Assembly (NCBI GenBank): GCA_028286245.1
Contig: JAQBRY010000001.1
Span: 1-64,000 of the forward strand
Origin: Candidatus Saccharimonadota bacterium
GTDB lineage: Bacteria; Patescibacteriota; Saccharimonadia; Saccharimonadales; UBA4665
Length of the DNA stretch: 64,000 bases
Direction of reading: 5' to 3'
The notes under the pieces were generated by a model. That model ran no database searches. It saw only the letters and a program-made list of their open reading frames with translations, and was not told the origin of the DNA. The translations under genes and the position numbers were made by a program. Positions 1 to 64,000 of the stretch are shown here, piece after piece (position 1 is the first letter of the stretch; each line of letters starts with the position of its first letter).

Positions 1-625
1 CGCACTAAACAGTCAACCCTGTACGTTTAACTTTGCTCCCGGCGTAGTAGATCTAGCCACCGATACCACTCACGGTACAGTCGGTGTTTATACGCCTGGC
101 GTTTATTGTATGACCGGCGCGGCCTCAATAGGAGGTGGTGGAACCATCACCTTAACCGGAGGTGGAACTTACATATTCCGAATGGATGGAGCCCTCACGT
201 CATCTGCAAACTCAATCGTTACTGCTAGTGGCGCATCAGCCTGTAATGTATGGTGGACGCCAACTTCGGCTACAACCTTGGGAGCAAACTCCACCTTTAT
301 TGGCACCGTTATCGACCCTTCCGGGGTAACTATCGGCGATACCGTTGCTTGGAATGGGCGCGCGCTGGCCTTTGGAGGCACCGTCTCCACAACCCGCGAC
401 ACAGTAAATACCGTCCCTAGCTGCTCGGCCGCTTCTGTAGCCAACCCACTGGCAGGCGCAAATGGCGCAAATGTAGCCACCACTCCAACACTTCCCAATA
501 CGGGAAGCGCTGCCGTCCACCATGACAATACGCTAATGGTAAGCGTATCTGCGATTGCACTGGCTACGGTCCTGGCAATCTACTTAAACCGTAGAGAGTT
601 ACAGTCACTCATTGGGCGCGCCTAA
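1..625 (+). CDS. Ice-binding-like (DUF3494) LPxTG surface protein, 5' partial
   Basis: Reading frame is open from base 2, so the start lies outside the window. The visible part is rich in Gly, Thr, Ser and Ala and carries hallmarks of the DUF3494/ice-binding fold: GVYCMTGAASIGGGGTITL, GTYIFRMDGALT, TTLGANSTFIGT and NGRALAFGG. This beta-solenoid family is exported and is used for ice binding or adhesion. The C-terminus has LPNTG, a hydrophobic segment and a short Arg-containing tail, a standard sortase signal, so the protein is probably linked to the cell surface. The sortase gene overlaps its 3' end, which supports this. The ligand is unknown; the ice-binding name is family-level only, and adhesion to a host cell is my inference. 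Confidence 0.85.
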   Translation, partial: ALNSQPCTFNFAPGVVDLATDTTHGTVGVYTPGVYCMTGAASIGGGGTITLTGGGTYIFRMDGALTSSANSIVTASGASACNVWWTPTSATTLGANSTFIGTVIDPSGVTIGDTVAWNGRALAFGGTVSTTRDTVNTVPSCSAASVANPLAGANGANVATTPTLPNTGSAAVHHDNTLMVSVSAIALATVLAIYLNRRELQSLIGRA

Positions 626-1247
626 AAAGCGAAAGAACGCGTTTACCCGCCATGTGTTAGGTATAGGGCTGTTGCTAGCCAGCTGCCTGGGGCTTTCAGT
701 AGTTATTGCGCTACATGGCACACAAACTTCGGTCGCAAGCCGACCACCGTCCGAGAGTACTAAACCTGCAGCCTTAGCACCCCCAGTTTCTACCGTGCCC
801 AACATCGGGCTGCCTTCACGGTTAGTTATTCCAAAACTACAGATCGATGCCTCGGTTAAATACATGGGCACTACAGCCTCAGGCGAAATGGAGGTACCAA
901 CCACTATTGTCGATGTAGGCTGGTACAAGTATGGCGCCCTTCCGGGTAACACCGGTACCGCCGTAATGGCTGGACACATTGATGGACCCAAGGGGCAACC
1001 GGCGATTTTTGCTAACATATCAAAGCTACAAGCCGGCGACACATTGTCGGTAGTCGACAGCGCCGGCAGAGCGACCTCATTTGTAGTGACAGGATCAAAA
1101 GTATACGAACAGAACGAAAAACCTCAAGAAGTTTTTAACAGTAGCTCCGGCGCACACCTCAATTTAATCACCTGTGCCGGAGACTGGGATTCGAGCAGCC
1201 GTCACTTCCTAGAGCGGCTGGTAATATTTACCGATAAAGCTACTTAA
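612..1247 (+). CDS. Sortase (LPxTG transpeptidase)
   Basis: A 211-residue sortase that cleaves an LPxTG-like signal and joins the protein to a surface nucleophile. A basic N-terminus precedes one membrane segment (about residues 15-35), a Pro/Ser linker and the beta-barrel domain. The catalytic triad is visible: His122 in AGHID, Cys188 in LITCAGDW and Arg202 in LERLVIF. The likely start is TTG at 612, which overlaps the upstream surface-protein gene by 14 bases, so the two are probably translationally coupled and the LPNTG protein is its obvious substrate. Short class E/F-like sortases of this type are common in Actinobacteria. The exact class cannot be settled by eye. Confidence 0.9.
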   Translation: MGAPKKRKNAFTRHVLGIGLLLASCLGLSVVIALHGTQTSVASRPPSESTKPAALAPPVSTVPNIGLPSRLVIPKLQIDASVKYMGTTASGEMEVPTTIVDVGWYKYGALPGNTGTAVMAGHIDGPKGQPAIFANISKLQAGDTLSVVDSAGRATSFVVTGSKVYEQNEKPQEVFNSSSGAHLNLITCAGDWDSSSRHFLERLVIFTDKAT

Positions 1248-1268
1248 CGGCCCCTCCACTTATTTTGA

Positions 1269-1274
1269 TATAGT
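1269..1274 (+). promoter_or_regulatory. -10 box TATAGT, leaderless start
   Basis: TATAGT begins exactly 12 bases before the ATG at 1281, which would place transcription start on the A of the start codon. Confidence 0.5.
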
Positions 1275-1280
1275 AATGGC

Positions 1281-1739
1281 ATGAGAACTATACACAGAGA
1301 CATAGTCGGTGCCTTTATTTTTTCGAGGGATAACAAAGTACTTCTGGGGCAGAGCATTAAAGGCGGCGTATACCAGAATCTGTGGGTGGTACCCGGTGGC
1401 GGTATCGAGGATGGCGAAACTAAACTCGAAGCACTCATCAGAGAAATCCAAGAAGAGGTCGGCCTCGATATTCGCAAGGCGGGTATCGAACAGCTAACGC
1501 ATGTTAGTAAGGGCCAAAGCGAAAAAATCCTCCGGGGTACCGGTGAACGTGTTATTGTCGTTATGACGTTTTATGACTTTAAGGTTAGCCTACCGTTCGT
1601 GGCATCCAAGCTGCCTCTCCGCAGCGAAGATGATTTTACTGATGCTACCTGGTTCAGTCCTGAAGAAATTGAAACCCTGATGTTAGGACCTCCCACTGCA
1701 GCCGTATTAGAACACCTAAGTTTTCTACAGACTAAATGA
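1281..1739 (+). CDS. Nudix hydrolase
   Basis: A 152-residue single-domain Nudix protein that hydrolyses a nucleoside diphosphate linked to another group. The Nudix box G-x5-E-x7-REUxEExGU is complete at residues 40-62, including REIQEEVGL, so metal-binding glutamates are intact. The N-terminal strand (RDIVGAFIFSRDNKVLL) and the GGVYQNLWVVPGGGIE approach are typical. Substrate cannot be read from the sequence; housecleaning of damaged nucleotides is the usual guess. It stands alone with its own leaderless promoter, and TGA is its stop. Confidence 0.9.
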   Translation: MRTIHRDIVGAFIFSRDNKVLLGQSIKGGVYQNLWVVPGGGIEDGETKLEALIREIQEEVGLDIRKAGIEQLTHVSKGQSEKILRGTGERVIVVMTFYDFKVSLPFVASKLPLRSEDDFTDATWFSPEEIETLMLGPPTAAVLEHLSFLQTK

Positions 1740-1804
1740 AAGCCCTGGACTAAGACTGCGTACACATGGCACGCAGCTGAGTATACTAAAAACTATTTTT
1801 ATGA

Positions 1805-1810
1805 TATTGT
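1805..1810 (+). promoter_or_regulatory. -10 box TATTGT, leaderless start
   Basis: TATTGT starts 12 bases before the ATG at 1817; no Shine-Dalgarno sequence lies between. Confidence 0.4.
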
Positions 1811-1816
1811 CATTAT

Positions 1817-2389
1817 ATGAATAAATTTGAGCAATTACTTTCTCGAAGGAGAGAGCAGCAAATGCAACTTGCTGTGGAGAAAGCAGCCGAGCTAGCTACG
1901 AAAGCTGTGACTGAAGCAACTATAAATTTGCTCCCCTATCCTGACGGGAGAAATCTAAATGATATTTTCGGTGAGCAATCAGTCATTGTTGAAGAATTTG
2001 TTGACATGCTGACTAACCAAAGTAAATTTGGCGGTATTGTAATCAATAGTCGTCTACGCGGGTATAAAATAGGACGACGAGTACCAGATCCCCAACGCAC
2101 TGATAACAAATCTACGAGGGACGTGTACTTATGCTCTGATAAGACGCTACGCGAGCACGTTCAAGATACGCACACTCTTGCTGGCACTACACGAGTAGTC
2201 CAACCCCTCCAGCCTGGTCTTATCGAAACTGGCAAATACGAATACTCTGGATGGAATGAGGGCTACGTTGATAGTGACAGCAGGACTGGAAACGGATCAC
2301 CTATATTCACATTTACCGCATATCCTATTGAAGAGATACTTCTCGATTACGCCCAAAACGCGCTGCCAGAATACCGCGTAGAAGCTTGA
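1817..2389 (+). CDS. Hypothetical protein, 190 aa
   Basis: Not recognised. A soluble, charged protein with a helical N-terminal third (about residues 1-40, rich in Glu, Gln, Arg and Ala) followed by a mixed region with many Asp, Gly and Tyr. No signal peptide, membrane segment or metal motif is seen. It is monocistronic, with a -10 box 12 bases before the ATG. The local sequence is somewhat more AT-rich than its neighbours. The following 190 bases (2390-2568) hold no gene I can support. Confidence 0.6.
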   Translation: MNKFEQLLSRRREQQMQLAVEKAAELATKAVTEATINLLPYPDGRNLNDIFGEQSVIVEEFVDMLTNQSKFGGIVINSRLRGYKIGRRVPDPQRTDNKSTRDVYLCSDKTLREHVQDTHTLAGTTRVVQPLQPGLIETGKYEYSGWNEGYVDSDSRTGNGSPIFTFTAYPIEEILLDYAQNALPEYRVEA

Positions 2390-2568
2390 GAAGCGCGCAT
2401 CGATATTCATATTCTTATTTAAGAACAAAAGCGTACGCATTATGCCAGCCGCACAAGACATTGGCGGATATTAACTCATACTTGAGATTATAAGCAGTAC
2501 CGGTTTGCCTGCTTTATACTATATTGTTCGATGTGACAAATCTTACTCATAATAAGTTTAGGGTACTG

Positions 2569-2574
2569 TACACT
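2569..2574 (+). promoter_or_regulatory. -10 box TACACT
   Basis: TACACT starts 13 bases before the ATG at 2582, close to the 12-base leaderless spacing seen elsewhere in the window. Confidence 0.4.
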
Positions 2575-2581
2575 GAGCCTT

Positions 2582-3460
2582 ATGAAGAGCAAGTACGATG
2601 TATACCAGCCCAGTAAGCTCATCCAAGATTTTCACGCAGCGCCGGACTCGTACTACGAGTCGGATGACATTACTATCTCGCCTTTTACCAAGGTAGGCGC
2701 ACTGTCGGACAAAGCTGAGACAAACGTCACTAGCGGTCCGACCTTTCAGAGTTACGTGCAGCCACCGCGTCAGCCAGTTTTTGCGCCTGGTTTTTCTTTT
2801 GCCGATTTTTTGAATCGGCGCAACAAGCCGCAATCACGCAAGATTACTGTCAAAACCGACGAGGATGATAACCTAGCGACGCATAATGAGCTAGCCAAGG
2901 TTTTTAGCGGCATGATTGCACAGACATATAGAAGTATCATCAAGTTTGTAAAAAAATATTATTTTTTGACACTCGCAAGTTGCAAACGAGCCCTCTACAC
3001 CGGGACGAGCCGGGGACCGAGAGCAATTGTTGCTGCATCAGCACTATTCCTACTGGTGCTACTCGGGCTTTACAGTACGGCCATTGCACCAAAAATAAAC
3101 CGCAAGCCAACACCGGCGAATCTAATGACTACTAATTCATCGTCTACAGCCGGTAGTGGCCAGCCCAAGAACTCATCTGCTGGCAACACCTCTACCCACG
3201 GCACTAATGGTGGCACCACATCCAGCAATTCGAGCAGCGCTCAGGCGGCAACACACCAGCCGACTACAACGACTACACTGCCCTCGACCCAGACACCGGC
3301 AGTCGGTGGGTACGGTGGTGGCGCACCGGTCAGTAGCGATGTGCCCGCTGGCATTCCCGGCGTCACCACGCCCGTGCCTGCAACCATACCGGGCCAAAGT
3401 GTCGACTCTGACGGTAAGCCAGTAGTCGTAACGAGCCCAATCACCATAACTCTTAACTAA
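2582..3460 (+). CDS. Single-pass membrane protein with Ser/Thr/Pro-rich outer region
   Basis: Not recognised by family. The 292 residues divide into a hydrophilic N-terminal part (1-145, probably cytoplasmic), one membrane helix (about 148-168, AIVAASALFLLVLLGLY), and a low-complexity Ser, Thr, Pro, Gly and Asn-rich tail to the end, likely outside the cell and possibly a stalk. The basic residues before the helix and the absence of a cleavage site suggest an N-in anchor. No enzyme motif is visible. Confidence 0.65.
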   Translation: MKSKYDVYQPSKLIQDFHAAPDSYYESDDITISPFTKVGALSDKAETNVTSGPTFQSYVQPPRQPVFAPGFSFADFLNRRNKPQSRKITVKTDEDDNLATHNELAKVFSGMIAQTYRSIIKFVKKYYFLTLASCKRALYTGTSRGPRAIVAASALFLLVLLGLYSTAIAPKINRKPTPANLMTTNSSSTAGSGQPKNSSAGNTSTHGTNGGTTSSNSSSAQAATHQPTTTTTLPSTQTPAVGGYGGGAPVSSDVPAGIPGVTTPVPATIPGQSVDSDGKPVVVTSPITITLN

Positions 3461-3509
3461 TAAACGCTTCTGCTTGCAATACATCGACATGCGATTACAA
3501 TCATTTGTA

Positions 3510-4079
3510 ATGCGTCGACCTAGACTATTTTCTTCAAAATCAAACTATCAAAATAAGGACGGTATTGGAGTCGATGCGCCCATGGGAACGGAATTTATGA
3601 TCCTAGAAGGCGTGTTGGGGCTGCGCGAAAAACTACATGCTGACCCAGCTTTTAGAGAATCATTTGCGCAGACTATGCAGGAGGCGCTCCTCCGCAGCGG
3701 CGTCATAAACAGAGAAGAAAGCCTGGCTAATACACAAGCGTACGGTGACGATGGCTCTGTTAGTCAGACATTGCCAGATGCAGTACATGAACGTCGTGCA
3801 GAACTGTTTTTTGATGTTTTGCGTCTGGTTGCCTCACTCGGCGAGAGTAGCGCAGAGGGAACAGATACATCAGTAGTTGCCCAGGATTTTGCAAATGCCC
3901 TAAGGTATGAGATCGGTACAGCAGTCGCGGGAGCCTACCAAGCCGGTAACGAAGCAATCCCCTACCTGCTCCAGGACGAACGCGCCCTTGGTGCATCTCT
4001 CCCGGGCATAGGTATGATTGTCGTTGTAGACCGCCTAAAAACTGCAAACATAACTAAAATAGGGGACATAGAAGTTTAA
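3510..4079 (+). CDS. Hypothetical protein, about 189 aa
   Basis: Not recognised. A soluble, mainly helical, acidic protein. The frame is open from a TTG at 3474 and has ATGs at 3489 and 3510. I chose 3510 because TACAAT at 3496-3501 lies just upstream and would make a short-leader or leaderless transcript. No membrane segment or catalytic motif is seen. The C-terminus (GIGMIVVVDRLKTANITKIG) looks like a small beta hairpin. Confidence 0.55.
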   Translation: MRRPRLFSSKSNYQNKDGIGVDAPMGTEFMILEGVLGLREKLHADPAFRESFAQTMQEALLRSGVINREESLANTQAYGDDGSVSQTLPDAVHERRAELFFDVLRLVASLGESSAEGTDTSVVAQDFANALRYEIGTAVAGAYQAGNEAIPYLLQDERALGASLPGIGMIVVVDRLKTANITKIGDIEV

Positions 4080-4138
4080 CCAACCACACCTGCATCATCT
4101 AAAATACGCCGTAAGTCGTCATAGCTGTCGGAAAGTAG

Positions 4139-4144
4139 TATAAT
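4139..4144 (+). promoter_or_regulatory. -10 box TATAAT
   Basis: A consensus TATAAT ends 9 bases before the ATG at 4154, implying a leader of about three bases. Confidence 0.5.
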
Positions 4145-4153
4145 TCCTGCCAT

Positions 4154-5083
4154 ATGGCACTCTACAAAAACAATGCAGGCGCCCTCACTGCCATTAACGA
4201 AGTCAGGATTGAGCTTGAGCGTGATATTCAACGGCTGAGCGAGCAAAACCTTGATGCAATTTTTGGCCTTGAATTTGTAGCCACAGAATTTGAGCACAAT
4301 GGGCTGCGGCTTGATTCGGTGGCGTTTGACCGCAGTACAAATTCGTTTGTCATCATCGAGTACAAACGCGATAAAAGTTTTAGCGTGGTAGATCAAGGCT
4401 ATGCTTACTTGGCGCTGCTACTCAACAACAAGGCCGAATTTATTTTGCTCTACAACGAAAACACCGGGCGACAGCTCACGAAAGCAGCCGTTGACTGGAC
4501 CCAGTCACGCGTAATTTTTGTGGCTCAGAACTTTACCATTCATCAGCAACAGGCCATTAATTTTAAGGACATGCCCATCGAACTGTGGCAGGTCAAATGG
4601 TACGACAATCACACAATATTATTTAACCAACTCAAAGCCAGCGACAAAACCGAATCCATAAAAACCGTCACCCGTGACTCAACGGTTCAATCCGTGAGCA
4701 ATGAGGTTAAGGTATACAACGTGGCCGATCATTTTACCGGTGCTAAAAGTAGTACCTACGAACTCTATGAGTTATTACGCGACAAGGTACTGGCACTAGC
4801 ACCAAGTGTGCACGAAAATCCACGCGGAAATTACATAGGGTTTTCTCTCCGCGAAAACGGCAATGACACTTTTGTGTATACACAGATTCAAGTTGGCGCT
4901 ATAAAGCTGATTATCCCGCGTATCCGGCCTGAGGATGTTAACGATCCGCTTGGCGCTATTGAATATAAAAAGAATAGTTTCGAAAACAAGAACACGCCGG
5001 AAAGTATACTCAGCGTCCGTACCGAAGCCGACACCGACTACGCCGTCAGTATCCTGCGCCAAGTCCTCGAGCTTAAGTTCTAG
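4154..5083 (+). CDS. PD-(D/E)XK nuclease-like protein with C-terminal DUF5655-type domain
   Basis: The 309-residue protein has an N-terminal restriction-endonuclease-like fold: Asp54 in LRLDSVAFD, then Glu69 and Lys71 in FVIIEYKR, followed by VVDQGYAYL, which is the usual order in NucS/DUF91-like and related nucleases. The C-terminal third (about 195-305) resembles the DUF5655 domain often attached to such nucleases. Whether it cuts DNA, and which DNA, is not shown. No methyltransferase or helicase sits beside it, so it does not look like part of a restriction system. It is a lone gene with its own promoter. Confidence 0.75.
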   Translation: MALYKNNAGALTAINEVRIELERDIQRLSEQNLDAIFGLEFVATEFEHNGLRLDSVAFDRSTNSFVIIEYKRDKSFSVVDQGYAYLALLLNNKAEFILLYNENTGRQLTKAAVDWTQSRVIFVAQNFTIHQQQAINFKDMPIELWQVKWYDNHTILFNQLKASDKTESIKTVTRDSTVQSVSNEVKVYNVADHFTGAKSSTYELYELLRDKVLALAPSVHENPRGNYIGFSLRENGNDTFVYTQIQVGAIKLIIPRIRPEDVNDPLGAIEYKKNSFENKNTPESILSVRTEADTDYAVSILRQVLELKF

Positions 5084-5091
5084 ACTTTTGT

Positions 5092-5097
5092 TATACT
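5092..5097 (+). promoter_or_regulatory. -10 box TATACT, leaderless start
   Basis: TATACT starts 12 bases before the ATG at 5104. Confidence 0.55.
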
Positions 5098-5103
5098 TAC
5101 CGC

Positions 5104-5682
5104 ATGTATAAAGCCCTCATTTTTGATTTTTTTGGAGTATTTTGCCCAGATATTTCATTTGACTGGCTTAAGCAATCAGTCCCCGATTATCAGGCAATAC
5201 TTCCCGAATATAAGGCACTCTGCGCTAAGAGTGATTACGGCCTGATTAGCAGGGCAGATTTTACTGATGGCCTCTCGAAATTATCGGGCATCCCGGCTGC
5301 CGATATAGCCAGTAGTATTCAGGGTAACATTATTATTAAACAAGACCTCGTGTCGTTTGTGCAGCAACTGCGCAGTAGTGGCTACAAAATTGCCTGTCTG
5401 TCTAACGGCACAGTGGAATGGACGCAAAAAGTAATTGATGACAATGGGCTCACCGAACTTTTTGATCAAACCGTGATATCCGGAGATGTTGGTGTAATTA
5501 AACCAAGCCCGGCAATTTACAAGGTCACCCTGAAGCGGCTGGGCGTTACGGCCAGCCAGGCTGTTTTTGTTGACGACAGGGCAGTGAATACGGAAGCAGC
5601 CGAGGCATGCGGCATAAAAAGCTTTTTATTTACCGATACACAAAAATTAATAGCAGAATTAAAAGCAGCAGGTATTAGCTAA
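5104..5682 (+). CDS. HAD-family hydrolase
   Basis: A 192-residue class IA haloacid dehalogenase-like protein. Motif I is DFFGVF (Asp8 nucleophile); the second acid of the usual DxD is replaced by Phe, as also seen in some YihX-like members. Motif II is CLSNG, motif III the lysine in GVIKPSPAIYK, and motif IV VFVDDRAVN. It probably removes phosphate from a small metabolite, but the substrate is unknown. The loss of the second aspartate makes phosphatase activity less certain. It is the first gene of a two-gene unit with the 2H phosphoesterase. Confidence 0.85.
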   Translation: MYKALIFDFFGVFCPDISFDWLKQSVPDYQAILPEYKALCAKSDYGLISRADFTDGLSKLSGIPAADIASSIQGNIIIKQDLVSFVQQLRSSGYKIACLSNGTVEWTQKVIDDNGLTELFDQTVISGDVGVIKPSPAIYKVTLKRLGVTASQAVFVDDRAVNTEAAEACGIKSFLFTDTQKLIAELKAAGIS

Positions 5683-6237
5683 ATGACTGTCGTCAAGCAA
5701 ACACAAGAATTTTCGCTCTGTCTTTTTCCCGAAGCAGACTGGTCAAATAAACTACTCGCATTTCGGTCCCAGCTCGCGGACTCGCCCTACCGAGATGATC
5801 CTCCACACATGACCCTACTTCGCGGTATCACAGCCCCTATGCCGCTCGACGATACCGAGCTAATTCAGGCCATACAAAGTATAACTAGGATTGAAAGCAC
5901 GCTGCCAATGGTTGCTACCGTCAGTGACGTAGCAAACAAAAGTAACCATCTGTACAGCTCTTCGAGCGGGCTTCTCCTTGAACCAGAAGCGGCGCTGACT
6001 GTCTTTCGTCGCAGGCTGACCAGCAGCCTGCAGGAACACGGCTTTTTTATAGAGCAGGCTGAACTAGATAGCTTCCTAGCGCACATTACCATACGTTTGG
6101 GCGTTCCACTCCATGGAGAACTGCTCGCGCATGCTAAAGATAAGTTCGTAGGTACAACAGTCAATTTAACGAGCTGGGCTATATTTAGACTTGAGCTTAA
6201 TGATGAAGCTAGGCAGATGCGACAAGTACAGCCCTAA
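5683..6237 (+). CDS. 2H phosphoesterase / 2'-5' RNA ligase-like protein
   Basis: A 184-residue LigT-like protein. Two H-x-T motifs are present, HMT at residues 42-44 and HIT at 134-136, about 90 residues apart as the two-lobed fold requires. Members cleave or join 2',5'-phosphodiester or cyclic phosphate bonds in RNA or nucleotides. Its ATG directly follows the stop codon of the HAD gene, so the two are co-translated. The specific substrate cannot be inferred. Confidence 0.8.
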   Translation: MTVVKQTQEFSLCLFPEADWSNKLLAFRSQLADSPYRDDPPHMTLLRGITAPMPLDDTELIQAIQSITRIESTLPMVATVSDVANKSNHLYSSSSGLLLEPEAALTVFRRRLTSSLQEHGFFIEQAELDSFLAHITIRLGVPLHGELLAHAKDKFVGTTVNLTSWAIFRLELNDEARQMRQVQP

Positions 6238-6250
6238 CCGGGTTATTTGT

Positions 6251-6256
6251 TACTAT
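6251..6256 (+). promoter_or_regulatory. -10 box TACTAT, leaderless start
   Basis: TACTAT starts 12 bases before the ATG at 6263, which favours this start over the upstream ATG at 6191 inside the previous gene. Confidence 0.5.
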
Positions 6257-6262
6257 GTAAGC

Positions 6263-7003
6263 ATGCTCGACAAAATTGTAGGTAAGTATTCAATTGTTAA
6301 AAACCGTACGGTTAACGTTAACTACACGCCTGTAGATGCTATTACCAGCAGCAAAATCACAAACCCGGGCGGTGCCTATCTAACCGTATTATTCCCACCA
6401 TGGCACGGCGGTGTCGCCGTATACGACAAACTAACACGGCGCTTAGTAAAAAATGGTTCGGCCGTGCTTGCCTACAAGTTTCATGGTCAAATCTTGCAAC
6501 CCGACGTCCAAATGGTTATCAAATCTTACGAACATATCCAAAAAACAGTTACTAACAAAATTCACGAACTCGTAGAAAAATATAGTTATCAGTACGTGGA
6601 CCTCACGGCTTGTAGCCTGGGTAATGTTGCACTCTTGTTGGTGGCCAGTACGTATCCTGATTTCCGAAAGGCAACGTTAATAGTGTCCGGCAGTACCTTG
6701 GCGCGTGACATGTGGGAGGGTAGTCGAACAGGGATTATTAGGCAGCAATTTGAAGCTACAGGAATAACCGAATCAATGCTTAGCAAAGCCTGGGCCAATT
6801 TAGCACCTTCGAGCCATGTAGCAGCGCTTGCCGGCAAAGAAGTTACTATGTATATATCCGGCACCGACAAAGTTATACCGGCACGCTATCAGCAGGAGAT
6901 GGCCGACGCCGTGCTAGCCGTCAACCCTAAAACACGCGTCTACGTATATGCAAGAGGTCATGTAGCCAGCGTTGCAGGCTATGGTCTTCATGGTAAGTTA
7001 TAA
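6263..7003 (+). CDS. Alpha/beta-hydrolase fold protein
   Basis: The protein has 246 residues from the ATG at 6263. It shows the order of an alpha/beta hydrolase: a first strand and turn (VLFPPWHGG), a nucleophile elbow TACSLGN, an acidic residue in SGTDKVIP and a histidine in YARGHVAS. The elbow is A-C-S-L-G rather than G-x-S-x-G, still compatible with a serine nucleophile. No signal peptide or membrane helix. Substrate unknown; esterase or carboxylesterase-like is as far as I would go. The 60 bases to the convergent PAS gene contain only AT-rich sequence and an imperfect inverted repeat. Confidence 0.7.
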   Translation: MLDKIVGKYSIVKNRTVNVNYTPVDAITSSKITNPGGAYLTVLFPPWHGGVAVYDKLTRRLVKNGSAVLAYKFHGQILQPDVQMVIKSYEHIQKTVTNKIHELVEKYSYQYVDLTACSLGNVALLLVASTYPDFRKATLIVSGSTLARDMWEGSRTGIIRQQFEATGITESMLSKAWANLAPSSHVAALAGKEVTMYISGTDKVIPARYQQEMADAVLAVNPKTRVYVYARGHVASVAGYGLHGKL

Positions 7004-7063
7004 AAATAAGCACCACTTTGTAAAATAATAATTAATTATTTGAACAGACGCTGAGTGGGTGCT

Positions 7064-7519
7064 CTAAGAACGTTTTTTGGCAATGATGTTCTGGGCTTCT
7101 ATGAGTGTGTCCACTATTTGCGAAACATCTTCAGTTGCATGTACTACGTACAGTAGTTCACCTTTGGCGTTAAAAACTGGAGAATTCGTAATTCGCCACC
7201 ATCGCTCCATATACTTTCCTTTGTGGTTAGGTGGCAGTTTGATGTCATATCGCTGCACAGGAATAGTATGAGACGCTCCATGACGGAGAACATAGTCAAA
7301 CGATTCTCTCATATTATTAATGCCCTTGGCTTTTGCTGTAACCGGATTTTCCGGAAATACTTCTGCAATATTTCGTCCTACGAGATCTGACGGTTCACTA
7401 AAAGTAAGTTCATAATAGTAGTCGGTGGCTGCCACGATTGTTAAGTCAGGAGTCAAAACTAAAAGTGCTGTAGGTAAAGAACTGAAAATAGTTTTAGTAT
7501 CGAGAGAAGGCTTACTCAT
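7064..7519 (-). CDS. Stand-alone PAS domain protein
   Basis: A 151-residue cytosolic protein made of one PAS domain: SSLPTALLVLTPDLTIVAA, then DLVGRNIAEVFPEN, and a C-terminal VFNAKGELLYVVHATEDV strand. Such domains bind small ligands or cofactors and usually sit before a kinase or cyclase; here no output domain follows, so it may act by binding a partner. No cofactor residue can be assigned. It is divergent from the methyltransferase at 7663 across a 143-base AT-rich region. Confidence 0.8.
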   Translation of the reverse strand: MSKPSLDTKTIFSSLPTALLVLTPDLTIVAATDYYYELTFSEPSDLVGRNIAEVFPENPVTAKAKGINNMRESFDYVLRHGASHTIPVQRYDIKLPPNHKGKYMERWWRITNSPVFNAKGELLYVVHATEDVSQIVDTLIEAQNIIAKKRS

Positions 7520-7650
7520 GGCGTACTCACTTGTGTTATATTTACAACTGTACGCCAGTTAATATTTGTTATCTAGACTGGTATTTGTCACCCTATATTT
7601 CTAAATAGTATACCTTATATACCAAACTCGTATTTATCATTAGTATATGT

Positions 7651-7656
7651 TATTAT
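7651..7656 (+). promoter_or_regulatory. -10 box TATTAT, leaderless start
   Basis: TATTAT starts 12 bases before the ATG at 7663, within a very AT-rich divergent promoter region (7520-7662). Confidence 0.45.
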
Positions 7657-7662
7657 AGTATA

Positions 7663-8454
7663 ATGAAAACTTACGTTACTTCCGAATACGCTGATATAAT
7701 TTTGGCTTCAGCGGAAACGGAATTGTTAACACACCCTGCGGCAGCTGCAGTCATGAAAGAATTTCCGCAGACTTTTGATATTCCCACGCTGCCCGACGGC
7801 CATAGACCATCCATATCAGCACCTGTACTGGAAGCAGTAGGCCACATCGGCGCTGCCCCAAAACGAATCCTAGACCTCGGTAGCGGCGAAGGCACGCAAG
7901 GTATTTACCTAGCGACACTTGGGCACGATGTTACGGCTATAGATAGTCCCTCCAATGCTGCATACAGCAACAATTGGGCTCAGGAGCTCGGCATTCAGAA
8001 TAACTACAGAGCTTTTACGGGAGATGCACGTAAGATCCCGAGTACAGAAAAGTTTGACGTTGTCATGGCGCTCAGCCTGCTGCACTTTTTTGATGCTGCG
8101 GATATTAGTTTAACCGTTAGTGGCATTCAAAATGCCACCCGTAGCGGCGGCCTCAATGTTTTTACTGTTTATGGAGAAGATAACCCTCCTCAAGAGATGA
8201 TGCCACCAAGAAACCTCAAACAGCTATTCCCCCGTGGTATGTTACGCGGTATGTACGGCAGCAATTGGCAAATATTACGGGACGAAGAAGGTATGGCCAC
8301 AAGAGCTGTTAAGCGTGACTATCTCCAGGCGAATGCAGTCCTAATACCCACCATCTGTGAACTTATCACTCGCAAGACGGCCGAGCCGGCACCCGTTACC
8401 AGTGCAATTTCATTCAACGCTTCCCGCACCGGACAAATAGTCATCCGTCGCTAA
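7663..8454 (+). CDS. Class I SAM-dependent methyltransferase
   Basis: A 263-residue Rossmann-fold methyltransferase. Motif I is RILDLGSGEGTQG, followed by a strand ending in an acidic residue (GHDVTAIDS), and motif IV FDVVMALSLLHFF. These bind S-adenosylmethionine. The first 65 residues are an extra helical region. The arrangement resembles TehB-like small-molecule methyltransferases, but the substrate is not evident. It has its own promoter and converges on the DsbA-like gene. Confidence 0.85.
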   Translation: MKTYVTSEYADIILASAETELLTHPAAAAVMKEFPQTFDIPTLPDGHRPSISAPVLEAVGHIGAAPKRILDLGSGEGTQGIYLATLGHDVTAIDSPSNAAYSNNWAQELGIQNNYRAFTGDARKIPSTEKFDVVMALSLLHFFDAADISLTVSGIQNATRSGGLNVFTVYGEDNPPQEMMPPRNLKQLFPRGMLRGMYGSNWQILRDEEGMATRAVKRDYLQANAVLIPTICELITRKTAEPAPVTSAISFNASRTGQIVIRR

Positions 8455-8480
8455 TCTGTAAAATTACTTGCGAGTGCTAG

Positions 8481-9173
8481 CTAGCAGACGCCGTCTTGGC
8501 AGACGTTAACGGTTTGATCACCCATCATCTTGATAGGATGCGTTTCGTGCCAAGCCGCTTGCAGAGCCTGGCTGAAAATTGGCACACCCTGAGCACCAGA
8601 AATACCGTAGGTATCATCAATTACAAAAAAGGGCACGCCCTGTATGCCATAGCCTGCAGCCTTTGCAATGTCAGCATGAACTTCCTGACTATAATCATCA
8701 CCTACAAGTACAGCGCGAGCTTTCTTGGTGTCTAGGCCAACTTCTTTTGCCAATCTGCACAATGTGTCAACGTCAGCAATATTTTGCGCCTCAGTAAAAT
8801 AGGCTGCATAGAGTCGTTCAAACATTTGAACCTGTTTGCCATGCGCCGCCGCAAAATGAATTAAACGGTGCGCGTCAAAAGAGTTGATGGGTTTGGCATG
8901 GTCCAGGTCGTAGTGTAAACCTTCGGCGGCGGCGCTAGCGGTAACTTGCTGGTTTAAACTTTTGGCTTGCTGCACGGTCATACCTTTTTTCTTGGCAAGC
9001 ATTTGGTGCAGTGTATCCTCCGAATGTTTTGGCGCCGACGGATCGAGTTCAAAGCTGTGATACACAACGGTTATATCATCTTTGTGACTGAAGTTTTTTA
9101 GGGCGCTATTAAACTGGGTACTGCCAATGTAGCAAAATGGGCACACAATGTCGGACCAAATATCTACTTTCAT
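8481..9173 (-). CDS. DsbA-family (FrnE-like) thiol oxidoreductase
   Basis: A 230-residue thioredoxin-fold protein with the active-site motif C11-P-F-C14 right at the N-terminus, a large helical insertion, and GVPFFVIDDTYGISGAQG, which holds the cis-proline loop and the FrnE signature. There is no signal peptide, so it is cytoplasmic, as FrnE proteins are. A second Cys pair (CQDGVC) ends the protein, as in several FrnE-type enzymes. It probably exchanges disulfides with a small thiol or proteins. This window also encodes a candidate thiol-synthesis pair (42298-44232), a possible partner, though that link is speculation. Confidence 0.88.
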   Translation of the reverse strand: MKVDIWSDIVCPFCYIGSTQFNSALKNFSHKDDITVVYHSFELDPSAPKHSEDTLHQMLAKKKGMTVQQAKSLNQQVTASAAAEGLHYDLDHAKPINSFDAHRLIHFAAAHGKQVQMFERLYAAYFTEAQNIADVDTLCRLAKEVGLDTKKARAVLVGDDYSQEVHADIAKAAGYGIQGVPFFVIDDTYGISGAQGVPIFSQALQAAWHETHPIKMMGDQTVNVCQDGVC

Positions 9174-9179
9174 ATATAA

Positions 9180-9185
9180 AGTATA
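9180..9185 (-). promoter_or_regulatory. -10 box TATACT (minus strand), leaderless start
   Basis: On the minus strand TATACT starts 12 bases before the ATG at 9173. Confidence 0.5.
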
Positions 9186-9273
9186 GCATCAACGTAATTG
9201 CTCCGTAACCAGCAGCGCTTTACGAAGGTATGTATGGGCCACAAATAATAACTTCTATGATACTGTAGTAAGC

Positions 9274-9537
9274 ATGAATGATAATGAGCTCAACAGGCGG
9301 CTAGAAAAACTCGAAGCACGGAACGCGCGCGTGGAGAGCGACAAAGCCTGGGAAACAAGCTGGGCACGCCGGGGAAGTATCATGATACTAACGTATATCG
9401 TGGTAGTCTTTTACTTACGCTTTGTAGTCCATATTAATCCATGGATTAACGCCTTTGTGCCCGTAATCGGATTTACATTATCCACGCTTACACTCTCGGT
9501 CATTAAAAAACGCTGGCTAGACCGACGTATAGAATAA
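9274..9537 (+). CDS. Small membrane protein with N-terminal coiled coil
   Basis: 87 residues: a charged, coiled-coil-like N-terminus (1-28), two membrane segments (about 34-53 and 58-77) and a basic tail. It resembles the DUF2061/2TM-type small proteins only in topology; I do not assign a family. GATACT at 9259-9264 gives a short-leader start. Its stop codon lies inside a perfect 15-base inverted repeat. Confidence 0.6.
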   Translation: MNDNELNRRLEKLEARNARVESDKAWETSWARRGSIMILTYIVVVFYLRFVVHINPWINAFVPVIGFTLSTLTLSVIKKRWLDRRIE

Positions 9538-9562
9538 GGCGCTCGATGAGCGCCTTATTCTA
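9530..9562. terminator. Perfect 15-bp inverted repeat between convergent genes
   Basis: TAGAATAAGGCGCTC at 9530-9544, loop GAT, and its exact complement at 9548-9562. It covers the stop codon of the upstream gene and lies before the convergent gene's 3' end. There is no long T run on either side, so it may act as a bidirectional barrier or 3' stabiliser rather than a classic intrinsic terminator. Confidence 0.6.
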
Positions 9563-9577
9563 TAGTGTACATTTTAT

Positions 9578-9844
9578 TTAAACGTGGGTGGCAGGACGGC
9601 GGAACATCCGCAAGACGGCCAGTAAAATAACTGCGCCCACTATGGCGACAATCAGGCTGGTAAGGTTAAAGCCGCTCACATCGGTATCGGTAAGCGCACG
9701 TACCAAGAAACCACCAATAATGGCTCCTAAAATACCAACCACAATGTTGCCTAAGGCACCTTGCTGAGCGTTGGTCTTCATAATTATTGAAGCAATCCAG
9801 CCAGCTAAGGCCCCAAAGATTATCCAAGAAATAATATTAATCAT
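9578..9844 (-). CDS. GlsB/YeaQ/YmgE-family stress membrane protein
   Basis: An 88-residue hydrophobic protein with three membrane segments and the glycine-rich pattern of the transglycosylase-associated (Asp23-linked) family: [31 protein letters not shown] and [16 protein letters not shown]. The function of the family is not established; members are often stress-induced envelope proteins. An AAGGATAC ribosome site precedes the ATG, so unlike many neighbours this mRNA has a leader. Confidence 0.88.
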
Positions 9845-9975
9845 TTTGTATCCTTTCGTTATTACTACCGCTAAGTATGCATGGGCTACAACAGTTGATC
9901 TGTAAAATTTTTCTCTTTCGTTAACAGACGAATATTCCTACATACTTATCATCATGAATGTGCTTATATACATTT

Positions 9976-10362
9976 ATGAGTATTTCCACTGCCGAACGGC
10001 GCCAGATAGAAAACGAAATGATCTTTCGCCGCATGAACGAAAAAGTCGGCGACGACCTGGGCGAATTAGACGCGATGCACATCGAGGACGGCAATCCGCA
10101 ACTCATAAGAGACGAAGACATTCTACTGAGTTTTAGATGCGAATGCTCGGACGAAAATTGCGACACTCGCATTGCCCTTAAGCTGAGCGAGTACCAGGAA
10201 ATTCACAAAGACAGAGATACCTTCGTTATCAAAATTAACCACCAAGTCGATCCTATTGAAAAAATAATTCGAACCGAAGCCGAATACAGCGTGGTTAAAA
10301 AGAATAATTCCACCCCCGAACCTGGCAAAGACTTGAACGAAACAATCATAAATAATCTTTAA
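9976..10362 (+). CDS. Hypothetical Cys-containing protein, 128 aa
   Basis: Not recognised as a named family. The N-terminal 45 residues are charged helix (ERRQIENEMIFRRMNEKV). A central segment LLSFRCECSDENCDTRI has three cysteines in C-x-C-x4-C spacing that could bind a metal. The start is taken at ATG 9976 rather than 9958, because TATATA lies about 11 bases upstream. Cytosolic. The stop at 10362 overlaps the first of three tandem 7-mers that precede the next gene. Confidence 0.6.
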   Translation: MSISTAERRQIENEMIFRRMNEKVGDDLGELDAMHIEDGNPQLIRDEDILLSFRCECSDENCDTRIALKLSEYQEIHKDRDTFVIKINHQVDPIEKIIRTEAEYSVVKKNNSTPEPGKDLNETIINNL

Positions 10363-10386
10363 GCTGTTGTTAAGCTAATGTTAAAA
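10358..10386 (+). repeat. Three tandem 7-mers with an 11-base period
   Basis: TTTAAGC (10358-10364), GTTAAGC (10369-10375) and GTTAAAA (10380-10386) repeat every 11 bases, one helical turn, upstream of the small gene at 10449. The same 7-mers precede the two-component system and the flavin operon, so this may be a response-regulator site. The nearest -10 candidates (TATGAT 10416, TACTAT 10427) are farther away than at the other sites. Confidence 0.45.
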
Positions 10387-10448
10387 TTTTCACTGAAAGC
10401 CTAATTTTACGGGCCTATGATGCCAGTACTATTAACTAGGAGGGCAGT

Positions 10449-10658
10449 ATGGCTGACGATTATAGTTCTAGAGACCGAGAATACGAACGAATGCGCGACG
10501 CACACACAAATTCACACGTGGCCAGACTACTGGCAACGCTAGCACTTATTGGTGCGGCAATTGCTTTAGCAGTGGCATTAACGGCAATGAATAAGGCCAC
10601 TGACGCCTTAAACCTTGCTAATCGTAACTTAACGACTCTTCAAACCCAAACGCGGTAG
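10449..10658 (+). CDS. Small single-pass membrane protein, 69 aa
   Basis: Not recognised. A charged N-terminus (1-24), one membrane helix (about 27-47, LLATLALIGAAIALAVALTAM) and a short polar tail with Asn, Leu and Thr. A strong AGGAGG ribosome site lies 6 bases before the ATG, so this gene is expressed from a leadered mRNA. It is followed by a 19-bp perfect hairpin. Confidence 0.65.
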   Translation: MADDYSSRDREYERMRDAHTNSHVARLLATLALIGAAIALAVALTAMNKATDALNLANRNLTTLQTQTR

Positions 10659-10668
10659 AAATAACGCC

Positions 10669-10714
10669 ACAGTAGCATGTATTGCTCGTTATTATGAGCA
10701 ATACATGCTACTGT
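10669..10714. terminator. Perfect 19-bp inverted repeat
   Basis: Arms 10669-10687 and 10696-10714 are exact complements around an 8-base loop. On the plus strand it is followed by AAAAATAT instead of a T run; on the minus strand GTTATTTC follows. It may end transcription of the 10449 gene or control the next gene, whose ATG is 8 bases past the right arm. Confidence 0.5.
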
Positions 10715-10722
10715 AAAAATAT

Positions 10723-11010
10723 ATGGCTGATCCCAACAAATGTTTCTGTGACACATACCGCGAATGCGTCACAGATCCAGACACTATTGTCCCAATAGGT
10801 CACGACGTAGTCCGAGACGAACTAGTCACAGTAGATGGGTCAGAATTTGTAGAACGGGCAGATAGGGTATGTCCTGGCACTCGCGTGTTTATTAGTGATA
10901 CAGCCCTGAACGCAAGTAATGTGGTACTTACCGAAACTACAGCGACTGTTCCGCGGGACGCAGTTACACTGCAGTGTGAGTTTTTTGCTACGATCCACCG
11001 CGGCATGTAG
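10723..11010 (+). CDS. Hypothetical small protein, 95 aa
   Basis: Not recognised. An acidic, beta-rich looking protein with four cysteines (CFCDTYREC near the N-terminus, two more later), no membrane segment and no signal peptide. The ATG follows directly after the large hairpin. Confidence that it is a real gene comes from its length and normal residue composition only. Confidence 0.5.
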   Translation: MADPNKCFCDTYRECVTDPDTIVPIGHDVVRDELVTVDGSEFVERADRVCPGTRVFISDTALNASNVVLTETTATVPRDAVTLQCEFFATIHRGM

Positions 11011-11064
11011 GCCGTCAACTATAAGCGGTTCTGCAACTTTATATATTATTTAGCTATAATATTG

Positions 11065-11070
11065 TAATAT
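11065..11070 (+). promoter_or_regulatory. -10 box TAATAT, leaderless start
   Basis: TAATAT starts 12 bases before the ATG at 11077; a consensus TATAAT lies 10 bases further up at 11055. Confidence 0.4.
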
Positions 11071-11076
11071 AGCTTT

Positions 11077-12195
11077 ATGAGTGAGAGAGATAGATCGTTT
11101 GAAGAGGTGACTGGTGCTCAGCCAGTACTATTTGCTGTTGAAGAATTACTGGGTGAAAGGGGCATTGCCCCGGCCGACATTCAGCAGGCGCACAGCTGGG
11201 CTGTAGCTGAGGCCCGCACCGTGTGTAACGACGGTGTAATCGCCACACGACGCGGAAGCATTGAATATACCAGTAGTATGTCGCCCGCCCGCACATATAC
11301 CGCTCGTAATGGTCGGCAGGTACAGCTGCGGCTCCTTATCAGTCGGGGCTTGGAGCATCTAGGTGATAGAGACGAAGTTGATTTAGTACAGCTTGCAGTA
11401 GAAAAAGAAGAGCAGGTGCTACCCGACATTACCCTCAGTCCTACCTATATCGGTAACCTCAATCATAGTTCTGGTAATCCGGCGCATCTAGACATGATGA
11501 TCAAAGCCGTAAAATGGTTTACGTCAGCTCAGCCGGAAGCCGGCGCAGATACACCGAGGCAGTCGCTGGTTGAAGCTGACCCATCCACAACATTTAGTGA
11601 CTACATGCGTAGTATTCTCTATCAACTGCGTGCAAAACGGGTCGTAGAGGTCGGGCCTGATGTGCAGTATCGCGACGCTATGGACCTCAGCAATGCCTGC
11701 GAAAATTACACCATGGTAAGCACACCGGAGTTTATCGAGTATGCAGCAGGTAACTTTGAGCTGGCCAAGGATATGGGCGGCATGCGAGCAGAGTTAATTG
11801 CCGGCAACGCCACCAAGCTTTCCACACTAGTGCCACCAGCCGATCTTGTACTTATGAAGAATGTGCAACTCGAACTGGGACCCGGAGACACGGCTCGCTG
11901 GGCTGCAGATAGGCGCGGTGAGATAGTCCTGACCGCTGAAGATCGCGTGGCACTGCTTGAGCGTTTTGAAAGGGCCAAGCTACTAGGACTTAAAGAAGCG
12001 CTCTTTGTTGCCCAAGATGGTTGCTTGGTAACATTTCACCGCAAGCAAACCAGCGACGATATATACGGCGTACTCACCGAAGACCTCGGCGTGCCGATGC
12101 ATAACGTACGACGCCAAAGTTTACGATATGACGACAAGGGCTCCAACAATGAAGCCTGGGAAATGCTCATCGTTGACAATCGTAAACTCAGCTAG
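11077..12195 (+). CDS. Protein with a methyltransferase-like Rossmann domain, 372 aa
   Basis: No named family recognised. The C-terminal half has a SAM-methyltransferase-like order: KRVVEVGPDVQYRDAM resembles motif I, an acidic turn follows, and PPADLVLMKNVQLEL resembles motif IV. The glycine-rich loop is degenerate (E-V-G-P-D), so cofactor binding is uncertain. The N-terminal 150 residues are helical and unassigned. Cytosolic, monocistronic, leaderless promoter. Confidence 0.5.
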   Translation: MSERDRSFEEVTGAQPVLFAVEELLGERGIAPADIQQAHSWAVAEARTVCNDGVIATRRGSIEYTSSMSPARTYTARNGRQVQLRLLISRGLEHLGDRDEVDLVQLAVEKEEQVLPDITLSPTYIGNLNHSSGNPAHLDMMIKAVKWFTSAQPEAGADTPRQSLVEADPSTTFSDYMRSILYQLRAKRVVEVGPDVQYRDAMDLSNACENYTMVSTPEFIEYAAGNFELAKDMGGMRAELIAGNATKLSTLVPPADLVLMKNVQLELGPGDTARWAADRRGEIVLTAEDRVALLERFERAKLLGLKEALFVAQDGCLVTFHRKQTSDDIYGVLTEDLGVPMHNVRRQSLRYDDKGSNNEAWEMLIVDNRKLS

Positions 12196-12211
12196 ACAGT
12201 AGTTAATTTGC

Positions 12212-12217
12212 TACACT
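12212..12217 (+). promoter_or_regulatory. -10 box TACACT serving a leaderless 6-codon uORF
   Basis: TACACT starts 12 bases before the ATG at 12224, which opens a 6-codon reading frame and not the main gene. Confidence 0.4.
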
Positions 12218-12223
12218 ACGTGT

Positions 12224-12244
12224 ATGACACGGCAGCTATTATAA
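12224..12244 (+). other. Upstream ORF (MTRQLL) overlapping the next start as TAATG
   Basis: Six sense codons followed by TAA at 12242-12244. The last base of the stop is the first base of the ATG of the CDP-alcohol phosphotransferase (12244). With the promoter spacing above, a leaderless transcript would start exactly at this uORF, and the main gene would be read by termination-reinitiation. Confidence 0.45.
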
Positions 12245-12864
12245 TGGACCTCCACCAATCTTCAGATCAACCGGACTGGGAAGCAGTCGCTGTAAAAGAC
12301 CGTAATCACTGGCAAAAACGAGCTGCTACTACTAAAGGTATAGTTACCCCCGCAAACGCTGCTACAATCATCGGTTTTGGTCTTGTACTTTACGGACTTC
12401 TACACATCGGTTGGCATCACTACTGGCTGGGGCTGAGCCTCATCGCAGTTGGCCGGCTTTTTGATATATTAGACGGTTGGCTGGCTCAAAAAACAGGTAC
12501 TAAGAGCCGTCTAGGCGAAAGCCTTGATGCGGTTGCCGATAAGCTTGGTATACTCGCCATTTTAATCGTATTCCTTACGAGTCACTTGATACATATTTGG
12601 TTACTAATTGTAATCATATTACCGCACATAATCATGTCTCTACTGGCGCTAGTAAGTAAACTGCGCAACAGGCCCATACATCCTACGCGTACAGGCAAAC
12701 TCGGCATGGCTCTTACCTGGCTTTGCTTGGTAGGCTTTATTATTCTTAGAGCAACAAATACTTATAGTGGCATCGCTACAGACATACTGTACGCACTGGC
12801 TATTATTGGCGCCGGCATGGCACTAACAGCAGCTGCAACCACAAAACGTAGTTTGCTTAAATAG
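12244..12864 (+). CDS. CDP-alcohol phosphatidyltransferase family protein
   Basis: An integral membrane enzyme of 206 residues from ATG 12244. The family motif D-x2-D-G-x2-A-R-x8-G-x3-D-x3-D is present at residues 74-99 (DILDGWLAQ ... GESLDAVAD), with all four aspartates, but the conserved Arg is Gln82. About five membrane helices follow. Such enzymes join a CDP-activated lipid or alcohol to a second alcohol, as in phosphatidylglycerol-phosphate or inositol-phosphate synthesis. The product here is not known. It faces the CarS-like gene, and their 3' ends overlap by 8 bases. Confidence 0.82.
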   Translation: MDLHQSSDQPDWEAVAVKDRNHWQKRAATTKGIVTPANAATIIGFGLVLYGLLHIGWHHYWLGLSLIAVGRLFDILDGWLAQKTGTKSRLGESLDAVADKLGILAILIVFLTSHLIHIWLLIVIILPHIIMSLLALVSKLRNRPIHPTRTGKLGMALTWLCLVGFIILRATNTYSGIATDILYALAIIGAGMALTAAATTKRSLLK

Positions 12865-13411
12865 GACTGTCTTTTAGATGCAGCAGGTAACCGACGTAGC
12901 TCATCACTAAGTGCATTACAAACCAAATAATAAATATCCAGGCATATTGCCCGACTGTTAGGGTTACAAACGGCAGACTAATAAGTATGGCCCCAATAAT
13001 GTAATCCAACTGGTCAAAAGGCAGCCAGGTTTTACCAGAATCGATACCACGTTGTCGCTTAAAAAAGCTTTTAATGGCATCACCGGCCAGTGCGCCAAAG
13101 CCGAGCAAGGCACCCAGATAAGGATAGCCGTACATATAGCCTAGGTCACCGGCATCAACCGGGCCAGAGGTATAGTGCCGAACTAATAATTGCTGAAGCC
13201 AATAGATGAGCGCCCCGGCAACCACACCACTAATGAGCCCGCGCCAGGTCTTGTGATGCCCCAGGAGCGATCGGCCACGGAACTGAATGCCGCCGTCAAT
13301 TGGGGCGCTCAGATGCCGCAGCCCAGGGGCGGCGGCACTTAAAATAGGGACTACATTAGCAACGGCAGCCGGAACCATAAACCAAAATGCAATAAAAAAG
13401 CTATGGAGCAT
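12857..13411 (-). CDS. CDP-archaeol synthase (CarS)-like CDP-alcohol synthase
   Basis: A 184-residue membrane protein with about five helices. It carries GHHKTWRG, GDAIKSFFKRQRG and WLPFDQLD, the signature blocks of the CarS/DUF46 family, which activates a lipid phosphate with CTP. In archaea the substrate is unsaturated archaetidic acid; bacterial members are less studied, and a different lipid phosphate is likely. I take the start at ATG 13411, which is 9 bases past a minus-strand TATACT. It is divergent from the lipid kinase and convergent with the CDP-alcohol transferase. Confidence 0.8.
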   Translation of the reverse strand: MLHSFFIAFWFMVPAAVANVVPILSAAAPGLRHLSAPIDGGIQFRGRSLLGHHKTWRGLISGVVAGALIYWLQQLLVRHYTSGPVDAGDLGYMYGYPYLGALLGFGALAGDAIKSFFKRQRGIDSGKTWLPFDQLDYIIGAILISLPFVTLTVGQYAWIFIIWFVMHLVMSYVGYLLHLKDSPI

Positions 13412-13420
13412 TCTGACTCC

Positions 13421-13428
13421 AGTATACT
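13421..13428. promoter_or_regulatory. Overlapping divergent -10 boxes (AGTATACT)
   Basis: The 8-base palindrome AGTATACT holds TATACT on both strands: 13423-13428 (plus, 12 bases before ATG 13435) and 13426-13421 (minus, 9 bases before ATG 13411). Both genes cannot easily be started at the same moment from one duplex. Confidence 0.5.
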
Positions 13429-13434
13429 GAACAC

Positions 13435-14322
13435 ATGCCAGGATACACTGCAATTATTATTATTTATAACCCAAAAAGCACCGGATCAGGGAAAAAGCTG
13501 GCCCTTCAGCTGCAAAAAGAGCTGCTCGAACGGCTTCCAAAACAAAAAATTACCATTATTCCAACCGACCGGGCCGGTCACGCCGAGGAGCTCGCCTACA
13601 ACCACGCCCGTAAGCTGGCGCACCCGCTGGTTATTTCATCGAGCGGCGACGGTGGCTATCACGAAGTTATTAACGGCCTATTACGCGCTCAAAAGGAAGG
13701 CGCCCAGCCGGTAGCCGGGCTATTGCCGGCAGGGAATGCCAACGATCATTTTCACCATCTGCACGAAGCAGAACTCGTAGAAGAAATTGTTGCACACAAC
13801 GAAAAAACCATCGATGTTCTCAAGCTGACCTATGTGCGCCACGGCCAGTCGCACGAACGCTATGCGCATTCATACATTGGGCTGGGCATCACCCCGCAAG
13901 CTGGCCGCGAGCTCAACCGCCACAATTTAAACCATTTTATGGAATCGTGGCTAGTATTCAAAGCTATGCTGCTGCTTACCCCGATCAAAATATATTACCG
14001 AGGTAAGGTCCAGGCATACGACAGCATTGTGTTTAGTAATATCAGCAAAATGTCCAAGATTATACATTTATCCGATAAGGCGCGCGTAAACGACGGCCGA
14101 TTTGAAGTGACAATGTTTAAGCGGCGCAATAAGATCAGACTATTTATGACTCTGTTAAAGGCATCGACGCGCGGGCTCAAGGGCAGCCATCAAACACGGA
14201 AGTTTACTTTTAAAACCATCGGGCCGGCCCTGGTGCAGCTCGACGGCGAAATTACGACCATTGACGGCAATGCAACAACCACCGTGACCATTGAGCCCCG
14301 CGCCATCAACTGTCTGGTATAA
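13435..14322 (+). CDS. Diacylglycerol/lipid kinase family protein
   Basis: A 295-residue cytosolic or membrane-associated lipid kinase of the DAGK/YegS fold. YNPKSTGSGK at 11-20 and SSSGDGGYHEVINGL at 68-82 form the nucleotide-binding part; the usual GGDGT reads SGDGG here. LLPAGNANDHF matches the PLGTxND motif. The C-terminal domain ends with LDGEIT and a beta strand typical of the family. It would phosphorylate a lipid alcohol and so feed the CarS-like protein next door, which needs a lipid phosphate. The substrate is inferred from context only. Confidence 0.85.
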   Translation: MPGYTAIIIIYNPKSTGSGKKLALQLQKELLERLPKQKITIIPTDRAGHAEELAYNHARKLAHPLVISSSGDGGYHEVINGLLRAQKEGAQPVAGLLPAGNANDHFHHLHEAELVEEIVAHNEKTIDVLKLTYVRHGQSHERYAHSYIGLGITPQAGRELNRHNLNHFMESWLVFKAMLLLTPIKIYYRGKVQAYDSIVFSNISKMSKIIHLSDKARVNDGRFEVTMFKRRNKIRLFMTLLKASTRGLKGSHQTRKFTFKTIGPALVQLDGEITTIDGNATTTVTIEPRAINCLV

Positions 14323-14326
14323 ATCG

Positions 14327-14776
14327 TTAGGCGTGAGGGATCTGGTTTTCGACGGCAATTTTGAGCGCTTGTAGATCTGATTGGAGCTCGCGCCGAGCAA
14401 GCAATTTGAGAACTGGCGCGGTGAAGGCAAAGGCCTTACTTTCGGACGAAACTGTAGTGTTGCAGATCAGAAGCGTGGTGCCATTATCTGTCGGGGTAAG
14501 TTTAAAATTGGCCACGTAGTTAACCGTGCCTGTAGTGTTTTCTATCTGTAATTCTTGATCATTTGAGTATTTGGTTACTGAATTATTAGCTTTAATGACT
14601 ACACCGAGCACCTGGCTCACCGTTTGATAAGTGCTGTGAAGCTCCAGAACTTTTTTAGATGACACCTCTTTAACTTGAGGATTCCACAAGTGCATATACT
14701 TTAGGTCCGTGAGGTATTTGAAGACTTCTGAGGAGGGCGATGAAATAGTGACTTTAGTGATAATTTTAGCTTTCAT
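14327..14776 (-). CDS. SRPBCC (START-like) family protein
   Basis: A 149-residue helix-grip-fold protein: the N-terminal strand and turn KVTISSPSSEVFKYLTDLKYMHLWNPQVK and the long C-terminal helix are typical of polyketide-cyclase/START-like proteins, which bind hydrophobic ligands in a cavity. No catalytic residue can be assigned. It converges on the lipid kinase gene with only a few bases between. Promoter TATAAT lies about 30 bases upstream on the minus strand. Confidence 0.75.
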   Translation of the reverse strand: MKAKIITKVTISSPSSEVFKYLTDLKYMHLWNPQVKEVSSKKVLELHSTYQTVSQVLGVVIKANNSVTKYSNDQELQIENTTGTVNYVANFKLTPTDNGTTLLICNTTVSSESKAFAFTAPVLKLLARRELQSDLQALKIAVENQIPHA

Positions 14777-14889
14777 ACCGGCCCCGATGACGTGTCATAC
14801 AAATATTATACGCTAGTGCCTACTCAATCTGTTTCTTAGACCATACTGCTAATGCTATAATGAGCCTAAACCATAACAACAGGCTACCT

Positions 14890-15303
14890 ATGATCAAACA
14901 ACAGTCCGATGACCCCAATGTTGCCGAGGCAGCTAAAGACGCCCTGGCAATAGTGCAGTCCGTACTAGCCGAGCTTTCAAAAGCCACCACCTATGACTAT
15001 GGCGGACACATTTTGCAACTCGGTGACTACGACGTCTGTACTACCTGTACCGGTCCGATCGCCGAAGCTCAGCAGGCCAGCAAAGCTTTAGAAAAAAAGG
15101 CGGCCGAAATAGACGACCCGGTTATTGTGGAGCATATAAAATTGGCAGCAGAACTGCTACGGCTTGAGGCCGACGCTGCCGTGGTGCGAGCCGAATTTCA
15201 TAATGGTATTGGCACCGAGCCCATCTTGAACGTACTACTCGGGTTTCAGCATCAACGAGCCATCTACGACGATTATCAACATAGCCACCACCAGGGAAAA
15301 TAA
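14890..15303 (+). CDS. Hypothetical CxxC protein upstream of the GH15-like gene
   Basis: 137 residues from ATG 14890, largely helical, with DVCTTCTGPIAEA giving a lone C-x2-C. Not recognised. An ATG at 14860 is in frame but overlaps the TATAAT box at 14856-14861, so it would not be transcribed from that promoter. The stop is one base before the ATG of the glycoside hydrolase, so the two are co-expressed. Confidence 0.55.
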   Translation: MIKQQSDDPNVAEAAKDALAIVQSVLAELSKATTYDYGGHILQLGDYDVCTTCTGPIAEAQQASKALEKKAAEIDDPVIVEHIKLAAELLRLEADAAVVRAEFHNGIGTEPILNVLLGFQHQRAIYDDYQHSHHQGK

Positions 15304-15304
15304 G

Positions 15305-16345
15305 ATGCAGCAAGATCAGATTATACAGCGACACCTCGATAACCTGCGCAAGCTCATTACGCCTACCGGGCTTTTTTTAGCATCATCGAAAAATGTTGAA
15401 ACCGGCTACGACAAAGCTTGGCTGCGCGACAACGTGTACGAGGCGCTGGCCTTTGAATACGCCGGTGAGTGGGACGTGGTAGCTAAGGCCTACCACACGC
15501 TGCTGGACATCTTTGACAAGCACATCGATAAGATTAATTGGGCCACTACCAACAAGCCCTTCGAGAGTTGGCAGTTTATCCACGCCCGTTACAACCCCGA
15601 AACCCTCGAAGAGTTTTGGGAATCCTGGGGCAATAAGCAACACGATGCTGTTGGCGCCGTCTTATTTAAGTTAGCTGACTTTGAAGCCAAGGGCCGCAGC
15701 GTACTGCGCGACGATACCGATCGCCGCACCGTCCAAACCTTGATTTACTACATTTGTAACGTCGAATACTGGCATGATGCCGACTCCGGCATGTGGGAAG
15801 AGAACGAAGAAGTCCACGCCAGCTCCATTGGAGCAGTAGTGGCCGCCCTCAAAAAGTGGAAAGAAGTCGGCGGCATGGATGTGGATCAAGACGCCATTGA
15901 CCGCGGCGAAGCCGCGCTGCTTGCCCTCCTGCCGCGCGAATCCGAAGCCAAGTTTACCGATTTAGCCTTACTCTCCCTTATTTATCCCTACAACGTCGTA
16001 AGCCCAGACATGGCTCAGCAAATTGTCGATAACCTGGTATACCATCTCACCAAAGAAAAGGGCGTTATGCGCTACAAGTTTGATGCCTACTACAACAAAA
16101 ACGTCGACGGCTACTCCGAAGAAGCCGAATGGTGCTTTGGGCTATCGTGGCTGGCCATTGCCTACAAAATGCTCGGCAACAACGATGAGGCAGAGCACTA
16201 CCTACAAAAAGCCGCCGAAACCGTCACCAAGGACGGCAAAATCCCCGAACTCTACATGTCCCATTCAGATGAGGCCAACGAAAACACGCCGCTCGGTTGG
16301 TCCGAGAGCATGTACGTGGCTGCTCTCTACGAAGTTAATAAGTAG
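15305..16345 (+). CDS. Glycoside hydrolase family 15-like protein
   Basis: A 346-residue (alpha/alpha)6-barrel protein related to glucoamylase and phosphorylase-kinase-like GH15. KAWLRDNVYEALAFEYAG near residue 40 matches the substrate-pocket block, DSGMWEENEEVHASS near 160 matches the block with the general acid Glu, and LGWSESMYVAALYE ends the domain. No signal peptide, so it probably acts on an intracellular alpha-glucan or trehalose-like glycoside. It is shorter than classic glucoamylases and lacks the N-terminal beta domain. Coupled to the CxxC protein upstream. Confidence 0.8.
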   Translation: MQQDQIIQRHLDNLRKLITPTGLFLASSKNVETGYDKAWLRDNVYEALAFEYAGEWDVVAKAYHTLLDIFDKHIDKINWATTNKPFESWQFIHARYNPETLEEFWESWGNKQHDAVGAVLFKLADFEAKGRSVLRDDTDRRTVQTLIYYICNVEYWHDADSGMWEENEEVHASSIGAVVAALKKWKEVGGMDVDQDAIDRGEAALLALLPRESEAKFTDLALLSLIYPYNVVSPDMAQQIVDNLVYHLTKEKGVMRYKFDAYYNKNVDGYSEEAEWCFGLSWLAIAYKMLGNNDEAEHYLQKAAETVTKDGKIPELYMSHSDEANENTPLGWSESMYVAALYEVNK

Positions 16346-16377
16346 TTAATAAACTTGACTTAAAGTTAGTTTAATGA

Positions 16378-16383
16378 TACTAT
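16378..16383 (+). promoter_or_regulatory. Promoter: TTGACT and TACTAT, leaderless start
   Basis: TTGACT at 16355-16360 and TACTAT at 16378-16383 are 17 bases apart, and TACTAT starts 12 bases before the ATG at 16390. Confidence 0.55.
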
Positions 16384-16389
16384 ATATAG

Positions 16390-17016
16390 ATGCCTCGTCC
16401 CTATATTCATGCGGCCGCAGCAATGCTAGCAGAGCCAAATTATTTACGTATAGAAGAAAAAATGCTGCTCCACGGCGAAAACTTACTAGTTGATGACCGC
16501 CCGGTGGGGTCATCGCTATTTGCGACCCGCATGGCTGAGGTTACCTCAGAGCCAGTTGATGCCTTCTTGTTTACTGCAGACTCTGCAATCCCCGTAGCTG
16601 ACGCCGTTAGAGGCTATTATGAAGTACTAGATGAAGACTTGCCGTATTTGGGGTATGTTGCAGCAAATCGCAAAACCAGTCGATTAAGCACTGTGCCGCG
16701 AATTAGGCATGTTGTGCAAGAAGCAGCTCGGCTTCGTAGAGAATTAAAGGGAGCGAAGCGCGTAGTCGTAGTAGATCAGTTCAAAAATACAGGCATCACC
16801 CTCAACCAAGCGCAGGTTATAGCTCGTACTGCAACGTCTAACGCTGAAGTTATTCCAATTGCCGGGCGATGGTACGAACAAACGTCGCGCAACGACGTCA
16901 TGAAAAGTGGCATGTCATCTGTCCATAGTGCATTTATGTTTACAATTGGTAGGCTCGCAGCCGATCAGCAGCTTACGGGGGCGGCGATTGAAATTCCTAC
17001 CACGATTGATCAATAA
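16390..17016 (+). CDS. Phosphoribosyltransferase-like protein
   Basis: 208 residues. RVVVVDQFKNTGITL at about 124-138 resembles the PRPP-binding loop (two hydrophobic residues, D, then T-G-x-T), with Asp129, Thr134, Gly135 and Thr137 in place, although the second acid of the usual DD pair is Gln. The rest does not match a known nucleobase PRTase, so a binding or regulatory role is possible. A similar loop occurs in the gene at 24161. It leads a two-gene unit with the protein at 17042. Confidence 0.5.
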   Translation: MPRPYIHAAAAMLAEPNYLRIEEKMLLHGENLLVDDRPVGSSLFATRMAEVTSEPVDAFLFTADSAIPVADAVRGYYEVLDEDLPYLGYVAANRKTSRLSTVPRIRHVVQEAARLRRELKGAKRVVVVDQFKNTGITLNQAQVIARTATSNAEVIPIAGRWYEQTSRNDVMKSGMSSVHSAFMFTIGRLAADQQLTGAAIEIPTTIDQ

Positions 17017-17041
17017 TAAGATACTGTCAGGAAGGCACCCT

Positions 17042-17644
17042 ATGGCTACTAACGAAAGACCGCATTTTTCAGAAAGATTACTACACATCGGCGAGCAGGC
17101 CCAGCACGCCATAGGCCAGTCTGCCCTTAGCAAATCCGTGGTACGGACACTGACGGGTTCGCGGTCACCGGCCTATCGTCAGGTGGTATGGCAGTCTAGA
17201 GGTGTGCTGCTAGAAGATCAGGATGTGGAGACAGTACATGTTGCCGGCAACCCAAATTCCGCCTTACTGGCACGCAACTGGAATATTGCCGCCATCATAG
17301 CTTCTGAGGTGGTCCTACTGGACAACATTAGGACCGAGTACGCGCAGTTTAAGTTCCAGGATGCGGTTGCCTACATAGCAGACGGTACGGCACATGTTGG
17401 CATACTGCCGGATAGTAGCGAAGCGCTGTTTGGCGTCTACGCCGAAAATCCGGATGACGAAATTACCATTCCGGCCGAGCGCGCCATAGCAATGCGCCTT
17501 GGCAAAGGCCCGCTGGAAGTTACTATGGGCATCTGGGTCCCGAGTGAGCGCCTGTACGTGGGAGCAGAAAGCGTGCGCGTCGTGGAGCCCATTGTGCCCG
17601 TTGACGCGGTTGCCCGCGACTACCCCGGAGTGATTTTAGTCTAG
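17042..17644 (+). CDS. Hypothetical protein, 200 aa
   Basis: Not recognised. A soluble alpha/beta protein with several repeats of short beta strands (VVWQSRGVLLEDQDVETVHVAG, LEVTMGIWVPSERLYVGAESVRVVE). AGGAAGG lies 6 bases before the ATG at 17042, which fixes the start; the frame is open further up but overlaps the PRTase-like gene. It is co-transcribed with that gene. Confidence 0.6.
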   Translation: MATNERPHFSERLLHIGEQAQHAIGQSALSKSVVRTLTGSRSPAYRQVVWQSRGVLLEDQDVETVHVAGNPNSALLARNWNIAAIIASEVVLLDNIRTEYAQFKFQDAVAYIADGTAHVGILPDSSEALFGVYAENPDDEITIPAERAIAMRLGKGPLEVTMGIWVPSERLYVGAESVRVVEPIVPVDAVARDYPGVILV

Positions 17645-17675
17645 GGGTAATATTTACATTTATGCTTTAATGTGC

Positions 17676-17681
17676 TATAAT
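17676..17681 (+). promoter_or_regulatory. -10 box TATAAT, leaderless start
   Basis: Consensus TATAAT starts 12 bases before the ATG at 17688. Confidence 0.6.
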
Positions 17682-17687
17682 TAAAGT

Positions 17688-18365
17688 ATGAGACGTGTTG
17701 CAAATTATGCCAATCAGTCTGAGGTAGGAGGACGGGCGCCGCGGAAATTAGGCCCTAAACTTTTTGCCGCCTCAACACTGCTGTGTATGCTGGCAGCCTG
17801 CGGCAGCAGCAAAGCCGCGCCAAGCGAAGCCCCCACTGCAGCCGCCCCGCCGGTTGCAACCGCTAGCCCTACTCCTAGTGCGACGCCGCCTGCCGAAGCG
17901 CCATATCAAACAGGACTGCAAATTGTTGGCAACGCCGACTGTCAACGCGACACTACGGCGGCTATTGATTTACTTAAGCAAAAAGATCCGCTTGTATATC
18001 AGAGCGTTAGCCACTACGTTGGCAGGGTCGTATGTCAAAAGGACCAATCGGGTATGCACGCCTACGAACAGCCACCCACCTACCATGTAGGCGACGCAAC
18101 AAGAACCGCCGGCACTATTTGGTATGCCGGTACCATTGCCCACGATACCGAACACGCCAAACTGTACGAAGATTACATGGCACAGCACCCCGGCGTGCTA
18201 ATACCAAATGATATTTGGACCGGTCAAGACGCTGAAGCTACCTGTTTAGCAGTGCAGGCCGACACGCTGACCCACCTGGGCGCTCCACAATACATGATTG
18301 ACAGTGTTAATAATGCCCTCAGCACGAACTATTTCAATATCCCGCTTGATCAGCGCTGGTGGTAA
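17688..18365 (+). CDS. Putative lipoprotein with an HDTEH motif
   Basis: 225 residues. A basic N-terminus and hydrophobic stretch end in a lipobox LAAC with Cys38, followed by a Pro/Ala/Thr linker and a folded domain with four further cysteines. IAHDTEHAKLYEDYM contains H-D-x-E-H, similar to the HExxH arrangement of zinc peptidases but not identical, so metal binding is a guess. It is probably membrane-anchored on the outside. Family not recognised. Confidence 0.65.
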   Translation: MRRVANYANQSEVGGRAPRKLGPKLFAASTLLCMLAACGSSKAAPSEAPTAAAPPVATASPTPSATPPAEAPYQTGLQIVGNADCQRDTTAAIDLLKQKDPLVYQSVSHYVGRVVCQKDQSGMHAYEQPPTYHVGDATRTAGTIWYAGTIAHDTEHAKLYEDYMAQHPGVLIPNDIWTGQDAEATCLAVQADTLTHLGAPQYMIDSVNNALSTNYFNIPLDQRWW

Positions 18366-18452
18366 GCCAGGCTTCTTATTCGCGTGCTAGAAGATACGAT
18401 GCATAAATGATACTATTTATAGAAGTTAACAGATAAAATCGTCAGGACTCAC

Positions 18453-19838
18453 ATGAACAGAAGCTGGATTACCGACACCGTTAGTAAGGTCGACGAGACC
18501 GTCCTGGTAAAGGGCTGGGTGCAAACTCGCCGCGACCACGGAAAATTAATCTTTATTGATGTGCGCGACCGCAGCGGATTTGCACAGGTTGTTTTCCGGG
18601 CTAACGATAATCCTGAACTGTTTGAAAAAGCCTCGACGCTTCGCAGCGAGTTTGTAGTCGCCATTACCGCTACCGTCCAAAAACGCGGCGAGCGCCAAAT
18701 TAACCCCGACCTCGCCACCGGTACCATTGAGCTGCTAGCAACCGATATGCAAATTTTAAACGAGTCGGAAACACCCGTATTCGAAGTTGAAAAAGCCGCC
18801 GAAACCAGCGAAGAGCTTCGCATGCAGTACCGCTACATGGACCTGCGCTCCGAACGCATGCGCAATAACATCGGCATGCGCCACAAAGTTATTAAACTCA
18901 TTCGTGACGAGCTGGACGCTCAAGATTTTTGGGAAATCGAAACACCCTATCTTACCAAAGGGACGCCAGAAGGCGCCCGCGAATTTATAGTTCCGGCCCG
19001 CTTGAGCCCCGGAAGCTTTTACGTCTTGCCGCAATCGCCGCAGCAGTTTAAACAGCTGCTCATGATTGGCGGCACCGAGCGCTACTTTCAGATAGCCCGC
19101 TGCTTTAGAGACGAAGACACCCGCGGCGACCGTCAGGCCGAGTTTACCCAGATGGACTTAGAAATGAGTTTTGTTGAGCAAGAAGACGTCATGGCACTTA
19201 ATGAAGCGCTGCTCATTAAAATTGTCGAGAAATTATACCCAGAAAAGCGCATTCAGCAGGTGCCATTCCCGCGCATTCCCTACGCCGAAGCTATGGAAAA
19301 ATACGGCAACGACCGTCCGGACATCCGCGAAGACAAAGAGGATCCCAACCTCTTAGCGTTCTGCTGGGTAGTGGACTTTCCAATGTTTGAAAAAACAGAG
19401 CAGGGCGGCTGGACCTTTACGCACAACCCCTTCAGCGCTACTAGGCCCGAATTTGCCGAGGACCTGGCCAGCAAGACTAACCTCGAAAATATTATTGCCG
19501 CCCAGTACGACATCGTGCTTAACGGTTACGAAATCGGTGGCGGTAGTATCCGCAACCATCGTCCGGCCGCGCTGCGCAGCGTGCTAGAAATCATTGGCTA
19601 CAGCCCTGCCGAAATTGAAGCGAACTTTGGCCATGTTTTACGCGCCTTTGACTTTGGCGCACCACCGCACGGCGGTATTGCCTGGGGCTTGGAACGGCTA
19701 GTAATGCTCCTCCAAAACGAACCAAGCATCCGCGACGTTATGGCTTTTCCAAAGACCGGCGACAGCCGTGATTTGCTTATGGGTGCTCCGTCACCATTAT
19801 CGGCACAAGCCCTCAAAGACGCCGGGCTTACAAAATAG
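18453..19838 (+). CDS. aspS: Aspartyl-tRNA synthetase lacking the GAD domain
   Basis: A bacterial-type class II AspRS of 461 residues; usual bacterial enzymes have about 590. The OB anticodon-binding domain (about 1-105), motif 2 (FRDEDTRGDRQAEF, 218-231) and motif 3 (GGIAWGLERLVML, 407-419) are intact. YGNDRPD at 284-290 leads almost directly into WVVDFPMFE at 305-313, exactly where the GAD domain of about 130 residues is normally inserted. His29 in RRDHG is the residue I recall in non-discriminating enzymes, but Arg81 nearby fits the discriminating type, so tRNA-Asn charging is open. GATACT/TACTAT near 18410 and AGGA 5 bases before the ATG give a leadered mRNA. Confidence 0.93.
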   Translation: MNRSWITDTVSKVDETVLVKGWVQTRRDHGKLIFIDVRDRSGFAQVVFRANDNPELFEKASTLRSEFVVAITATVQKRGERQINPDLATGTIELLATDMQILNESETPVFEVEKAAETSEELRMQYRYMDLRSERMRNNIGMRHKVIKLIRDELDAQDFWEIETPYLTKGTPEGAREFIVPARLSPGSFYVLPQSPQQFKQLLMIGGTERYFQIARCFRDEDTRGDRQAEFTQMDLEMSFVEQEDVMALNEALLIKIVEKLYPEKRIQQVPFPRIPYAEAMEKYGNDRPDIREDKEDPNLLAFCWVVDFPMFEKTEQGGWTFTHNPFSATRPEFAEDLASKTNLENIIAAQYDIVLNGYEIGGGSIRNHRPAALRSVLEIIGYSPAEIEANFGHVLRAFDFGAPPHGGIAWGLERLVMLLQNEPSIRDVMAFPKTGDSRDLLMGAPSPLSAQALKDAGLTK

Positions 19839-19868
19839 ACTCCAGGAGAGAATACATTGATCTGGGCA

Positions 19869-19902
19869 TTGACAGTTAATGTATTAGCAGCTAAACTATT
19901 AA
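19869..19902 (+). promoter_or_regulatory. Promoter with MarR-type dyad operator
   Basis: TTGACA (19869-19874) and TAAACT (19892-19897) are 17 bases apart. A dyad TTAAT-gta-TTAG-cag-CTAA-act-ATTAA spans 19876-19902, symmetrical except for one triplet in each half, and covers the spacer and -10. This fits repression by the MarR protein encoded just downstream. Confidence 0.6.
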
Positions 19903-19909
19903 GTAACTA

Positions 19910-20362
19910 ATGCATTCCACTGATACACATATTCAACTCCTAGTCCGTCTTGGCGAAAGCTTTTCGTCAATTGCTAAAGAAATTAAGCTGCAGCACGGCC
20001 AGGATTACACCTGCTTTACCCCAGCGCTTGATAAGGTGCTAACTATTATCGGCGACGACGAAACTATCAACGTCAAGCACATCGCTGCCTTTTTGAGCAT
20101 CACCTCCGGTGCAGCTACGCAGCACATTGCCGCCCTGGAAAAGGAGGAGGCAATTGTTCGTGTTGCTAATCCGGATGATAGACGCGAAGTCATTCTTCAC
20201 CTAACGCAAAAGGGCAAGGAAGCTTACGAAAGGATCAAAACCTATCGTTTACAGCTGTTGCAAGAGATTTTTAGTGGTTTAGATGACAAAGAGCTTACGT
20301 TAATGGTAGATTTGATAACAAAGGCAAGCCAGAATATATCTAATAAGGAGATAAAAACATGA
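19910..20362 (+). CDS. MarR-family transcriptional regulator
   Basis: A 150-residue winged-helix protein. ISVKHIAAF-like helix (NVKHIAAFLSITSGAATQHIAALEKEE split over the turn-helix) and the wing NPDDRREVILHLTQKGKEAYE are classic MarR features; terminal helices form the dimer. It probably represses its own operon and responds to a drug or phenolic ligand. It overlaps the MMPL exporter start by 4 bases (ATGA), and an operator-like dyad sits on its promoter. Confidence 0.9.
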   Translation: MHSTDTHIQLLVRLGESFSSIAKEIKLQHGQDYTCFTPALDKVLTIIGDDETINVKHIAAFLSITSGAATQHIAALEKEEAIVRVANPDDRREVILHLTQKGKEAYERIKTYRLQLLQEIFSGLDDKELTLMVDLITKASQNISNKEIKT

Positions 20363-22479
20363 TGCAAAAACTCGGTGACTTTATAATTAAGCGACGTTGG
20401 TGGGTACTTATAACCTGGATCGTTGCCGCCGTGCTCATCGTTGGTCTTTCGCCCGCTATCAGTACTATTCAAAGTAATGACCAGAGCAGCTTCTTGCCGG
20501 AAAAATATGAATCGGTGCAGGCCCAAAAGGTTGCTCAAAAAGTTTCCAAACTTAGCGACGCTCCCACCGATATTATCGTCTTTAAGAACAAAGATGGCAG
20601 CGTCCTTACGAGCAGCCAACAAGCCACTGTCAGCAGTGCAGTCGACGCCCTCTCCAAGCAGCACATCAGCCAGGTTGAGAGCATTGTTACCAGTGACCAG
20701 CAGCTGGCTCCTACCAAAAAGGCCCAGCTTGCAACCGTTACTTACAAAGGTACGGCCGACAACAAAGATACTATTGCTGCCGTGCAAAAAGTTCGTGATG
20801 CCGTTAATAAGCAGCTTGCCGGTACCAACCTAAAGGGCGGTGTAACTGGTGGCGAAGCCATTTCTTACGACACGCAAGATTCCGCCGAAAAGGCACTGGC
20901 TATTGTAGGCATTGGAACGATCCTACTTGTCCTCTTGCTGCCGGCCTTTATTTTTAAAAGTCCGCTCGCCGGTATTCTGCCAGTGGTTGCAGTCGGTATT
21001 GTGTACTCTATAAGTAACGCCCTTATTTCTGACGCCGGACACTTGTTTAACTTTACAATGAGCCAGCAGTTAAGCGTGCTCTTTACCGTTGTTCTGTTTG
21101 GTATTGGTACCGATTACATATTATTCTTGCTCTTCCGCTACCGTGAGCGCCTTCGCAGTGGTGATCACACCCGTGAGGCAGTCAGTTTTGCACTCGGCCG
21201 AGCTGGAGAAGCCATTCTGTCGGCCGCGCTGGTGGTGCTCACCTCCTTTGCTGCCTTGTTCTTTGCAGACTTTGGCATCTTTTCGTCCCTGGCACCGGGC
21301 CTCGTTATATGTGTACTGGTAATGATGATTGCCGCCCTGACACTAGTGCCGGCTTTGGTAGCCATTATTGGCGAAAAAGTCTTCTGGCCAAGCAAAGCTT
21401 GGATGGTCCAGTCAGAAAAACCTACTATTTCTAAAAAAGTAGGTGGCCAAATCAGCAAGCGTCCCGGCTTTATTACGGGAGTTGTGGTTGTGGCGCTCTT
21501 AGTACTTAGCTTCTTTGCCTTTAACTTTAAGCCGGACTTTAGCTCCTTTAGTCAGCCGCCAAAGGGAACTGCCTCAGCCGCAGCCTACACCGACCTTACC
21601 TCTGCCTTCCCGGCCGGTACCCTTAATCCGACTCCTATTTACGTCACTAGCACCACACCGCTTACCACTGCAGACGTTAAGCCGCTTAGTGATAAGCTTG
21701 CCGGTTCCGACGACGTTTCTAAAGTCCTTCCAACTGTACTTACCGCCGATAAAAAGACTGCCATAGTATCCGTAGTTCTAAAGAGCGACCCATACAGCAG
21801 TACTTCTATTAACGCTATTAGTGGTCCGATCCGGGACGTTGCGCACAGCTACAACACTGCTACAACTAAAGTTTACGTCGGTGGTGCTACCGGTGCGATT
21901 GCCGATGTTCAGGCAGTAACTGAGCGTGACCTAAGAGTCATTTTTCCCATTGCCGCGATCTTTATTTTTGTTATTCTAGCCGTCCTGTTGCGCAGCCTGG
22001 TGGCGCCGATTATTTTGTTGATCTGCGTAAGTCTCGGCTACGCGGCAACCTTGGGTGCAACGACCTTGATTTTTCAGACTATTGGCGGCAACGCCGGTTT
22101 GATATCCTTCATTCCGCTCTTTATGTATATCTTTGTGGTGGCAATTGGCACCGACTATAACATTTTGACGGTTACCCGACTGCGCGAAGAAATTAGTGAA
22201 GGCAATGATCCGCGAACCGCAGCCGATCTAACGGTAGAGCACAGTAGCGCTACAGTAGTTTCGGCCGGGTTTATCCTAGCAGCAACTTTTGCCTCGCTTA
22301 TCCTGGGTGGCATTAGTTTCCTATCACAGATGGGCGCGTCCATCGCCATTGGCGTGGCACTCTCGGCCTTTGTAATTGCACCCTTCCTAATACCGAGCGT
22401 TTCGGCCCTGCTGGGATACGCTATCTGGTGGCCATCACACCGTCCTACTAAAAAACCCGAAAATATAGCTAAGGCATAG
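20359..22479 (+). CDS. MMPL/RND-family transporter
   Basis: A 706-residue inner-membrane transporter with two repeats of one helix, a large outer loop and five helices, the MMPL layout. Motifs around GTDYILFLLFRYRER (first half) and GTDYNILTVTRLREE (second half) are the family's conserved helix blocks, and the acidic residues that carry protons are present. It exports lipids or hydrophobic drugs using proton flux. AAGGAG precedes the start. As part of a MarR-controlled operon with an MFS pump, drug export is more likely than lipid export, but that is inference. Confidence 0.9.
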   Translation: MMQKLGDFIIKRRWWVLITWIVAAVLIVGLSPAISTIQSNDQSSFLPEKYESVQAQKVAQKVSKLSDAPTDIIVFKNKDGSVLTSSQQATVSSAVDALSKQHISQVESIVTSDQQLAPTKKAQLATVTYKGTADNKDTIAAVQKVRDAVNKQLAGTNLKGGVTGGEAISYDTQDSAEKALAIVGIGTILLVLLLPAFIFKSPLAGILPVVAVGIVYSISNALISDAGHLFNFTMSQQLSVLFTVVLFGIGTDYILFLLFRYRERLRSGDHTREAVSFALGRAGEAILSAALVVLTSFAALFFADFGIFSSLAPGLVICVLVMMIAALTLVPALVAIIGEKVFWPSKAWMVQSEKPTISKKVGGQISKRPGFITGVVVVALLVLSFFAFNFKPDFSSFSQPPKGTASAAAYTDLTSAFPAGTLNPTPIYVTSTTPLTTADVKPLSDKLAGSDDVSKVLPTVLTADKKTAIVSVVLKSDPYSSTSINAISGPIRDVAHSYNTATTKVYVGGATGAIADVQAVTERDLRVIFPIAAIFIFVILAVLLRSLVAPIILLICVSLGYAATLGATTLIFQTIGGNAGLISFIPLFMYIFVVAIGTDYNILTVTRLREEISEGNDPRTAADLTVEHSSATVVSAGFILAATFASLILGGISFLSQMGASIAIGVALSAFVIAPFLIPSVSALLGYAIWWPSHRPTKKPENIAKA

Positions 22480-22502
22480 CCTACGACATGAAAGGAACAA
22501 TA

Positions 22503-24140
22503 ATGAATCTATTAAATATGTTTAAAAAGAAGCCGTTGGCAGTAGTGGCTCTCGATGAGCGAGGCAGCGTTGATGCTGCCACAGCCGCTCACCCGGCAGA
22601 CGGCCCCCAAGACCGCAGCCACGCCGAGATCTTAGTGGTAGTGGGCGCCCTGATGCTCGCCATGCTGCTTTCTGCTCTCGATCAAACCATTGTTTCTACG
22701 GCCTTGCCAACCATCGCCGTAGATTTGAATGGGCTGAGTAAGCTCTCCTGGGTAGCCACTGCCTATCTGCTGAGCAGCGCCATCGTCACGCCTATTTACG
22801 GTAAACTCGGTGACCTGTTTGGCCGTAAAAAAATCTTCCAAATTGCCATTATTATATTTTTGATTGGTTCGGCTCTTTGTGGACTAAGTCAAAACATTGA
22901 TCAGTTAGTATTCTTCCGGGCCCTGCAGGGAATTGGTGGTGGTGGACTAATGGCGCTTATTTTAGCAATCATTGGCGACATTGTACCACCGCGCCAACGT
23001 GGCCGTTACCAGGGTTACTTTGGAGCCGTCTTTGCCGTATCAAGCGTAGCCGGTCCTCTACTAGGTGGCCTGTTCACGGAGCACCTTTCCTGGCGCTGGA
23101 TTTTCTACATAAACATCCCGCTCGGTTTGATTGCTCTCAGTGCCGTAGGTGCTAAATTGCACCTGCCGGCAGTTCGTCTTAAGCGCAAAATTGACTACCT
23201 GGGCGCAGCCCTACTGGCCATAGCCATTACGACTATTCTGTTAGTTTCAGTTTGGGGTGGTACACAGTACGCCTGGGGCTCAGGCACTATCATGAGCCTG
23301 ATTGCTACCGCCGTTATCTTTACCGGCGCCTTTATTGTCCGAGAAAAGCACGCTGCCGAACCAATCATTCCACTTGGCCTCTTTAGAAGCGACATATTTG
23401 TAGTGTCCGTCCTACTGTCGCTACTGTCAGGTATCGCCATGTTTGCCAGCATCCTTTACATCCCGCAGTACCAACAAATTGTGCGCGGCAACACGCCAAC
23501 CGAATCCGGACTACTCATGCTGCCGTTGGTACTTGGACTGCTGCTCGCTTCCACCCTATCCGGTCGTTACGTCAGTAAGTCAGGGCACTACCGTAAGATG
23601 CCAATTATTGGTACCGCGCTCCTCACCTTTGGCATATGGCTCTTTAGCCACCTAACACTTACTACCAGTCACTTTGTACTCTCCATTTGGATGCTGATCA
23701 TCGGTGCCGGCCTCGGTATGTTTATGCAAGTTGCCACCCTGGCTGTACAAAACTCAACCAAGCGCGAAATGCTCGGTACCGCCACCAGTACAGTAATCTT
23801 CTTCCGGAGCATTGGTAGCAGCCTGGGAGGCGCCGTCTTTGGCACCATCCTGACTGCTCGTCTAACCCACCACATTCAGCAGGTACTACCAAATGTCTCC
23901 GGAGTCGCCAATGGCGTGCTACATACCGGCGTCAGCAAACTGCCAGACAACTTAAAGCACCAAGTCCTCGGTGCTTACGTTAACTCCTTCCATGACATGT
24001 TCTTACTGGCAATTCCATTCACCGTAGCCGCCTTTATTGTCTCGCTTTTCTTACGTGAGACCCCGCTCCGTAACTCTACCCGTGAAATGGCTCAAGCCGA
24101 AGGCTTTGAGGGCGAACACCACAACAAGCAAACGAGCTAG
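22503..24140 (+). CDS. DHA2-family MFS multidrug efflux transporter
   Basis: 545 residues from ATG 22503, with AAAGGAAC five bases upstream; the ATG at 22488 lacks such a site. About 14 membrane helices. LGDLFGRKK is MFS motif A and GGGGLMALILAIIGD with RWIFYINIPLG are DHA2 signature blocks. It is a proton-coupled drug exporter of the EmrB/QacA type. Last gene of the MarR-MMPL-MFS operon. Confidence 0.92.
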   Translation: MNLLNMFKKKPLAVVALDERGSVDAATAAHPADGPQDRSHAEILVVVGALMLAMLLSALDQTIVSTALPTIAVDLNGLSKLSWVATAYLLSSAIVTPIYGKLGDLFGRKKIFQIAIIIFLIGSALCGLSQNIDQLVFFRALQGIGGGGLMALILAIIGDIVPPRQRGRYQGYFGAVFAVSSVAGPLLGGLFTEHLSWRWIFYINIPLGLIALSAVGAKLHLPAVRLKRKIDYLGAALLAIAITTILLVSVWGGTQYAWGSGTIMSLIATAVIFTGAFIVREKHAAEPIIPLGLFRSDIFVVSVLLSLLSGIAMFASILYIPQYQQIVRGNTPTESGLLMLPLVLGLLLASTLSGRYVSKSGHYRKMPIIGTALLTFGIWLFSHLTLTTSHFVLSIWMLIIGAGLGMFMQVATLAVQNSTKREMLGTATSTVIFFRSIGSSLGGAVFGTILTARLTHHIQQVLPNVSGVANGVLHTGVSKLPDNLKHQVLGAYVNSFHDMFLLAIPFTVAAFIVSLFLRETPLRNSTREMAQAEGFEGEHHNKQTS

Positions 24141-24160
24141 CGCACTGACAATCGGCCTAA

Positions 24161-25267
24161 TTACAGCTTGTACGAATTATCCGGTTTTACGTTAATTATA
24201 TAATCCGAATCGTCCTTCCAATTGTTCGACTCTTCCGGCATAGTTTCGTTTAGAGGGAGATACTTTGGTTTAATACTATCGTTCTCGGGATTGCTTAGAT
24301 GGTGTGGAGAGTTAATTAGCTTGCCCTCAGTCATAAAAAGGCTGTTGTAAGGACTCGACGTATCGATTTCGTACTGATATTGTTTGTAACTTTCATGTAG
24401 CTTAAACTCATCGTAGTTTTTGCGAGACTTAGCGTATAAAGCAAATTTGTCTCGCAGATTATTGGTGGTAAGGACTGCTACCGGCCGGCCGAAAAGTCTG
24501 GCAAAATGCTCTTGCGCATACTCTAAGGTGTTGCCGGAGCACATGTCTTCATCAAAGACTACGAGCGCTCTGCCAACCGATTCCGAACGCAACCGCTGCA
24601 CTTCATCATGACTAAGCATGGGTGCCGCGTCACCATGCTTATAGCGGGAAAACCTAACGGGATAAAAGAGGGAATCACCTTGCGGGCGAGCCTGTTCTCT
24701 CGTCATGAATGTGCCGGCGCCTGCAATGAGTCCGCCGTGGCAGAGGCTTAAAAAGAGTACGTCTTCCTTACCAACCAGCTCCGCTAAACGAGCGGCCGCA
24801 TCGGTAATTTTTTCTAGGCTAGTAGAATCAAACGTCGTAATGTCCTTGGTTTGGTGAACAGGAGTGTCAAAGGCAAGTCTGCTACCAGGATTGTCGCTCA
24901 AAAGGTCATAGATTGTAGCGGGCGTTGTAGTACCGTCAAAAACGCTAAGAGCAAATTTAGTTACTGCGCGTACGCCCTCAAACGTTACGCCTGTGTATGC
25001 AGTGTCGGCTTTGGTATCAAGAAGCGAACGGATGAGTCTTGCAACCGAGAGTACGGCTGGAGCATCGTCGCGCCATTCGAGGCTACGCTCTATGGTAGAA
25101 ACGACTTCGCCAAAAGTACCGTCATACTGCATATCCTCTAAGCGTATATGCGTGAGTGCCTGCGCCAGCGCCGGAGCTGCTTCATGAACACCAGAAACGT
25201 CCGGCGCATACTCCCATTTGGGGTACTCTTCTATACCGAGATTATCCTCATAGTTTAGTGTACTCAT
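24161..25267 (-). CDS. Phosphoribosyltransferase-like protein paired with FHA-PP2C
   Basis: 368 residues. RALVVFDEDMCSGNTLEY at about 233-250 is a PRPP-loop-like segment with acidic pair Asp239-Glu240 and S-G-N-T, and LFLSLCHGGLIAGAG at about 171-185 resembles the PPi-binding loop of PRTases. The N-terminal 150 residues are helical and the C-terminal 110 residues look disordered and polar. Its substrate is unknown. It begins 13 bases after the FHA-PP2C gene ends, so the two act together. PRTase-like proteins occur beside PP2C phosphatases in ter-type stress loci, which is a possible parallel. Confidence 0.55.
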   Translation of the reverse strand: MSTLNYEDNLGIEEYPKWEYAPDVSGVHEAAPALAQALTHIRLEDMQYDGTFGEVVSTIERSLEWRDDAPAVLSVARLIRSLLDTKADTAYTGVTFEGVRAVTKFALSVFDGTTTPATIYDLLSDNPGSRLAFDTPVHQTKDITTFDSTSLEKITDAAARLAELVGKEDVLFLSLCHGGLIAGAGTFMTREQARPQGDSLFYPVRFSRYKHGDAAPMLSHDEVQRLRSESVGRALVVFDEDMCSGNTLEYAQEHFARLFGRPVAVLTTNNLRDKFALYAKSRKNYDEFKLHESYKQYQYEIDTSSPYNSLFMTEGKLINSPHHLSNPENDSIKPKYLPLNETMPEESNNWKDDSDYIINVKPDNSYKL

Positions 25268-25280
25268 ATGGCGCTACAAG

Positions 25281-26666
25281 CTACTCGCCGTGGTAGGTCA
25301 TTACAACGGCGGTCATGTCATCTTGCTTGGCCCGTGGATTTCTTTTGCGACCCATGTCACGGCTGCGGTCGCGGGCCATGTGAACCAGCTGCATTGCAGC
25401 CCGGTCGTCGTCCTCGTATGATTTAAGCATAAATTTGATTTCATCAGTCGTCAGATTATCGCTCACTCCGTCGGTTACTAAAAGGAGGCGATCGCCTGGC
25501 CTAACAGGGAAGTGACCGTGCGCAGTGTGCGGCTTGTCATAGCCGCCGAGGGCACTTGTTATGCGGTTGCGCCCATGGAAGGCTGCCAGCTGGGCATTAT
25601 TGAGACTCCGCAGATCTTGAACATTGGACAACGTCTCTTGCATAGCACGTCGTTCGGCCTCACTGATATCTAAAATGCCGCGCTCTTCGTCCCATGAGGC
25701 CATATCGTCTAGCGTCACTATCCTAATAGCGCCGTTACGCATCTGGTACAGGCGGCTATCGCCGGCAGCGGCAAAGCTAACGTAGGGGCGACCTTCCTCA
25801 TTTTTGAATAGTTTGGCCATAACAGCTGTGGTGGATATATCCATATCTAAGTCTTTAGCAAGATCCAAAATTTCTTTATTCGAAAGGGCCAACGAGCGGC
25901 CGAGCGCTTTACTGCTGACAGCAGGATCCATTACTTCCGGCATGAGTGAAAGGCGGTATTCGTTTTGCCGGGCAGCAAGCTGTGATGCTTCGTGCGACGC
26001 ATCGTCTGAGCCCACGCCATCAAACACACCTGCAGCCGGGCGTACCTTATCTAGGAAGTAGGCATCTTCGTTAGGCGAGCCTTCGGCGCGGCGGTATTCA
26101 GCAGGCTCGGTGCTAGCTCCGCCGGTTATGTCTGATCGTTCGTAACGAACTTCGGCCTTAGGCGCTGAAACCTCACGAACAGTAGTAAGAATAGGGTGGG
26201 AAGCAGCCCGGAAGGCATCAACTACGTAGGCGCCGGTGCGGTGGCGATCATACGCCGGCTCGCTGGGTGCGTCGTCTGGCGTATAGGTACCTTTAGCAGT
26301 TCCTAGGTCTTTAACGGTGACGATGTTGCCGGTAAGGCTAAAAGAAGCGTGAATGGCTTCGACACCGGTCTCAAATGTAAAACGGCCGTAAGTGCTCTCT
26401 GTACCAAGCTTAACCGCTGCTTCGTCCTCGTGAACACCCTTATACCCTAGGCCTGACCCTTGGCCCACCGTAGCGGGATCGATGATTACACAGGGTACTT
26501 CCAGGCTTATAAATCGTGACTGCTCCGGGCTTAAGTCACGACTCGGATTTACCACTCGCAGGTGGTGATCACCAAGGAATATATCGGCCGGACCTTTACT
26601 TAGGTCAAACTGTTCTTCGTCAAAGCGGCGAAGTTCGGCGAGCTGAGGTGCGGTTTCTCGAGTCAT
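25281..26666 (-). CDS. FHA domain - PP2C phosphatase fusion
   Basis: 461 residues. The N-terminal FHA domain (about 85-130) has YGRFTFETGVEAIHASF and VTVKDLGTAKGTY, the phosphothreonine-reading loops, although the usual S in the S-x-x-H motif is A (EAIH). The PP2C domain follows (about 180-460): SPNEDAYFL, GVFDGVG, AAAGDSRLY, LLLVTDGVSDN and QDDMTAVVM keep the metal-binding aspartates. It should remove phosphate from Ser/Thr proteins chosen by the FHA domain. No Ser/Thr kinase is seen in this window. TATAAT lies 9 bases before its ATG. It leads an operon with the PRTase-like gene. Confidence 0.88.
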   Translation of the reverse strand: MTRETAPQLAELRRFDEEQFDLSKGPADIFLGDHHLRVVNPSRDLSPEQSRFISLEVPCVIIDPATVGQGSGLGYKGVHEDEAAVKLGTESTYGRFTFETGVEAIHASFSLTGNIVTVKDLGTAKGTYTPDDAPSEPAYDRHRTGAYVVDAFRAASHPILTTVREVSAPKAEVRYERSDITGGASTEPAEYRRAEGSPNEDAYFLDKVRPAAGVFDGVGSDDASHEASQLAARQNEYRLSLMPEVMDPAVSSKALGRSLALSNKEILDLAKDLDMDISTTAVMAKLFKNEEGRPYVSFAAAGDSRLYQMRNGAIRIVTLDDMASWDEERGILDISEAERRAMQETLSNVQDLRSLNNAQLAAFHGRNRITSALGGYDKPHTAHGHFPVRPGDRLLLVTDGVSDNLTTDEIKFMLKSYEDDDRAAMQLVHMARDRSRDMGRKRNPRAKQDDMTAVVMTYHGE

Positions 26667-26769
26667 AATAGAATTATTATACTCTTTTTTCTAAATATTG
26701 TCAATATTCCTATAAAGCGCTGGGTGACATCCTAAGCCAAGAGGATTGTTCCAGAAGCATTGCGTAAGA

Positions 26770-26802
26770 GTTAATATTTATTTAACTTTTTGAGACTATA
26801 CT
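26770..26802 (+). promoter_or_regulatory. Tandem 7-mers and -10 box before the gene at 26832
   Basis: GTTAATA (26770-26776) and TTTAACT (26781-26787) are 11 bases apart; TATACT at 26797-26802 begins 9 bases after the second. This is the same geometry as at 37105 and close to that at 31947. Confidence 0.45.
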
Positions 26803-26831
26803 GCCGCTATCAGTAACCAATGGAGAATCTC

Positions 26832-27056
26832 ATGCAACCACCGCAACTTAAGCCACTCGATTGGGTCGTCTTCGAGATCGAACAAGACTTTTATTTTGGC
26901 CAGATCGTAGGCGGCTATAGAGACATCAAAGATAAAGGCTGGCAGTACATCATCACTAACCCGCAGAGCGTGGCGGGGGCTACCTTCACGGTGCCGGTCA
27001 CAGACATTAAGTATCACCTTCGAAAAGGTGAATGGGTTGGACCAAAAGATCTATAA
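26832..27056 (+). CDS. Hypothetical small protein, 74 aa
   Basis: Not recognised. A compact beta-rich protein with WVVFEIEQDFYFGQIVGG and FTVPVTDIKYHLRKGEW, possibly an SH3-like or KOW-like barrel. GGAGA lies 5 bases before the ATG at 26832, which I prefer to the ATG at 26820. Its promoter carries the tandem 7-mers described above, so it may share control with the two-component system. Confidence 0.6.
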   Translation: MQPPQLKPLDWVVFEIEQDFYFGQIVGGYRDIKDKGWQYIITNPQSVAGATFTVPVTDIKYHLRKGEWVGPKDL

Positions 27057-27357
27057 ACAGCTAAGTGTGGCTAAGGATAAATGCCTCAAATTGTGCGAAC
27101 TCTTATTTTTTGCTTTCTTTAGACGTGTCATACCACATTTACAGATGTAGCTGCTAGTAAATAACGTGAAGTCCATCACATGTTTTAGTATTCCAGCGTG
27201 ATCCTGATTTTTTTATTAATACTCGCAAAAGGGTGCGTTTTTAAATTTTAAAGGTTAACAGTGAAACCTATTGGGGATAATACAACGTTGACAGCCTCCT
27301 GAAACCCCTTTACGCTTACGTTAAAGTAACTATCATTCTAGAGAGCGGAGAAGCCAA
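27057..27357. other. Intergenic region of 301 bases
   Basis: No gene seen. AT-rich. It holds possible promoters for the solute-binding-protein operon: TTGACA at 27288-27293 with TACGCT 17 bases later, and TATCAT at about 27330. GGAG stands 10 bases before the ATG at 27358. A short CGCA/TGCG stem followed by five T at 27224-27242 could be a weak terminator of the 26832 gene. Confidence 0.4.
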
Positions 27358-29085
27358 ATGGACGACCAGTCAACACCATCAAAAGATCCTAAGAATATTG
27401 AAATTAATGAAACCGGCGATCTAGATACCGCCCCGACGGCACCAGAATTACAGGAAGACACGCCAGAGACGTCAGAGCCACCGGCAGTACCGGAGGCCGT
27501 AGCTGCACCCCAGATAAGCGAACCCGCACCCACAGTCCTGCCAGTGGCACCGCCAAAACGCCTGCGCAAACGAGTTGTCGCCGGTGCCTTAGTACTGTTA
27601 ATTGCCGTCGCGGCCGCGGCCAGCGTCTTTTATCTTAATTCGTCCGATGATCCGGCTGACAGTGCCGTAATGGTGGTACAAAAAAAGGATATACCGCTCA
27701 TTACGTACAATGGCGGCCCAGACTCAGACTTTACGGCGATAGTTCCGGATATAGACACCACCAACACCGTGGTGGATGCCAATCGTAATATGTTTGAAGG
27801 TCTGGTTCGCTACCAGAACACCAACAAAATCGTTCCGTTGCTGGCCACCGGCTGGACTAACCCGAATAGTTCCACCTGGGTATTTACGCTCCGTCACGGT
27901 GTGCTATTTCACACCGGTCGCGAAATGACGGCCGCCGATGTTAAGGCCAGCATAGAGGCCACCAAAGACACCGATATTGGCAAAATTGTAAACGACACCA
28001 TTCAAACGGTAACTGCTGTCGATAAATACACTGTCAAAATAGTTACCACCACACCTGATCCCGTACTGCTCAACAAGCTCACCGAAAGCTTTATATTTGA
28101 TACTACCTCCGGCAAAACCGATGACCCTGTTAATGGCACCGGTCCCTATGTAGTAAAACCTGGTACTACGCCTACCGCTACCAAGCTGGAGCTGGTGGCC
28201 TATGATAAGTACTACGGTGGACACATCTACACCCGTGCGCTCACGTTTACAGCTCTCGAAAATTCTGAGGCCCGCGCGGCTTACGAAAAGGGAACTGTCA
28301 ACTTTGTTGCCGACACCAAGAGTTCACTGGCCAGCATAAAGGCACCGCACACTACTCTAAAGCGCCAGTCCGTTGCCGTCCAGATGCTACCCATTAACAG
28401 TCTCAAGGCTGGATCACCACTACAAAAGAAGGCGGTTCGACAAGCCCTCTACCTAGCAATCGATCCAGCACCTATTCAGAAAGTCCGCGAAGAAACCGGC
28501 ACACCGGCTTCGCAGATTGTTACGGTAAGCACGCCCGGCTACAACCCAGCCATTACCCGGCCCGCCCAGGATATAGCTAAAGCTACGCAGCTCATTAAGG
28601 ACGCCGGCTATCCTAATGGCTTTAGTGTTCAGTTTACGTTCTTTAATACGCCCCGCAATCAGGCAGTAGCCCAGGAACTCCAAAAGCAGCTCCTGCCCAT
28701 CGGCGTCACCCTTAACCCAGACCCTATTAGTGTGATCGACACGCTGGTCAAAAAGGTCAACGGCGGCCAAGCCGATATTTTCTCGGTTGCCAACAACAGT
28801 GATATTTCCGACGCCAGCGACGTGTTTGGCCAGTTCTACCACAGTGCCAACTACCAGAACGACCAAATCGACAAATTGCTCAAGCAAGCCGGCGACACCC
28901 AAAACCAATCACAGCGCCTAAAGTATCTGCAACAGGCATCCAAGATTGGCAGCGACGACATAGCCGTCCTACCGCTCTACAATGTTGATGCCTACCAGGA
29001 TGCTTTTAATCCGAGCTTTGTAGTCACCAGGGACGTGCCCGGTCCGGTTAACGGCGTGTACTTCTGGAAGGTCTACGCTAAGTAA
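27358..29085 (+). CDS. Membrane-anchored family 5 solute-binding protein
   Basis: 575 residues. A Pro/Glu-rich cytoplasmic N-terminus (1-68) is followed by KRLRKR and one membrane helix (about 73-93), with no lipobox, so the binding domain is held outside by an uncleaved anchor. The outer part is an SBP_bac_5 (oligopeptide/dipeptide-type) fold: LLATGWTNPNSSTWVFTLR, GVLFHTGREMTAADV and the hinge and C-terminal blocks. No permease or ATPase genes are adjacent; the next genes are a histidine kinase and a receiver. It may sense a peptide rather than import it. The ligand is unknown. Confidence 0.88.
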   Translation: MDDQSTPSKDPKNIEINETGDLDTAPTAPELQEDTPETSEPPAVPEAVAAPQISEPAPTVLPVAPPKRLRKRVVAGALVLLIAVAAAASVFYLNSSDDPADSAVMVVQKKDIPLITYNGGPDSDFTAIVPDIDTTNTVVDANRNMFEGLVRYQNTNKIVPLLATGWTNPNSSTWVFTLRHGVLFHTGREMTAADVKASIEATKDTDIGKIVNDTIQTVTAVDKYTVKIVTTTPDPVLLNKLTESFIFDTTSGKTDDPVNGTGPYVVKPGTTPTATKLELVAYDKYYGGHIYTRALTFTALENSEARAAYEKGTVNFVADTKSSLASIKAPHTTLKRQSVAVQMLPINSLKAGSPLQKKAVRQALYLAIDPAPIQKVREETGTPASQIVTVSTPGYNPAITRPAQDIAKATQLIKDAGYPNGFSVQFTFFNTPRNQAVAQELQKQLLPIGVTLNPDPISVIDTLVKKVNGGQADIFSVANNSDISDASDVFGQFYHSANYQNDQIDKLLKQAGDTQNQSQRLKYLQQASKIGSDDIAVLPLYNVDAYQDAFNPSFVVTRDVPGPVNGVYFWKVYAK

Positions 29086-29093
29086 AAACTGCC

Positions 29094-30536
29094 ATGCCTC
29101 GTCTTAAGTTTGGTATCCGTGCTAAGTTCATTACCCTGATACTGGTGATACTAACGGCTATATTTTGCCTGATTGCCAGCTATATGATCCGCACCAATGC
29201 CAGTTCGTTGCGTACCGATCTGCAGGAACGCTCCAAGGCGTTTGCAACCCTGGCTACCAAGCCCATAGGCAACACCTTTGTTATCTATAACAATTCTGGC
29301 AAGTTTTTAGTCGATCAACAGGTAACTCATTTTACCGAACTGGACCATAACATTACTAACGTAGCCGTGGTAAATGTTGACGGCACCTTTGAGTACACTC
29401 AGCACAGTTCTGTTGCCCCTATTACCATGGCCCAGGCCGCTACTTTTGACCCTATTTTCCTTAAAAGCCCATCTGGTACGGTTACCCGCATTATCTACCC
29501 CTACATTGATGATTCCGGGGCACACAGCTACGCAGTAGTGTACGACGTATCCAGTGCCGGTGTAGACCGGGCTGTCCGCAACCTGATTTACTCGATTGTT
29601 GGTTTTGCCGTCTTTGGGCTGCTCTTTAGCGCCGTTACTATTTATTTGCTTATTAACCGTTTACTGCTGGCTCCGGTTAAAAAGGTCCGCGACAGCGCTC
29701 TGCTTATTTCCACGGGGGACTATACCCAGCAGATAGCCCTCAGCCAGCACGACGAAATTGGCGACTTAGCCACCAGCATCAATCAAATGGCCGACAGCCT
29801 CAAGGCCGACATCCAAAAGTTAAAAGAACTCGATCAGCTCAAGAGTGAGTTCATGATGATTGCCTCACACAATTTACGTACGCCCATCAGTATTATTAGC
29901 GGCTATGTGGACACCATAAAAACCCAGGACATGACAGAAGTCATGCGCAAAATGATTGATAATATTTCTGCCAACACCCAGCGCCTCAACTTATTTGCCG
30001 AAGACATCCTGATTATTGCCAGCATGGAATCCGGTGCCGAGAAGTTTTACGCCCAGCCAATTGCCATCGACTCGCTGTTTAGCACGCTGATTGAAGAGTT
30101 TAAGGTCTTGGCTGCCCAAAAGAATATTGCCTTTAACGTGAGCCTAGTGAGCAGCGATGCTACCATCCTGGGGAGTGCCACGCATCTGCGCAGCGCCGTT
30201 TGGAATCTGCTAGAAAACGCACTGGTCTTTAACAAAGCCGGCGGCAGCATTGAATTTGCCACCGTTATCTTTGATAACTCCTTAGAAATTACGGTCCGCG
30301 ACAATGGTATCGGCATTAGCCCGCAAGAGGTACCTAAGCTGTTCACCAAATTCCATCGTGGCACCAGCACGCTCGACTACGACTACGAGGGCACGGGCAT
30401 CGGCCTCTACATTACTAAGCTAGTTGTTGTAGGGCACAAGGGGACCATTAGTGTGGATAGCACACTCGGTAAGGGCACAACCTTTACCATTCGGATACCG
30501 CTTGCCGCCGTGCCAGCCACCGACAATATTTCCTAA
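29094..30536 (+). CDS. Sensor histidine kinase
   Basis: 480 residues: membrane helix (12-32), outer sensor domain (33-165), second helix (166-188), HAMP (about 189-241), dimerisation helix with His259 in ASHNLRTPISI, and an ATPase domain (about 362-470) with N-box NLLENALVFN, DNGIGISP and GTGIGLYI. The usual Glu after His is Asn here, which may lower phosphatase or autokinase activity. It starts 8 bases after the solute-binding-protein gene, so that protein is a natural sensory partner. The receiver at 30583 is the likely phosphate acceptor. Confidence 0.93.
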   Translation: MPRLKFGIRAKFITLILVILTAIFCLIASYMIRTNASSLRTDLQERSKAFATLATKPIGNTFVIYNNSGKFLVDQQVTHFTELDHNITNVAVVNVDGTFEYTQHSSVAPITMAQAATFDPIFLKSPSGTVTRIIYPYIDDSGAHSYAVVYDVSSAGVDRAVRNLIYSIVGFAVFGLLFSAVTIYLLINRLLLAPVKKVRDSALLISTGDYTQQIALSQHDEIGDLATSINQMADSLKADIQKLKELDQLKSEFMMIASHNLRTPISIISGYVDTIKTQDMTEVMRKMIDNISANTQRLNLFAEDILIIASMESGAEKFYAQPIAIDSLFSTLIEEFKVLAAQKNIAFNVSLVSSDATILGSATHLRSAVWNLLENALVFNKAGGSIEFATVIFDNSLEITVRDNGIGISPQEVPKLFTKFHRGTSTLDYDYEGTGIGLYITKLVVVGHKGTISVDSTLGKGTTFTIRIPLAAVPATDNIS

Positions 30537-30570
30537 GTACAAATAAATAGCACAACGCGTCCGCATATTG

Positions 30571-30576
30571 TAGAAT
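30571..30576 (+). promoter_or_regulatory. -10 box TAGAAT, leaderless start
   Basis: TAGAAT starts 12 bases before the ATG at 30583, so the receiver can also be made separately from the kinase. Confidence 0.45.
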
Positions 30577-30582
30577 TAAGCC

Positions 30583-30981
30583 ATGAAACCTAACGGTACA
30601 GCTCCACAAAAAATACTCATAGTAGAAGACGATTACAGCCTGGCCGAACTGTATCGAATCAAAATGGAAATTATGGGCTACACGCCGCTGTCTGCCTACG
30701 ATGGTGCCCACGCCCTAGAATTGATAGAAAAAGAACAACCGGATTTGGTATTACTGGACTTAATGATTCCTAAGATTTCCGGCGACCAAGTTTTAAAAGC
30801 CATGCGTATCAGCGACTGGGGCAAGGCCACAAAAGTGTTAGTCATTTCCAATATAGACGAATCCGATGCGCCTGAGGGCCTGCGATCACTCGGTATTGAG
30901 GGCTACGCACTCAAAGCCAACCTGTCACACGACGATCTAGAAAATATTATTAAGGCCATCCTAGACACCACTAAAAAATAA
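30583..30981 (+). CDS. Stand-alone response regulator receiver
   Basis: 132 residues, one CheY-like receiver: acidic pair Glu15-Asp16-Asp17, phospho-acceptor Asp59 in LVLLDLMIP, Ser89 in VLVISN and Lys111 in YALKANLS. No output domain, so it acts by protein contact or as a phosphate relay. It follows the kinase by 46 bases and has its own -10 box. Confidence 0.92.
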   Translation: MKPNGTAPQKILIVEDDYSLAELYRIKMEIMGYTPLSAYDGAHALELIEKEQPDLVLLDLMIPKISGDQVLKAMRISDWGKATKVLVISNIDESDAPEGLRSLGIEGYALKANLSHDDLENIIKAILDTTKK

Positions 30982-31833
30982 TTATTGCGGGGGAATGCGG
31001 TCAAAGGTCACGGGGTTTGGGCCAGTACGGCCGGCTTCGCCCTTATCGAGCTTGTCAATCTTTTCCATTTGGGTAACGTCAAGCTCAAAGTCAAAGATTT
31101 CAAAATTTTCCTGGATGCGTTCGGGCGTGGAAGATTTGGGAAAAATCACGTAGCCCTTTTGAATATGCCAGCGTAACACTACCTGCGCCGTCGTCTTGCC
31201 GTGCTGCCGGGCAATGTCCATTATTATCGGATCTTCCAGCACGCCGCCCTGCGCGATCGGCGACCAAGCTTCGGTAATTATGCCGTGTTGCTTATTAAAT
31301 TCCGCGACCTGCACATTCTGAAAGTACGGGTGCAGTTCAATTTGATTTACGGCAGGAACAATGTCGGTTTCGGCCAAAAGCTTTTTGAGATGATCAACCT
31401 GAAAGTTCGAAACACCAATAGACCTGGCCAGGCCGGCTTTTTTGAATTCTTCTAGCGCCTTCCAGGTGCTTACAAAATCGCCATCATAGCGAGTGGGTAA
31501 CGGCCAGTGGATCAAAAACAGATCAATGTAATCTACGTCCAGCTTGGATAGGGTTTCGGCAAAGGCGGCTTGCGCCTTGATGGGCTCATGAAAGCCGTTA
31601 TTTAATTTGCTGGTAATAAATACTTCTGAGCGGGGAATTTGTGAATCCCTAATGGCTTCACCAACCTGCTGCTCATTACGATACATCTCGGCTGTATCGA
31701 TATGCCGGTAGCCCACCTGGAGGGCCTTTGCCACCGTCTGGGCGGTTTGCTCAGGTGGCACCTGGAACACGCCAAAGCCGAGCTGCGGAATAGTGCTGCC
31801 GTCATTAAGAGTAAGGATAGGTACTGGATTCAT
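30982..31833 (-). CDS. Aldo/keto reductase
   Basis: A 283-residue NADPH-dependent TIM-barrel reductase of the AKR5/DkgA-like group. Counting from the ATG at 31839, the tetrad is Asp48, Tyr53, Lys78 and His111 (LIHWPLP). ARSIGVSNF and the C-terminal IFPKSSTPERIQEN coenzyme block are intact. I prefer the ATG at 31833, since AGGAG is 6 bases ahead of it and touches the earlier ATG. It reduces carbonyls, possibly 2,5-diketogluconate or methylglyoxal; substrate not shown. It is convergent with the receiver gene, stop to stop. Confidence 0.93.
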   Translation of the reverse strand: MNPVPILTLNDGSTIPQLGFGVFQVPPEQTAQTVAKALQVGYRHIDTAEMYRNEQQVGEAIRDSQIPRSEVFITSKLNNGFHEPIKAQAAFAETLSKLDVDYIDLFLIHWPLPTRYDGDFVSTWKALEEFKKAGLARSIGVSNFQVDHLKKLLAETDIVPAVNQIELHPYFQNVQVAEFNKQHGIITEAWSPIAQGGVLEDPIIMDIARQHGKTTAQVVLRWHIQKGYVIFPKSSTPERIQENFEIFDFELDVTQMEKIDKLDKGEAGRTGPNPVTFDRIPPQ

Positions 31834-31946
31834 AGACATCTCCTATGGGTTAGGTATTTAGTGACAGTGTAGCGGCATATCGCTCGGCTGTAAGTAACTA
31901 ATTTTACGTTTTGGGTAACCTGCCTTTGGCTACAGTCTGTAAAATA

Positions 31947-31980
31947 TTTAAGCGAACTTTAAGCTAGGGCAGGCTACACT
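31947..31980 (+). promoter_or_regulatory. Tandem TTTAAGC sites and -10 of the two-component system
   Basis: TTTAAGC at 31947-31953 and again at 31958-31964, 11 bases apart, then 10 bases to TACACT at 31975-31980, which starts 12 bases before the ATG at 31987. The repeats take the place of a -35 element, as Pho boxes do for PhoB. Likely autoregulation by the response regulator. Confidence 0.6.
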
Positions 31981-31986
31981 GAGCTT

Positions 31987-32658
31987 ATGAGAATATTAGT
32001 TGTCGAAGATGAGCACCGGATTGCTCAAGCTGTTAAAGAGGGTCTGGAACAAGAATCCTACGCCGTTGATGTAGCGTATGACGGCGAAGACGGCTACAAC
32101 AGCGCCACAGCCGATGAATACGATTTAATTTTACTAGACGTCATGCTTCCTAGCATGGATGGCTACACGGTGTGCCAAAAACTGCGAGCCGACGGCATTC
32201 ACACGCCCATTTTAATGCTGACGGCAAAAGACCAAAGCCGCGACGTGGTAAAAGGTCTCGATACCGGCGCCGATGACTATCTGGCCAAACCCTTTCCCTT
32301 TGAGGTGCTACTGGCCCGCGTACGAGCGCTGCTACGCCGTCCGCATGAAACCGCCCGCGAAGTACTCCAGGCCGCCGATTTAACGCTTGATCCAAGCGCC
32401 AAGTCCGTAGAGCGGGGCGGCAAAAGTATTGCTCTGTCGTCTAAAGAATACGCCCTACTGGAGTACTTGCTTCGTAATCAAAACAAGGTGCTGAGCAAAA
32501 ACAATATTATGACCCATGTATGGGATTTTGATGCTGATATTCTGCCCAATACCGTCGAGGTTTTTATAGCCTACTTGCGTGCAAAAGTCGACAAGCCCTT
32601 TAAGGGGCCGGGACTAATACAAACCGTTCGCGGTTTTGGGTATAAAATAGGCAGCTAA
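31987..32658 (+). CDS. OmpR/PhoB-family response regulator
   Basis: 223 residues: receiver with acidic residues Glu7-Asp8-Glu9, phospho-acceptor Asp51 (LILLDVMLPS), Lys in YLAKPFPF, and a winged-helix DNA-binding domain (about 125-223) ending VRGFGYKIG. OmpR-type proteins bind direct 7-mer repeats 11 bases apart; such repeats lie on its own promoter and upstream of the flavin operon. Co-transcribed with the kinase at 32663. Confidence 0.95.
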   Translation: MRILVVEDEHRIAQAVKEGLEQESYAVDVAYDGEDGYNSATADEYDLILLDVMLPSMDGYTVCQKLRADGIHTPILMLTAKDQSRDVVKGLDTGADDYLAKPFPFEVLLARVRALLRRPHETAREVLQAADLTLDPSAKSVERGGKSIALSSKEYALLEYLLRNQNKVLSKNNIMTHVWDFDADILPNTVEVFIAYLRAKVDKPFKGPGLIQTVRGFGYKIGS

Positions 32659-32662
32659 ACAT

Positions 32663-33715
32663 ATGCGCACATCTAAACTAAAAACATTTGTCGCCTCGCC
32701 GACAGCCGGATTAGCAGCGACCTATCTGGCCATCATCATGATACTGAGCATTGGCTTCAGCCTGGTATTTTATAATGCCTCGTCCCATGCCTTGTACCGA
32801 CAGGTGCCGCCGCACTCCTTTTACCAAGGCACCACACTAGACGATAATCCAAATAGAATCCGCAATGACGCTGCCTCACCACAAACAGTCGAGAGCTTTC
32901 TGCACGATCGTGCCGACGAGGGTCGTAAGGTATTGCTGACTCGATTAGTACTGTTAAATATCGGCGCTCTGCTAGCGGGCAGCGTAGTGAGCTACCTGCT
33001 AGCCCGCCGAACGCTAGAGCCAATAGAAGAGGCCATGGAAGCCCAAGTACAGTTTGTATCGGATGCCTCACACGAGTTGCGCACCCCCCTGACTGCCATC
33101 CAGACCAGTAACGAAGTTGCCCTGCGTAATCCTCGGCTCACGCTTGCACAGGCCAAGCAGCTCATAGGGCACAATACCGAGGACGTACGGCGGCTCAAGG
33201 AATTGTCGGACGGGTTGCTAAACCTGGCACAGCACAATAAAACGATCGCCACATTAGTGGCCGTGCAGCTGCAGGATATTACCAGCGAAGCTATGACCCA
33301 AGTTGTGCAACAAGCCACTGCTAAAAATATCGCCGTCGAAGATACTACCGAAAACCTTACTGTTCTGGCGGATAAGCCAGGCCTGGCCCAGGTCTTGGTG
33401 ATACTACTCGATAATGCCGTCAAGTACAGCAATCCGGGTGGCACCGTCTACCTGGAAACGCAGGTCAAGGGCAAGCAGGCCATGCTGATGGTCCGTGACG
33501 AGGGCATGGGCATTCGAGCCTCCGACATGCCGCATTTATTTAGGCGCTTTTATCGGGCCGACAATGCGCGCACTGCCGGCGAGCAGAGCGGCTATGGCCT
33601 AGGCTTGGCCATAGCCAAGCAAATTATGACCAATCAAAACGGCAACATTACAGTTATAAGCACCCCAGGTACGGGCAGCACTTTTACATTGCTACTTACT
33701 TTAGCGCAGCTTTAA
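32663..33715 (+). CDS. Sensor histidine kinase
   Basis: 350 residues with two membrane helices (about 18-38 and 93-113), a small outer domain of about 50 residues, no clear HAMP, and a kinase core: His137 in ASHELRTPLTAI, N-box LLDNAVKYSN, DEGMGIRA and SGYGLGLAIAKQI. The short sensor is typical of kinases that detect membrane stress or a partner transporter. It pairs with the OmpR-type regulator 4 bases upstream and is followed by an ABC exporter. Confidence 0.94.
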   Translation: MRTSKLKTFVASPTAGLAATYLAIIMILSIGFSLVFYNASSHALYRQVPPHSFYQGTTLDDNPNRIRNDAASPQTVESFLHDRADEGRKVLLTRLVLLNIGALLAGSVVSYLLARRTLEPIEEAMEAQVQFVSDASHELRTPLTAIQTSNEVALRNPRLTLAQAKQLIGHNTEDVRRLKELSDGLLNLAQHNKTIATLVAVQLQDITSEAMTQVVQQATAKNIAVEDTTENLTVLADKPGLAQVLVILLDNAVKYSNPGGTVYLETQVKGKQAMLMVRDEGMGIRASDMPHLFRRFYRADNARTAGEQSGYGLGLAIAKQIMTNQNGNITVISTPGTGSTFTLLLTLAQL

Positions 33716-33775
33716 GCATTCTTTCAAGGTTGCCGGACTATGATGGCAGCAACACTAATTAAAAAGGAACTTATA

Positions 33776-35164
33776 ATGAATGTACTAACCCGAGGTATAC
33801 GCAATGCCTTTCGGAATGTGATCCGCACATTTTCCTTGGTAGTAATACTTGGTCTCAGCGTCGGGCTCTCGCTCGCCATGCTGGTGGCTTACCAAGCCGT
33901 TGGCAAAAAAATCGACAGTGTTAAATCGTCAGTCGGGAATACGGTGTCAGTTTCTCCAGCCGGTGTTCGCGGCTTTGAAGGCGGCGGCAACGCCCTTACC
34001 GAAACCCAGCTGATGAGTGTCAGCAAATTAGCCCACGTGTCGTCGGTAACCGAAACACTGAGCGACCGTTTAACTACTAGTAACACCAACCTAGTTTCAG
34101 CAGTCGAGGCTGGCAGCCTTGGTCAGCGCAATGCTGGCAATAGCGGCCAGAGCTTTAGTTTTCAGGGTGGTGGTATGCCTCCGGGTGGTGCAGGGGATAC
34201 TATTGGCAATAGTAATAGTACTGGCACGGTCACGCGCACCTTTACACCGCCTGTTACTGTGGTAGGCACCACTAATCCCAGCGCCAGCGCCCAAGGTGGT
34301 ACCTTTACCCTAAAGAGCGGCAAAACGTTTGCTTCTGATAGCAGTGACAATGTGGCGCTGCTGGGCACCAGTCTCGCCGCCAAGAACAACCTTACGGTCG
34401 GTTCTACCTTTACTGCGTATGGTACCACCATCACGGTTGCCGGGATTTTTGATAGCGGTAGCACCTTTGGGAACAATCAGCTGATTATGCCACTCAAAAC
34501 AGTCCAGACGCTATCTGCCCAGGCAGGAGCCATCACCAGTGCCACCGTTAATGTAGATTCGATTACAAACGTTGAATCAGTCACCACAGCCGCTAAGAAA
34601 GCCCTCGGCACCGCTGCCGACGTTACTAACGCCGCTGCACAGGCCGAAACGACCATTGCGCCACTCGAAAATATTCAAACAATTTCCTTGTACAGCCTCA
34701 TCGGAGCAGTTGCTGCCGGTGCCATCATCATCTTGCTTACCATGATAATGATTGTCCGCGAGCGCCGCCGAGAAATTGGCGTCCTAAAGGCCATTGGGGC
34801 TAGTAATCTAAAGATTATGTACCAGTTTATGGCCGAAGCCATCACCCTAACACTACTCGGTTCTGTAGTCGGTATTGTTATCGGCGTAGTAGCAGGCAAC
34901 CCTATTACTAAACTACTCGTCAACAACAGTACAAATAGCACCACGACCCAAATGGGGATGAGGGCAGGGCGAAGCTTTGAACGCGGAGCCGGGCGTGGCT
35001 TTGGCGGCCTCCAAAACAGTGTTACTAACATTCACGGCGCAGTTGGCTGGAGCATCATCCTCTACGGATTAGCTGCCGCCATCATCATTGCCCTCGTGGG
35101 CAGTGCACTCGCCTCGTTCTTTATTGCAAAAATCCGGCCTGCCGAAGTAATGCGGGCGGAATAA
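33776..35164 (+). CDS. MacB/FtsX-type ABC transporter permease
   Basis: 462 residues from ATG 33776, preceded by AAAGGAAC. One N-terminal helix, a large Gly/Ser/Thr-rich outer domain (about 40-300), and three C-terminal helices with VRERRREIGVLKAIGAS, the FtsX-like cytoplasmic loop. A basic Gly/Arg insertion before the last helix is unusual. It forms an exporter or lipoprotein-type pump with the ATPase next to it. No MacA-like adaptor is seen, as expected for a bacterium without an outer membrane. Confidence 0.9.
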   Translation: MNVLTRGIRNAFRNVIRTFSLVVILGLSVGLSLAMLVAYQAVGKKIDSVKSSVGNTVSVSPAGVRGFEGGGNALTETQLMSVSKLAHVSSVTETLSDRLTTSNTNLVSAVEAGSLGQRNAGNSGQSFSFQGGGMPPGGAGDTIGNSNSTGTVTRTFTPPVTVVGTTNPSASAQGGTFTLKSGKTFASDSSDNVALLGTSLAAKNNLTVGSTFTAYGTTITVAGIFDSGSTFGNNQLIMPLKTVQTLSAQAGAITSATVNVDSITNVESVTTAAKKALGTAADVTNAAAQAETTIAPLENIQTISLYSLIGAVAAGAIIILLTMIMIVRERRREIGVLKAIGASNLKIMYQFMAEAITLTLLGSVVGIVIGVVAGNPITKLLVNNSTNSTTTQMGMRAGRSFERGAGRGFGGLQNSVTNIHGAVGWSIILYGLAAAIIIALVGSALASFFIAKIRPAEVMRAE

Positions 35165-35173
35165 GGAGTTACC

Positions 35174-35863
35174 ATGTTACAAGTTACCAACCTCAAACGA
35201 TCATTTAAATCCGGTGACACCACCGTCACCGCCGTCAACGACATCAGCTTTACCGTACCCAATGGCCAGTTCGCCAGTATTGTTGGCCGCAGCGGCAGCG
35301 GCAAGAGCACACTGCTCAGTCTGCTGGGAGCCCTTGATAAGCCAACCAGCGGTAGTATTTCCGTAGATGGCAAGGATATTACCAAGCTCCACGACCATGC
35401 GCTCATTGCATATCGCTGCGAGAAGATCGGCTTTATTTTCCAGGGCTACAACCTAGTACCAAACTTAACAGCAGTCGAAAACGTTATGCTGCCTATGGAA
35501 TTTGCCGGACTTGCCAAGGCTCAGCGCCTGGAACGAGCCCTGTCGCTACTAAAACAAGTCGGCTTTAGCGACGATCAAATGGATCGTAAACCCGGCAAAC
35601 TCAGTGGTGGACAGCAGCAGCGCGTGGCCATTGCCCGGGCGCTCGCCAACAAGCCAAAGTTAATCCTCGCCGACGAGCCAACCGGGAATCTCGACAGCAC
35701 CACGGGCAAAATGATTTTTGACCTCTTACACGATCTGGCACGCAGTGAAAACACCACCATCATTGCCGTGACGCACGACCTGGAGATTGCCGGCAAAACC
35801 GACACCACCTTTCGGCTGGATGACGGCAAATTAGCAAAGGGCTCACAGAAAGGAAAGGCATAA
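35174..35863 (+). CDS. ABC transporter ATP-binding protein (MacB/LolD type)
   Basis: 229 residues with Walker A GRSGSGKST, signature LSGGQQQRVAIARA, Walker [13 protein letters not shown] and the H-loop VTHD. AAGGAG stands just before the ATG. It powers the permease encoded 9 bases upstream. Confidence 0.94.
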   Translation: MLQVTNLKRSFKSGDTTVTAVNDISFTVPNGQFASIVGRSGSGKSTLLSLLGALDKPTSGSISVDGKDITKLHDHALIAYRCEKIGFIFQGYNLVPNLTAVENVMLPMEFAGLAKAQRLERALSLLKQVGFSDDQMDRKPGKLSGGQQQRVAIARALANKPKLILADEPTGNLDSTTGKMIFDLLHDLARSENTTIIAVTHDLEIAGKTDTTFRLDDGKLAKGSQKGKA

Positions 35864-35868
35864 CCATC

Positions 35869-36360
35869 ATGGACGAAGAAAAAACTACCTCATCTAAAGA
35901 TTCAGCTAAAAAGTCATCACTACTAACTACTGGCACACTTCTGGTGGGGATAGCAATCGTGCTCGTGGTGGGCATTGGTGGCTTTATAGGTGGTATGCAA
36001 TTTCAAAAAGGCAAAACCGGCCCCGGTGTAGCCACGGCTGCCAGTAACTTTAGCCACGGCTTTAGTGGTGGCATGAACGGGCGGGCCATGAATGGTTCGT
36101 TTGGCGCCGTTACCGCTATAAGTACTACCAGTCTTTCGGTCCAAGACCGGCGTTCTAGCACCGCTAAAACCTACAGTATTACTAGCAGTACTACTATTAC
36201 TAACAACGGAGCAGCGGCAACGGCCAGCGACATTGCCGTAGGCGACAACGTTATAGTGCGAACTGCCAGCGCCGATTCTACGGAAGCTACTTCCATTGCT
36301 CTTAACCCAACTATGGGCGGCCCCTCCAATACCGAGAGCGACCCCACTACCGAACAATAA
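35869..36360 (+). CDS. Membrane-anchored DUF5666-like protein
   Basis: 163 residues: a Ser/Lys-rich start, one membrane helix (about 23-43), and an outer small beta-barrel-like domain GAVTAISTTSLSVQ ... DIAVGDNVIVR that fits DUF5666. The function of this domain is unknown. It is the last gene of the two-component/ABC operon and may belong to the exporter. Confidence 0.65.
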   Translation: MDEEKTTSSKDSAKKSSLLTTGTLLVGIAIVLVVGIGGFIGGMQFQKGKTGPGVATAASNFSHGFSGGMNGRAMNGSFGAVTAISTTSLSVQDRRSSTAKTYSITSSTTITNNGAAATASDIAVGDNVIVRTASADSTEATSIALNPTMGGPSNTESDPTTEQ

Positions 36361-36374
36361 GCACAAGCGTATAG

Positions 36375-36392
36375 ACATTTAATAATAAATGT
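36375..36392. repeat. AT-rich inverted repeat
   Basis: ACATTTA and TAAATGT around a 4-base loop, 15 bases after the preceding stop codon. No T run follows, so terminator function is doubtful. Confidence 0.35.
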
Positions 36393-36465
36393 TATGTAAA
36401 ATAACTCACTGATCTGTTAGACTGTTTCTTCTACACTAGTAGTATCTAGTAAAGCAAGGAGCGAT

Positions 36466-37089
36466 ATGGTCTACACGCTGGACGATGGGTTTAGACAGAC
36501 AATCCCCGACAAACTAATTAGCGTTACCAAGTACAGTACTACTGCTGTGGCTATTTTAGCGATTACCTTGTTTTCGGCTCAGAATATCCACCTGGGTGGC
36601 ACTGGTAATAATCTGGGAGCGGGCAGCGACCATTCCGGTGTGCAACAGAGTGTGCGCGTGGTAGAACCTGGCAGCCAAAAAGCCGCCAGCACTACTCAGC
36701 CGGATACCACTGCCCAGAATACTAGTGATAGCCCCGCCGTTACCACTGGTAACAGCGCCGGGTCCTACAGCGCCAGCAATTGGTCTGGCAGCGCCTCACA
36801 AACTATGCAACCGACCAGTTCAAACGCACCGGCAACGACTACCGGGCCCACAACACCTACCGGCAGCGACGCAACACCGCCGGAATCAGTTATTACCGTG
36901 CCGGATCTTCCTGTTGACACCCCACCGGTCACCCCAGTAGATCCTCCCATTACCACCAATCCGGACGATCCCACGGTGACACTGCCGGGCCTTGAGGTAG
37001 GATCCGGAACCACGACGCTGTTGAGTGTTCCACCTATTAGCCTCGGAATCCGCCGGCTGAGCAGCAAGTACCGCCTTGCTAAAAAATAG
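36466..37089 (+). CDS. Exported Thr/Pro/Ser-rich protein
   Basis: Not recognised. 207 residues with a signal-like hydrophobic segment (about 24-38), then a long low-complexity Ser, Thr, Pro, Gly and Asp-rich stretch and a short basic C-terminus. AAGGAG precedes the ATG. Probably a surface stalk or linker protein. It lies between the ABC operon and the flavin operon and has its own upstream region (36393-36465). Confidence 0.6.
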   Translation: MVYTLDDGFRQTIPDKLISVTKYSTTAVAILAITLFSAQNIHLGGTGNNLGAGSDHSGVQQSVRVVEPGSQKAASTTQPDTTAQNTSDSPAVTTGNSAGSYSASNWSGSASQTMQPTSSNAPATTTGPTTPTGSDATPPESVITVPDLPVDTPPVTPVDPPITTNPDDPTVTLPGLEVGSGTTTLLSVPPISLGIRRLSSKYRLAKK

Positions 37090-37104
37090 ACATTCTTTGC
37101 AACC

Positions 37105-37137
37105 CTTAAGCAATCTTTAAGTCTGAGTGGCGATACT
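37105..37137 (+). promoter_or_regulatory. Tandem 7-mers and -10 box of the flavin operon
   Basis: CTTAAGC (37105-37111) and TTTAAGT (37116-37122) are 11 bases apart, then 9 bases to GATACT (37132-37137). The layout nearly copies that before the response regulator at 31987, suggesting the regulator drives the flavin operon. A second TATACT lies at 37143. Confidence 0.55.
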
Positions 37138-37179
37138 AGCTGTATACTACTAGACAGTAAGCACTAAGCGGGGAGCACT

Positions 37180-37674
37180 ATGGAGCCATCATCAAATAAT
37201 AAGCCAAAGTTTATAGCCATAGCCGGCATAGTTGCCCTAGTGGTGATAGCGGCCGTTATTGCGCTCAGTAAGGGGGGCTCTAAACAGACTGCCGCCGCCG
37301 ATCCGGTTGATTCTAGCACTTCGCAGCAATCGGCCAGCAGCACAGCCACCTCGGATAACGCTAACAGCACCAGCACCGCCTACAAAGACGGTACGTATAC
37401 AGAAACCGGCACCTACACCTCGCCTGGCGGCACCGAATCACTCAAAGTGACCGTTACACTCGCCGGCGGCGTGGTTACAGACACCTCGGCAGTTGGCAGC
37501 AAAAGGAGCGATGACTCTACCTTTTACGCCGGCCAATTTATCGACAACTACAAATCACTAGTTGTTGGTAAAAAGATTAGCGATATTAAGCTCTCCAAGG
37601 TTTCCGGCTCATCTCTGACGCCCATAGGCTTTAATGCAGCACTCACCAAAATCAAAACCGACGCCCAATCCTAA
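37180..37674 (+). CDS. Membrane-anchored FMN-binding domain protein
   Basis: 164 residues: membrane anchor (11-29), Ser/Thr linker (35-66) and an outer FMN_bind domain (68-163) with KDGTYTETGTYTSPGG. The C-terminal VSGSSLTPIGF at 141-151 occupies the place of the flavinylation motif (D-x3-SGA[ST]); Ser145 is the likely FMN-carrying residue, though the Ala is Ser here. The adjacent ApbE would attach the FMN, and the RnfD-like reductase downstream would reduce it. GGGGAG precedes the ATG. Confidence 0.85.
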   Translation: MEPSSNNKPKFIAIAGIVALVVIAAVIALSKGGSKQTAAADPVDSSTSQQSASSTATSDNANSTSTAYKDGTYTETGTYTSPGGTESLKVTVTLAGGVVTDTSAVGSKRSDDSTFYAGQFIDNYKSLVVGKKISDIKLSKVSGSSLTPIGFNAALTKIKTDAQS

Positions 37675-38548
37675 GTCGGCAGTAGCACCCAGCCAATTCC
37701 GGTTTGATGCCATTGGTACGTCCTGGACAATTGACCTATATCAGCCCGCTCCGGCCGGCCTGCAGCAAAAGATCCTAGACCGCATAGCCGAGTTCGACAA
37801 AGCATATTCCCGCTTTAGAGCGGACTCGCTCATAACAACCATCAAACAGCGGCCAGGCACCTACCAGCTGCCAGCCGACAGCCTTCCTCTTTTTAACTTG
37901 TATCGTCGCCTCTACGACCTCACCGAGGGCAGCATGACACCGCTCATCGGCAGTGTGCTTGAGCAGGCTGGCTACGACGCTGAGTACTCCTTAGAGCCCG
38001 GTGAGCTTCATGTGCCACCCACCTGGGACAAGGCTTTGCGGCTAAAAGGGCAGACGCTCACCACCCTCCAGTCGGTAACTATTGACGTCGGTGCGGCCGG
38101 TAAGGGGTATTTACTAGACATTATTGGCGAACTGCTACGCGGAGCGGGGGTTACTGCTTTTTGCCTTGACGCCGGTGGCGATATTTTAATCCAAAACCCC
38201 AACGCCCTGACGATCGGCCTCGAGAACCCGGACGACCTTACGCAGGTTATTGGCGTTGTCAGCATTACAAACGGCAGTATCTGCGGATCAGCCGGCAATC
38301 GGCGCAGCTGGGCAGGCTACCAGCACATTATTAATCCACACTCACTGGTTAGTCCCACCGACATCAAGGCCGTATGGGTGGTAGCCCCAACTGGCTTAGT
38401 AGCCGACGCCCTCACCACCGCGCTCTATTTTGCCAAGCCGGAGCTTCTACAGGAGCATTTTGCCTTCAGCTATGCCATACTAAGCACAGACGGTTCATTA
38501 CGCTACTCAGCTAACTTTCCCGCCGAATTCTTTGAAACTCACTCATGA
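37634..38548 (+). CDS. apbE: FAD:protein FMN transferase (ApbE)
   Basis: 304 residues. FDAIGTSWTIDLY, DVGAAGKGYLLDII, CLDAGGDILIQ and HIINPHSL with ADALTTALYF are the flavin- and Mg-binding blocks of ApbE, which transfers FMN from FAD onto Thr or Ser of partner proteins. No lipobox or signal peptide is seen at the chosen start, although the family usually acts outside the membrane; an N-terminus hidden by the 41-base overlap with the previous gene cannot be excluded. The target is most likely the FMN-binding protein beside it. Confidence 0.92.
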   Translation: MQHSPKSKPTPNPKSAVAPSQFRFDAIGTSWTIDLYQPAPAGLQQKILDRIAEFDKAYSRFRADSLITTIKQRPGTYQLPADSLPLFNLYRRLYDLTEGSMTPLIGSVLEQAGYDAEYSLEPGELHVPPTWDKALRLKGQTLTTLQSVTIDVGAAGKGYLLDIIGELLRGAGVTAFCLDAGGDILIQNPNALTIGLENPDDLTQVIGVVSITNGSICGSAGNRRSWAGYQHIINPHSLVSPTDIKAVWVVAPTGLVADALTTALYFAKPELLQEHFAFSYAILSTDGSLRYSANFPAEFFETHS

Positions 38549-40023
38549 CATATATCGCCAAAAAACTTAACCTTATTACCATGTATCAGCTCCTTATCTA
38601 TGGGCTGAGCATCCTGGCGGCACTGAGTCTGATTTTTAGTGCCACCGGCTACCTAACGCTGAGCTTTAGTAGTCTGATCTATTCACTCGCCCTCCTGCTG
38701 TTGGTTTGTTACCTTACAAACAGTCTCCTGGCACGAGCTTGGCACGTCATACCGGCGCGGGGTTCATGGCTGATTACAGCCCTTATTTTGTATTGCATAA
38801 TGGCGCCATCTACCTCTGTAAAGATTGCCTTTGCCAGCGCTCTCGCCGGTGTGCTTGCCATGGCCTCCAAATATATTATTGCCAGGAATCAACGCCATCT
38901 GTTAAACCCGGCGGCTGTCGGAGCGGTAGCCGTCAGCCTGATGGGGCTCACTGCGACTACCTGGTGGATTGGCAGTCAGGTCATGGTACCCTATGTGATT
39001 ATTTTGGCCCTAACCGTCGTATACAAGCTACGCCACACTGCGCTATTTGTAACCTTTGTGCTCGTGAGCGTGGCCATAACATTGCTCGTTACAGACCGCA
39101 ACGTCACAACCTTGGGAGATGCGCTGCACGTCTTAATTATTTCCTCACCGTTATTTTTCCTGGGCGGCGTTATGCTCACCGAACCAACAACCTTACCAGT
39201 GCAAAAGAGTATGCAGCTGGTGTACGCCGGCCTGGTCGGCCTGCTCTTTACCATTCACGTACGCATATTTGGGACTTTCTTAGCGCCAGCTATTGCGCTG
39301 TTACTGGGGAATGTATTTAGCTACGCACTCAATCCCAAGCAAAATGTTACACTAACGCTCAAAAAAATAACTGAGGTAGCACCGGATATCTTTCGACTGA
39401 CTTTTAGCCCGCATAAAAAGCTCATCTTTAAAGCCGGGCAATACATGCAGTGGACGCTTGCCAGCAAGGACAATGACGGCCATGGCAACCGCCGCACCTT
39501 TACCATTGCCTCGTCGCCAACCGACGACGAAATTGTGCTGGGTATCAAAACTGGTGTGCCGCGCAGCAGTTTTAAAAAGGCACTGCTTGGGCTTAATACC
39601 GGCGATGTCATTCAGGGCGGCTACGTGGCAGGGGAGTTTACACTACCATTTAATGCCAAGCAGCCGCTGGTTTTTCTGGCCGGTGGCATTGGCATTACAC
39701 CATTTATAAGTATGCTGCGCTATCTTATGGCCACCAACGATAAACGTCCGGTCACGCTCTACTACTTTTTGACGGCCACCACACAAGTCTTTGATCAAGC
39801 TACGTTGGACTTGGCAGCTGAACACGGCATCGTTACTAAATTGGTAGTCGGTAGCCGCACTGAGCAGCTGCAACACGCCACCACGCTAGGCATTGCCAAG
39901 CACCCAAATGCAACCTTTTATATTTCTGGTCCGCCGGCCATGGTAGAAACTTTTACCGGCTACCTCCACGAACAGGGCATCAAGCGCTCCGCCATCAAAA
40001 CCGACACCTTTACCGGCTACTAA
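38545..40023 (+). CDS. RnfD/NqrB-like membrane domain fused to a ferredoxin-NADP reductase domain
   Basis: 492 residues. The N-terminal 265 residues form about ten membrane helices, with SKYIIARNQRHLLNPAAVG resembling the RnfD/NqrB block; the place of the SGAT flavin site reads MLTEPTTLP. The C-terminal part (about 270-492) is an FNR-like module: RRTFTIAS binds FAD, LAGGIGITPF and YISGPPAMV bind NAD(P)H. It would move electrons from NAD(P)H into the membrane and on to the exported FMN protein. Overlaps apbE by 4 bases (ATGA). Direction of flow and final acceptor are inferred. Confidence 0.85.
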   Translation: MTYIAKKLNLITMYQLLIYGLSILAALSLIFSATGYLTLSFSSLIYSLALLLLVCYLTNSLLARAWHVIPARGSWLITALILYCIMAPSTSVKIAFASALAGVLAMASKYIIARNQRHLLNPAAVGAVAVSLMGLTATTWWIGSQVMVPYVIILALTVVYKLRHTALFVTFVLVSVAITLLVTDRNVTTLGDALHVLIISSPLFFLGGVMLTEPTTLPVQKSMQLVYAGLVGLLFTIHVRIFGTFLAPAIALLLGNVFSYALNPKQNVTLTLKKITEVAPDIFRLTFSPHKKLIFKAGQYMQWTLASKDNDGHGNRRTFTIASSPTDDEIVLGIKTGVPRSSFKKALLGLNTGDVIQGGYVAGEFTLPFNAKQPLVFLAGGIGITPFISMLRYLMATNDKRPVTLYYFLTATTQVFDQATLDLAAEHGIVTKLVVGSRTEQLQHATTLGIAKHPNATFYISGPPAMVETFTGYLHEQGIKRSAIKTDTFTGY

Positions 40024-40030
40024 ATCGCGA

Positions 40031-41701
40031 TTACTTGTTTGCGTATTGTTGGCCGATGGCGACGGTTTGGCCGCCGAGCTTGTCGGCAAAGTAGCTGTCG
40101 TGAGAGATGTAGATGACGGCGCCGGTAAAGTCAATGAGTGCGTTTTCGAGCTCTTCGATACTCGGCAGGTCAAGGTGGTTGGTTGGCTCATCGAGGATCA
40201 GCAGCTTAGGATCATTTATGAGCATGCGGATTAGCTGAAAGCGGGCCTTCTGGCCACCGCTTAAGCGGCTAATCATAACCGCTCCATCGGTCTGGGGGTT
40301 AAACAAATAGTCGCTGAGGAGCTGCTTAATTTTTTGATCGTTCACGGGCAGGTTGTTTTCCGATAGCACCTGCTCGAGCGCGTCGTGCAGTGTAAAGTCC
40401 AGGTAGCGGTCGGCAATTTCTTGTTGGTACAAACCGTAATTAAGCTCGCGTTCAACCATAATTCGGCCACTGTAGCGTTCGGCGGCAGCCGGGACGTTCT
40501 TCATGTTAGCCACAATGGCGTCTACAAGAGTGGTCTTACCGGCACCGTTACGACCGTGCAGGCGCACGCGCTCGCCTTCGCGCAGGCTAAAGCTCACGTC
40601 CTCAAACAGCGGCTTATCGTAGCCTAAGCTGAGCTTATCAACTTGTACCAGCAGTCGGTCAGCACCCTCCACGTTAGAGGCAGTATCAACTTTGATATTC
40701 TGTGCCTTGTACTTTTGGTAGGCAGTCGTCATTTTAGTACCCAGATCCTGGGCAGATTCTTGGTCGATCCAGAACGATGGCTTTTCGGTTTGCTGCAAAC
40801 GCTCCAGCTCGGCTGCCGCTTTATTTTCGGATGATTTAAAACGCTTAATAGTACCCGGGTCGTGCGAGCGTTCCTTCATTTTACGGAAGCGAATCACGTC
40901 GTTTTTAAGGTTATCGATGCGGCGCTGCGTTAAATCGTACTCATTTACCTGCGAAGTGATCTGGTTTTTATTAATACTTAAGTACTGCTTGTAATTTCCT
41001 TTAAAGGTAAAGGCCCGGCCATCACGGATTTCAACAATCTTGTCGACCGTTTGCAGCACATCACGGTCATGGGTAATAACCAGCACAGCTTCTTGGGCTG
41101 CTTCTAGCCAGCGGATAAAGGCCTGCTTAGCAACGTAGTCCATGTGGTTGGTAGGCTCGTCAATCAGGGCCAGGTTGCCACGGGCGCGCTGCACCTTTAT
41201 AAGCTCGACCATGCGCTTTTGGCCGCCGCTCAAATCCTCTAGTTTTGCCTGCAGCTTGCTAGGGTCCAATTGGTAATCCTGCAGAGCCTGTTCGAGCTCG
41301 TCCTCTATCTGGAAGTAGCCGAGTTGGCTAAAACGGTCGAGGGCATCACTGTAACGCTGCAGCTTTCGTTCGTTACTGGCCATGTGCTCCGGGTAGGTGG
41401 TAATAATTTTTTGGAGCTCAGCAAACTCAGGCAGGTCGCCCTGCACGTATTCAAGTACTGTTTTGGATTCATGGCCGTGGTGCTCCTGCCGACTGGCGAT
41501 AATGGTGGTACCACGCTTAAGTTTTATTTCGCCCTGAAAATCGGTGTCATCACCGGTAATCATATTAAACAGGGTGGACTTGCCGGTACCATTACGGCCG
41601 ATTAGGCCAATTTTTTCACCGGGCTCAATACTAAACGACAGGTTGTCGTAAAGTTGTTTATCTCCAAAAGATTTTTCGGTAATGTCAATTGCAAGTAGCA
41701 T
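40031..41701 (-). CDS. ABC-F family ATPase
   Basis: 556 residues with two ABC domains and no membrane segment. Domain 1: GRNGTGKST, LSGGQKRMVE, LALIDEPTNHMD. Domain 2: GRNGAGKTT, LSGGQKARFQ, LLILDEPTNHLD. The charged linker between them contacts the ribosome in this family. ABC-F proteins act in translation (EttA-like) or protect ribosomes from antibiotics; which applies is not visible. Convergent with the flavin operon. TACAAT lies 8 bases before the ATG on the minus strand. Confidence 0.93.
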   Translation of the reverse strand: MLLAIDITEKSFGDKQLYDNLSFSIEPGEKIGLIGRNGTGKSTLFNMITGDDTDFQGEIKLKRGTTIIASRQEHHGHESKTVLEYVQGDLPEFAELQKIITTYPEHMASNERKLQRYSDALDRFSQLGYFQIEDELEQALQDYQLDPSKLQAKLEDLSGGQKRMVELIKVQRARGNLALIDEPTNHMDYVAKQAFIRWLEAAQEAVLVITHDRDVLQTVDKIVEIRDGRAFTFKGNYKQYLSINKNQITSQVNEYDLTQRRIDNLKNDVIRFRKMKERSHDPGTIKRFKSSENKAAAELERLQQTEKPSFWIDQESAQDLGTKMTTAYQKYKAQNIKVDTASNVEGADRLLVQVDKLSLGYDKPLFEDVSFSLREGERVRLHGRNGAGKTTLVDAIVANMKNVPAAAERYSGRIMVERELNYGLYQQEIADRYLDFTLHDALEQVLSENNLPVNDQKIKQLLSDYLFNPQTDGAVMISRLSGGQKARFQLIRMLINDPKLLILDEPTNHLDLPSIEELENALIDFTGAVIYISHDSYFADKLGGQTVAIGQQYANK

Positions 41702-41759
41702 AGCCCTATATTGTACCTGAAAACAGTGGTCAGGGCTAACCTAATGCTAATTTAGCGTA

Positions 41760-42305
41760 TTAAACCGCGGCAGTTTTTGACTTTTTAGGCAAGGCCTCGT
41801 AACTACTCAGCAGCAAGAGGGCCAACGGATCGATAGGTACCGGCTTGGGTTCTTGGTCGCCTAGGAGCAGGCAGATAATGCCGGCTTCGAATATGATAAT
41901 GGTGTCAAAAATAGGAATGTAGGTTCCTCGCAGGCCACCAAAGGTTGGTGAGAATATGCTGTACACGGCTGTAGCGAGCGCGGCAAAGCCTACTGCACGC
42001 AGCACAAAGGCAAAAACCGGCGAACGGAGCCAGCCGTACAACCATAAAAAGGAGAGGAGACTCAATCCTAACCCAACGATAGCGATCGGTAGATCCAGAC
42101 GGATTAAGCTGGACATATTTTGCTGAAAGAGAATGTATGAGGCGCTAATAACTCCGACTGCTGTACTTAAAAAACCAACTACTGACTGCATAAGCGACCC
42201 TCCGTCTACAAGAACTGAATAATGTATGCCTCTAGCGTAGCCTGTGCTGATTAGCCACGCTGTCAAAATTATTACAATGGTTGTTCTTATTTGTACATTA
42301 GCCAA
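41760..42305 (-). CDS. Hypothetical membrane protein, about 181 aa
   Basis: Not recognised. About five membrane helices and a hydrophilic C-terminus (GDQEPKPVPIDPLALLLLSS). The start is uncertain: TTG at 42305 would overlap the 3' end of the MshC-like gene by 8 bases, while the frame is open up to 42386. I see no ribosome site that decides it. Probably co-transcribed with the MshC-like gene. Confidence 0.55.
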   Translation of the reverse strand: MANVQIRTTIVIILTAWLISTGYARGIHYSVLVDGGSLMQSVVGFLSTAVGVISASYILFQQNMSSLIRLDLPIAIVGLGLSLLSFLWLYGWLRSPVFAFVLRAVGFAALATAVYSIFSPTFGGLRGTYIPIFDTIIIFEAGIICLLLGDQEPKPVPIDPLALLLLSSYEALPKKSKTAAV

Positions 42306-43464
42306 GGCCGAGGAGGTTGAGCGCCGTCTTTGCGGGAGAACAGTAGTGCTTGGCATCCGGCACGGCAGGCTGAGCCGAGGCGGCAAAATTATGGAGCGCG
42401 TGATAAATTTGATGCGTATCCAAATCGTCGTCGAGAGCCCGGCGAATACTTTCTAACAGTTCGCTAGCAGCCGATTCGCTACAGGTAAGCAGCGCCTTTT
42501 GTAGCCCGGCATGTAGCTCGGCGGCTTCTTCTAAAAATTCCGGCTGCCACTCGCCACCCGTGCGATAGTGGTACCTGAGTAGCGCCAGGCGAATAACATT
42601 TGGCGCATGATTATCGAGCAAGTCTTTTGCAAAAATTAAATTACCCAGCGACTTACTCATCTTTTCTCCTAGATACAATAGCGGCGCTACATGCATCCAG
42701 TGCTTGGCTAGTTGCGGCTGCCCGAGGGCTTTTGACTGAGCAACTTCACACTCGTGGTGCGGGAATATCAGGTCATCGCCGCCACCATGGATGTCGAACG
42801 GTGTTCCTAGGAGTTCGTGAGCCATAACCGAGCACTCGATGTGCCAACCCGGCCGGCCGCGGCCAACGACGCTTTCCCAAACCGCCGGGTCGGCCGGGTC
42901 AGTAACGCCGTGCCATAACAAAAAATCGAGTGGTGCGCGCTTGCCGGGACGTGCCGGGTCGCCGCCACGACGCTTCATAAAGGCCAGCTGCAACCGTTCA
43001 CTAAAACCGCTAAACGTTCCAAAGGCAGGATCACTACTGACATCAAAGTAAATATCATCTTCCAGACTGTAGGCTACCCCCACGTCGAGTAATTTTTGGA
43101 CAGCGGCAGCCATCTGATCGATATAACTCGACGCCAGTGGCTCGGCATAGGCCGGCCGAAAGTGCAGTAGTTCCATAACGGATTGAAACGAGGCCGTCTC
43201 TTCGGAAGCCAATTGGGTATAGTCGAGGCCGAGTTCAGTGGCCCGCTTAAATATCGGATCATCAACATCGGTAATATTACGCACCAAACGCACTTCGTGG
43301 CCCAGGTCTTCTAAGCGGCGCTGCAATAGGTCGTAGGTCATAAAAGTGGTGATGTGGCCTAGGTGAGCCGAGTCATAGGGCGTGATGCCGCAGGTATAGA
43401 GACCGACGACGTGGCCGGGATTAAACTCCTGATACTGTTGACTGGCAGTGTTAAACAGACGCAT
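42298..43464 (-). CDS. mshC: MshC-like cysteine ligase (CysRS paralogue)
   Basis: 388 residues, near the length of MshC (about 410) and shorter than CysRS (about 460), with the anticodon-binding end reduced. It has CGITPYDSAHLGH where CysRS has CGPTVYD-x2-HIGN, and RGGDPARPGK and GRGRPGWHIEC, blocks I know from mycobacterial MshC. Counting from ATG 43467, Zn ligands Cys26, Cys212, His237 and Glu241 and the KMSKS loop (269-273) are kept. MshC activates Cys and joins it to GlcN-inositol in mycothiol synthesis. A deacetylase of the MshB superfamily is divergent across 36 bases. A truncated CysRS is the main alternative. The ATG at 43464 fits the 12-base promoter rule. Confidence 0.75.
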   Translation of the reverse strand: MRLFNTASQQYQEFNPGHVVGLYTCGITPYDSAHLGHITTFMTYDLLQRRLEDLGHEVRLVRNITDVDDPIFKRATELGLDYTQLASEETASFQSVMELLHFRPAYAEPLASSYIDQMAAAVQKLLDVGVAYSLEDDIYFDVSSDPAFGTFSGFSERLQLAFMKRRGGDPARPGKRAPLDFLLWHGVTDPADPAVWESVVGRGRPGWHIECSVMAHELLGTPFDIHGGGDDLIFPHHECEVAQSKALGQPQLAKHWMHVAPLLYLGEKMSKSLGNLIFAKDLLDNHAPNVIRLALLRYHYRTGGEWQPEFLEEAAELHAGLQKALLTCSESAASELLESIRRALDDDLDTHQIYHALHNFAASAQPAVPDAKHYCSPAKTALNLLGLG

Positions 43465-43467
43465 CAT

Positions 43468-43497
43468 TTTATTGTAGCAGTCGGCTGCTACAATAAA
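43468..43497. promoter_or_regulatory. Palindromic divergent promoter of the thiol-type gene pair
   Basis: Arms 43468-43480 and 43485-43497 are perfect 13-base complements around TCGG. Each arm contains TACAAT: plus 43489-43494 (12 bases before ATG 43501), minus 43476-43471 (12 bases before ATG 43464). The two start codons are exactly symmetric about the centre, so both genes should respond to the same factor. Confidence 0.65.
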
Positions 43498-43500
43498 GAT

Positions 43501-44232
43501 ATGAACGAAAATCCTTTGCTGCTACAGCCAAAGATTGTCCTAGGTGTAGCCGCCCATCCGGATGACTTAGATTTTGGGGCCGCCGGAACCATGGCAAAGT
43601 TTATAGCCGGTGGCGCCCGGGTGTACTACTTGCTTGTAACCGACGGCGGCAAGGGAACAGAGGACCGTACCATAACTAGTGCCGATCTAGTAGCGCAGCG
43701 ACAAACCGAGGAGCGTAATGCCCTTAAGGCCATTGGTGGCAATCCGAACGATGTCGCCTTTTTAGGCTATCCGGATGGCACGTTAGAGGTTACGCAGGCC
43801 GTTAAGCGTGACATCGTGCGCCACATTCGCACCATCAAACCCGATGTCGTGGTTACCCTGGACCCATCTATTATTTACATGGCCGAGCGGGGCTTTATAA
43901 ATCATCCTGACCACCGAGCGGCTGGGCAGGCCACACTTGACGCCGTCTTTCCGCTGGCCCGGGATCATCTCAGCTTTCCTGAACTACTCGCCGAAGGTTT
44001 TGAGCCGCACAAAACCCCAACTGTTCTTCTGACGGCTTTTGGTGGACCAGGTAATTACCTGGTAGATATCAGTACGACTATTGATCAAAAAATAGCGGCG
44101 CTAGCCGCCCATCCCAGCCAGATCCCCGATATTAAAAGCACTGCTGAGTTGCTACGAGAATTTGCCCGCAAAGCCGCAAAAGGCAGCGGCTACGAGTACG
44201 CTGAGTCGTTCAACAGAATCGATATTCGGTGA
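43501..44232 (+). CDS. PIG-L/LmbE-family deacetylase (MshB-like)
   Basis: 243 residues from ATG 43501. AAHPDDLDFGAAGT holds the Zn-binding His-Pro-Asp-Asp motif, and NHPDHRAAG supplies the third ligand. The superfamily removes acetyl groups from GlcNAc linked to inositol (MshB), malate (BshB) or phosphatidylinositol (PIG-L). Placed head to head with a MshC-like ligase and sharing its promoter, a role in making a GlcN-containing thiol is likely. MshA, MshD and a phosphatase are not in the window. Substrate is inferred. Confidence 0.85.
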   Translation: MNENPLLLQPKIVLGVAAHPDDLDFGAAGTMAKFIAGGARVYYLLVTDGGKGTEDRTITSADLVAQRQTEERNALKAIGGNPNDVAFLGYPDGTLEVTQAVKRDIVRHIRTIKPDVVVTLDPSIIYMAERGFINHPDHRAAGQATLDAVFPLARDHLSFPELLAEGFEPHKTPTVLLTAFGGPGNYLVDISTTIDQKIAALAAHPSQIPDIKSTAELLREFARKAAKGSGYEYAESFNRIDIR

Positions 44233-44275
44233 GATTTACGAAAAGCCTTTACTAATTGCGTATTTGTGCAATAAT

Positions 44276-44403
44276 GATGGGGCTAGTACAAGCTGCTAAA
44301 TTCCTTGGAATTCTAGAGTATATAAACAAGTTTCGTCAGTCGGGGAGCAGCTAAGTGAGAATTATCGACCTTACCTCTAGTACGAAGAAAGAGGTAAGTA
44401 TTA
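44276..44403 (+). promoter_or_regulatory. Long 5' leader of the RRM gene with SD-blocking hairpin
   Basis: AATAAT near 44270 could be the -10, giving a leader of about 120 bases. CTTACCTCT (44370-44378) pairs perfectly with AGAGGTAAG (44390-44398); the right arm contains GAGG, the ribosome site 9 bases before ATG 44404. The hairpin would hide that site. A second small hairpin ATTCC/GGAAT lies near 44300. Confidence 0.5.
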
Positions 44404-44414
44404 ATGGCAAATAA
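44355..44414 (+). other. Possible leader-peptide ORF in the RRM gene leader
   Basis: GTG at 44355, 7 bases after GGGGAG (44342-44347), opens 19 codons and ends at TAA 44412-44414, 11 bases inside the RRM gene in another frame. It runs through the hairpin that hides the RRM ribosome site, so its translation would open that site. Confidence 0.35.
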
Positions 44415-44712
44415 ATTATTCGTAGGCTCACTGGCATACACAGCCACCGACGATGACTTGCAGCAATTTTTTGCTCAGGTTGGTACTGTTGTATCAGCTA
44501 AGGTCATCATCGATCGCGAAACCAACCGCTCTAAGGGCTTTGGTTTTGTTGAGATGAGCACTGACGACGAAGCTAAGGCCGCTGTTGACCAGCTCAACGG
44601 CAAGGACCTTAACGGTCGCCCAGTTGCGCTGAGCGAAGCTCGCCCACAGGCACCACGCGAAAACCGTTCATTCGGTGGCGGCGGCGGTGGTGGTGGCGGT
44701 AACCGCTACTAA
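44404..44712 (+). CDS. RNA-binding protein with one RRM domain
   Basis: 102 residues. RNP2 is KLFVGSL and RNP1 is SKGFGFVEM, with the full beta-alpha-beta-beta-alpha-beta RRM over residues 1-80; the C-terminus is a poly-Gly tail ending NRY. It resembles the cold-induced Gly-rich RRM proteins of cyanobacteria and other bacteria and probably binds RNA single strands. The leader hairpin suggests control at translation, maybe by temperature or by the protein itself. Ends in a strong terminator. Confidence 0.93.
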   Translation: MANKLFVGSLAYTATDDDLQQFFAQVGTVVSAKVIIDRETNRSKGFGFVEMSTDDEAKAAVDQLNGKDLNGRPVALSEARPQAPRENRSFGGGGGGGGGNRY

Positions 44713-44730
44713 TCCATCCTTGTGATGTAA

Positions 44731-44759
44731 AAACCTCCCGAGCAATCGGGAGGTTTTTT
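44731..44759 (+). terminator. Intrinsic terminator of the RRM gene
   Basis: AAACCTCCCGA (44731-44741), GCAA tetraloop, TCGGGAGGTTT (44746-44756), then a T run to 44759. The best terminator in the window. Confidence 0.92.
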
Positions 44760-44803
44760 ATTTGAAAGAATCTACTCATGCTTGCAAAAATTTGGCGCGT
44801 TTA

Positions 44804-44809
44804 TATAAT
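44804..44809 (+). promoter_or_regulatory. Promoter: TTGCAA and TATAAT, leaderless start
   Basis: TTGCAA at 44782-44787, 16-base spacer, consensus TATAAT at 44804-44809, 12 bases before ATG 44816. Confidence 0.65.
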
Positions 44810-44815
44810 AGGACG

Positions 44816-45115
44816 ATGGCTGAAAGTTGCAGAGATAACTGCCCTAAAATTCTAAAAGCGCTCAGCGAGCGTGAGCGCAGAGACGGCACAAAGCCGCCCT
44901 TAAATGTCCACGGCTACGCAGATGATATCGGAGTAGGTGATGCCTGGGATCAACATGTCGCCTTTGATGTAGACGAGAGCGAACATTGTCCGGGAGAAGT
45001 TCGAGGAATACAGCTCGTAAAGCGGGGCTTTTTTATACAAAAGGAAGTACAGGTCGAACAAGTACAGTGTCCTCGAGATTACCTGCCACAGTTCGAATAC
45101 GTCTTAGCTAACTAA
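44816..45115 (+). CDS. Hypothetical protein, 99 aa
   Basis: Not recognised. A small acidic protein with Cys residues (CRDNCPK near the N-terminus, CPGE and CPRDY later) that could form two pairs. No signal or membrane helix. The promoter spacing selects ATG 44816 over the upstream ATG at 44762, which lies next to the terminator. Confidence 0.55.
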   Translation: MAESCRDNCPKILKALSERERRDGTKPPLNVHGYADDIGVGDAWDQHVAFDVDESEHCPGEVRGIQLVKRGFFIQKEVQVEQVQCPRDYLPQFEYVLAN

Positions 45116-45143
45116 GTGATTACGTTAAGCGACGTTAATATAC

Positions 45144-45149
45144 TATAGT
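45144..45149 (+). promoter_or_regulatory. -10 box TATAGT of the pentose-phosphate operon, leaderless
   Basis: TATAGT starts 12 bases before the ATG at 45156. Two GTTAA(G/T) 7-mers stand at 45124 and 45134, 10 bases apart, but not at the spacing of the tandem sites elsewhere. Confidence 0.5.
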
Positions 45150-45155
45150 TAGTAT

Positions 45156-45827
45156 ATGCAGTTTATACAGACCACGGACCGATCACTGGGTGCAGCTGCC
45201 CTCCGAACTCGACTTATCAAAGAACTCAACGAAGGTCTCAAAGTACTATGGCTGGTATCGGGTGGCTCTAATATTCCACTCAGCGTTGCCGTCATGAACA
45301 CCCTCCCGGAAGCACTCACGAGCAAGCTCACCATTATGCTCATAGACGAACGGCACGGTCCGGTTGGACACGCTGACTCTAATGGCAGTCAATTGTTAAT
45401 TGCCGGCTTTGACCATAAACAGGCACACATAGTGCCGGTGCTGGTGGGCGATCGAACGCTAGAAGAAACCCGGGAGTCCTATGACACCGCCGCCAGGATG
45501 GCCTTTACTGATGCCGACATAGTGATTGGTCAGATGGGAATAGGGGTAGACGGCCACATAGCCGGCATTTTGCCCGGCTCGATTGCCTTAGATTCTACGG
45601 ATTTTGTGGCTGCTTACACCACCGATGAATACGCCCGGCTCACACTGACTTCCCACGCCATCAAACGTTTAAATGCAGCCTATGTATTTGCGTTTGGCGA
45701 CGACAAGACAGCCACCCTTGAACGCCTAGAGAACGAGACGCTACCCTATAGTGAGCAGCCGGCCCAAATTTTAAAAGAGCTTCCCGAAGTATATATATTT
45801 AACGACCTAATAGGAGATAAAATATGA
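45156..45827 (+). CDS. pgl: 6-phosphogluconolactonase
   Basis: 223 residues of the SOL/DevB type. WLVSGGSNIPLSV, LIDERHGPVGHADSN and GQMGIGVDGHIAGILPGS are the sugar-phosphate-binding blocks. It hydrolyses 6-phosphogluconolactone, the product of Zwf encoded two genes later. First gene of the pgl-gnd-zwf operon; its stop overlaps the gnd ATG (ATGA). Confidence 0.93.
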   Translation: MQFIQTTDRSLGAAALRTRLIKELNEGLKVLWLVSGGSNIPLSVAVMNTLPEALTSKLTIMLIDERHGPVGHADSNGSQLLIAGFDHKQAHIVPVLVGDRTLEETRESYDTAARMAFTDADIVIGQMGIGVDGHIAGILPGSIALDSTDFVAAYTTDEYARLTLTSHAIKRLNAAYVFAFGDDKTATLERLENETLPYSEQPAQILKELPEVYIFNDLIGDKI

Positions 45828-46729
45828 AGATAGCCGTACAGGGCCTTGGCCGAATGGGCATGCAAATTGTCCACAAAATTGCCGACAGCGAGCACACTGT
45901 TATTGCTCACAACCGCAGCAAAGACAAAATTGATGAAGCAGTTACGTTTGGTGCCATTAGCGCCTACGAAAAGCAGGACGTGCTCGACGCTTTTGGCAGC
46001 GATCAAGTTGTGCTGTGGCTGATGCTACCGGCCAACATCGTGGATGACCAGGTTGACGAGTGGCTAACACTGGTTCCGCAGGGAAGTATATTTATTGATG
46101 GCGGCAATTCGGACTACCGTTTAACCCGCAAATTATCAGACAAGATTGAAGCTAGCGGCAGCCATTTGGTAGACGTCGGCACCAGTGGCGGCGTTTGGGG
46201 CTACCAAAACGGCTTCTCTATGATGTCCGGCGCCAATAATAAGCAGGCTTTTGACGGCGTAGAGCCAATACTCAAGACGCTAGCTGCTCCAGAAGGGGCC
46301 TACAACTACTTTGGCCCATCCGGTTCCGGCCACTTTGTTAAAATGACGCATAACGCCATCGAGTACGGCATGATGGAGAGCTTGGCTGAGGGCTACCGTA
46401 TCCTCAAAGAAGGGCCGTATCCCGGCCTTGACCTGGCTGCCGCCGGTGAGGTTTGGCAACACCACAGCGTGGTTACTTCGTGGCTTAACGAGCTGTCCCA
46501 GTCAGCACTGGCCGAGAATCCTGAACTGGAAGGCATTGATGGCTACGTGGCCGAGAGCGGCGAAGCCCGCTGGACCCTCGAAACAGCCAAAGAACTCGGT
46601 ATCCCCATGCAAAGCATCCAGGCGGCCTTTGACGTCCGGATTGCCTCCCAAAACGGTGAGCAAAACTTTGCCACCAAAATGTTAGCTGCCATGCGCAATA
46701 AATTTGGCGGCCACGAGCTAAACAAATGA
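45824..46729 (+). CDS. gnd: 6-phosphogluconate dehydrogenase, short type
   Basis: 301 residues, the short form (usual long form about 470). GLGRMGMQIV starts the Rossmann fold, GTSGGVWGYQNG and KMTHNAIEYGMMES are substrate and catalytic blocks with the active Lys. It oxidises 6-phosphogluconate to ribulose 5-phosphate and CO2, with NAD or NADP. AGGAGAT precedes the ATG. Overlaps both neighbours by 4 bases. Confidence 0.94.
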   Translation: MKIAVQGLGRMGMQIVHKIADSEHTVIAHNRSKDKIDEAVTFGAISAYEKQDVLDAFGSDQVVLWLMLPANIVDDQVDEWLTLVPQGSIFIDGGNSDYRLTRKLSDKIEASGSHLVDVGTSGGVWGYQNGFSMMSGANNKQAFDGVEPILKTLAAPEGAYNYFGPSGSGHFVKMTHNAIEYGMMESLAEGYRILKEGPYPGLDLAAAGEVWQHHSVVTSWLNELSQSALAENPELEGIDGYVAESGEARWTLETAKELGIPMQSIQAAFDVRIASQNGEQNFATKMLAAMRNKFGGHELNK

Positions 46730-48072
46730 TCGACAGCGCACCCGTCCTAATTATTTTTGGCATTACCGGCGATCTTAGTAAGCGCAAGCTTTTGCCAGCC
46801 ATTTATCACTTGCTGAGCCAGGACCTACTGCCAAAAGACGTTAAAATTATTGGTACCAGCCGCCGGGAAATCTCACTGGACGAACTACTGAGCAACGTAG
46901 AGCTCTGTGTGCTAGAAGAGGACAATGTCTGCGACCCGGCCGGAATAGCCAAGCTACGGGCAGCTATGGAGGTCTTTAAGCTCGACCCGGTAAGTGACGA
47001 CAACTACACCGCGCTCAGCCAGCACCTCGACTCACTTGAGGCCCACGAGCGCATTTTTTACATGTCGCTGCCGCCGGTAGCCTACGCCCCGATTATTGAG
47101 CGCCTCTCCAAGCATGGCCTCAATGATAGCCGCAGCCGAATACTGCTGGAAAAGCCATTCGGTTACGATGAAAATTCGGCCCAGGAGCTCATCGACCTGG
47201 TAAGCGAGCACTACCACGAAGATCAAATCTATCGAATTGACCACTACCTAGCTAAGGAAACTGCTCAGAACCTGCTGACCTTCCGTTTGCACAATCCGAT
47301 TTTTACCGCGCTCTGGAATAGTGATCATATCGAACGTGTACACATCGAAGCCGCCGAAAAGCTCGGCATAGAAAACCGGGCTGATTTTTATGATAAAACC
47401 GGTGCGCTGCGTGACCTTATCCAGAGTCACCTCATGCAGCTGTTGGCCCTCACGCTCATGGATATCCCCAGCCATTTAAAGAGTCATGAAATTCACCTGA
47501 GCAAGCAATACTTTCTTGAACAACTAATGCCGGCCGATCCCAAGCAGGCCTTAAGAGCCCAGTATGATGGCTACCGTGATGCCGTTGGCAATCCGGCCAG
47601 CCCAACCGAAACCTACGCCCTAGTGCATCTAAAACACAGCGCCGAGCGCTGGCAGGGCGTGGACATCATTCTAGAAACCGGTAAGGCCTTACCAGAAAAA
47701 CACACTCGAATTATCGTGGAATTCAAAGCCCACGCCGGGCAACCGGCTAACCGATTAGTGTTTCAGGTTCAGCCAGATGAGGGGATAAGTTTAGATCTAT
47801 TCGTTAAAAAGCCGGGCTTTGACAATACCATGCAAAAAACAATGCTCGACCTTACTTACGAAACATCGTTCGGGGATGATAAGCATATTGACGCCTACGA
47901 ACGCGTAATAATGGACGCTATGCGTGCCGACCACGCACTTTTTGCCAGCGCCACCGAAGTCATGGCGACGTGGAGAGTATTGCAACCCATCCTCGACGCC
48001 TGGGAAAATAACAGCGACGGCCTAACCTTTTATCCTATGGGAGCAGTACCTGAAGCTACAGGCAACGTTTAA
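46726..48072 (+). CDS. zwf: Glucose-6-phosphate 1-dehydrogenase
   Basis: 448 residues. FGITGDLSKRKLLPAIY is the NADP site, RIDHYLAKETAQN the active-site His block, and GALRDLIQSHLMQLL a further signature. It makes 6-phosphogluconolactone and NADPH. With pgl and gnd it completes the oxidative pentose-phosphate branch in a single operon, giving NADPH and ribulose 5-phosphate. Its 3' end overlaps the convergent gene by 4 bases. Confidence 0.95.
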   Translation: MIDSAPVLIIFGITGDLSKRKLLPAIYHLLSQDLLPKDVKIIGTSRREISLDELLSNVELCVLEEDNVCDPAGIAKLRAAMEVFKLDPVSDDNYTALSQHLDSLEAHERIFYMSLPPVAYAPIIERLSKHGLNDSRSRILLEKPFGYDENSAQELIDLVSEHYHEDQIYRIDHYLAKETAQNLLTFRLHNPIFTALWNSDHIERVHIEAAEKLGIENRADFYDKTGALRDLIQSHLMQLLALTLMDIPSHLKSHEIHLSKQYFLEQLMPADPKQALRAQYDGYRDAVGNPASPTETYALVHLKHSAERWQGVDIILETGKALPEKHTRIIVEFKAHAGQPANRLVFQVQPDEGISLDLFVKKPGFDNTMQKTMLDLTYETSFGDDKHIDAYERVIMDAMRADHALFASATEVMATWRVLQPILDAWENNSDGLTFYPMGAVPEATGNV

Positions 48073-48998
48073 AGCTCGTCGGAATCCAAGAACTCAAGTG
48101 CCAATCCAAGCAAGTGATTTTCGACGTCGTACTCTTTCAGTAAGTCATTACTTAGTCCGGCAACATACCACGCTTTTTCTGGATCAGCTGAGGAGTCTTG
48201 ATCAAACTGTGGTCGGTAGGAAGCTAACCCTTGCATTCTAAGTTTTACGGTCTTGCCATCACTAAAGTCATCCTTATGGCCGGCATGACGGAAGCGACTT
48301 GCTGTCCGCACGAGTCTACCCTCGGTACGGTCATTAATAATTCTGGCACCTTCTAGACTAGACGAGCCGGCCATTAACGCCAGCTTGCGAGCCTCTTGTT
48401 GATCTTTATAATTTTGCCATACCGGTGTATCCACGGCGACTGCTGCGCATCGTGGCTGGTAGTTGAGCCCTGGTGTGACACCCCGCCTGACGCCACCGCC
48501 GCGAAGTATTTCATGCCACTGACCACCTGGCTTTTCAGGGTCTGCGGCAGCACTTGCAAGTAATAATTCTGTGGTTTTTACACTCTCATGTTCACCAACA
48601 ACATACCATGGTAAATCACTGCTACCAGTGCTAAAGCCGGGCATCCATAAAACATGTGTCAGGAGTAATATCTGCTGATACTTGTTTGCAGCGGTAATCG
48701 TAGCACTATAATTAGCACCGTGTTCATCAAATTTACTCCTACCAGAATATCCGGCTAACGGTAGATCACCAATAACAGAGAAGATATAGTCGGAGTTAGC
48801 ACGGCTCTCGGCGATCGCGACACGTTCGGTTAGTCGCGCCTCCAGCTCAGCGCCGCTTTCCGGCGTCGGTACTTGATCACGCAGTGCCTGATGCACAAGC
48901 TCATTCCGGAGCTGAGCATTGTTAGCAAGGCGAGTAGCAACTTCGTCCGGCTGTGGCCGTACAACAAGTTCATGTGAGGACGCATCTGGCTGAGTCAT
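48069..48998 (-). CDS. Hypothetical protein, 309 aa
   Basis: Not recognised. A soluble protein with an acidic helical N-terminus (about 1-70) and an alpha/beta body rich in Trp, Gly and Arg. No signal peptide, membrane segment or clear motif. I start at ATG 48998; TATAAT on the minus strand lies 10 bases ahead of it, while the ATG at 49037 is upstream of that box. Confidence 0.6.
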   Translation of the reverse strand: MTQPDASSHELVVRPQPDEVATRLANNAQLRNELVHQALRDQVPTPESGAELEARLTERVAIAESRANSDYIFSVIGDLPLAGYSGRSKFDEHGANYSATITAANKYQQILLLTHVLWMPGFSTGSSDLPWYVVGEHESVKTTELLLASAAADPEKPGGQWHEILRGGGVRRGVTPGLNYQPRCAAVAVDTPVWQNYKDQQEARKLALMAGSSSLEGARIINDRTEGRLVRTASRFRHAGHKDDFSDGKTVKLRMQGLASYRPQFDQDSSADPEKAWYVAGLSNDLLKEYDVENHLLGLALEFLDSDEL

Positions 48999-49082
48999 AA
49001 TTATATATATTATAGCATACTTAAAACTTATTTGCAATATATTACTCGGCCGCCGGAGCTGGCATACACAGGGGTAGAGGGG

Positions 49083-49088
49083 TATACT
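49083..49088 (+). promoter_or_regulatory. -10 box TATACT, leaderless start
   Basis: TATACT starts 12 bases before the ATG at 49095, which fixes the malic enzyme start. Confidence 0.6.
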
Positions 49089-49094
49089 ATAAGC

Positions 49095-50231
49095 ATGATT
49101 GATTACGCCAAACTTGCCCTACAAAAACATAAAGAACTGAGGGGGAAAATCTCCACCGTCAATAAAGACGGCCTGGATACCAAAGAGCAGCTGAGCACCT
49201 ACTATTCGCCCGGCGTCGGGGCTGTCAGTAGTTACGTGGCGGAGCATCCGGACGAATTACGCGACTATACTTGGACCAATAACCTGGTGGCCGTCATCAG
49301 CGATGGTTCGGCCGTCCTGGGGCTCGGCAACATCGGGCCGGAAGGTGCCATGCCAGTTATGGAGGGCAAGGCCATGTTGTTTAAGCACTTTGCCGGCATT
49401 GATGCCGTGCCGATTATTCTCGACGTCCACACTCCCGATGAGATCGTGGCCGCAGTCACCGCCATTGCCAAAAGTTTTGGCGGCATTAACCTAGAAGATA
49501 TCGCCGCGCCGCAGTGCTTTGAGATAGAAGAACGCCTTAAGGCAACGCTGCCGATTCCTATCATGCACGACGACCAGCACGGCACGGCCATAGTGACGTT
49601 GGCCGGCCTGATCAACTCCTGCAAAATTACCGATCGCAAACTATCCGATTGCAAAATTGTACTCGTTGGTTCCGGTGCAGCCGGCACAGCCATCGCCCAC
49701 CTCCTAAACGAGTACGCACATCCCGAGATTATTTGCGTGGACAGCAAAGGTATTCTGTACAAGGGGCGCGAGGGCATCAACAGCGAAAAAGAAAAGCTAC
49801 TGGCCTACACAAATCCGCACAATGTCGAAGGCAGCCTAGAAGACGCACTTACTGGCGCCGACGTATTTATTGGTGTTTCGCAGCCAGGACTTTTAACAGC
49901 CGAAATGGTTAAAACCATGGCCAAAGACCCCATTATTTTTGCGCTTTCTAATCCGGTGCCGGAAATTATGCCCGACATTGCGCTGGCCGCCGGTGCAGCC
50001 GTGATTGCCACCGGCCGAAGCGACTTTCCAAACCAAGTTAACAACGCCTTGGCCTTTCCAGGTATTTTCCGGGGAGCACTCGACAACCGAGTTCGCTCCA
50101 TTACTAACACTCATAAAATTAAAGCTGCAGAAGTAATAGCCAGCCTGGTCGAAAGCCCCACGCGCGAGACGATTATCCCGCCAGTTGGCGATAGCCGCCT
50201 GGTCCCTGAGATCGCCAAGGTAATCACCTAA
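49095..50231 (+). CDS. Malic enzyme (oxaloacetate-decarboxylating)
   Basis: 378 residues, the short bacterial malic enzyme without a phosphotransacetylase tail. YYSPGVGAV, NLEDIAAPQCF and MHDDQHGTA are malate- and metal-binding blocks, and VLVGSGAAGTAIA starts the NAD(P) domain. It turns malate into pyruvate and CO2 with NAD(P)H. Placed after the pentose-phosphate operon but on its own promoter. Coenzyme preference is not obvious. Confidence 0.93.
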   Translation: MIDYAKLALQKHKELRGKISTVNKDGLDTKEQLSTYYSPGVGAVSSYVAEHPDELRDYTWTNNLVAVISDGSAVLGLGNIGPEGAMPVMEGKAMLFKHFAGIDAVPIILDVHTPDEIVAAVTAIAKSFGGINLEDIAAPQCFEIEERLKATLPIPIMHDDQHGTAIVTLAGLINSCKITDRKLSDCKIVLVGSGAAGTAIAHLLNEYAHPEIICVDSKGILYKGREGINSEKEKLLAYTNPHNVEGSLEDALTGADVFIGVSQPGLLTAEMVKTMAKDPIIFALSNPVPEIMPDIALAAGAAVIATGRSDFPNQVNNALAFPGIFRGALDNRVRSITNTHKIKAAEVIASLVESPTRETIIPPVGDSRLVPEIAKVIT

Positions 50232-50239
50232 TAACAGCG

Positions 50240-50245
50240 TACAAT
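50240..50245 (+). promoter_or_regulatory. -10 box TACAAT serving a leaderless uORF
   Basis: TACAAT starts 12 bases before an ATG at 50252 that is not in the marP frame. TATACT at 50245-50250 is an alternative. Confidence 0.4.
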
Positions 50246-50251
50246 ATACTT

Positions 50252-50305
50252 ATGCTCATGCCCGCTTACCGCCTCACCACAAAGAAACACCGACATGTTA
50301 GTTGA
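50252..50305 (+). other. Possible 17-codon upstream ORF overlapping marP
   Basis: Begins ATG CTC ATG and ends TGA 50303-50305, 11 bases inside marP (ATG 50295). With the promoter above, a leaderless mRNA would start at this ORF. Its basic middle (RLTTKKHRH) has no evident meaning. Confidence 0.3.
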
Positions 50306-51464
50306 TATATTAATTGTTCTTTTTACCATCAGCTCGTTTTTTCGCGGGCGCGAGATCGGCTTTGTTCGCCAAGCCTTTTCTTCGATTGGTTTTTTTGCTG
50401 GCCTATTACTGGGCAGTCGGTTGCAGCCCCTGACGGTGCACTGGACCAGCACACCATTTAGCCAATCAATGGTAACGCTACTAACCACGCTTGGCCTGGC
50501 TTTGGTGTTCTTGGTAATTGGTGAGTATGTGGGCGTTTACGTTAAGCGACGGGCCATGCGCCGCCCTATAAATTCCGTTGATAACGGCTTTGGCGGTGTA
50601 ATTGGTATTGTCACCTTGCTGGCTACTGTCTGGTTGGGCGCTAGCATCCTGAGCTCGTTGCCGTATCCAAGCGTACACCAGTCACTCAGTGAATCGCGAA
50701 TCATACGAGAGCTCAATAACGTGTTACCGTCTGCGCCTAATGTTATTGCCGACATCAGCCAGCTGGTAAACCCTAATGGCTTCCCGGACGTGTTTATTGG
50801 CCAAGAGCCGCGCTCGCAAAAGGATGTGCCGCTGCCCGACCTGGGACCGCTCCGCCCAGCCGTACTGGCCGCTCGGCCGTCGGTAGTAAAGCTCGAAGGG
50901 CAGGGCTGCGGCGGCATTGTTGACGGCTCCGGCTTTATTATCGCGCCAGGCCTCATCGCCACCAACGCCCATGTTATTGCCGGCATCAAAAAACCCTACG
51001 TCGTCGATGCCAACGGTACGCACAGCGCCACGCCCATTTTGTTTAACCCCAATCTGGACTTTGCCGTCCTCCGAGTACCCAACTTAAGCGGCAAATCGCT
51101 GGCGCTCGATACGTCGCTAGCTACCAGCGGCACGGCAGCCGCAACCCTGGGTTACCCAGGTGGCGGTGGCTTTACCGCCAAATCTGCCGTTATCCTTGAC
51201 CGCTTTGATGCCCGCGGACGCGATATCTACGGCCGCGGCGTCACGCTCCGCGAAGTGTACGAGGTGCGCTCTGACATTATTCCCGGCAACTCCGGTGGTC
51301 CAATTGTAAATGCCGCCGGTAAGGTGATTGCTGTGGTATTTGCGCAGTCCACCACCTACGAGCAGACCGGCTACGCACTCACCGCCGCCCAGGTTTCCAG
51401 CTCCATTACCCAGGCTAGCACGCAAAAGCAGGCCGTCGGCACCGGTAGTTGCACAACCGAGTAA
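50295..51464 (+). CDS. marP: MarP-like membrane serine protease (CvpA-trypsin fusion)
   Basis: 389 residues: four membrane helices of a CvpA-like domain (1-125), linker, and an outer trypsin-like protease (about 190-380). Triad His226 (TNAHVIAG), Asp255 (NLDFAVL) and Ser333 (GNSGGPIV). Cys205 and Cys386 are 181 residues apart, as I recall for the Cys214-Cys395 disulfide of mycobacterial MarP, and the triad positions are shifted by the same 9-10. MarP supports acid and oxidative-stress survival by cutting cell-wall hydrolase RipA. Target here unknown. A uORF overlaps its start. Confidence 0.88.
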   Translation: MLVDILIVLFTISSFFRGREIGFVRQAFSSIGFFAGLLLGSRLQPLTVHWTSTPFSQSMVTLLTTLGLALVFLVIGEYVGVYVKRRAMRRPINSVDNGFGGVIGIVTLLATVWLGASILSSLPYPSVHQSLSESRIIRELNNVLPSAPNVIADISQLVNPNGFPDVFIGQEPRSQKDVPLPDLGPLRPAVLAARPSVVKLEGQGCGGIVDGSGFIIAPGLIATNAHVIAGIKKPYVVDANGTHSATPILFNPNLDFAVLRVPNLSGKSLALDTSLATSGTAAATLGYPGGGGFTAKSAVILDRFDARGRDIYGRGVTLREVYEVRSDIIPGNSGGPIVNAAGKVIAVVFAQSTTYEQTGYALTAAQVSSSITQASTQKQAVGTGSCTTE

Positions 51465-51514
51465 TCAGAAGCTTGTAGTAGGGGTTAGTTACGGCCATAG
51501 GAATGTTTTTTTGG

Positions 51515-51520
51515 TATGAT
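51515..51520 (+). promoter_or_regulatory. -10 box TATGAT, leaderless start
   Basis: TATGAT starts 12 bases before the ATG at 51527. Confidence 0.5.
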
Positions 51521-51526
51521 GAGGGC

Positions 51527-51991
51527 ATGTTAAATGCCAAGGCGCTCCTTGATAGGGTTCGACCACGCCCTCCGTTCATCGACAGATTGCCTGGTATATC
51601 ACCAAATTCTGGCACTGCGATGTATCCTTACATATACGTTGGCAGAAGGGCATACGAGAATTTATTGAGTGACGAGCCCGACCAGTCCAATGTAGCGCTC
51701 GTGCTGCATGAGCAGGAACATATTACCCGTATTCAAGAGCTTGGCATAGTCAATTGGTATCGGCACTACTTCTTTAGCCGGACGTTTCGCTTAGAAGAAG
51801 AGCTTGCGGCCATAAAGCCACAGTTTAATCACCTTAAACGCTCCGGCATCAGCGTCGACATAGAACACCGAGCAAGAATGCTTTGTGGTGGCGCATACCT
51901 ATGGCCCACTAGCTACGACAATGCCTACAGTCGTCTTTCGGCAATCTGGGAAGCGGCTCCTTTCCCTATGCAAGGGGCCGCCGCCGCCTAG
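51527..51991 (+). CDS. Small zincin-like protein with HEQEH
   Basis: 154 residues from ATG 51527. LHEQEHI at 60-66 is the HExxH zinc-peptidase motif, and LEEELAAIK at about 89-97 offers a glutamate as third ligand in gluzincin spacing. No signal peptide or membrane helix. The family is not recognised by name; a minimal metallopeptidase or an inactive relative are both possible. Convergent with the ABC permease gene. Confidence 0.6.
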   Translation: MLNAKALLDRVRPRPPFIDRLPGISPNSGTAMYPYIYVGRRAYENLLSDEPDQSNVALVLHEQEHITRIQELGIVNWYRHYFFSRTFRLEEELAAIKPQFNHLKRSGISVDIEHRARMLCGGAYLWPTSYDNAYSRLSAIWEAAPFPMQGAAAA

Positions 51992-52005
51992 CGTGAGGAG
52001 CCTGG

Positions 52006-53241
52006 CTAAATAATGGTGCGGAGGGCTTCGATGGGGTCTTTGCGGGCGGCTTTGAGGGCAGGAACGGAGCCAAAGATAATGCCGACTGCTAGGGATACGC
52101 CACTGGCTATCAGGACGATCTGCCAGCTGATGTCCGGTCGCAGGTTGGTAAAGAACCGTAGTAGGCCGTTCACAATAAATGCTAAGGCAACACCGATAAT
52201 ACCGCCGACAAAGCTCAGCAAAGCCGACTCAATAACAAACTGGCTCAGGATTTGGCGGTTGGTGGCACCGATGGCTTTACGGATACCGATTTCGTGCATG
52301 CGCTCGGTAACGGATACCAGCATCACGTTCATAATTCCAATGCCACCGACCAGCAACGAGATAGCCGCCACGCCGGTAATAAGCCGAGTCAGGAGGTCCA
52401 AGACCTCGCTGCGAGCGGCAATGTTTTCGTCCTGGCGGAGGACGGTAAAGTTATCTTGATTGCCATGCGTTTGATTAAGTTGTGTCTTAATTGAGGCAAT
52501 AGTAGTATCGACGGGACTCGAGGTTGCTGGCTTGGCTAAAATCTCGTAGATGGCGCCAGAATTTTTAGTTAGCTCCTGCGAAACATCATAGGGTATAAAA
52601 ATAGCCGTATTAAAGTTGGCTTCGTCAGACAGAGGGGTATTTTTGAACTGATCAAAGATGCCGCGGACAATAAAATCCTGACCGTTAATGCTAAAGGTAA
52701 AGCCCAGCGGCACATCACTCTCAAACATTGCCTCGGCCGCAGCCTTGCCGAGAACGGCAGCCCGAGCGCCCGGATCATCGGGATCGAGGAAAGTACCGAA
52801 TTCTAGGGGTTGGTTGAGCAAATTGGGCAAGCTAGCTGAAGTACCAATAACTAAGCCTTTTTTGTACTGGCCTTTTTCACTTTTAACAGTGGTGGAGATA
52901 GCACTGAGCGGCGCCGAAGCCCGCACGCCAGGAGCCTTTGAGACCGCCTGAACGTCTTTATCTTGCAAAGAGCCGGTAATACTGAGGCCAGATAACACAT
53001 TATAGGTATCCAAGCTCTGATCACCCCCAGTGCGCAGAGAGCTCGGCCGGATAGTGATTAAGTCTTTGCCCAGGTAGTTGATCTGGCCGCTAATTTGATT
53101 CTTGATGCCCTGGCCAATCCCAACCACGGTAATCACCGACGAGACGCCAATAATAATTCCAAGCATTGTCCAGAAGTTTCGCCACTTAGCGCCACGTACT
53201 GAGTCAAAACCGGTTTTTAGCTGTCCGCGGGCGGGCTTCAT
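52006..53241 (-). CDS. MacB-type ABC transporter permease
   Basis: 411 residues: N-terminal helix after a basic start, MacB_PCD-like outer domain (about 45-270), and three helices with VTERMHEIGIRKAIGATNRQI, the FtsX loop. A usual MacB family exporter subunit. It overlaps the ATPase gene upstream by 4 bases. A second copy of this transporter type is at 33776-35863. Confidence 0.92.
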   Translation of the reverse strand: MKPARGQLKTGFDSVRGAKWRNFWTMLGIIIGVSSVITVVGIGQGIKNQISGQINYLGKDLITIRPSSLRTGGDQSLDTYNVLSGLSITGSLQDKDVQAVSKAPGVRASAPLSAISTTVKSEKGQYKKGLVIGTSASLPNLLNQPLEFGTFLDPDDPGARAAVLGKAAAEAMFESDVPLGFTFSINGQDFIVRGIFDQFKNTPLSDEANFNTAIFIPYDVSQELTKNSGAIYEILAKPATSSPVDTTIASIKTQLNQTHGNQDNFTVLRQDENIAARSEVLDLLTRLITGVAAISLLVGGIGIMNVMLVSVTERMHEIGIRKAIGATNRQILSQFVIESALLSFVGGIIGVALAFIVNGLLRFFTNLRPDISWQIVLIASGVSLAVGIIFGSVPALKAARKDPIEALRTII

Positions 53242-54131
53242 ACGTCTGCCTTTTTACGACGAACTGACGTTTTACGCTTAGAGGCTGCTTTTTTAGTACT
53301 GCGCGACTTTGGTCGCGTCACCTTTCGACCAACTGAGGGCACGTCCGGGCGCGCCCGCATGAGGGCCGAAACGCCAGCCAGATCATCTTCTTCGTTGGTG
53401 GTAGGCAGAGTGTAGAGCACCTTACGAGCGGTGGCGGCAACCTGGCCAATGGCAGTCTGCTCATCATGAATAATATTGCCGTCGTGCATGTAGAGCACAC
53501 GGGTGGCGTAGCGGGTGAGCTCTGGGTTGTGGGTCACAAATAATACGGTGTTGCCGGTTTTGTGAATTTCCGAGAGCAGCTCCATAACCAGGCGCGATGA
53601 TTCACTGTCTAGATTACCGGTTGGCTCGTCGGCAATAATAAGTTTAGGGTTGTTAACGAGCGCTCGAGCTATGGCCGCACACTGCAGCTGGCCGCCGCTG
53701 AGCTGGCTGGGCATAAAGTATTCGCGGTTCTGGATGCCAACACGTTCCAGCATGGTGCTGGCCTGTCTGATGCGCTTTTTGACTGAGACGCCTTTGTAAG
53801 CAAGCGGAAGGGCAACATTTTCTAAGATCGAAAGCCGTGGCAGCAAGTTATACGACTGAAATATAAATCCGATAGTATCGCGGCGAACGCGAGCTGCTCG
53901 GTTAGCGCGCAGCTTGGCGACCTTGCGGCCATCGAGCTTGTAGTTGCCGTGGCTGGGGCGGTCAAGGAGTCCAATGACGTTCATAAGGCTACTTTTGCCG
54001 CAACCACTCGGTCCCATCACCGCCACAAACTCGCCGCGCTCAATAGTAACACTGACCTCGTCGAGCGCTAAAGTGGTTGCGTCGCCGAAGCCGTACAGTT
54101 TACTGACGTCTTTTAATTCTATTAATGCCAT
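53238..54131 (-). CDS. ABC transporter ATP-binding protein with basic C-terminal tail
   Basis: 297 residues. Walker [10 protein letters not shown], signature [14 protein letters not shown], Walker [13 protein letters not shown] and H-loop VTHNPE. The signature has Cys-Ala where this family almost always has Arg-Val. After the ABC domain (about 1-225) come about 70 residues ending in a run of Lys and Arg ([16 protein letters not shown]), which is unusual. Partner of the permease at 52006. Confidence 0.9.
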
Positions 54132-54310
54132 TACTATGCCCTAGTGTACCTCTGTGTTTGCTACCACGGCAAGCGAAATCTGTAGTAATTTGCTCCATAC
54201 TTCAGCATAAGCTTAATGAAATCGCAAGTTTTACCATAAAGTTAGCTATTTTAGAGACCGACGATTGCCGTGGGTTATGTATAATGGTGGAGGTCAAAGA
54301 CATGACACAT

Positions 54311-54400
54311 GGAGAGGTGTCCGAGTGGTCGAAGGAGCACGCCTGGAAAGTGTGTATAGCGGCAACGTTATCGTGGGTTCGAATCCCATCCTCTCCGCCA
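54311..54400 (+). tRNA. tRNA-Ser (GGA)
   Basis: Acceptor GGAGAGG pairs with CCTCTCC, encoded CCA at the 3' end, T-arm GGGTTCGAATCCC, a long variable arm (GCGGCAACGTTATC) and anticodon loop CTGGAAA giving GGA. TATAAT lies at 54278-54283. Confidence 0.95.
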
Positions 54401-54416
54401 TACATATTTTGATTTT

Positions 54417-55148
54417 TTAACTAATGGTAGTGCCGCCGGTACCTTCGGTAGCGCGCAGTATATTGTCGGCCTGGGTGCCGTTAAAAATTATGATCGGGAG
54501 GTTGTGTTCCATGGCCATCCCGAGCGCCGCTTTGTCCATGACTTTTATATTATCGTTAGCGACGGCGTCCTGGAAAGAAATAGCCTTAATATGCCTGGCA
54601 TCTTTGAATTTGACTGGATCGCGGTCATACACGCCATCGACTTTTGTAGCCTTAAGTACAACCTGGCAGTCAAGTTCGAGGGCTAGCACCAGAGCGGCTG
54701 TATCAGTGGTCATATAGGGTCGACCGCTACCGCCGCCGACTATGACTACGCGACCTTTTTTAAGGTGGTTATTAGCTAAGCGGTGTACAAAGGGCTCGGC
54801 CACTTGTTCCGCAAAAATCTGTGTCAAGCAGCGAGTGCGGATACCGCAGGATTCGAAGATATCAGTTAAAGCCATGGCATTCATCATGGTAGCCAGCATG
54901 CCAATCTGATCAGCAGTAACCCGCCTGATGCCATGACCAGCCAGTTGGGCACCGCGGGCGTAGTTGCCGCCGCCAACCATTATTACCACTTGCGTGCCAT
55001 TATCGACGACTTTTTTAACTTCGGCAGCGAGCCAGGCGCCAAACTCGGCATCAATACCGCTTTCGAACTTACCGGATAACTGTTCGCCCGAAAGCTTGAG
55101 CAATACTCGCGTGTAGGGTGTGTTTGAAGTCGCGGATTGTTTCTGCAT
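54417..55148 (-). CDS. pyrH: UMP kinase
   Basis: 243 residues from ATG 55148. [34 protein letters not shown] and [10 protein letters not shown] are the PyrH blocks of the amino-acid-kinase fold. It makes UDP from UMP and is normally hexameric and GTP-regulated. TAGACT on the minus strand begins 14 bases before the ATG. In many genomes frr and tsf lie beside pyrH; here they do not. Confidence 0.95.
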
Positions 55149-55224
55149 TAGGGTATAGTCTAGCAAACATTAAGCAATACTTAAATGTCGTTATAAAGAC
55201 TTTCGAAAATAGCGGGCCAGAGAA

Positions 55225-55230
55225 TATACT
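55225..55230 (+). promoter_or_regulatory. -10 box TATACT, leaderless start
   Basis: TATACT starts 12 bases before the ATG at 55237. Confidence 0.55.
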
Positions 55231-55236
55231 ATCTAC

Positions 55237-55626
55237 ATGACAGCGACAGAGCCACTAACTAGAGACTTTTTCGAGAAACACCTCGATAAGCGTTTTGCTG
55301 CGGCTGAGCAGGCTTCTGATAAAAAATTCGCAGCTATGACGGACCTCATTTCTGGCATCGTCGGCAACATGGCTACAAAAACTGACCTGCAAGAATTTAG
55401 AACCGAAATGAATACGAGATTCGAAGACACTGCAGCTTTTTTTGTAGAGCATGTCGACAATAGGCTGCAACTTTTCTCGGAAAGCTTGTCTCCTTTTATA
55501 GATCGTACTGCTATGATTGAGCCAATGGCGCACGACATATACGGCCTGAAGCAGGACATGAAAATCGTAAAAGTTGCTATAAAATCAATCAGCAGGCAAC
55601 TGCAAGGAGCATGCTTACATGGTTAA
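55237..55626 (+). CDS. Coiled-coil protein, 129 aa
   Basis: Not recognised beyond structure. Long amphipathic helices (about 8-75 and 85-125) with heptad-like Leu, Phe and Ile and the pattern ATKTDLQEFRTEMNTRFED typical of small bacterial coiled-coil proteins. No membrane helix. Overlaps the exonuclease gene by 8 bases, so the two are co-translated; a link to DNA repair is only positional. Confidence 0.65.
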   Translation: MTATEPLTRDFFEKHLDKRFAAAEQASDKKFAAMTDLISGIVGNMATKTDLQEFRTEMNTRFEDTAAFFVEHVDNRLQLFSESLSPFIDRTAMIEPMAHDIYGLKQDMKIVKVAIKSISRQLQGACLHG

Positions 55627-56419
55627 AATTTACTCGTGGAACGTTAATGGCATCCGGGCCGTTCAAAAAAAAGGCCTCTGGGATCCCTTTATTGCCAAGG
55701 AGCAGCCGGACATACTCTGCCTTCAAGAAATAAAAGCTAAACCCGATCAAATTGACATCAGTTTGGGTGATTATACGGCCGTCTGGAACTCCGCCGAAAA
55801 GCCCGGCTATTCGGGTACAGCTATACTTTCTAAAACGCCGCCACTGCAGGTGGTAACCGGCTTTCCTAAAGACATTATCGAAACCTTTAACGTCACCGGC
55901 GACACGTATGGCGATCCTAACCTTGAGGGGCGAGTGGTTGCTGCCGAATTCGAGAAGTTCTGGGTAGTAACCGTTTATACGCCGAATGCTAAAGATGATT
56001 TGAGCCGGATACCGCTCCGTGAAAAGCACTGGGATCCGGCATTCCTCGCGTATTGTAAGCAGCTTGAGCAGTCAAAGCCGGTGGTATTTTGTGGCGACCT
56101 AAATGTGGCCCACACCGAAGATGATCTGGCCAATCCCAAGCCTAACCGCGGCAAAAAGGGCTTTACGGACCAGGAGCGAAGCGGCTTTCAAAAGTTTGTG
56201 GACGGCGGATTTATCGACACGCTTCGAATCTTCGAACAGGGCAATGGCCACTATAGCTGGTGGAGCCACTTTGCCAAAGCCAGGGAACGTAACGTTGGTT
56301 GGCGGATCGATTATTTCTTAGTGTCTGATTCTATTAAAGACAAAGTAAAAGCGGCAGCCATCCATGCCGACGTCCTTGGTTCCGACCATTGCCCGGTTAG
56401 CGTAACGCTCGATATTTAA
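55619..56419 (+). CDS. xth: Exodeoxyribonuclease III / AP endonuclease
   Basis: 266 residues of the EEP fold. SWNVNGIRA (catalytic Asn), CLQEIKA (metal Glu), GDLNVAHTE (Asp and Asn) and GSDHCPV (Asp-His) are all present. It cuts DNA at abasic sites and trims 3' ends in base-excision repair. Nested in a three-gene unit: coiled-coil protein, this gene, hydrolase-like gene (TAATG junction). Confidence 0.94.
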   Translation: MVKIYSWNVNGIRAVQKKGLWDPFIAKEQPDILCLQEIKAKPDQIDISLGDYTAVWNSAEKPGYSGTAILSKTPPLQVVTGFPKDIIETFNVTGDTYGDPNLEGRVVAAEFEKFWVVTVYTPNAKDDLSRIPLREKHWDPAFLAYCKQLEQSKPVVFCGDLNVAHTEDDLANPKPNRGKKGFTDQERSGFQKFVDGGFIDTLRIFEQGNGHYSWWSHFAKARERNVGWRIDYFLVSDSIKDKVKAAAIHADVLGSDHCPVSVTLDI

Positions 56420-56985
56420 TGAAGAGTGTGGCCATATTGTACGGTTTTACAGAGGGAAGGCGGCATGGTCACCGGATGCGAAAAGCGCTCCGGAAAGCTG
56501 GTTACCGAGTGGTGCGGCACCCTGACGATGCCGATATACTCATTGCTCACTCGGCTGGCTGCTTTTTTACTAAAGACTATAAAAAAGCCACCTTTGTGAT
56601 GCTGATTAACCCGCCCTACTGGCCAGGAAAGACCTTGAGGAAGCGTGCCGTGGAGCGCTTTTTTGTGGACCTCAAGCATGGGATCCGTCCAACTAAAATC
56701 TGGTTTTGGGCCTATAAAAACTGCCTTAATGTGTATTACGGACTCAGCCGTTTTAAACGAAACTGGCGGCTCGTTATAATGGCGCTTCATTTTACATTGC
56801 CGAAAGCTGTGGCGCATCACAAAAATGTTCTAGTTGTCCGAAACCATGACGACACTTGGCTTAGCCCGGAGCTGGAAGCCGTCAAAGAGAGCCAGCCAGC
56901 TATTAGCATCCACCATTTAAGCGGCGAGCACGACGATTGTTGGCGCCATCCAAGCAGGTACATCGCATTATTACCTAAGCCCTAG
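56419..56985 (+). CDS. Small alpha/beta-hydrolase-like protein
   Basis: 188 residues. ADILIAHSAGCFF resembles a serine nucleophile elbow (H-S-A-G) of RBBP9/YdeN-like small hydrolases, and HLSGEHDDCW offers the acid and His. The body contains many basic and aromatic residues. Start overlaps the exonuclease stop by one base. Substrate unknown; moderate certainty of the fold. Confidence 0.55.
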   Translation: MKSVAILYGFTEGRRHGHRMRKALRKAGYRVVRHPDDADILIAHSAGCFFTKDYKKATFVMLINPPYWPGKTLRKRAVERFFVDLKHGIRPTKIWFWAYKNCLNVYYGLSRFKRNWRLVIMALHFTLPKAVAHHKNVLVVRNHDDTWLSPELEAVKESQPAISIHHLSGEHDDCWRHPSRYIALLPKP

Positions 56986-56995
56986 CCGTCTCTGA

Positions 56996-57001
56996 TACAC
57001 T
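56996..57001 (+). promoter_or_regulatory. -10 box TACACT, leaderless start
   Basis: TACACT starts 12 bases before the ATG at 57008. Confidence 0.5.
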
Positions 57002-57007
57002 AAACCT

Positions 57008-57733
57008 ATGCAAGCACCTCGACACTACGCTGCCTTTGATATTGACGGCACCCTCATTCGCTGGCAACTCTATCACGCCATCGCCGACGAGCTTGCTCGC
57101 CGGGGCCACCTAGACGGCATCCAGTACCAAGCGGTGCGGGATGCCCGTATCGCCTGGAAGCAACGCCAGCACCAGACATCCTTTAATCAGTACGAGCAAA
57201 CGCTCATAAACCTTATTGACGCCGCCATCAGCGGCATAGCCGTGGCCGACCTGATGGCTGCTAGTGAAGCAGTTATTAAAGAGTACAAAGATCAGGTGTA
57301 CACCTTCACCCGCGACTTAATCACCGACTTACGTGCAAAGGGTTATTTATTGTTTATTGTTTCGGCATCGCAATCAGAAATCGTAAAATTACTTGCCGAA
57401 TATTACGAGTTTGATGATTATCGCGGTTCGGATTACCAAACCAAGGACGGATTTTATACCGGGCAAAAACTGCTTTTGCGGAGCGAGCAAAAGCCGCTGG
57501 CCATTGAGCAGTTAATCGTAAAACACGGCGCCAGCCGAGAAGGCAGTATTGCCGTCGGCGACAGCGAGGGCGACATCCCCATGCTGGCGAGCGTGGAGCA
57601 GCCGATTGCATTTAATCCAACACAGGAATTGTTTGAGCACGCCCAGTCCCAGGGCTGGAAAGTAGTGGTTGAACGTAAGAGTGTTATCTACCAGCTTTCA
57701 CCGGGCGAAACCGGGGCTTACCAGCTCAGCTAG
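57008..57733 (+). CDS. HAD-IB family phosphatase (SerB-like)
   Basis: 241 residues. AAFDIDGTLI is motif I with both aspartates, FIVSASQSEI is motif II, and AVGDSEGDIPML is motif IV; a helical cap follows motif I. The group includes phosphoserine phosphatase and lipid-phosphate or sugar phosphatases. Substrate is not determined. Stands just before the NAD(P)H-hydrate dehydratase-like gene. Confidence 0.88.
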   Translation: MQAPRHYAAFDIDGTLIRWQLYHAIADELARRGHLDGIQYQAVRDARIAWKQRQHQTSFNQYEQTLINLIDAAISGIAVADLMAASEAVIKEYKDQVYTFTRDLITDLRAKGYLLFIVSASQSEIVKLLAEYYEFDDYRGSDYQTKDGFYTGQKLLLRSEQKPLAIEQLIVKHGASREGSIAVGDSEGDIPMLASVEQPIAFNPTQELFEHAQSQGWKVVVERKSVIYQLSPGETGAYQLS

Positions 57734-57756
57734 CCGCGCGTGCTACTATGGGCGTA

Positions 57757-58536
57757 ATGGATTACTGGCATAAACAAACGCTCGAAACACCGCTGTACGA
57801 CGCCATGCTATGGAGCCGGCCGGAAAATCGAGCCTACGCCGGAAAATTACTGGTTGTAGGTGGCAGCTCCCAGGGTTTTGCCCACCCGGCCCAGGCCTAT
57901 CAGGCGGCAAGCGTAGCTGGCGTTGGATCCGGTCGAGCGGTGCTGCCGGACGCCCTGCAAAAAACTCTGCCAAAGGGCTTCATGGAAGCCGACTTTTTGC
58001 CGAGCACACCGAGTGGCAGCTTTGCGCGCGAAGCACTCGGTGAGCTACTCAGCCAGGCCATGTGGGCCGATGGCGTACTGCTAGCCGGTGACATGGGCCG
58101 CAACAGCGAAACAGCCATCTTGCTAGAGTCGTTTGCCGGTAAGTACAGCGGCCAGCTGACGCTCACCTGCGACGCCGCCGACTATGCCGTCAACGCTCCA
58201 CATATCGTTTTAAAGCGGCCGAACACGCTGCTAGTTGTTGGCTTTAAACAGCTGCAAAAATTCGGGTTAAACGCCCGCTTTCCACAAGCCTTTACGTCGA
58301 GCATGGACTTGCTCCGCTTAGTCGAAATGCTGCACGGCGTCACCACAGAGTACCCCCTAAGTATCATTACCAAGCACAGCGACAATATCTTTGTAGCCAG
58401 CGGCGGACAGGTAAGCACGACCAAGATTATCGACAAGCCCGTTTGGCGTATCACCACTGCCGCCAGCGCCAGCGTATGGTGGCTCCAAAATCCCCAAAAA
58501 CCTTTCGAAGCACTCAGCACTTCGATAGTAGCCTAA
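57757..58536 (+). CDS. NAD(P)H-hydrate dehydratase-like (YjeF C-terminal/ribokinase-fold) protein
   Basis: 259 residues. GKLLVVGGSSQGFAHPAQA and GVGSGRAVLPD match the start of the NnrD/YjeF-C fold, and LLAGDMGRNSET resembles its nucleotide-site GPGLG block. The usual GTGDVLAG catalytic motif is weak (VASGGQVSTT), so repair of hydrated NADPH is plausible but not certain. I start at ATG 57757; TACTAT at 57744 lies 13 bases before, and the ATG at 57748 overlaps that box. Confidence 0.6.
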   Translation: MDYWHKQTLETPLYDAMLWSRPENRAYAGKLLVVGGSSQGFAHPAQAYQAASVAGVGSGRAVLPDALQKTLPKGFMEADFLPSTPSGSFAREALGELLSQAMWADGVLLAGDMGRNSETAILLESFAGKYSGQLTLTCDAADYAVNAPHIVLKRPNTLLVVGFKQLQKFGLNARFPQAFTSSMDLLRLVEMLHGVTTEYPLSIITKHSDNIFVASGGQVSTTKIIDKPVWRITTAASASVWWLQNPQKPFEALSTSIVA

Positions 58537-58549
58537 ACCCTATTACAAT

Positions 58550-58714
58550 TTATTTTTTAAGACGACCAAAAAGCCCCATTTTGGCCGACTTCTGGATCAG
58601 TAATGACTGCAGCAATTCCGGGCTAAACGATGGCGAAATCTGCTGCGTAGTCGCGTAGTAGTACAGGCCAGTATTGGTAACCTGCGTAATAGTAAAGACA
58701 AGCAGTCCAAACAC
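58550..58714 (-). CDS. Possible small protein, about 54 aa
   Basis: A minus-strand frame from GTG 58714 to TAA 58550-58552, below the usual length cut-off. The product begins hydrophobic (VFGLLVFTITQV) and continues with Tyr and Ser-rich, then a basic C-terminus (MGLFGRLKK). The composition looks coding and fills an otherwise empty 250-base gap. No clear ribosome site. The start may lie elsewhere, since the frame is closed by TGA 30 bases upstream. Confidence 0.35.
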   Translation of the reverse strand: MFGLLVFTITQVTNTGLYYYATTQQISPSFSPELLQSLLIQKSAKMGLFGRLKK

Positions 58715-58787
58715 GAGAATGTTAGGCGATGCGTGGACAATTCAGCAGAAGACGTTTGCTTCAGTCGAGAGCCGTGGAAGACTTCTC

Positions 58788-59126
58788 CTAGGAGCGGTCA
58801 TCGTGATCTGTGTCGATTCTGGCAAACTGCTCTGCGACGACCTGGCGAATAGCCTCATTCCATTCCTGAACTTCAATCTCATCGACAGACTCTTTAGGTT
58901 GATCATTAAAGTAGCCTACACCGATAACGTATGCGCCAGGAATTGGAACAAAGTGGTTACGTGGGTCGCGGAAACCTTCAGGATCCTGCTCGCGGAGGAA
59001 CTTGATGGCTGCTTCGTACTCGGGATCAACTGGTCGCTCGTTTTGTTCGTGCCTACTCATGTCTTGTGAATCTACTGGATTATCTTGTACAGTCGCGGAG
59101 TCGCGATGCATCTTTCTGTTGGCCAT
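58788..59126 (-). CDS. Hypothetical charged protein, about 112 aa
   Basis: Not recognised. Acidic and polar N-terminus, then YEAAIKFLREQDPEGFRDP and a small alpha/beta end. No signal or membrane segment. TTGACA (59153-59148) and CACAAT are 17 bases apart on the minus strand, which would favour a start at 59126 or at the next ATG, 59111. Confidence 0.5.
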   Translation of the reverse strand: MANRKMHRDSATVQDNPVDSQDMSRHEQNERPVDPEYEAAIKFLREQDPEGFRDPRNHFVPIPGAYVIGVGYFNDQPKESVDEIEVQEWNEAIRQVVAEQFARIDTDHDDRS

Positions 59127-59208
59127 TGTGAATATCGGGTGGGTCATTGTCAAGCACCTTCTTGCATAAATTGGCAATTCGGTAACTCGGGAACTAGCTT
59201 ACGCTGTT

Positions 59209-59291
59209 TGGTGGGCGAGGAGGGACTTGAACCCTCAATCCGAAGAACGCGATTTTGAGTCGCGCGCGTATACCAATTCCGCCACTCGCCC
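59209..59291 (-). tRNA. tRNA-Leu (CAA)
   Basis: On the minus strand: acceptor GGGCGAG with CTCGCCC, encoded CCA, T-arm GGGTTCAAGTCCC, anticodon stem CGCGA/TCGCG around loop CTCAAAA (anticodon CAA), and a long variable arm as class II tRNAs have. Confidence 0.95.
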
Positions 59292-59418
59292 AGGTACTGG
59301 TCACTGGCGAGCCAGCTGATGTTAATGTTTACGCATGTTTTACGAATAATACGTAGGTTACAAGGGGTCATTGTACTATAATTGACTGCACAGGGCTAGC
59401 ATTAGTTCTTTGATACGT

Positions 59419-60762
59419 ATGACTGATCAGCAAACACCGACACCAGCAACTCCAGACCCGCAACCACCGGCGGGCTTTTTGCCTCCCGATCCTGAGCGGA
59501 CGGCTCAGGACGAGCGTTTAGCAGCCGCCCAAATCATCCGAGAAAAAGTGGCCCGCCTCTACACCACCGAGCCGAACGCTGGCCAAGAAATGCAGGAAGC
59601 CGAAGCTGCTACCCATCGTAGTAAGCACCAGCTGTTTATGCACGAGCTTAATAACTCCGGCAAAGACCTGGCGACTATCCAAACCGAGTGGCACCAATAC
59701 TATGTGGGGCTCAACGACCAGGAAAAGCACGAGGTTTGGCAGGAATTTTATTCCAGTAACGCGAATGTTTTATCGCTACCGGCCGCACCGGCAGGGGCCC
59801 AGGCTGCTCACGCTGAGGCTGAGCATAAACATGCGGTGCTTACCAGCCAGCGGCACAAGTCGCAGCGCGCCAAGGCGGCGGCCCGGCCGCGACCTAAACG
59901 CGATTTGCGCTCTCCGCAAGCTATTCGGGCGGCTGTGCGTGATACGGTTACCGCCAACGGCAAGCTCAAAGCCAAGCACCACCTGCAATCACTGCTATTT
60001 GGACTCGGCATGGGTTCGCTAGTGATCTTTATATTTTTGTTTAGCTTTTTTAATGAAGTTATTATTGCTCCTTTTATTCAACCCAGCCGGGCGTCAGCTT
60101 CTACGCCAATCATCGTGGACGCCAACGACACTTCGGTGAGCGCTGATCCGCAGGTGATTATTCCTAAAATTAACGTCCAGATCCCTGTGGACTACACCCA
60201 GACCACCACTAACGAAGAAGATATCCAGAATTCCCTGGAGAGCGGTGTTACGCACTACGCCTCTACCGTTAAACCCGGTGAACAGGGCAATACCGCTATT
60301 TTTGGTCACTCCAGTAACAACATCTTTAATAAGGGCAAGTACAAGTTTGCCTTTGTGCTGCTGCACACCATGGTGCCAGGCGACACGTTCTACCTTTCGT
60401 ATCAGAGTAAAATGTATGTTTATAAAGTAATCGATAAAAAGGTGATTGATCCGTCAGACGTCAGTATCCTTGACCCTATACCTGGTAAGGTCGCCACCGC
60501 CACGCTTATCACCTGTGATCCTCCCGGGACCACACTGCACCGGCTGGCCGTCATCGGCGAGCAAATTTCGCCCGACCCGAGTGGTAATGTGGCCGCAGCC
60601 GCACCAGTAGTTGCAAATGCTGCCGACGCGCTGCCCGGTAACGGACCGTCACTTATGAGTAATATTTTGGCCACCAAGGTGGGAAAAACGGTTGCCGTAC
60701 TTATTATAGTAGGAGCCTTCTTTGCCCTCATGCGCTGGACCAACAAGCCTCGCCGCAAATAG
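59419..60762 (+). CDS. Sortase with long N-terminal region and C-terminal membrane helix
   Basis: 447 residues from ATG 59419. An N-terminal 185-residue Pro, Ala and His-rich helical part, one membrane helix (about 190-210), the sortase barrel with His297 (IFGHSSN), Cys366 (LITCDPPG) and Arg375 (LHRLAVIGE), and a second helix near 422-440 with a basic tail. The layout recalls class C/D sortases, but the long likely cytoplasmic region is unusual. TATAAT at 59377 leaves a leader of about 30 bases without a ribosome site. No substrate gene is adjacent. Confidence 0.88.
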   Translation: MTDQQTPTPATPDPQPPAGFLPPDPERTAQDERLAAAQIIREKVARLYTTEPNAGQEMQEAEAATHRSKHQLFMHELNNSGKDLATIQTEWHQYYVGLNDQEKHEVWQEFYSSNANVLSLPAAPAGAQAAHAEAEHKHAVLTSQRHKSQRAKAAARPRPKRDLRSPQAIRAAVRDTVTANGKLKAKHHLQSLLFGLGMGSLVIFIFLFSFFNEVIIAPFIQPSRASASTPIIVDANDTSVSADPQVIIPKINVQIPVDYTQTTTNEEDIQNSLESGVTHYASTVKPGEQGNTAIFGHSSNNIFNKGKYKFAFVLLHTMVPGDTFYLSYQSKMYVYKVIDKKVIDPSDVSILDPIPGKVATATLITCDPPGTTLHRLAVIGEQISPDPSGNVAAAAPVVANAADALPGNGPSLMSNILATKVGKTVAVLIIVGAFFALMRWTNKPRRK

Positions 60763-60795
60763 TCGCCTGCCCAGCGATAAGCTGATAATACTTGC

Positions 60796-60817
60796 ATAGT
60801 GCGGCCATCCGCACTAT
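60796..60817. terminator. 9-bp inverted repeat after the sortase gene
   Basis: ATAGTGCGG (60796-60804), loop CCAT, CCGCACTAT (60809-60817), then TGTT. A weak terminator; its right arm overlaps the -10 box TATTGT (60815-60820) of the next gene. Confidence 0.45.
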
Positions 60818-60827
60818 TGTTAAGAAT

Positions 60828-61382
60828 ATGGCAGGTCGTGAAGCTATCCCCCAGTACCAAGTTAGTCAGGACGAACTCAAAGCTACCTACGAGACTATTC
60901 ATGCCGGGCTTACCTCTCCGGCACAACTTAATACCCAGATCATAACCGGTAATGGCGATACTTCGCACTCGGTGCTGCTATCACCACTTCTAGCCCAAGA
61001 AGTTGGAGCCGATAATACAACCCGTTACTGCTACGTTAATTCAAGAACTTACGACGATCCCATGCAACGCCCAACCCTTATTCATGTGGTGCTCCGAAGC
61101 GGCGAAATAGATAGTGGCCTGCGAATTGTGCAAGACTATAGATTCATAAAAAAGGTGCCCACGTTTGCAAACCCCACCTATACATACGAGCTAACAAAGC
61201 TAGTGCCAACTCTCACCGATGACGTGGGCTCAGAATCGGCAGGCACTGCAGCCAATAACTCGTCCAGCCTAAGCGACAGCGATAAGATATTTGAGGCCAA
61301 TATGCGCCGAGATATGCAAATAATTACCCATGACGATGTGGCGCTCATAAGCCGACTGGCTATTGCCCTAACAGATGTCTAG
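60828..61382 (+). CDS. Hypothetical protein, 184 aa
   Basis: Not recognised. A soluble mixed alpha/beta protein with a central TLIHVVLRSGEIDSGLRIV segment and a Ser/Asn-rich loop near the C-terminus. TATTGT begins 13 bases before ATG 60828, close to the leaderless rule. The ATG at 60792 lies inside the hairpin region and is less likely. Confidence 0.55.
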   Translation: MAGREAIPQYQVSQDELKATYETIHAGLTSPAQLNTQIITGNGDTSHSVLLSPLLAQEVGADNTTRYCYVNSRTYDDPMQRPTLIHVVLRSGEIDSGLRIVQDYRFIKKVPTFANPTYTYELTKLVPTLTDDVGSESAGTAANNSSSLSDSDKIFEANMRRDMQIITHDDVALISRLAIALTDV

Positions 61383-61387
61383 AATAA

Positions 61388-62464
61388 TTACATAGAAGCG
61401 GCGAGATCAACCAGCTGCCGATCGCTGAGACTGCCGTTTGTTTTAACTTGGTACCAAATGCCACCGTTAACCCAGGTAGCATTATTGCCATACAAATACA
61501 CGGTTTGACCATTCGTTTCAACGGTGTGATAGCCGGCTTGACCTGCGGCAGCGGTCAAAAAGACGTCGCGGAGCGCTTGGCTATCCCAGCTTGAAGCGGT
61601 TTGCTTAATAGCAAAAGACCGCGTATCGCTATTACTATTAAACTGTACATCTACAGTCCCCGGCTTGTAGCTAAGCGCAGCCATAGAAAAGCCGGGAGGT
61701 CGCTTTTCTGGTAGAGCCGCCTTAAAGCCGGCGCGGCTAGAGGCCATCTGTAATTTTATATTTGGAACATTTTGATAAGTGATAAAGCCGCCGAGCAGTA
61801 CCAGGGCGAGACCCACCGTAGCCAGACCGGCCGTCCGTTTGCGGCGCGTTGACTTGGAAAGCTTAACATTCTTAAGAGGCGGCTGGGTGGTAGCAGAGGC
61901 GGCAGCAATTGCTCGTTCAAAAATGTCCAGCGTCGGACGAGTGGCCTGCGACACTTCCTGGGCAGCAGCGCGGGCTTTTTGCTGCATGGCAGTCTGTACT
62001 TGGGCAGTACGGACCGTACCACCAAAGCGATCAATAAAACTGCTTTTAATGGCACTGGAAGCACGGCGGGCGCGGTCCGGGTTAATAGCGTGCACAGAAG
62101 ACTTTTGTACCAAGGCTGCCGAGACAACATCGCTTCGGTTAGCGGGGCCGACTGCTTTTACGCTGCGCTTAAGGCTGGCGCCAGGCTTAGGAACGGCGCT
62201 GCGCATTAATGTCCTACCAGCCTGCGTACCATGTGCAACAGCGTGTGGCGCCGGATGACGAGCAATATCCATAACAGGAGCGGTCACCTGGCTAACAAGC
62301 GGCTGAGGAGCTGCAGCAGGCCGGGGAGCTGCCAAGGCAACGGCTGGACTGGTACCATGGCCAACGACTCCGTCCATCGTGCGCGCCGATCCAGCCTCTA
62401 AAACACCCGTCAGGGCATTATAGGTTTGCCCGTTTATTATGATGGTGTTGGTGTTTTTGTTCAC
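61388..62464 (-). CDS. Membrane protein with basic N-terminus and DUF4367-like outer domain
   Basis: 358 residues from GTG 62464, with AAGGA about 12 bases upstream. A long basic, Ala/Pro-rich cytoplasmic part (1-205), one membrane helix (about 214-232), and an outer domain of about 120 residues with TVYLYGNNATWVNGGIWYQV, resembling DUF4367-type domains found on anti-sigma-like and sporulation proteins. Function unknown. Convergent with the 60828 gene. Confidence 0.6.
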   Translation of the reverse strand: MNKNTNTIIINGQTYNALTGVLEAGSARTMDGVVGHGTSPAVALAAPRPAAAPQPLVSQVTAPVMDIARHPAPHAVAHGTQAGRTLMRSAVPKPGASLKRSVKAVGPANRSDVVSAALVQKSSVHAINPDRARRASSAIKSSFIDRFGGTVRTAQVQTAMQQKARAAAQEVSQATRPTLDIFERAIAAASATTQPPLKNVKLSKSTRRKRTAGLATVGLALVLLGGFITYQNVPNIKLQMASSRAGFKAALPEKRPPGFSMAALSYKPGTVDVQFNSNSDTRSFAIKQTASSWDSQALRDVFLTAAAGQAGYHTVETNGQTVYLYGNNATWVNGGIWYQVKTNGSLSDRQLVDLAASM

Positions 62465-62595
62465 GATTTTGTTTATTCCTTATAAGTGCCACGTCGCAGC
62501 ATAAGCGATTTATATGTATAGTACCGTCTCTAGGCGACCACTGCAAGCAGATTTTTTCGCTTATACCGCTCGCTAGCCTATAATAAAAAACGTTT

Positions 62596-64000
62596 ATGGA
62601 CTACCTTGACCCTAAAAAACGTCTTCAGCACACTATTATCCTGTACATAGGTTACGTATTAATTGGCATTGCAATCCTGATTGGCACCATCGTTTTGGTG
62701 TACCAAGCCTATGGGTTTGGCGTCGACAAAAATGGTACGGTCATTCAAAACGGCATTGTATTCTTTTCGAGCCAACCCAGTTCGGCAAACATCTATATCA
62801 ACGGCAAGTTAAACAAATCTAAAACAAATACTCGCCTGTCACTGCCTTCAAACATATACAATGTGGAACTACAGCGAACAGGTTATGATAGCTGGAAACG
62901 GACCATTAACGTCGAGGGCGGCAAGATACTGAGCTTTGACTATCCGCTCTTAATTCCCAGCAAACTTACTACCACCAAGCTGGCAACATATGACAGCGCG
63001 CCTTCACTAGCAACTCAGAGCCCCGATAGGCGTTGGATTGTCGTCGCTAAGGCGGGTTCGCTGGCGGAATTTGATGTTTATGACACCCGTGATATTGCTA
63101 AAGCCCCCGTTACCATCAGCCTCCCGGCCGGCATACTTACCGCAGCAACTACCAGTCAAAGTTTAGAACTCAGTGAATGGTCAGCCGATAATAGCCACCT
63201 TATTCTCAAGCATCACTACGATACTAAAACCGAGTACATACTGCTCGACAGAGAACAGCCTGAGCAATCGCAAAACTTAACGCAGGCGATTGGGACACCC
63301 TTTAGCGAACTGACCCTCATTGACCGAAAATACGACCAGTACTACGTGTACGATAGCACCGGCCAAACACTGTCAAAAGCAACGCTCAAAGAGCCCACAC
63401 CAAAACCCTATCTCACCAAAGTTCTCGCCTACCACTCATACTCGGATAACACCGTCCTCTATGCCACCCCGTCTGTGTCCGATAAAGGTCTTGTGGCTAT
63501 AAAGGTTCTGGACGGCGACACTACTTACAATATTCGAACCGAACCGGCGGGGACCACATACCTACTGGATCTTACTAAATTCGAAAACAAATTGTACGTG
63601 GTAGCCGGTGCCAGCAGTGATAACCGGGTATTTATATATAAGGATCCGCTCGGCCAAGTAAATGCCACGACTAATAAAGCCGCCACGCCGCTGCAAGTCC
63701 TGCGCGTTAAGCAGGCCAACTACATCAGCTTTTCCAGCAATACCCAGTACGTCATGGTAGAAAACGGCAATGAGTTTGCCGTCTACGACATAAAAGTTGG
63801 TAGTGGCTATAATTACGTTACTAAACCATCGCTCGACGCGCCGCAGCTCCATGCCAGCTGGATGGACGGCAACCGGATTACTTACGTCAGCGGCAGTAAG
63901 CAGGTTATCTTTGATTACGATAATTCCAACGCGCACAGCCTGACGGCTTCCGGGCCGGCCTATAGCTCATTCTTTACGAGACAGTACAATGTTATGCTCA
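62596..64000 (+). CDS. Membrane-anchored PEGA-domain, propeller-like protein, 3' partial
   Basis: Open to the end of the window (468 codons seen). Membrane helix near residues 17-38, then a PEGA-like domain (about 55-110: SSQPSSANIYINGKL ... IYNVELQRTGYDSW), then repeated beta-strand segments (SPDRRWIVVAKAG, WSADNSHLILKHH, FSSNTQYVMVENG) that look like a beta-propeller of WD40/TolB type. Probably an outward-facing scaffold or surface protein. TATAAT at 62579 gives a leader of about five bases. Confidence 0.75.
   Translation, partial: MDYLDPKKRLQHTIILYIGYVLIGIAILIGTIVLVYQAYGFGVDKNGTVIQNGIVFFSSQPSSANIYINGKLNKSKTNTRLSLPSNIYNVELQRTGYDSWKRTINVEGGKILSFDYPLLIPSKLTTTKLATYDSAPSLATQSPDRRWIVVAKAGSLAEFDVYDTRDIAKAPVTISLPAGILTAATTSQSLELSEWSADNSHLILKHHYDTKTEYILLDREQPEQSQNLTQAIGTPFSELTLIDRKYDQYYVYDSTGQTLSKATLKEPTPKPYLTKVLAYHSYSDNTVLYATPSVSDKGLVAIKVLDGDTTYNIRTEPAGTTYLLDLTKFENKLYVVAGASSDNRVFIYKDPLGQVNATTNKAATPLQVLRVKQANYISFSSNTQYVMVENGNEFAVYDIKVGSGYNYVTKPSLDAPQLHASWMDGNRITYVSGSKQVIFDYDNSNAHSLTASGPAYSSFFTRQYNVML

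Follow-up and report, generated by a model that had tools for sequence, protein, structure and literature searches.

A conserved head-to-head pair of an MshC-branch ligase and a PIG-L deacetylase points to a probable low-molecular-weight thiol route in a Saccharibacterium

The window, by which we mean the whole stretch of 64,000 nucleotides analysed here, belongs to a genome of 1.13 Mb on four contigs that is 94% complete and, among named organisms, most closely related to Candidatus Saccharibacteria. Two divergently oriented genes, one for a ligase related to MshC and the other for a PIG-L de-N-acetylase, lie in the following arrangement:

42298..43467, minus strand: MshC-like cysteine ligase, 389 aa (profile scores, tree, residues, model)
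43468..43500, no strand: divergent promoter gap, 33 bp (13-bp inverted repeat, -10-like elements)
43501..44232, plus strand: PIG-L de-N-acetylase (PF02585, AAHPDD and HPDH motifs, fold)
44404..44712, plus strand: RNA-recognition-motif (RRM) protein, conserved in relatives as a neighbour of PIG-L
44729-44758: terminator-like repeat between the RRM gene and pgl/gnd/zwf
45156..48072, plus strand: genes for 6-phosphogluconolactonase (pgl), 6-phosphogluconate dehydrogenase (gnd) and glucose-6-phosphate dehydrogenase (zwf)

The genes pgl, gnd and zwf belong to the oxidative, NADPH-making part of the pentose-phosphate pathway, and pentose-phosphate genes were found downstream of PIG-L in 19 out of 48 inspected loci, irrespective of whether the ligase was present. 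On the other side of the pair, a 208-aa ORF at 41760-42386 overlaps the 3' end of the ligase gene; it has no Pfam match and weakly resembles ORFs which L118 and L036 carry at the corresponding position. An ABC-F-like ATPase gene adjoins the MshC-type ligase in the window (40031-41701) as well as at L040, L041, L042 and L335, and such ligase-adjoining ATPases occur both in Saccharibacteria and in deep actinobacteria, but belong to visibly different subfamilies. Further away (37634-40023), a gene for ApbE, a flavin transferase, precedes one for a membrane protein that carries a ferredoxin-reductase-like NAD domain. Genes resembling these are located near the ligase/PIG-L pair in some relatives.

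The starts of the ligase and PIG-L genes are separated by only 33 bp (43468-43500), most of which is taken up by a perfect 13-bp inverted repeat at 43468-43497 (TTTATTGTAGCAG-TCGG-CTGCTACAATAAA). Inverted repeats with 13-bp arms and a loop of at most 10 nucleotides occur at four places in the window, this one included. Each arm contains TGCTACAAT, an extended -10-like element located a few bases before the respective ATG. A preliminary description of this DNA, made from the sequence, had assigned one shared promoter to the two genes; the common divergent gap holds, but the arrangement rather resembles two back-to-back promoters with TGCTACAAT directed toward each gene. Because this element is so close to both start codons, the two transcripts are predicted to be possibly leaderless. 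Similar -10-like elements near the start were seen by eye in relatives. A role of the palindrome as a conserved operator was discarded, as the repeat was not seen in the relatives.

MshC is the cysteine:GlcN-Ins ligase which Actinobacteria use for the antioxidant mycothiol. All three blocks named as MshC-type in the preliminary description (CGITPYDSAHLGH, RGGDPARPGK and GRGRPGWHIEC) are present in the ORF at 42298-43467 on the minus strand, and the MshC-like length attributed to it was confirmed, with 389 aa and no anticodon-binding end. The protein carries the PF01406 catalytic domain (302 bits), and its closest solved sequence is M. smegmatis MshC (8hfm/3c8z). Against the NCBIfam model for MshC (TIGR03447) it scores 377.8 bits, not reaching the cut-off of 485.1, which none of the sampled Saccharimonadia genomes passes, and against the model for cysS (TIGR00435) it scores 316.9 bits, below the cut-off of 340. 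With both models under their cut-offs, automatic annotation likely leaves this ligase unnamed or calls it cysS.

Investigating the phylogeny of 92 proteins (36 MshC-type and 56 CysRS; bootstrap reported as not fully settled), we observed that the MshC-type proteins split from all CysRS at 100/99 and that the window ligase is placed in the MshC clade, outside CysRS. The 17 Saccharibacterial ligases form a single clade (100/100), which joins deep actinobacterial MshC-type proteins at 95/94, while canonical MshC constitutes a separate clade inside the same MshC group. Since the ligase is nested in actinobacterial diversity, acquisition of the gene by transfer from Actinobacteria would be the simplest inference. 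The genome's own CysRS falls into a distinct saccharibacterial CysRS clade (100/99), and a full-length cysS encoding 468 aa according to the ORF list was found elsewhere in the genome, on C4 at about 60.5-61.8 kb. The preliminary description had tied a housekeeping role of the window gene to the lack of another cysS together with a placement inside CysRS, and on both counts we found the opposite. A housekeeping CysRS is ruled out by the tree, by the presence of another cysS and by the lack of an anticodon domain, and the gene at 42298-43467 is an MshC-branch ligase.

In M. smegmatis MshC, zinc is bound by C43, C231 and H256 together with the thiol of the substrate, whose amino group is contacted by T46 and T83, and the loop 44-GITPY-48 closes (PMC9736012). 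The counterparts in the window ligase are C26, C212 and H237, T29 and T66, and the loop 27-GITPY-31. In addition, HLGH is found at 35-38 and KMSKS at 269-273. At 10 out of 11 alignment columns separating MshC from CysRS, the MshC residue is the commonest one in Saccharibacteria, including P30 (V in CysRS) and G168 (R in 56 of 56 CysRS), and at one of the 11, position 6, the window ligase has N, the CysRS residue. The anticodon end is absent, the ligase comprising about 388 aa versus 450-540 in CysRS. The AlphaFold2 model of the ligase (pLDDT 86) has MshC 3c8z as its best match (Z 44.6, 372 residues, 2.3 Å) and aligns end to end with residues 18-411 of MshC; with CysRS 1u0b, Z is 40.5. The margin between the two is small, and the fold, being common to both, would not by itself settle the identity of the ligase. 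Compared with MshC (TIGR03447; 3c8z, 8hfm, 8hfn), the ligase is alike in clade, length, zinc ligands, GITPY, KMSKS, fold and the lack of an anticodon domain, and differs in its identity of only ~40%, in staying under the curated cut-off and in its occurrence in Saccharibacteria without detected MshA or MshD.

The divergent neighbour is of the PIG-L/LmbE type, as previously proposed, matching PF02585 over the cut-off with 99 bits and keeping the catalytic motifs AAHPDD (HPDD) and HPDH; ATG 43501 is a likelier start than the GTG at 43363 given in the mechanical ORF list. Its further description as MshB-like had to be given up, considering a score of 33.5 bits versus a cut-off of 224 and a position away from MshB in the PIG-L tree. 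The best NCBIfam score was obtained for BshB1 (83 bits, cut-off 182.5 not reached), followed by BshB2 (76 bits, cut-off 195 not reached) and Mca (47 bits, far below the cut-off). In a quick tree, the protein and several actinobacterial PIG-L proteins are located opposite MshB/Mca (98 SH-aLRT), and it lies outside the clade of actinobacterial MshB (L306, 412.6 bits). The rows L036 and L037 are wrongly labelled as ligase-negative in this tree, but this has no bearing on the placement of the deacetylase. The structural model (pLDDT 91) ranks diacetylchitobiose deacetylase (Z 28.7) before LnmX (27.9), BshB (25) and MshB (21). Profile score, tree side and structure ranking rule out MshB, and the deacetylase belongs with the diacetylchitobiose deacetylase/LnmX/BshB side of the PIG-L superfamily. 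Diacetylchitobiose deacetylase and LnmX are its best sequence and structure matches, from which it differs in being paired with a cysteine ligase. With the bacillithiol route (BshA, BshB, BshC) it shares the best profile score, that with BshB1, and a predicted product without an N-acetyl group, but the BshB cut-off is missed and the ligase is of the MshC type instead of bacillithiol's BshC.

Among 93 genomes sampled from the family of the window's genome, the ligase was detected in 18, the scores being bimodal (at least 325 bits versus at most 197 bits), while 0 out of 252 sampled genomes from other families of the class contained an MshC-like gene; the three best-scoring proteins from those other families (L015-L017) are placed among CysRS in the tree. 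PIG-L is present in 51 of the 93 genomes, comprising all 18 with the ligase versus 33 of the 75 others (Fisher p 6e-6, kinship not corrected). In 17 of the 18 ligase genomes, including that of the window and with G096 as the exception, the two genes are arranged head to head, and the retention of the same pair in so many genomes argues that the pairing is not due to chance. Moreover, the pairwise distances of ligase and PIG-L correlate (r 0.67, 0 out of 5000 permutations). Contamination of one bin is unlikely, because the same pair lies amid saccharibacterial genes in 17 genomes. As PIG-L genes without the ligase often retain the same pentose-phosphate neighbourhood, it appears likelier that an old pair lost its ligase several times than that the ligase was gained several times, and the presence of PIG-L in 33 genomes without ligase indicates that PIG-L can serve something else.

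A search for mshA and mshD, which the preliminary description had suggested, identified neither in the window's genome (94% complete): the best glycosyltransferase reaches 112 bits versus 462.5 for MshA and scores higher as glgA (glycogen-synthase) type, and no protein exceeds the MshD cut-off. De novo synthesis of mycothiol was consequently rejected. Inositol-phosphate synthase (ino1), likewise absent from the window's genome, occurs in 7 of the 18 ligase genomes versus 20 of the 75 others (p 0.39); it was dropped as a partner, since an early difference of 7/18 versus 0/9 was gone in the full family. The deep actinobacterium G368, which has a related ligase, encodes an MshA-like protein (390 bits) and an MshD over the cut-off. 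Visual inspection of the ORF lists revealed no glycosyltransferase beside the deacetylase in deep actinobacteria. MshC-type ligases are also found in Egibacteraceae/Nitriliruptorales-type actinobacteria (G349, with L159 and L301, and G350-G352), and as MshA and MshD over cut-off were not found in G349, an orphan MshC may exist in Actinobacteria too.

Directly after PIG-L, the relatives G282, G325, G329, G331 and G333 carry a gene for a small CxDC-type protein. The two of these proteins that were scanned score highest with the mycoredoxin family TIGR02200 (77 and 75 bits, cut-off 89.5), and the best solved match is M. tuberculosis Mrx1 (Rv3198.1, 2lqo). Besides remaining below the family cut-off, the small protein differs from Mrx1 in that the domain is often fused to a TrxR-like domain, elsewhere forming the N-terminus of a ~400-aa protein with a thioredoxin-reductase-like domain. 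Counting matches below 1e-14, a threshold set by eye at a score gap, and with kinship not corrected, mycoredoxin-like domains were present in 13 of the 18 ligase genomes versus 10 of the 75 others (p 2e-6), and within PIG-L genomes in 13 of 18 with the ligase versus 8 of 33 without it (p 0.001). The window's genome itself yielded no mycoredoxin-like match at E 1e-6. Examples of fusions of mycoredoxin-like and thioredoxin-reductase-like domains are L296:6093-7300, L297:7234-8526, L298:7795-9000 and L299:7317-8516; a separate gene for a glutaredoxin-like protein of 82 aa lies before each of them. In one Saccharibacterium, two F420-type luciferase-like oxidoreductase genes (L037:995-2858) stand beside a mycoredoxin-like gene and PIG-L. 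The window additionally encodes a DsbA-family protein with an N-terminal CPFC motif (8481-9173), possibly a further thiol-redox partner.

The reading we favour, with a probability of about two in three, is that the ligase joins cysteine to a deacetylated glucosamine glycoside to give a thiol resembling bacillithiol or mycothiol, the precursor being salvaged or otherwise made. The computations showed that the ligase belongs to the MshC clade, that its catalytic residues are intact, and that the two genes co-occur in a conserved pair; for the reaction, substrate, product and redox role of the ligase/PIG-L system we infer the following course. PIG-L would remove the acetyl group from a GlcNAc glycoside, leaving a free 2-amino group, and the ligase would form Cys-AMP at its zinc site, passing the activated cysteine on to the 2-amino group of the glucosamine glycoside under formation of an amide. 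The low-molecular-weight thiol produced in this way, Cys-GlcN-X, would lack a final N-acetyl group and in that respect be bacillithiol-like, and X would be inositol by analogy with MshC. As MshA was not found, the GlcNAc glycoside would derive from neighbours or be formed via an unrecognised glycosyltransferase. In relatives, the mycoredoxin-like protein, alone or fused to the TrxR-like domain, would reduce disulfides of the product with NADPH.

How far this can be narrowed down depends on the acceptor. Salvage of mycothiol precursors is a specific form of the favoured explanation and compatible with it: GlcNAc-Ins, GlcN-Ins or mycothiol fragments would be obtained from an actinobacterial neighbour, and PIG-L and the ligase would finish Cys-GlcN-Ins. 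Inositol and salvage fit the origin of the ligase within actinobacterial MshC and the missing MshA, and salvage is further favoured by the lack of a detected MshD in the window's genome and by the presence of both MshA-like and MshD proteins in G368; however, the MshC-like gene is confined to one family among those sampled (0/252 elsewhere) and the deacetylase is not of the MshB type, which leaves this form doubtful. Regarding the kinship of the deacetylase, other glycosides are equally possible as the source of X. PIG-L might deacetylate GlcNAc, chitobiose or fragments of the cell wall, and free glucosamine or a chito-oligomer would then be cysteinylated by the ligase, resulting in a thiol or a tagging product with no relation to inositol. 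The structural proximity of PIG-L to diacetylchitobiose deacetylase and LnmX, before BshB and MshB, and the missing association of inositol-phosphate synthase with the ligase point in this direction, yet the retained MshC-specific residues may hint at a similar acceptor, and we regard a different one as unlikely. Finally, the ligase could be a second, shortened cysteinyl-tRNA synthetase acting in translation or stress, in line with its PF01406 domain (302 bits) and a cysS score (TIGR00435, 317 bits) near the cut-off. This is extremely improbable for a protein that lies outside the CysRS clade at 100/99, has no anticodon-binding domain, coexists with a full cysS and is conserved in its pairing with the deacetylase.

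Returning to ligation onto a glucosamine glycoside, we tentatively propose a hybrid thiol route for this family of Saccharibacteria, in which a deacetylase of the BshB/chitobiose type would act together with an MshC-type ligase derived from Actinobacteria to yield the family's own Cys-GlcN-X from a neighbour's glycoside, and a mycoredoxin or a mycoredoxin-reductase fusion would keep this thiol reduced. Literature searches by title, with most subscription journals outside their scope, retrieved for Saccharibacteria and mycothiol only a paper that, judging by its title, deals with plant endophyte diversity, and no title on a low-molecular-weight thiol in the Candidate Phyla Radiation. If the hybrid route is true, no thiol route of this kind would have been described before for this radiation in the literature searched. 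The tiny, epibiont-type Saccharibacterium probably uses an amino sugar which it does not obviously build to form a small protective thiol, and the conserved pair, the plausible donor lineage and the redox partners render the question of which small thiol the ultra-small bacteria of the Candidate Phyla Radiation use testable with two purified enzymes.
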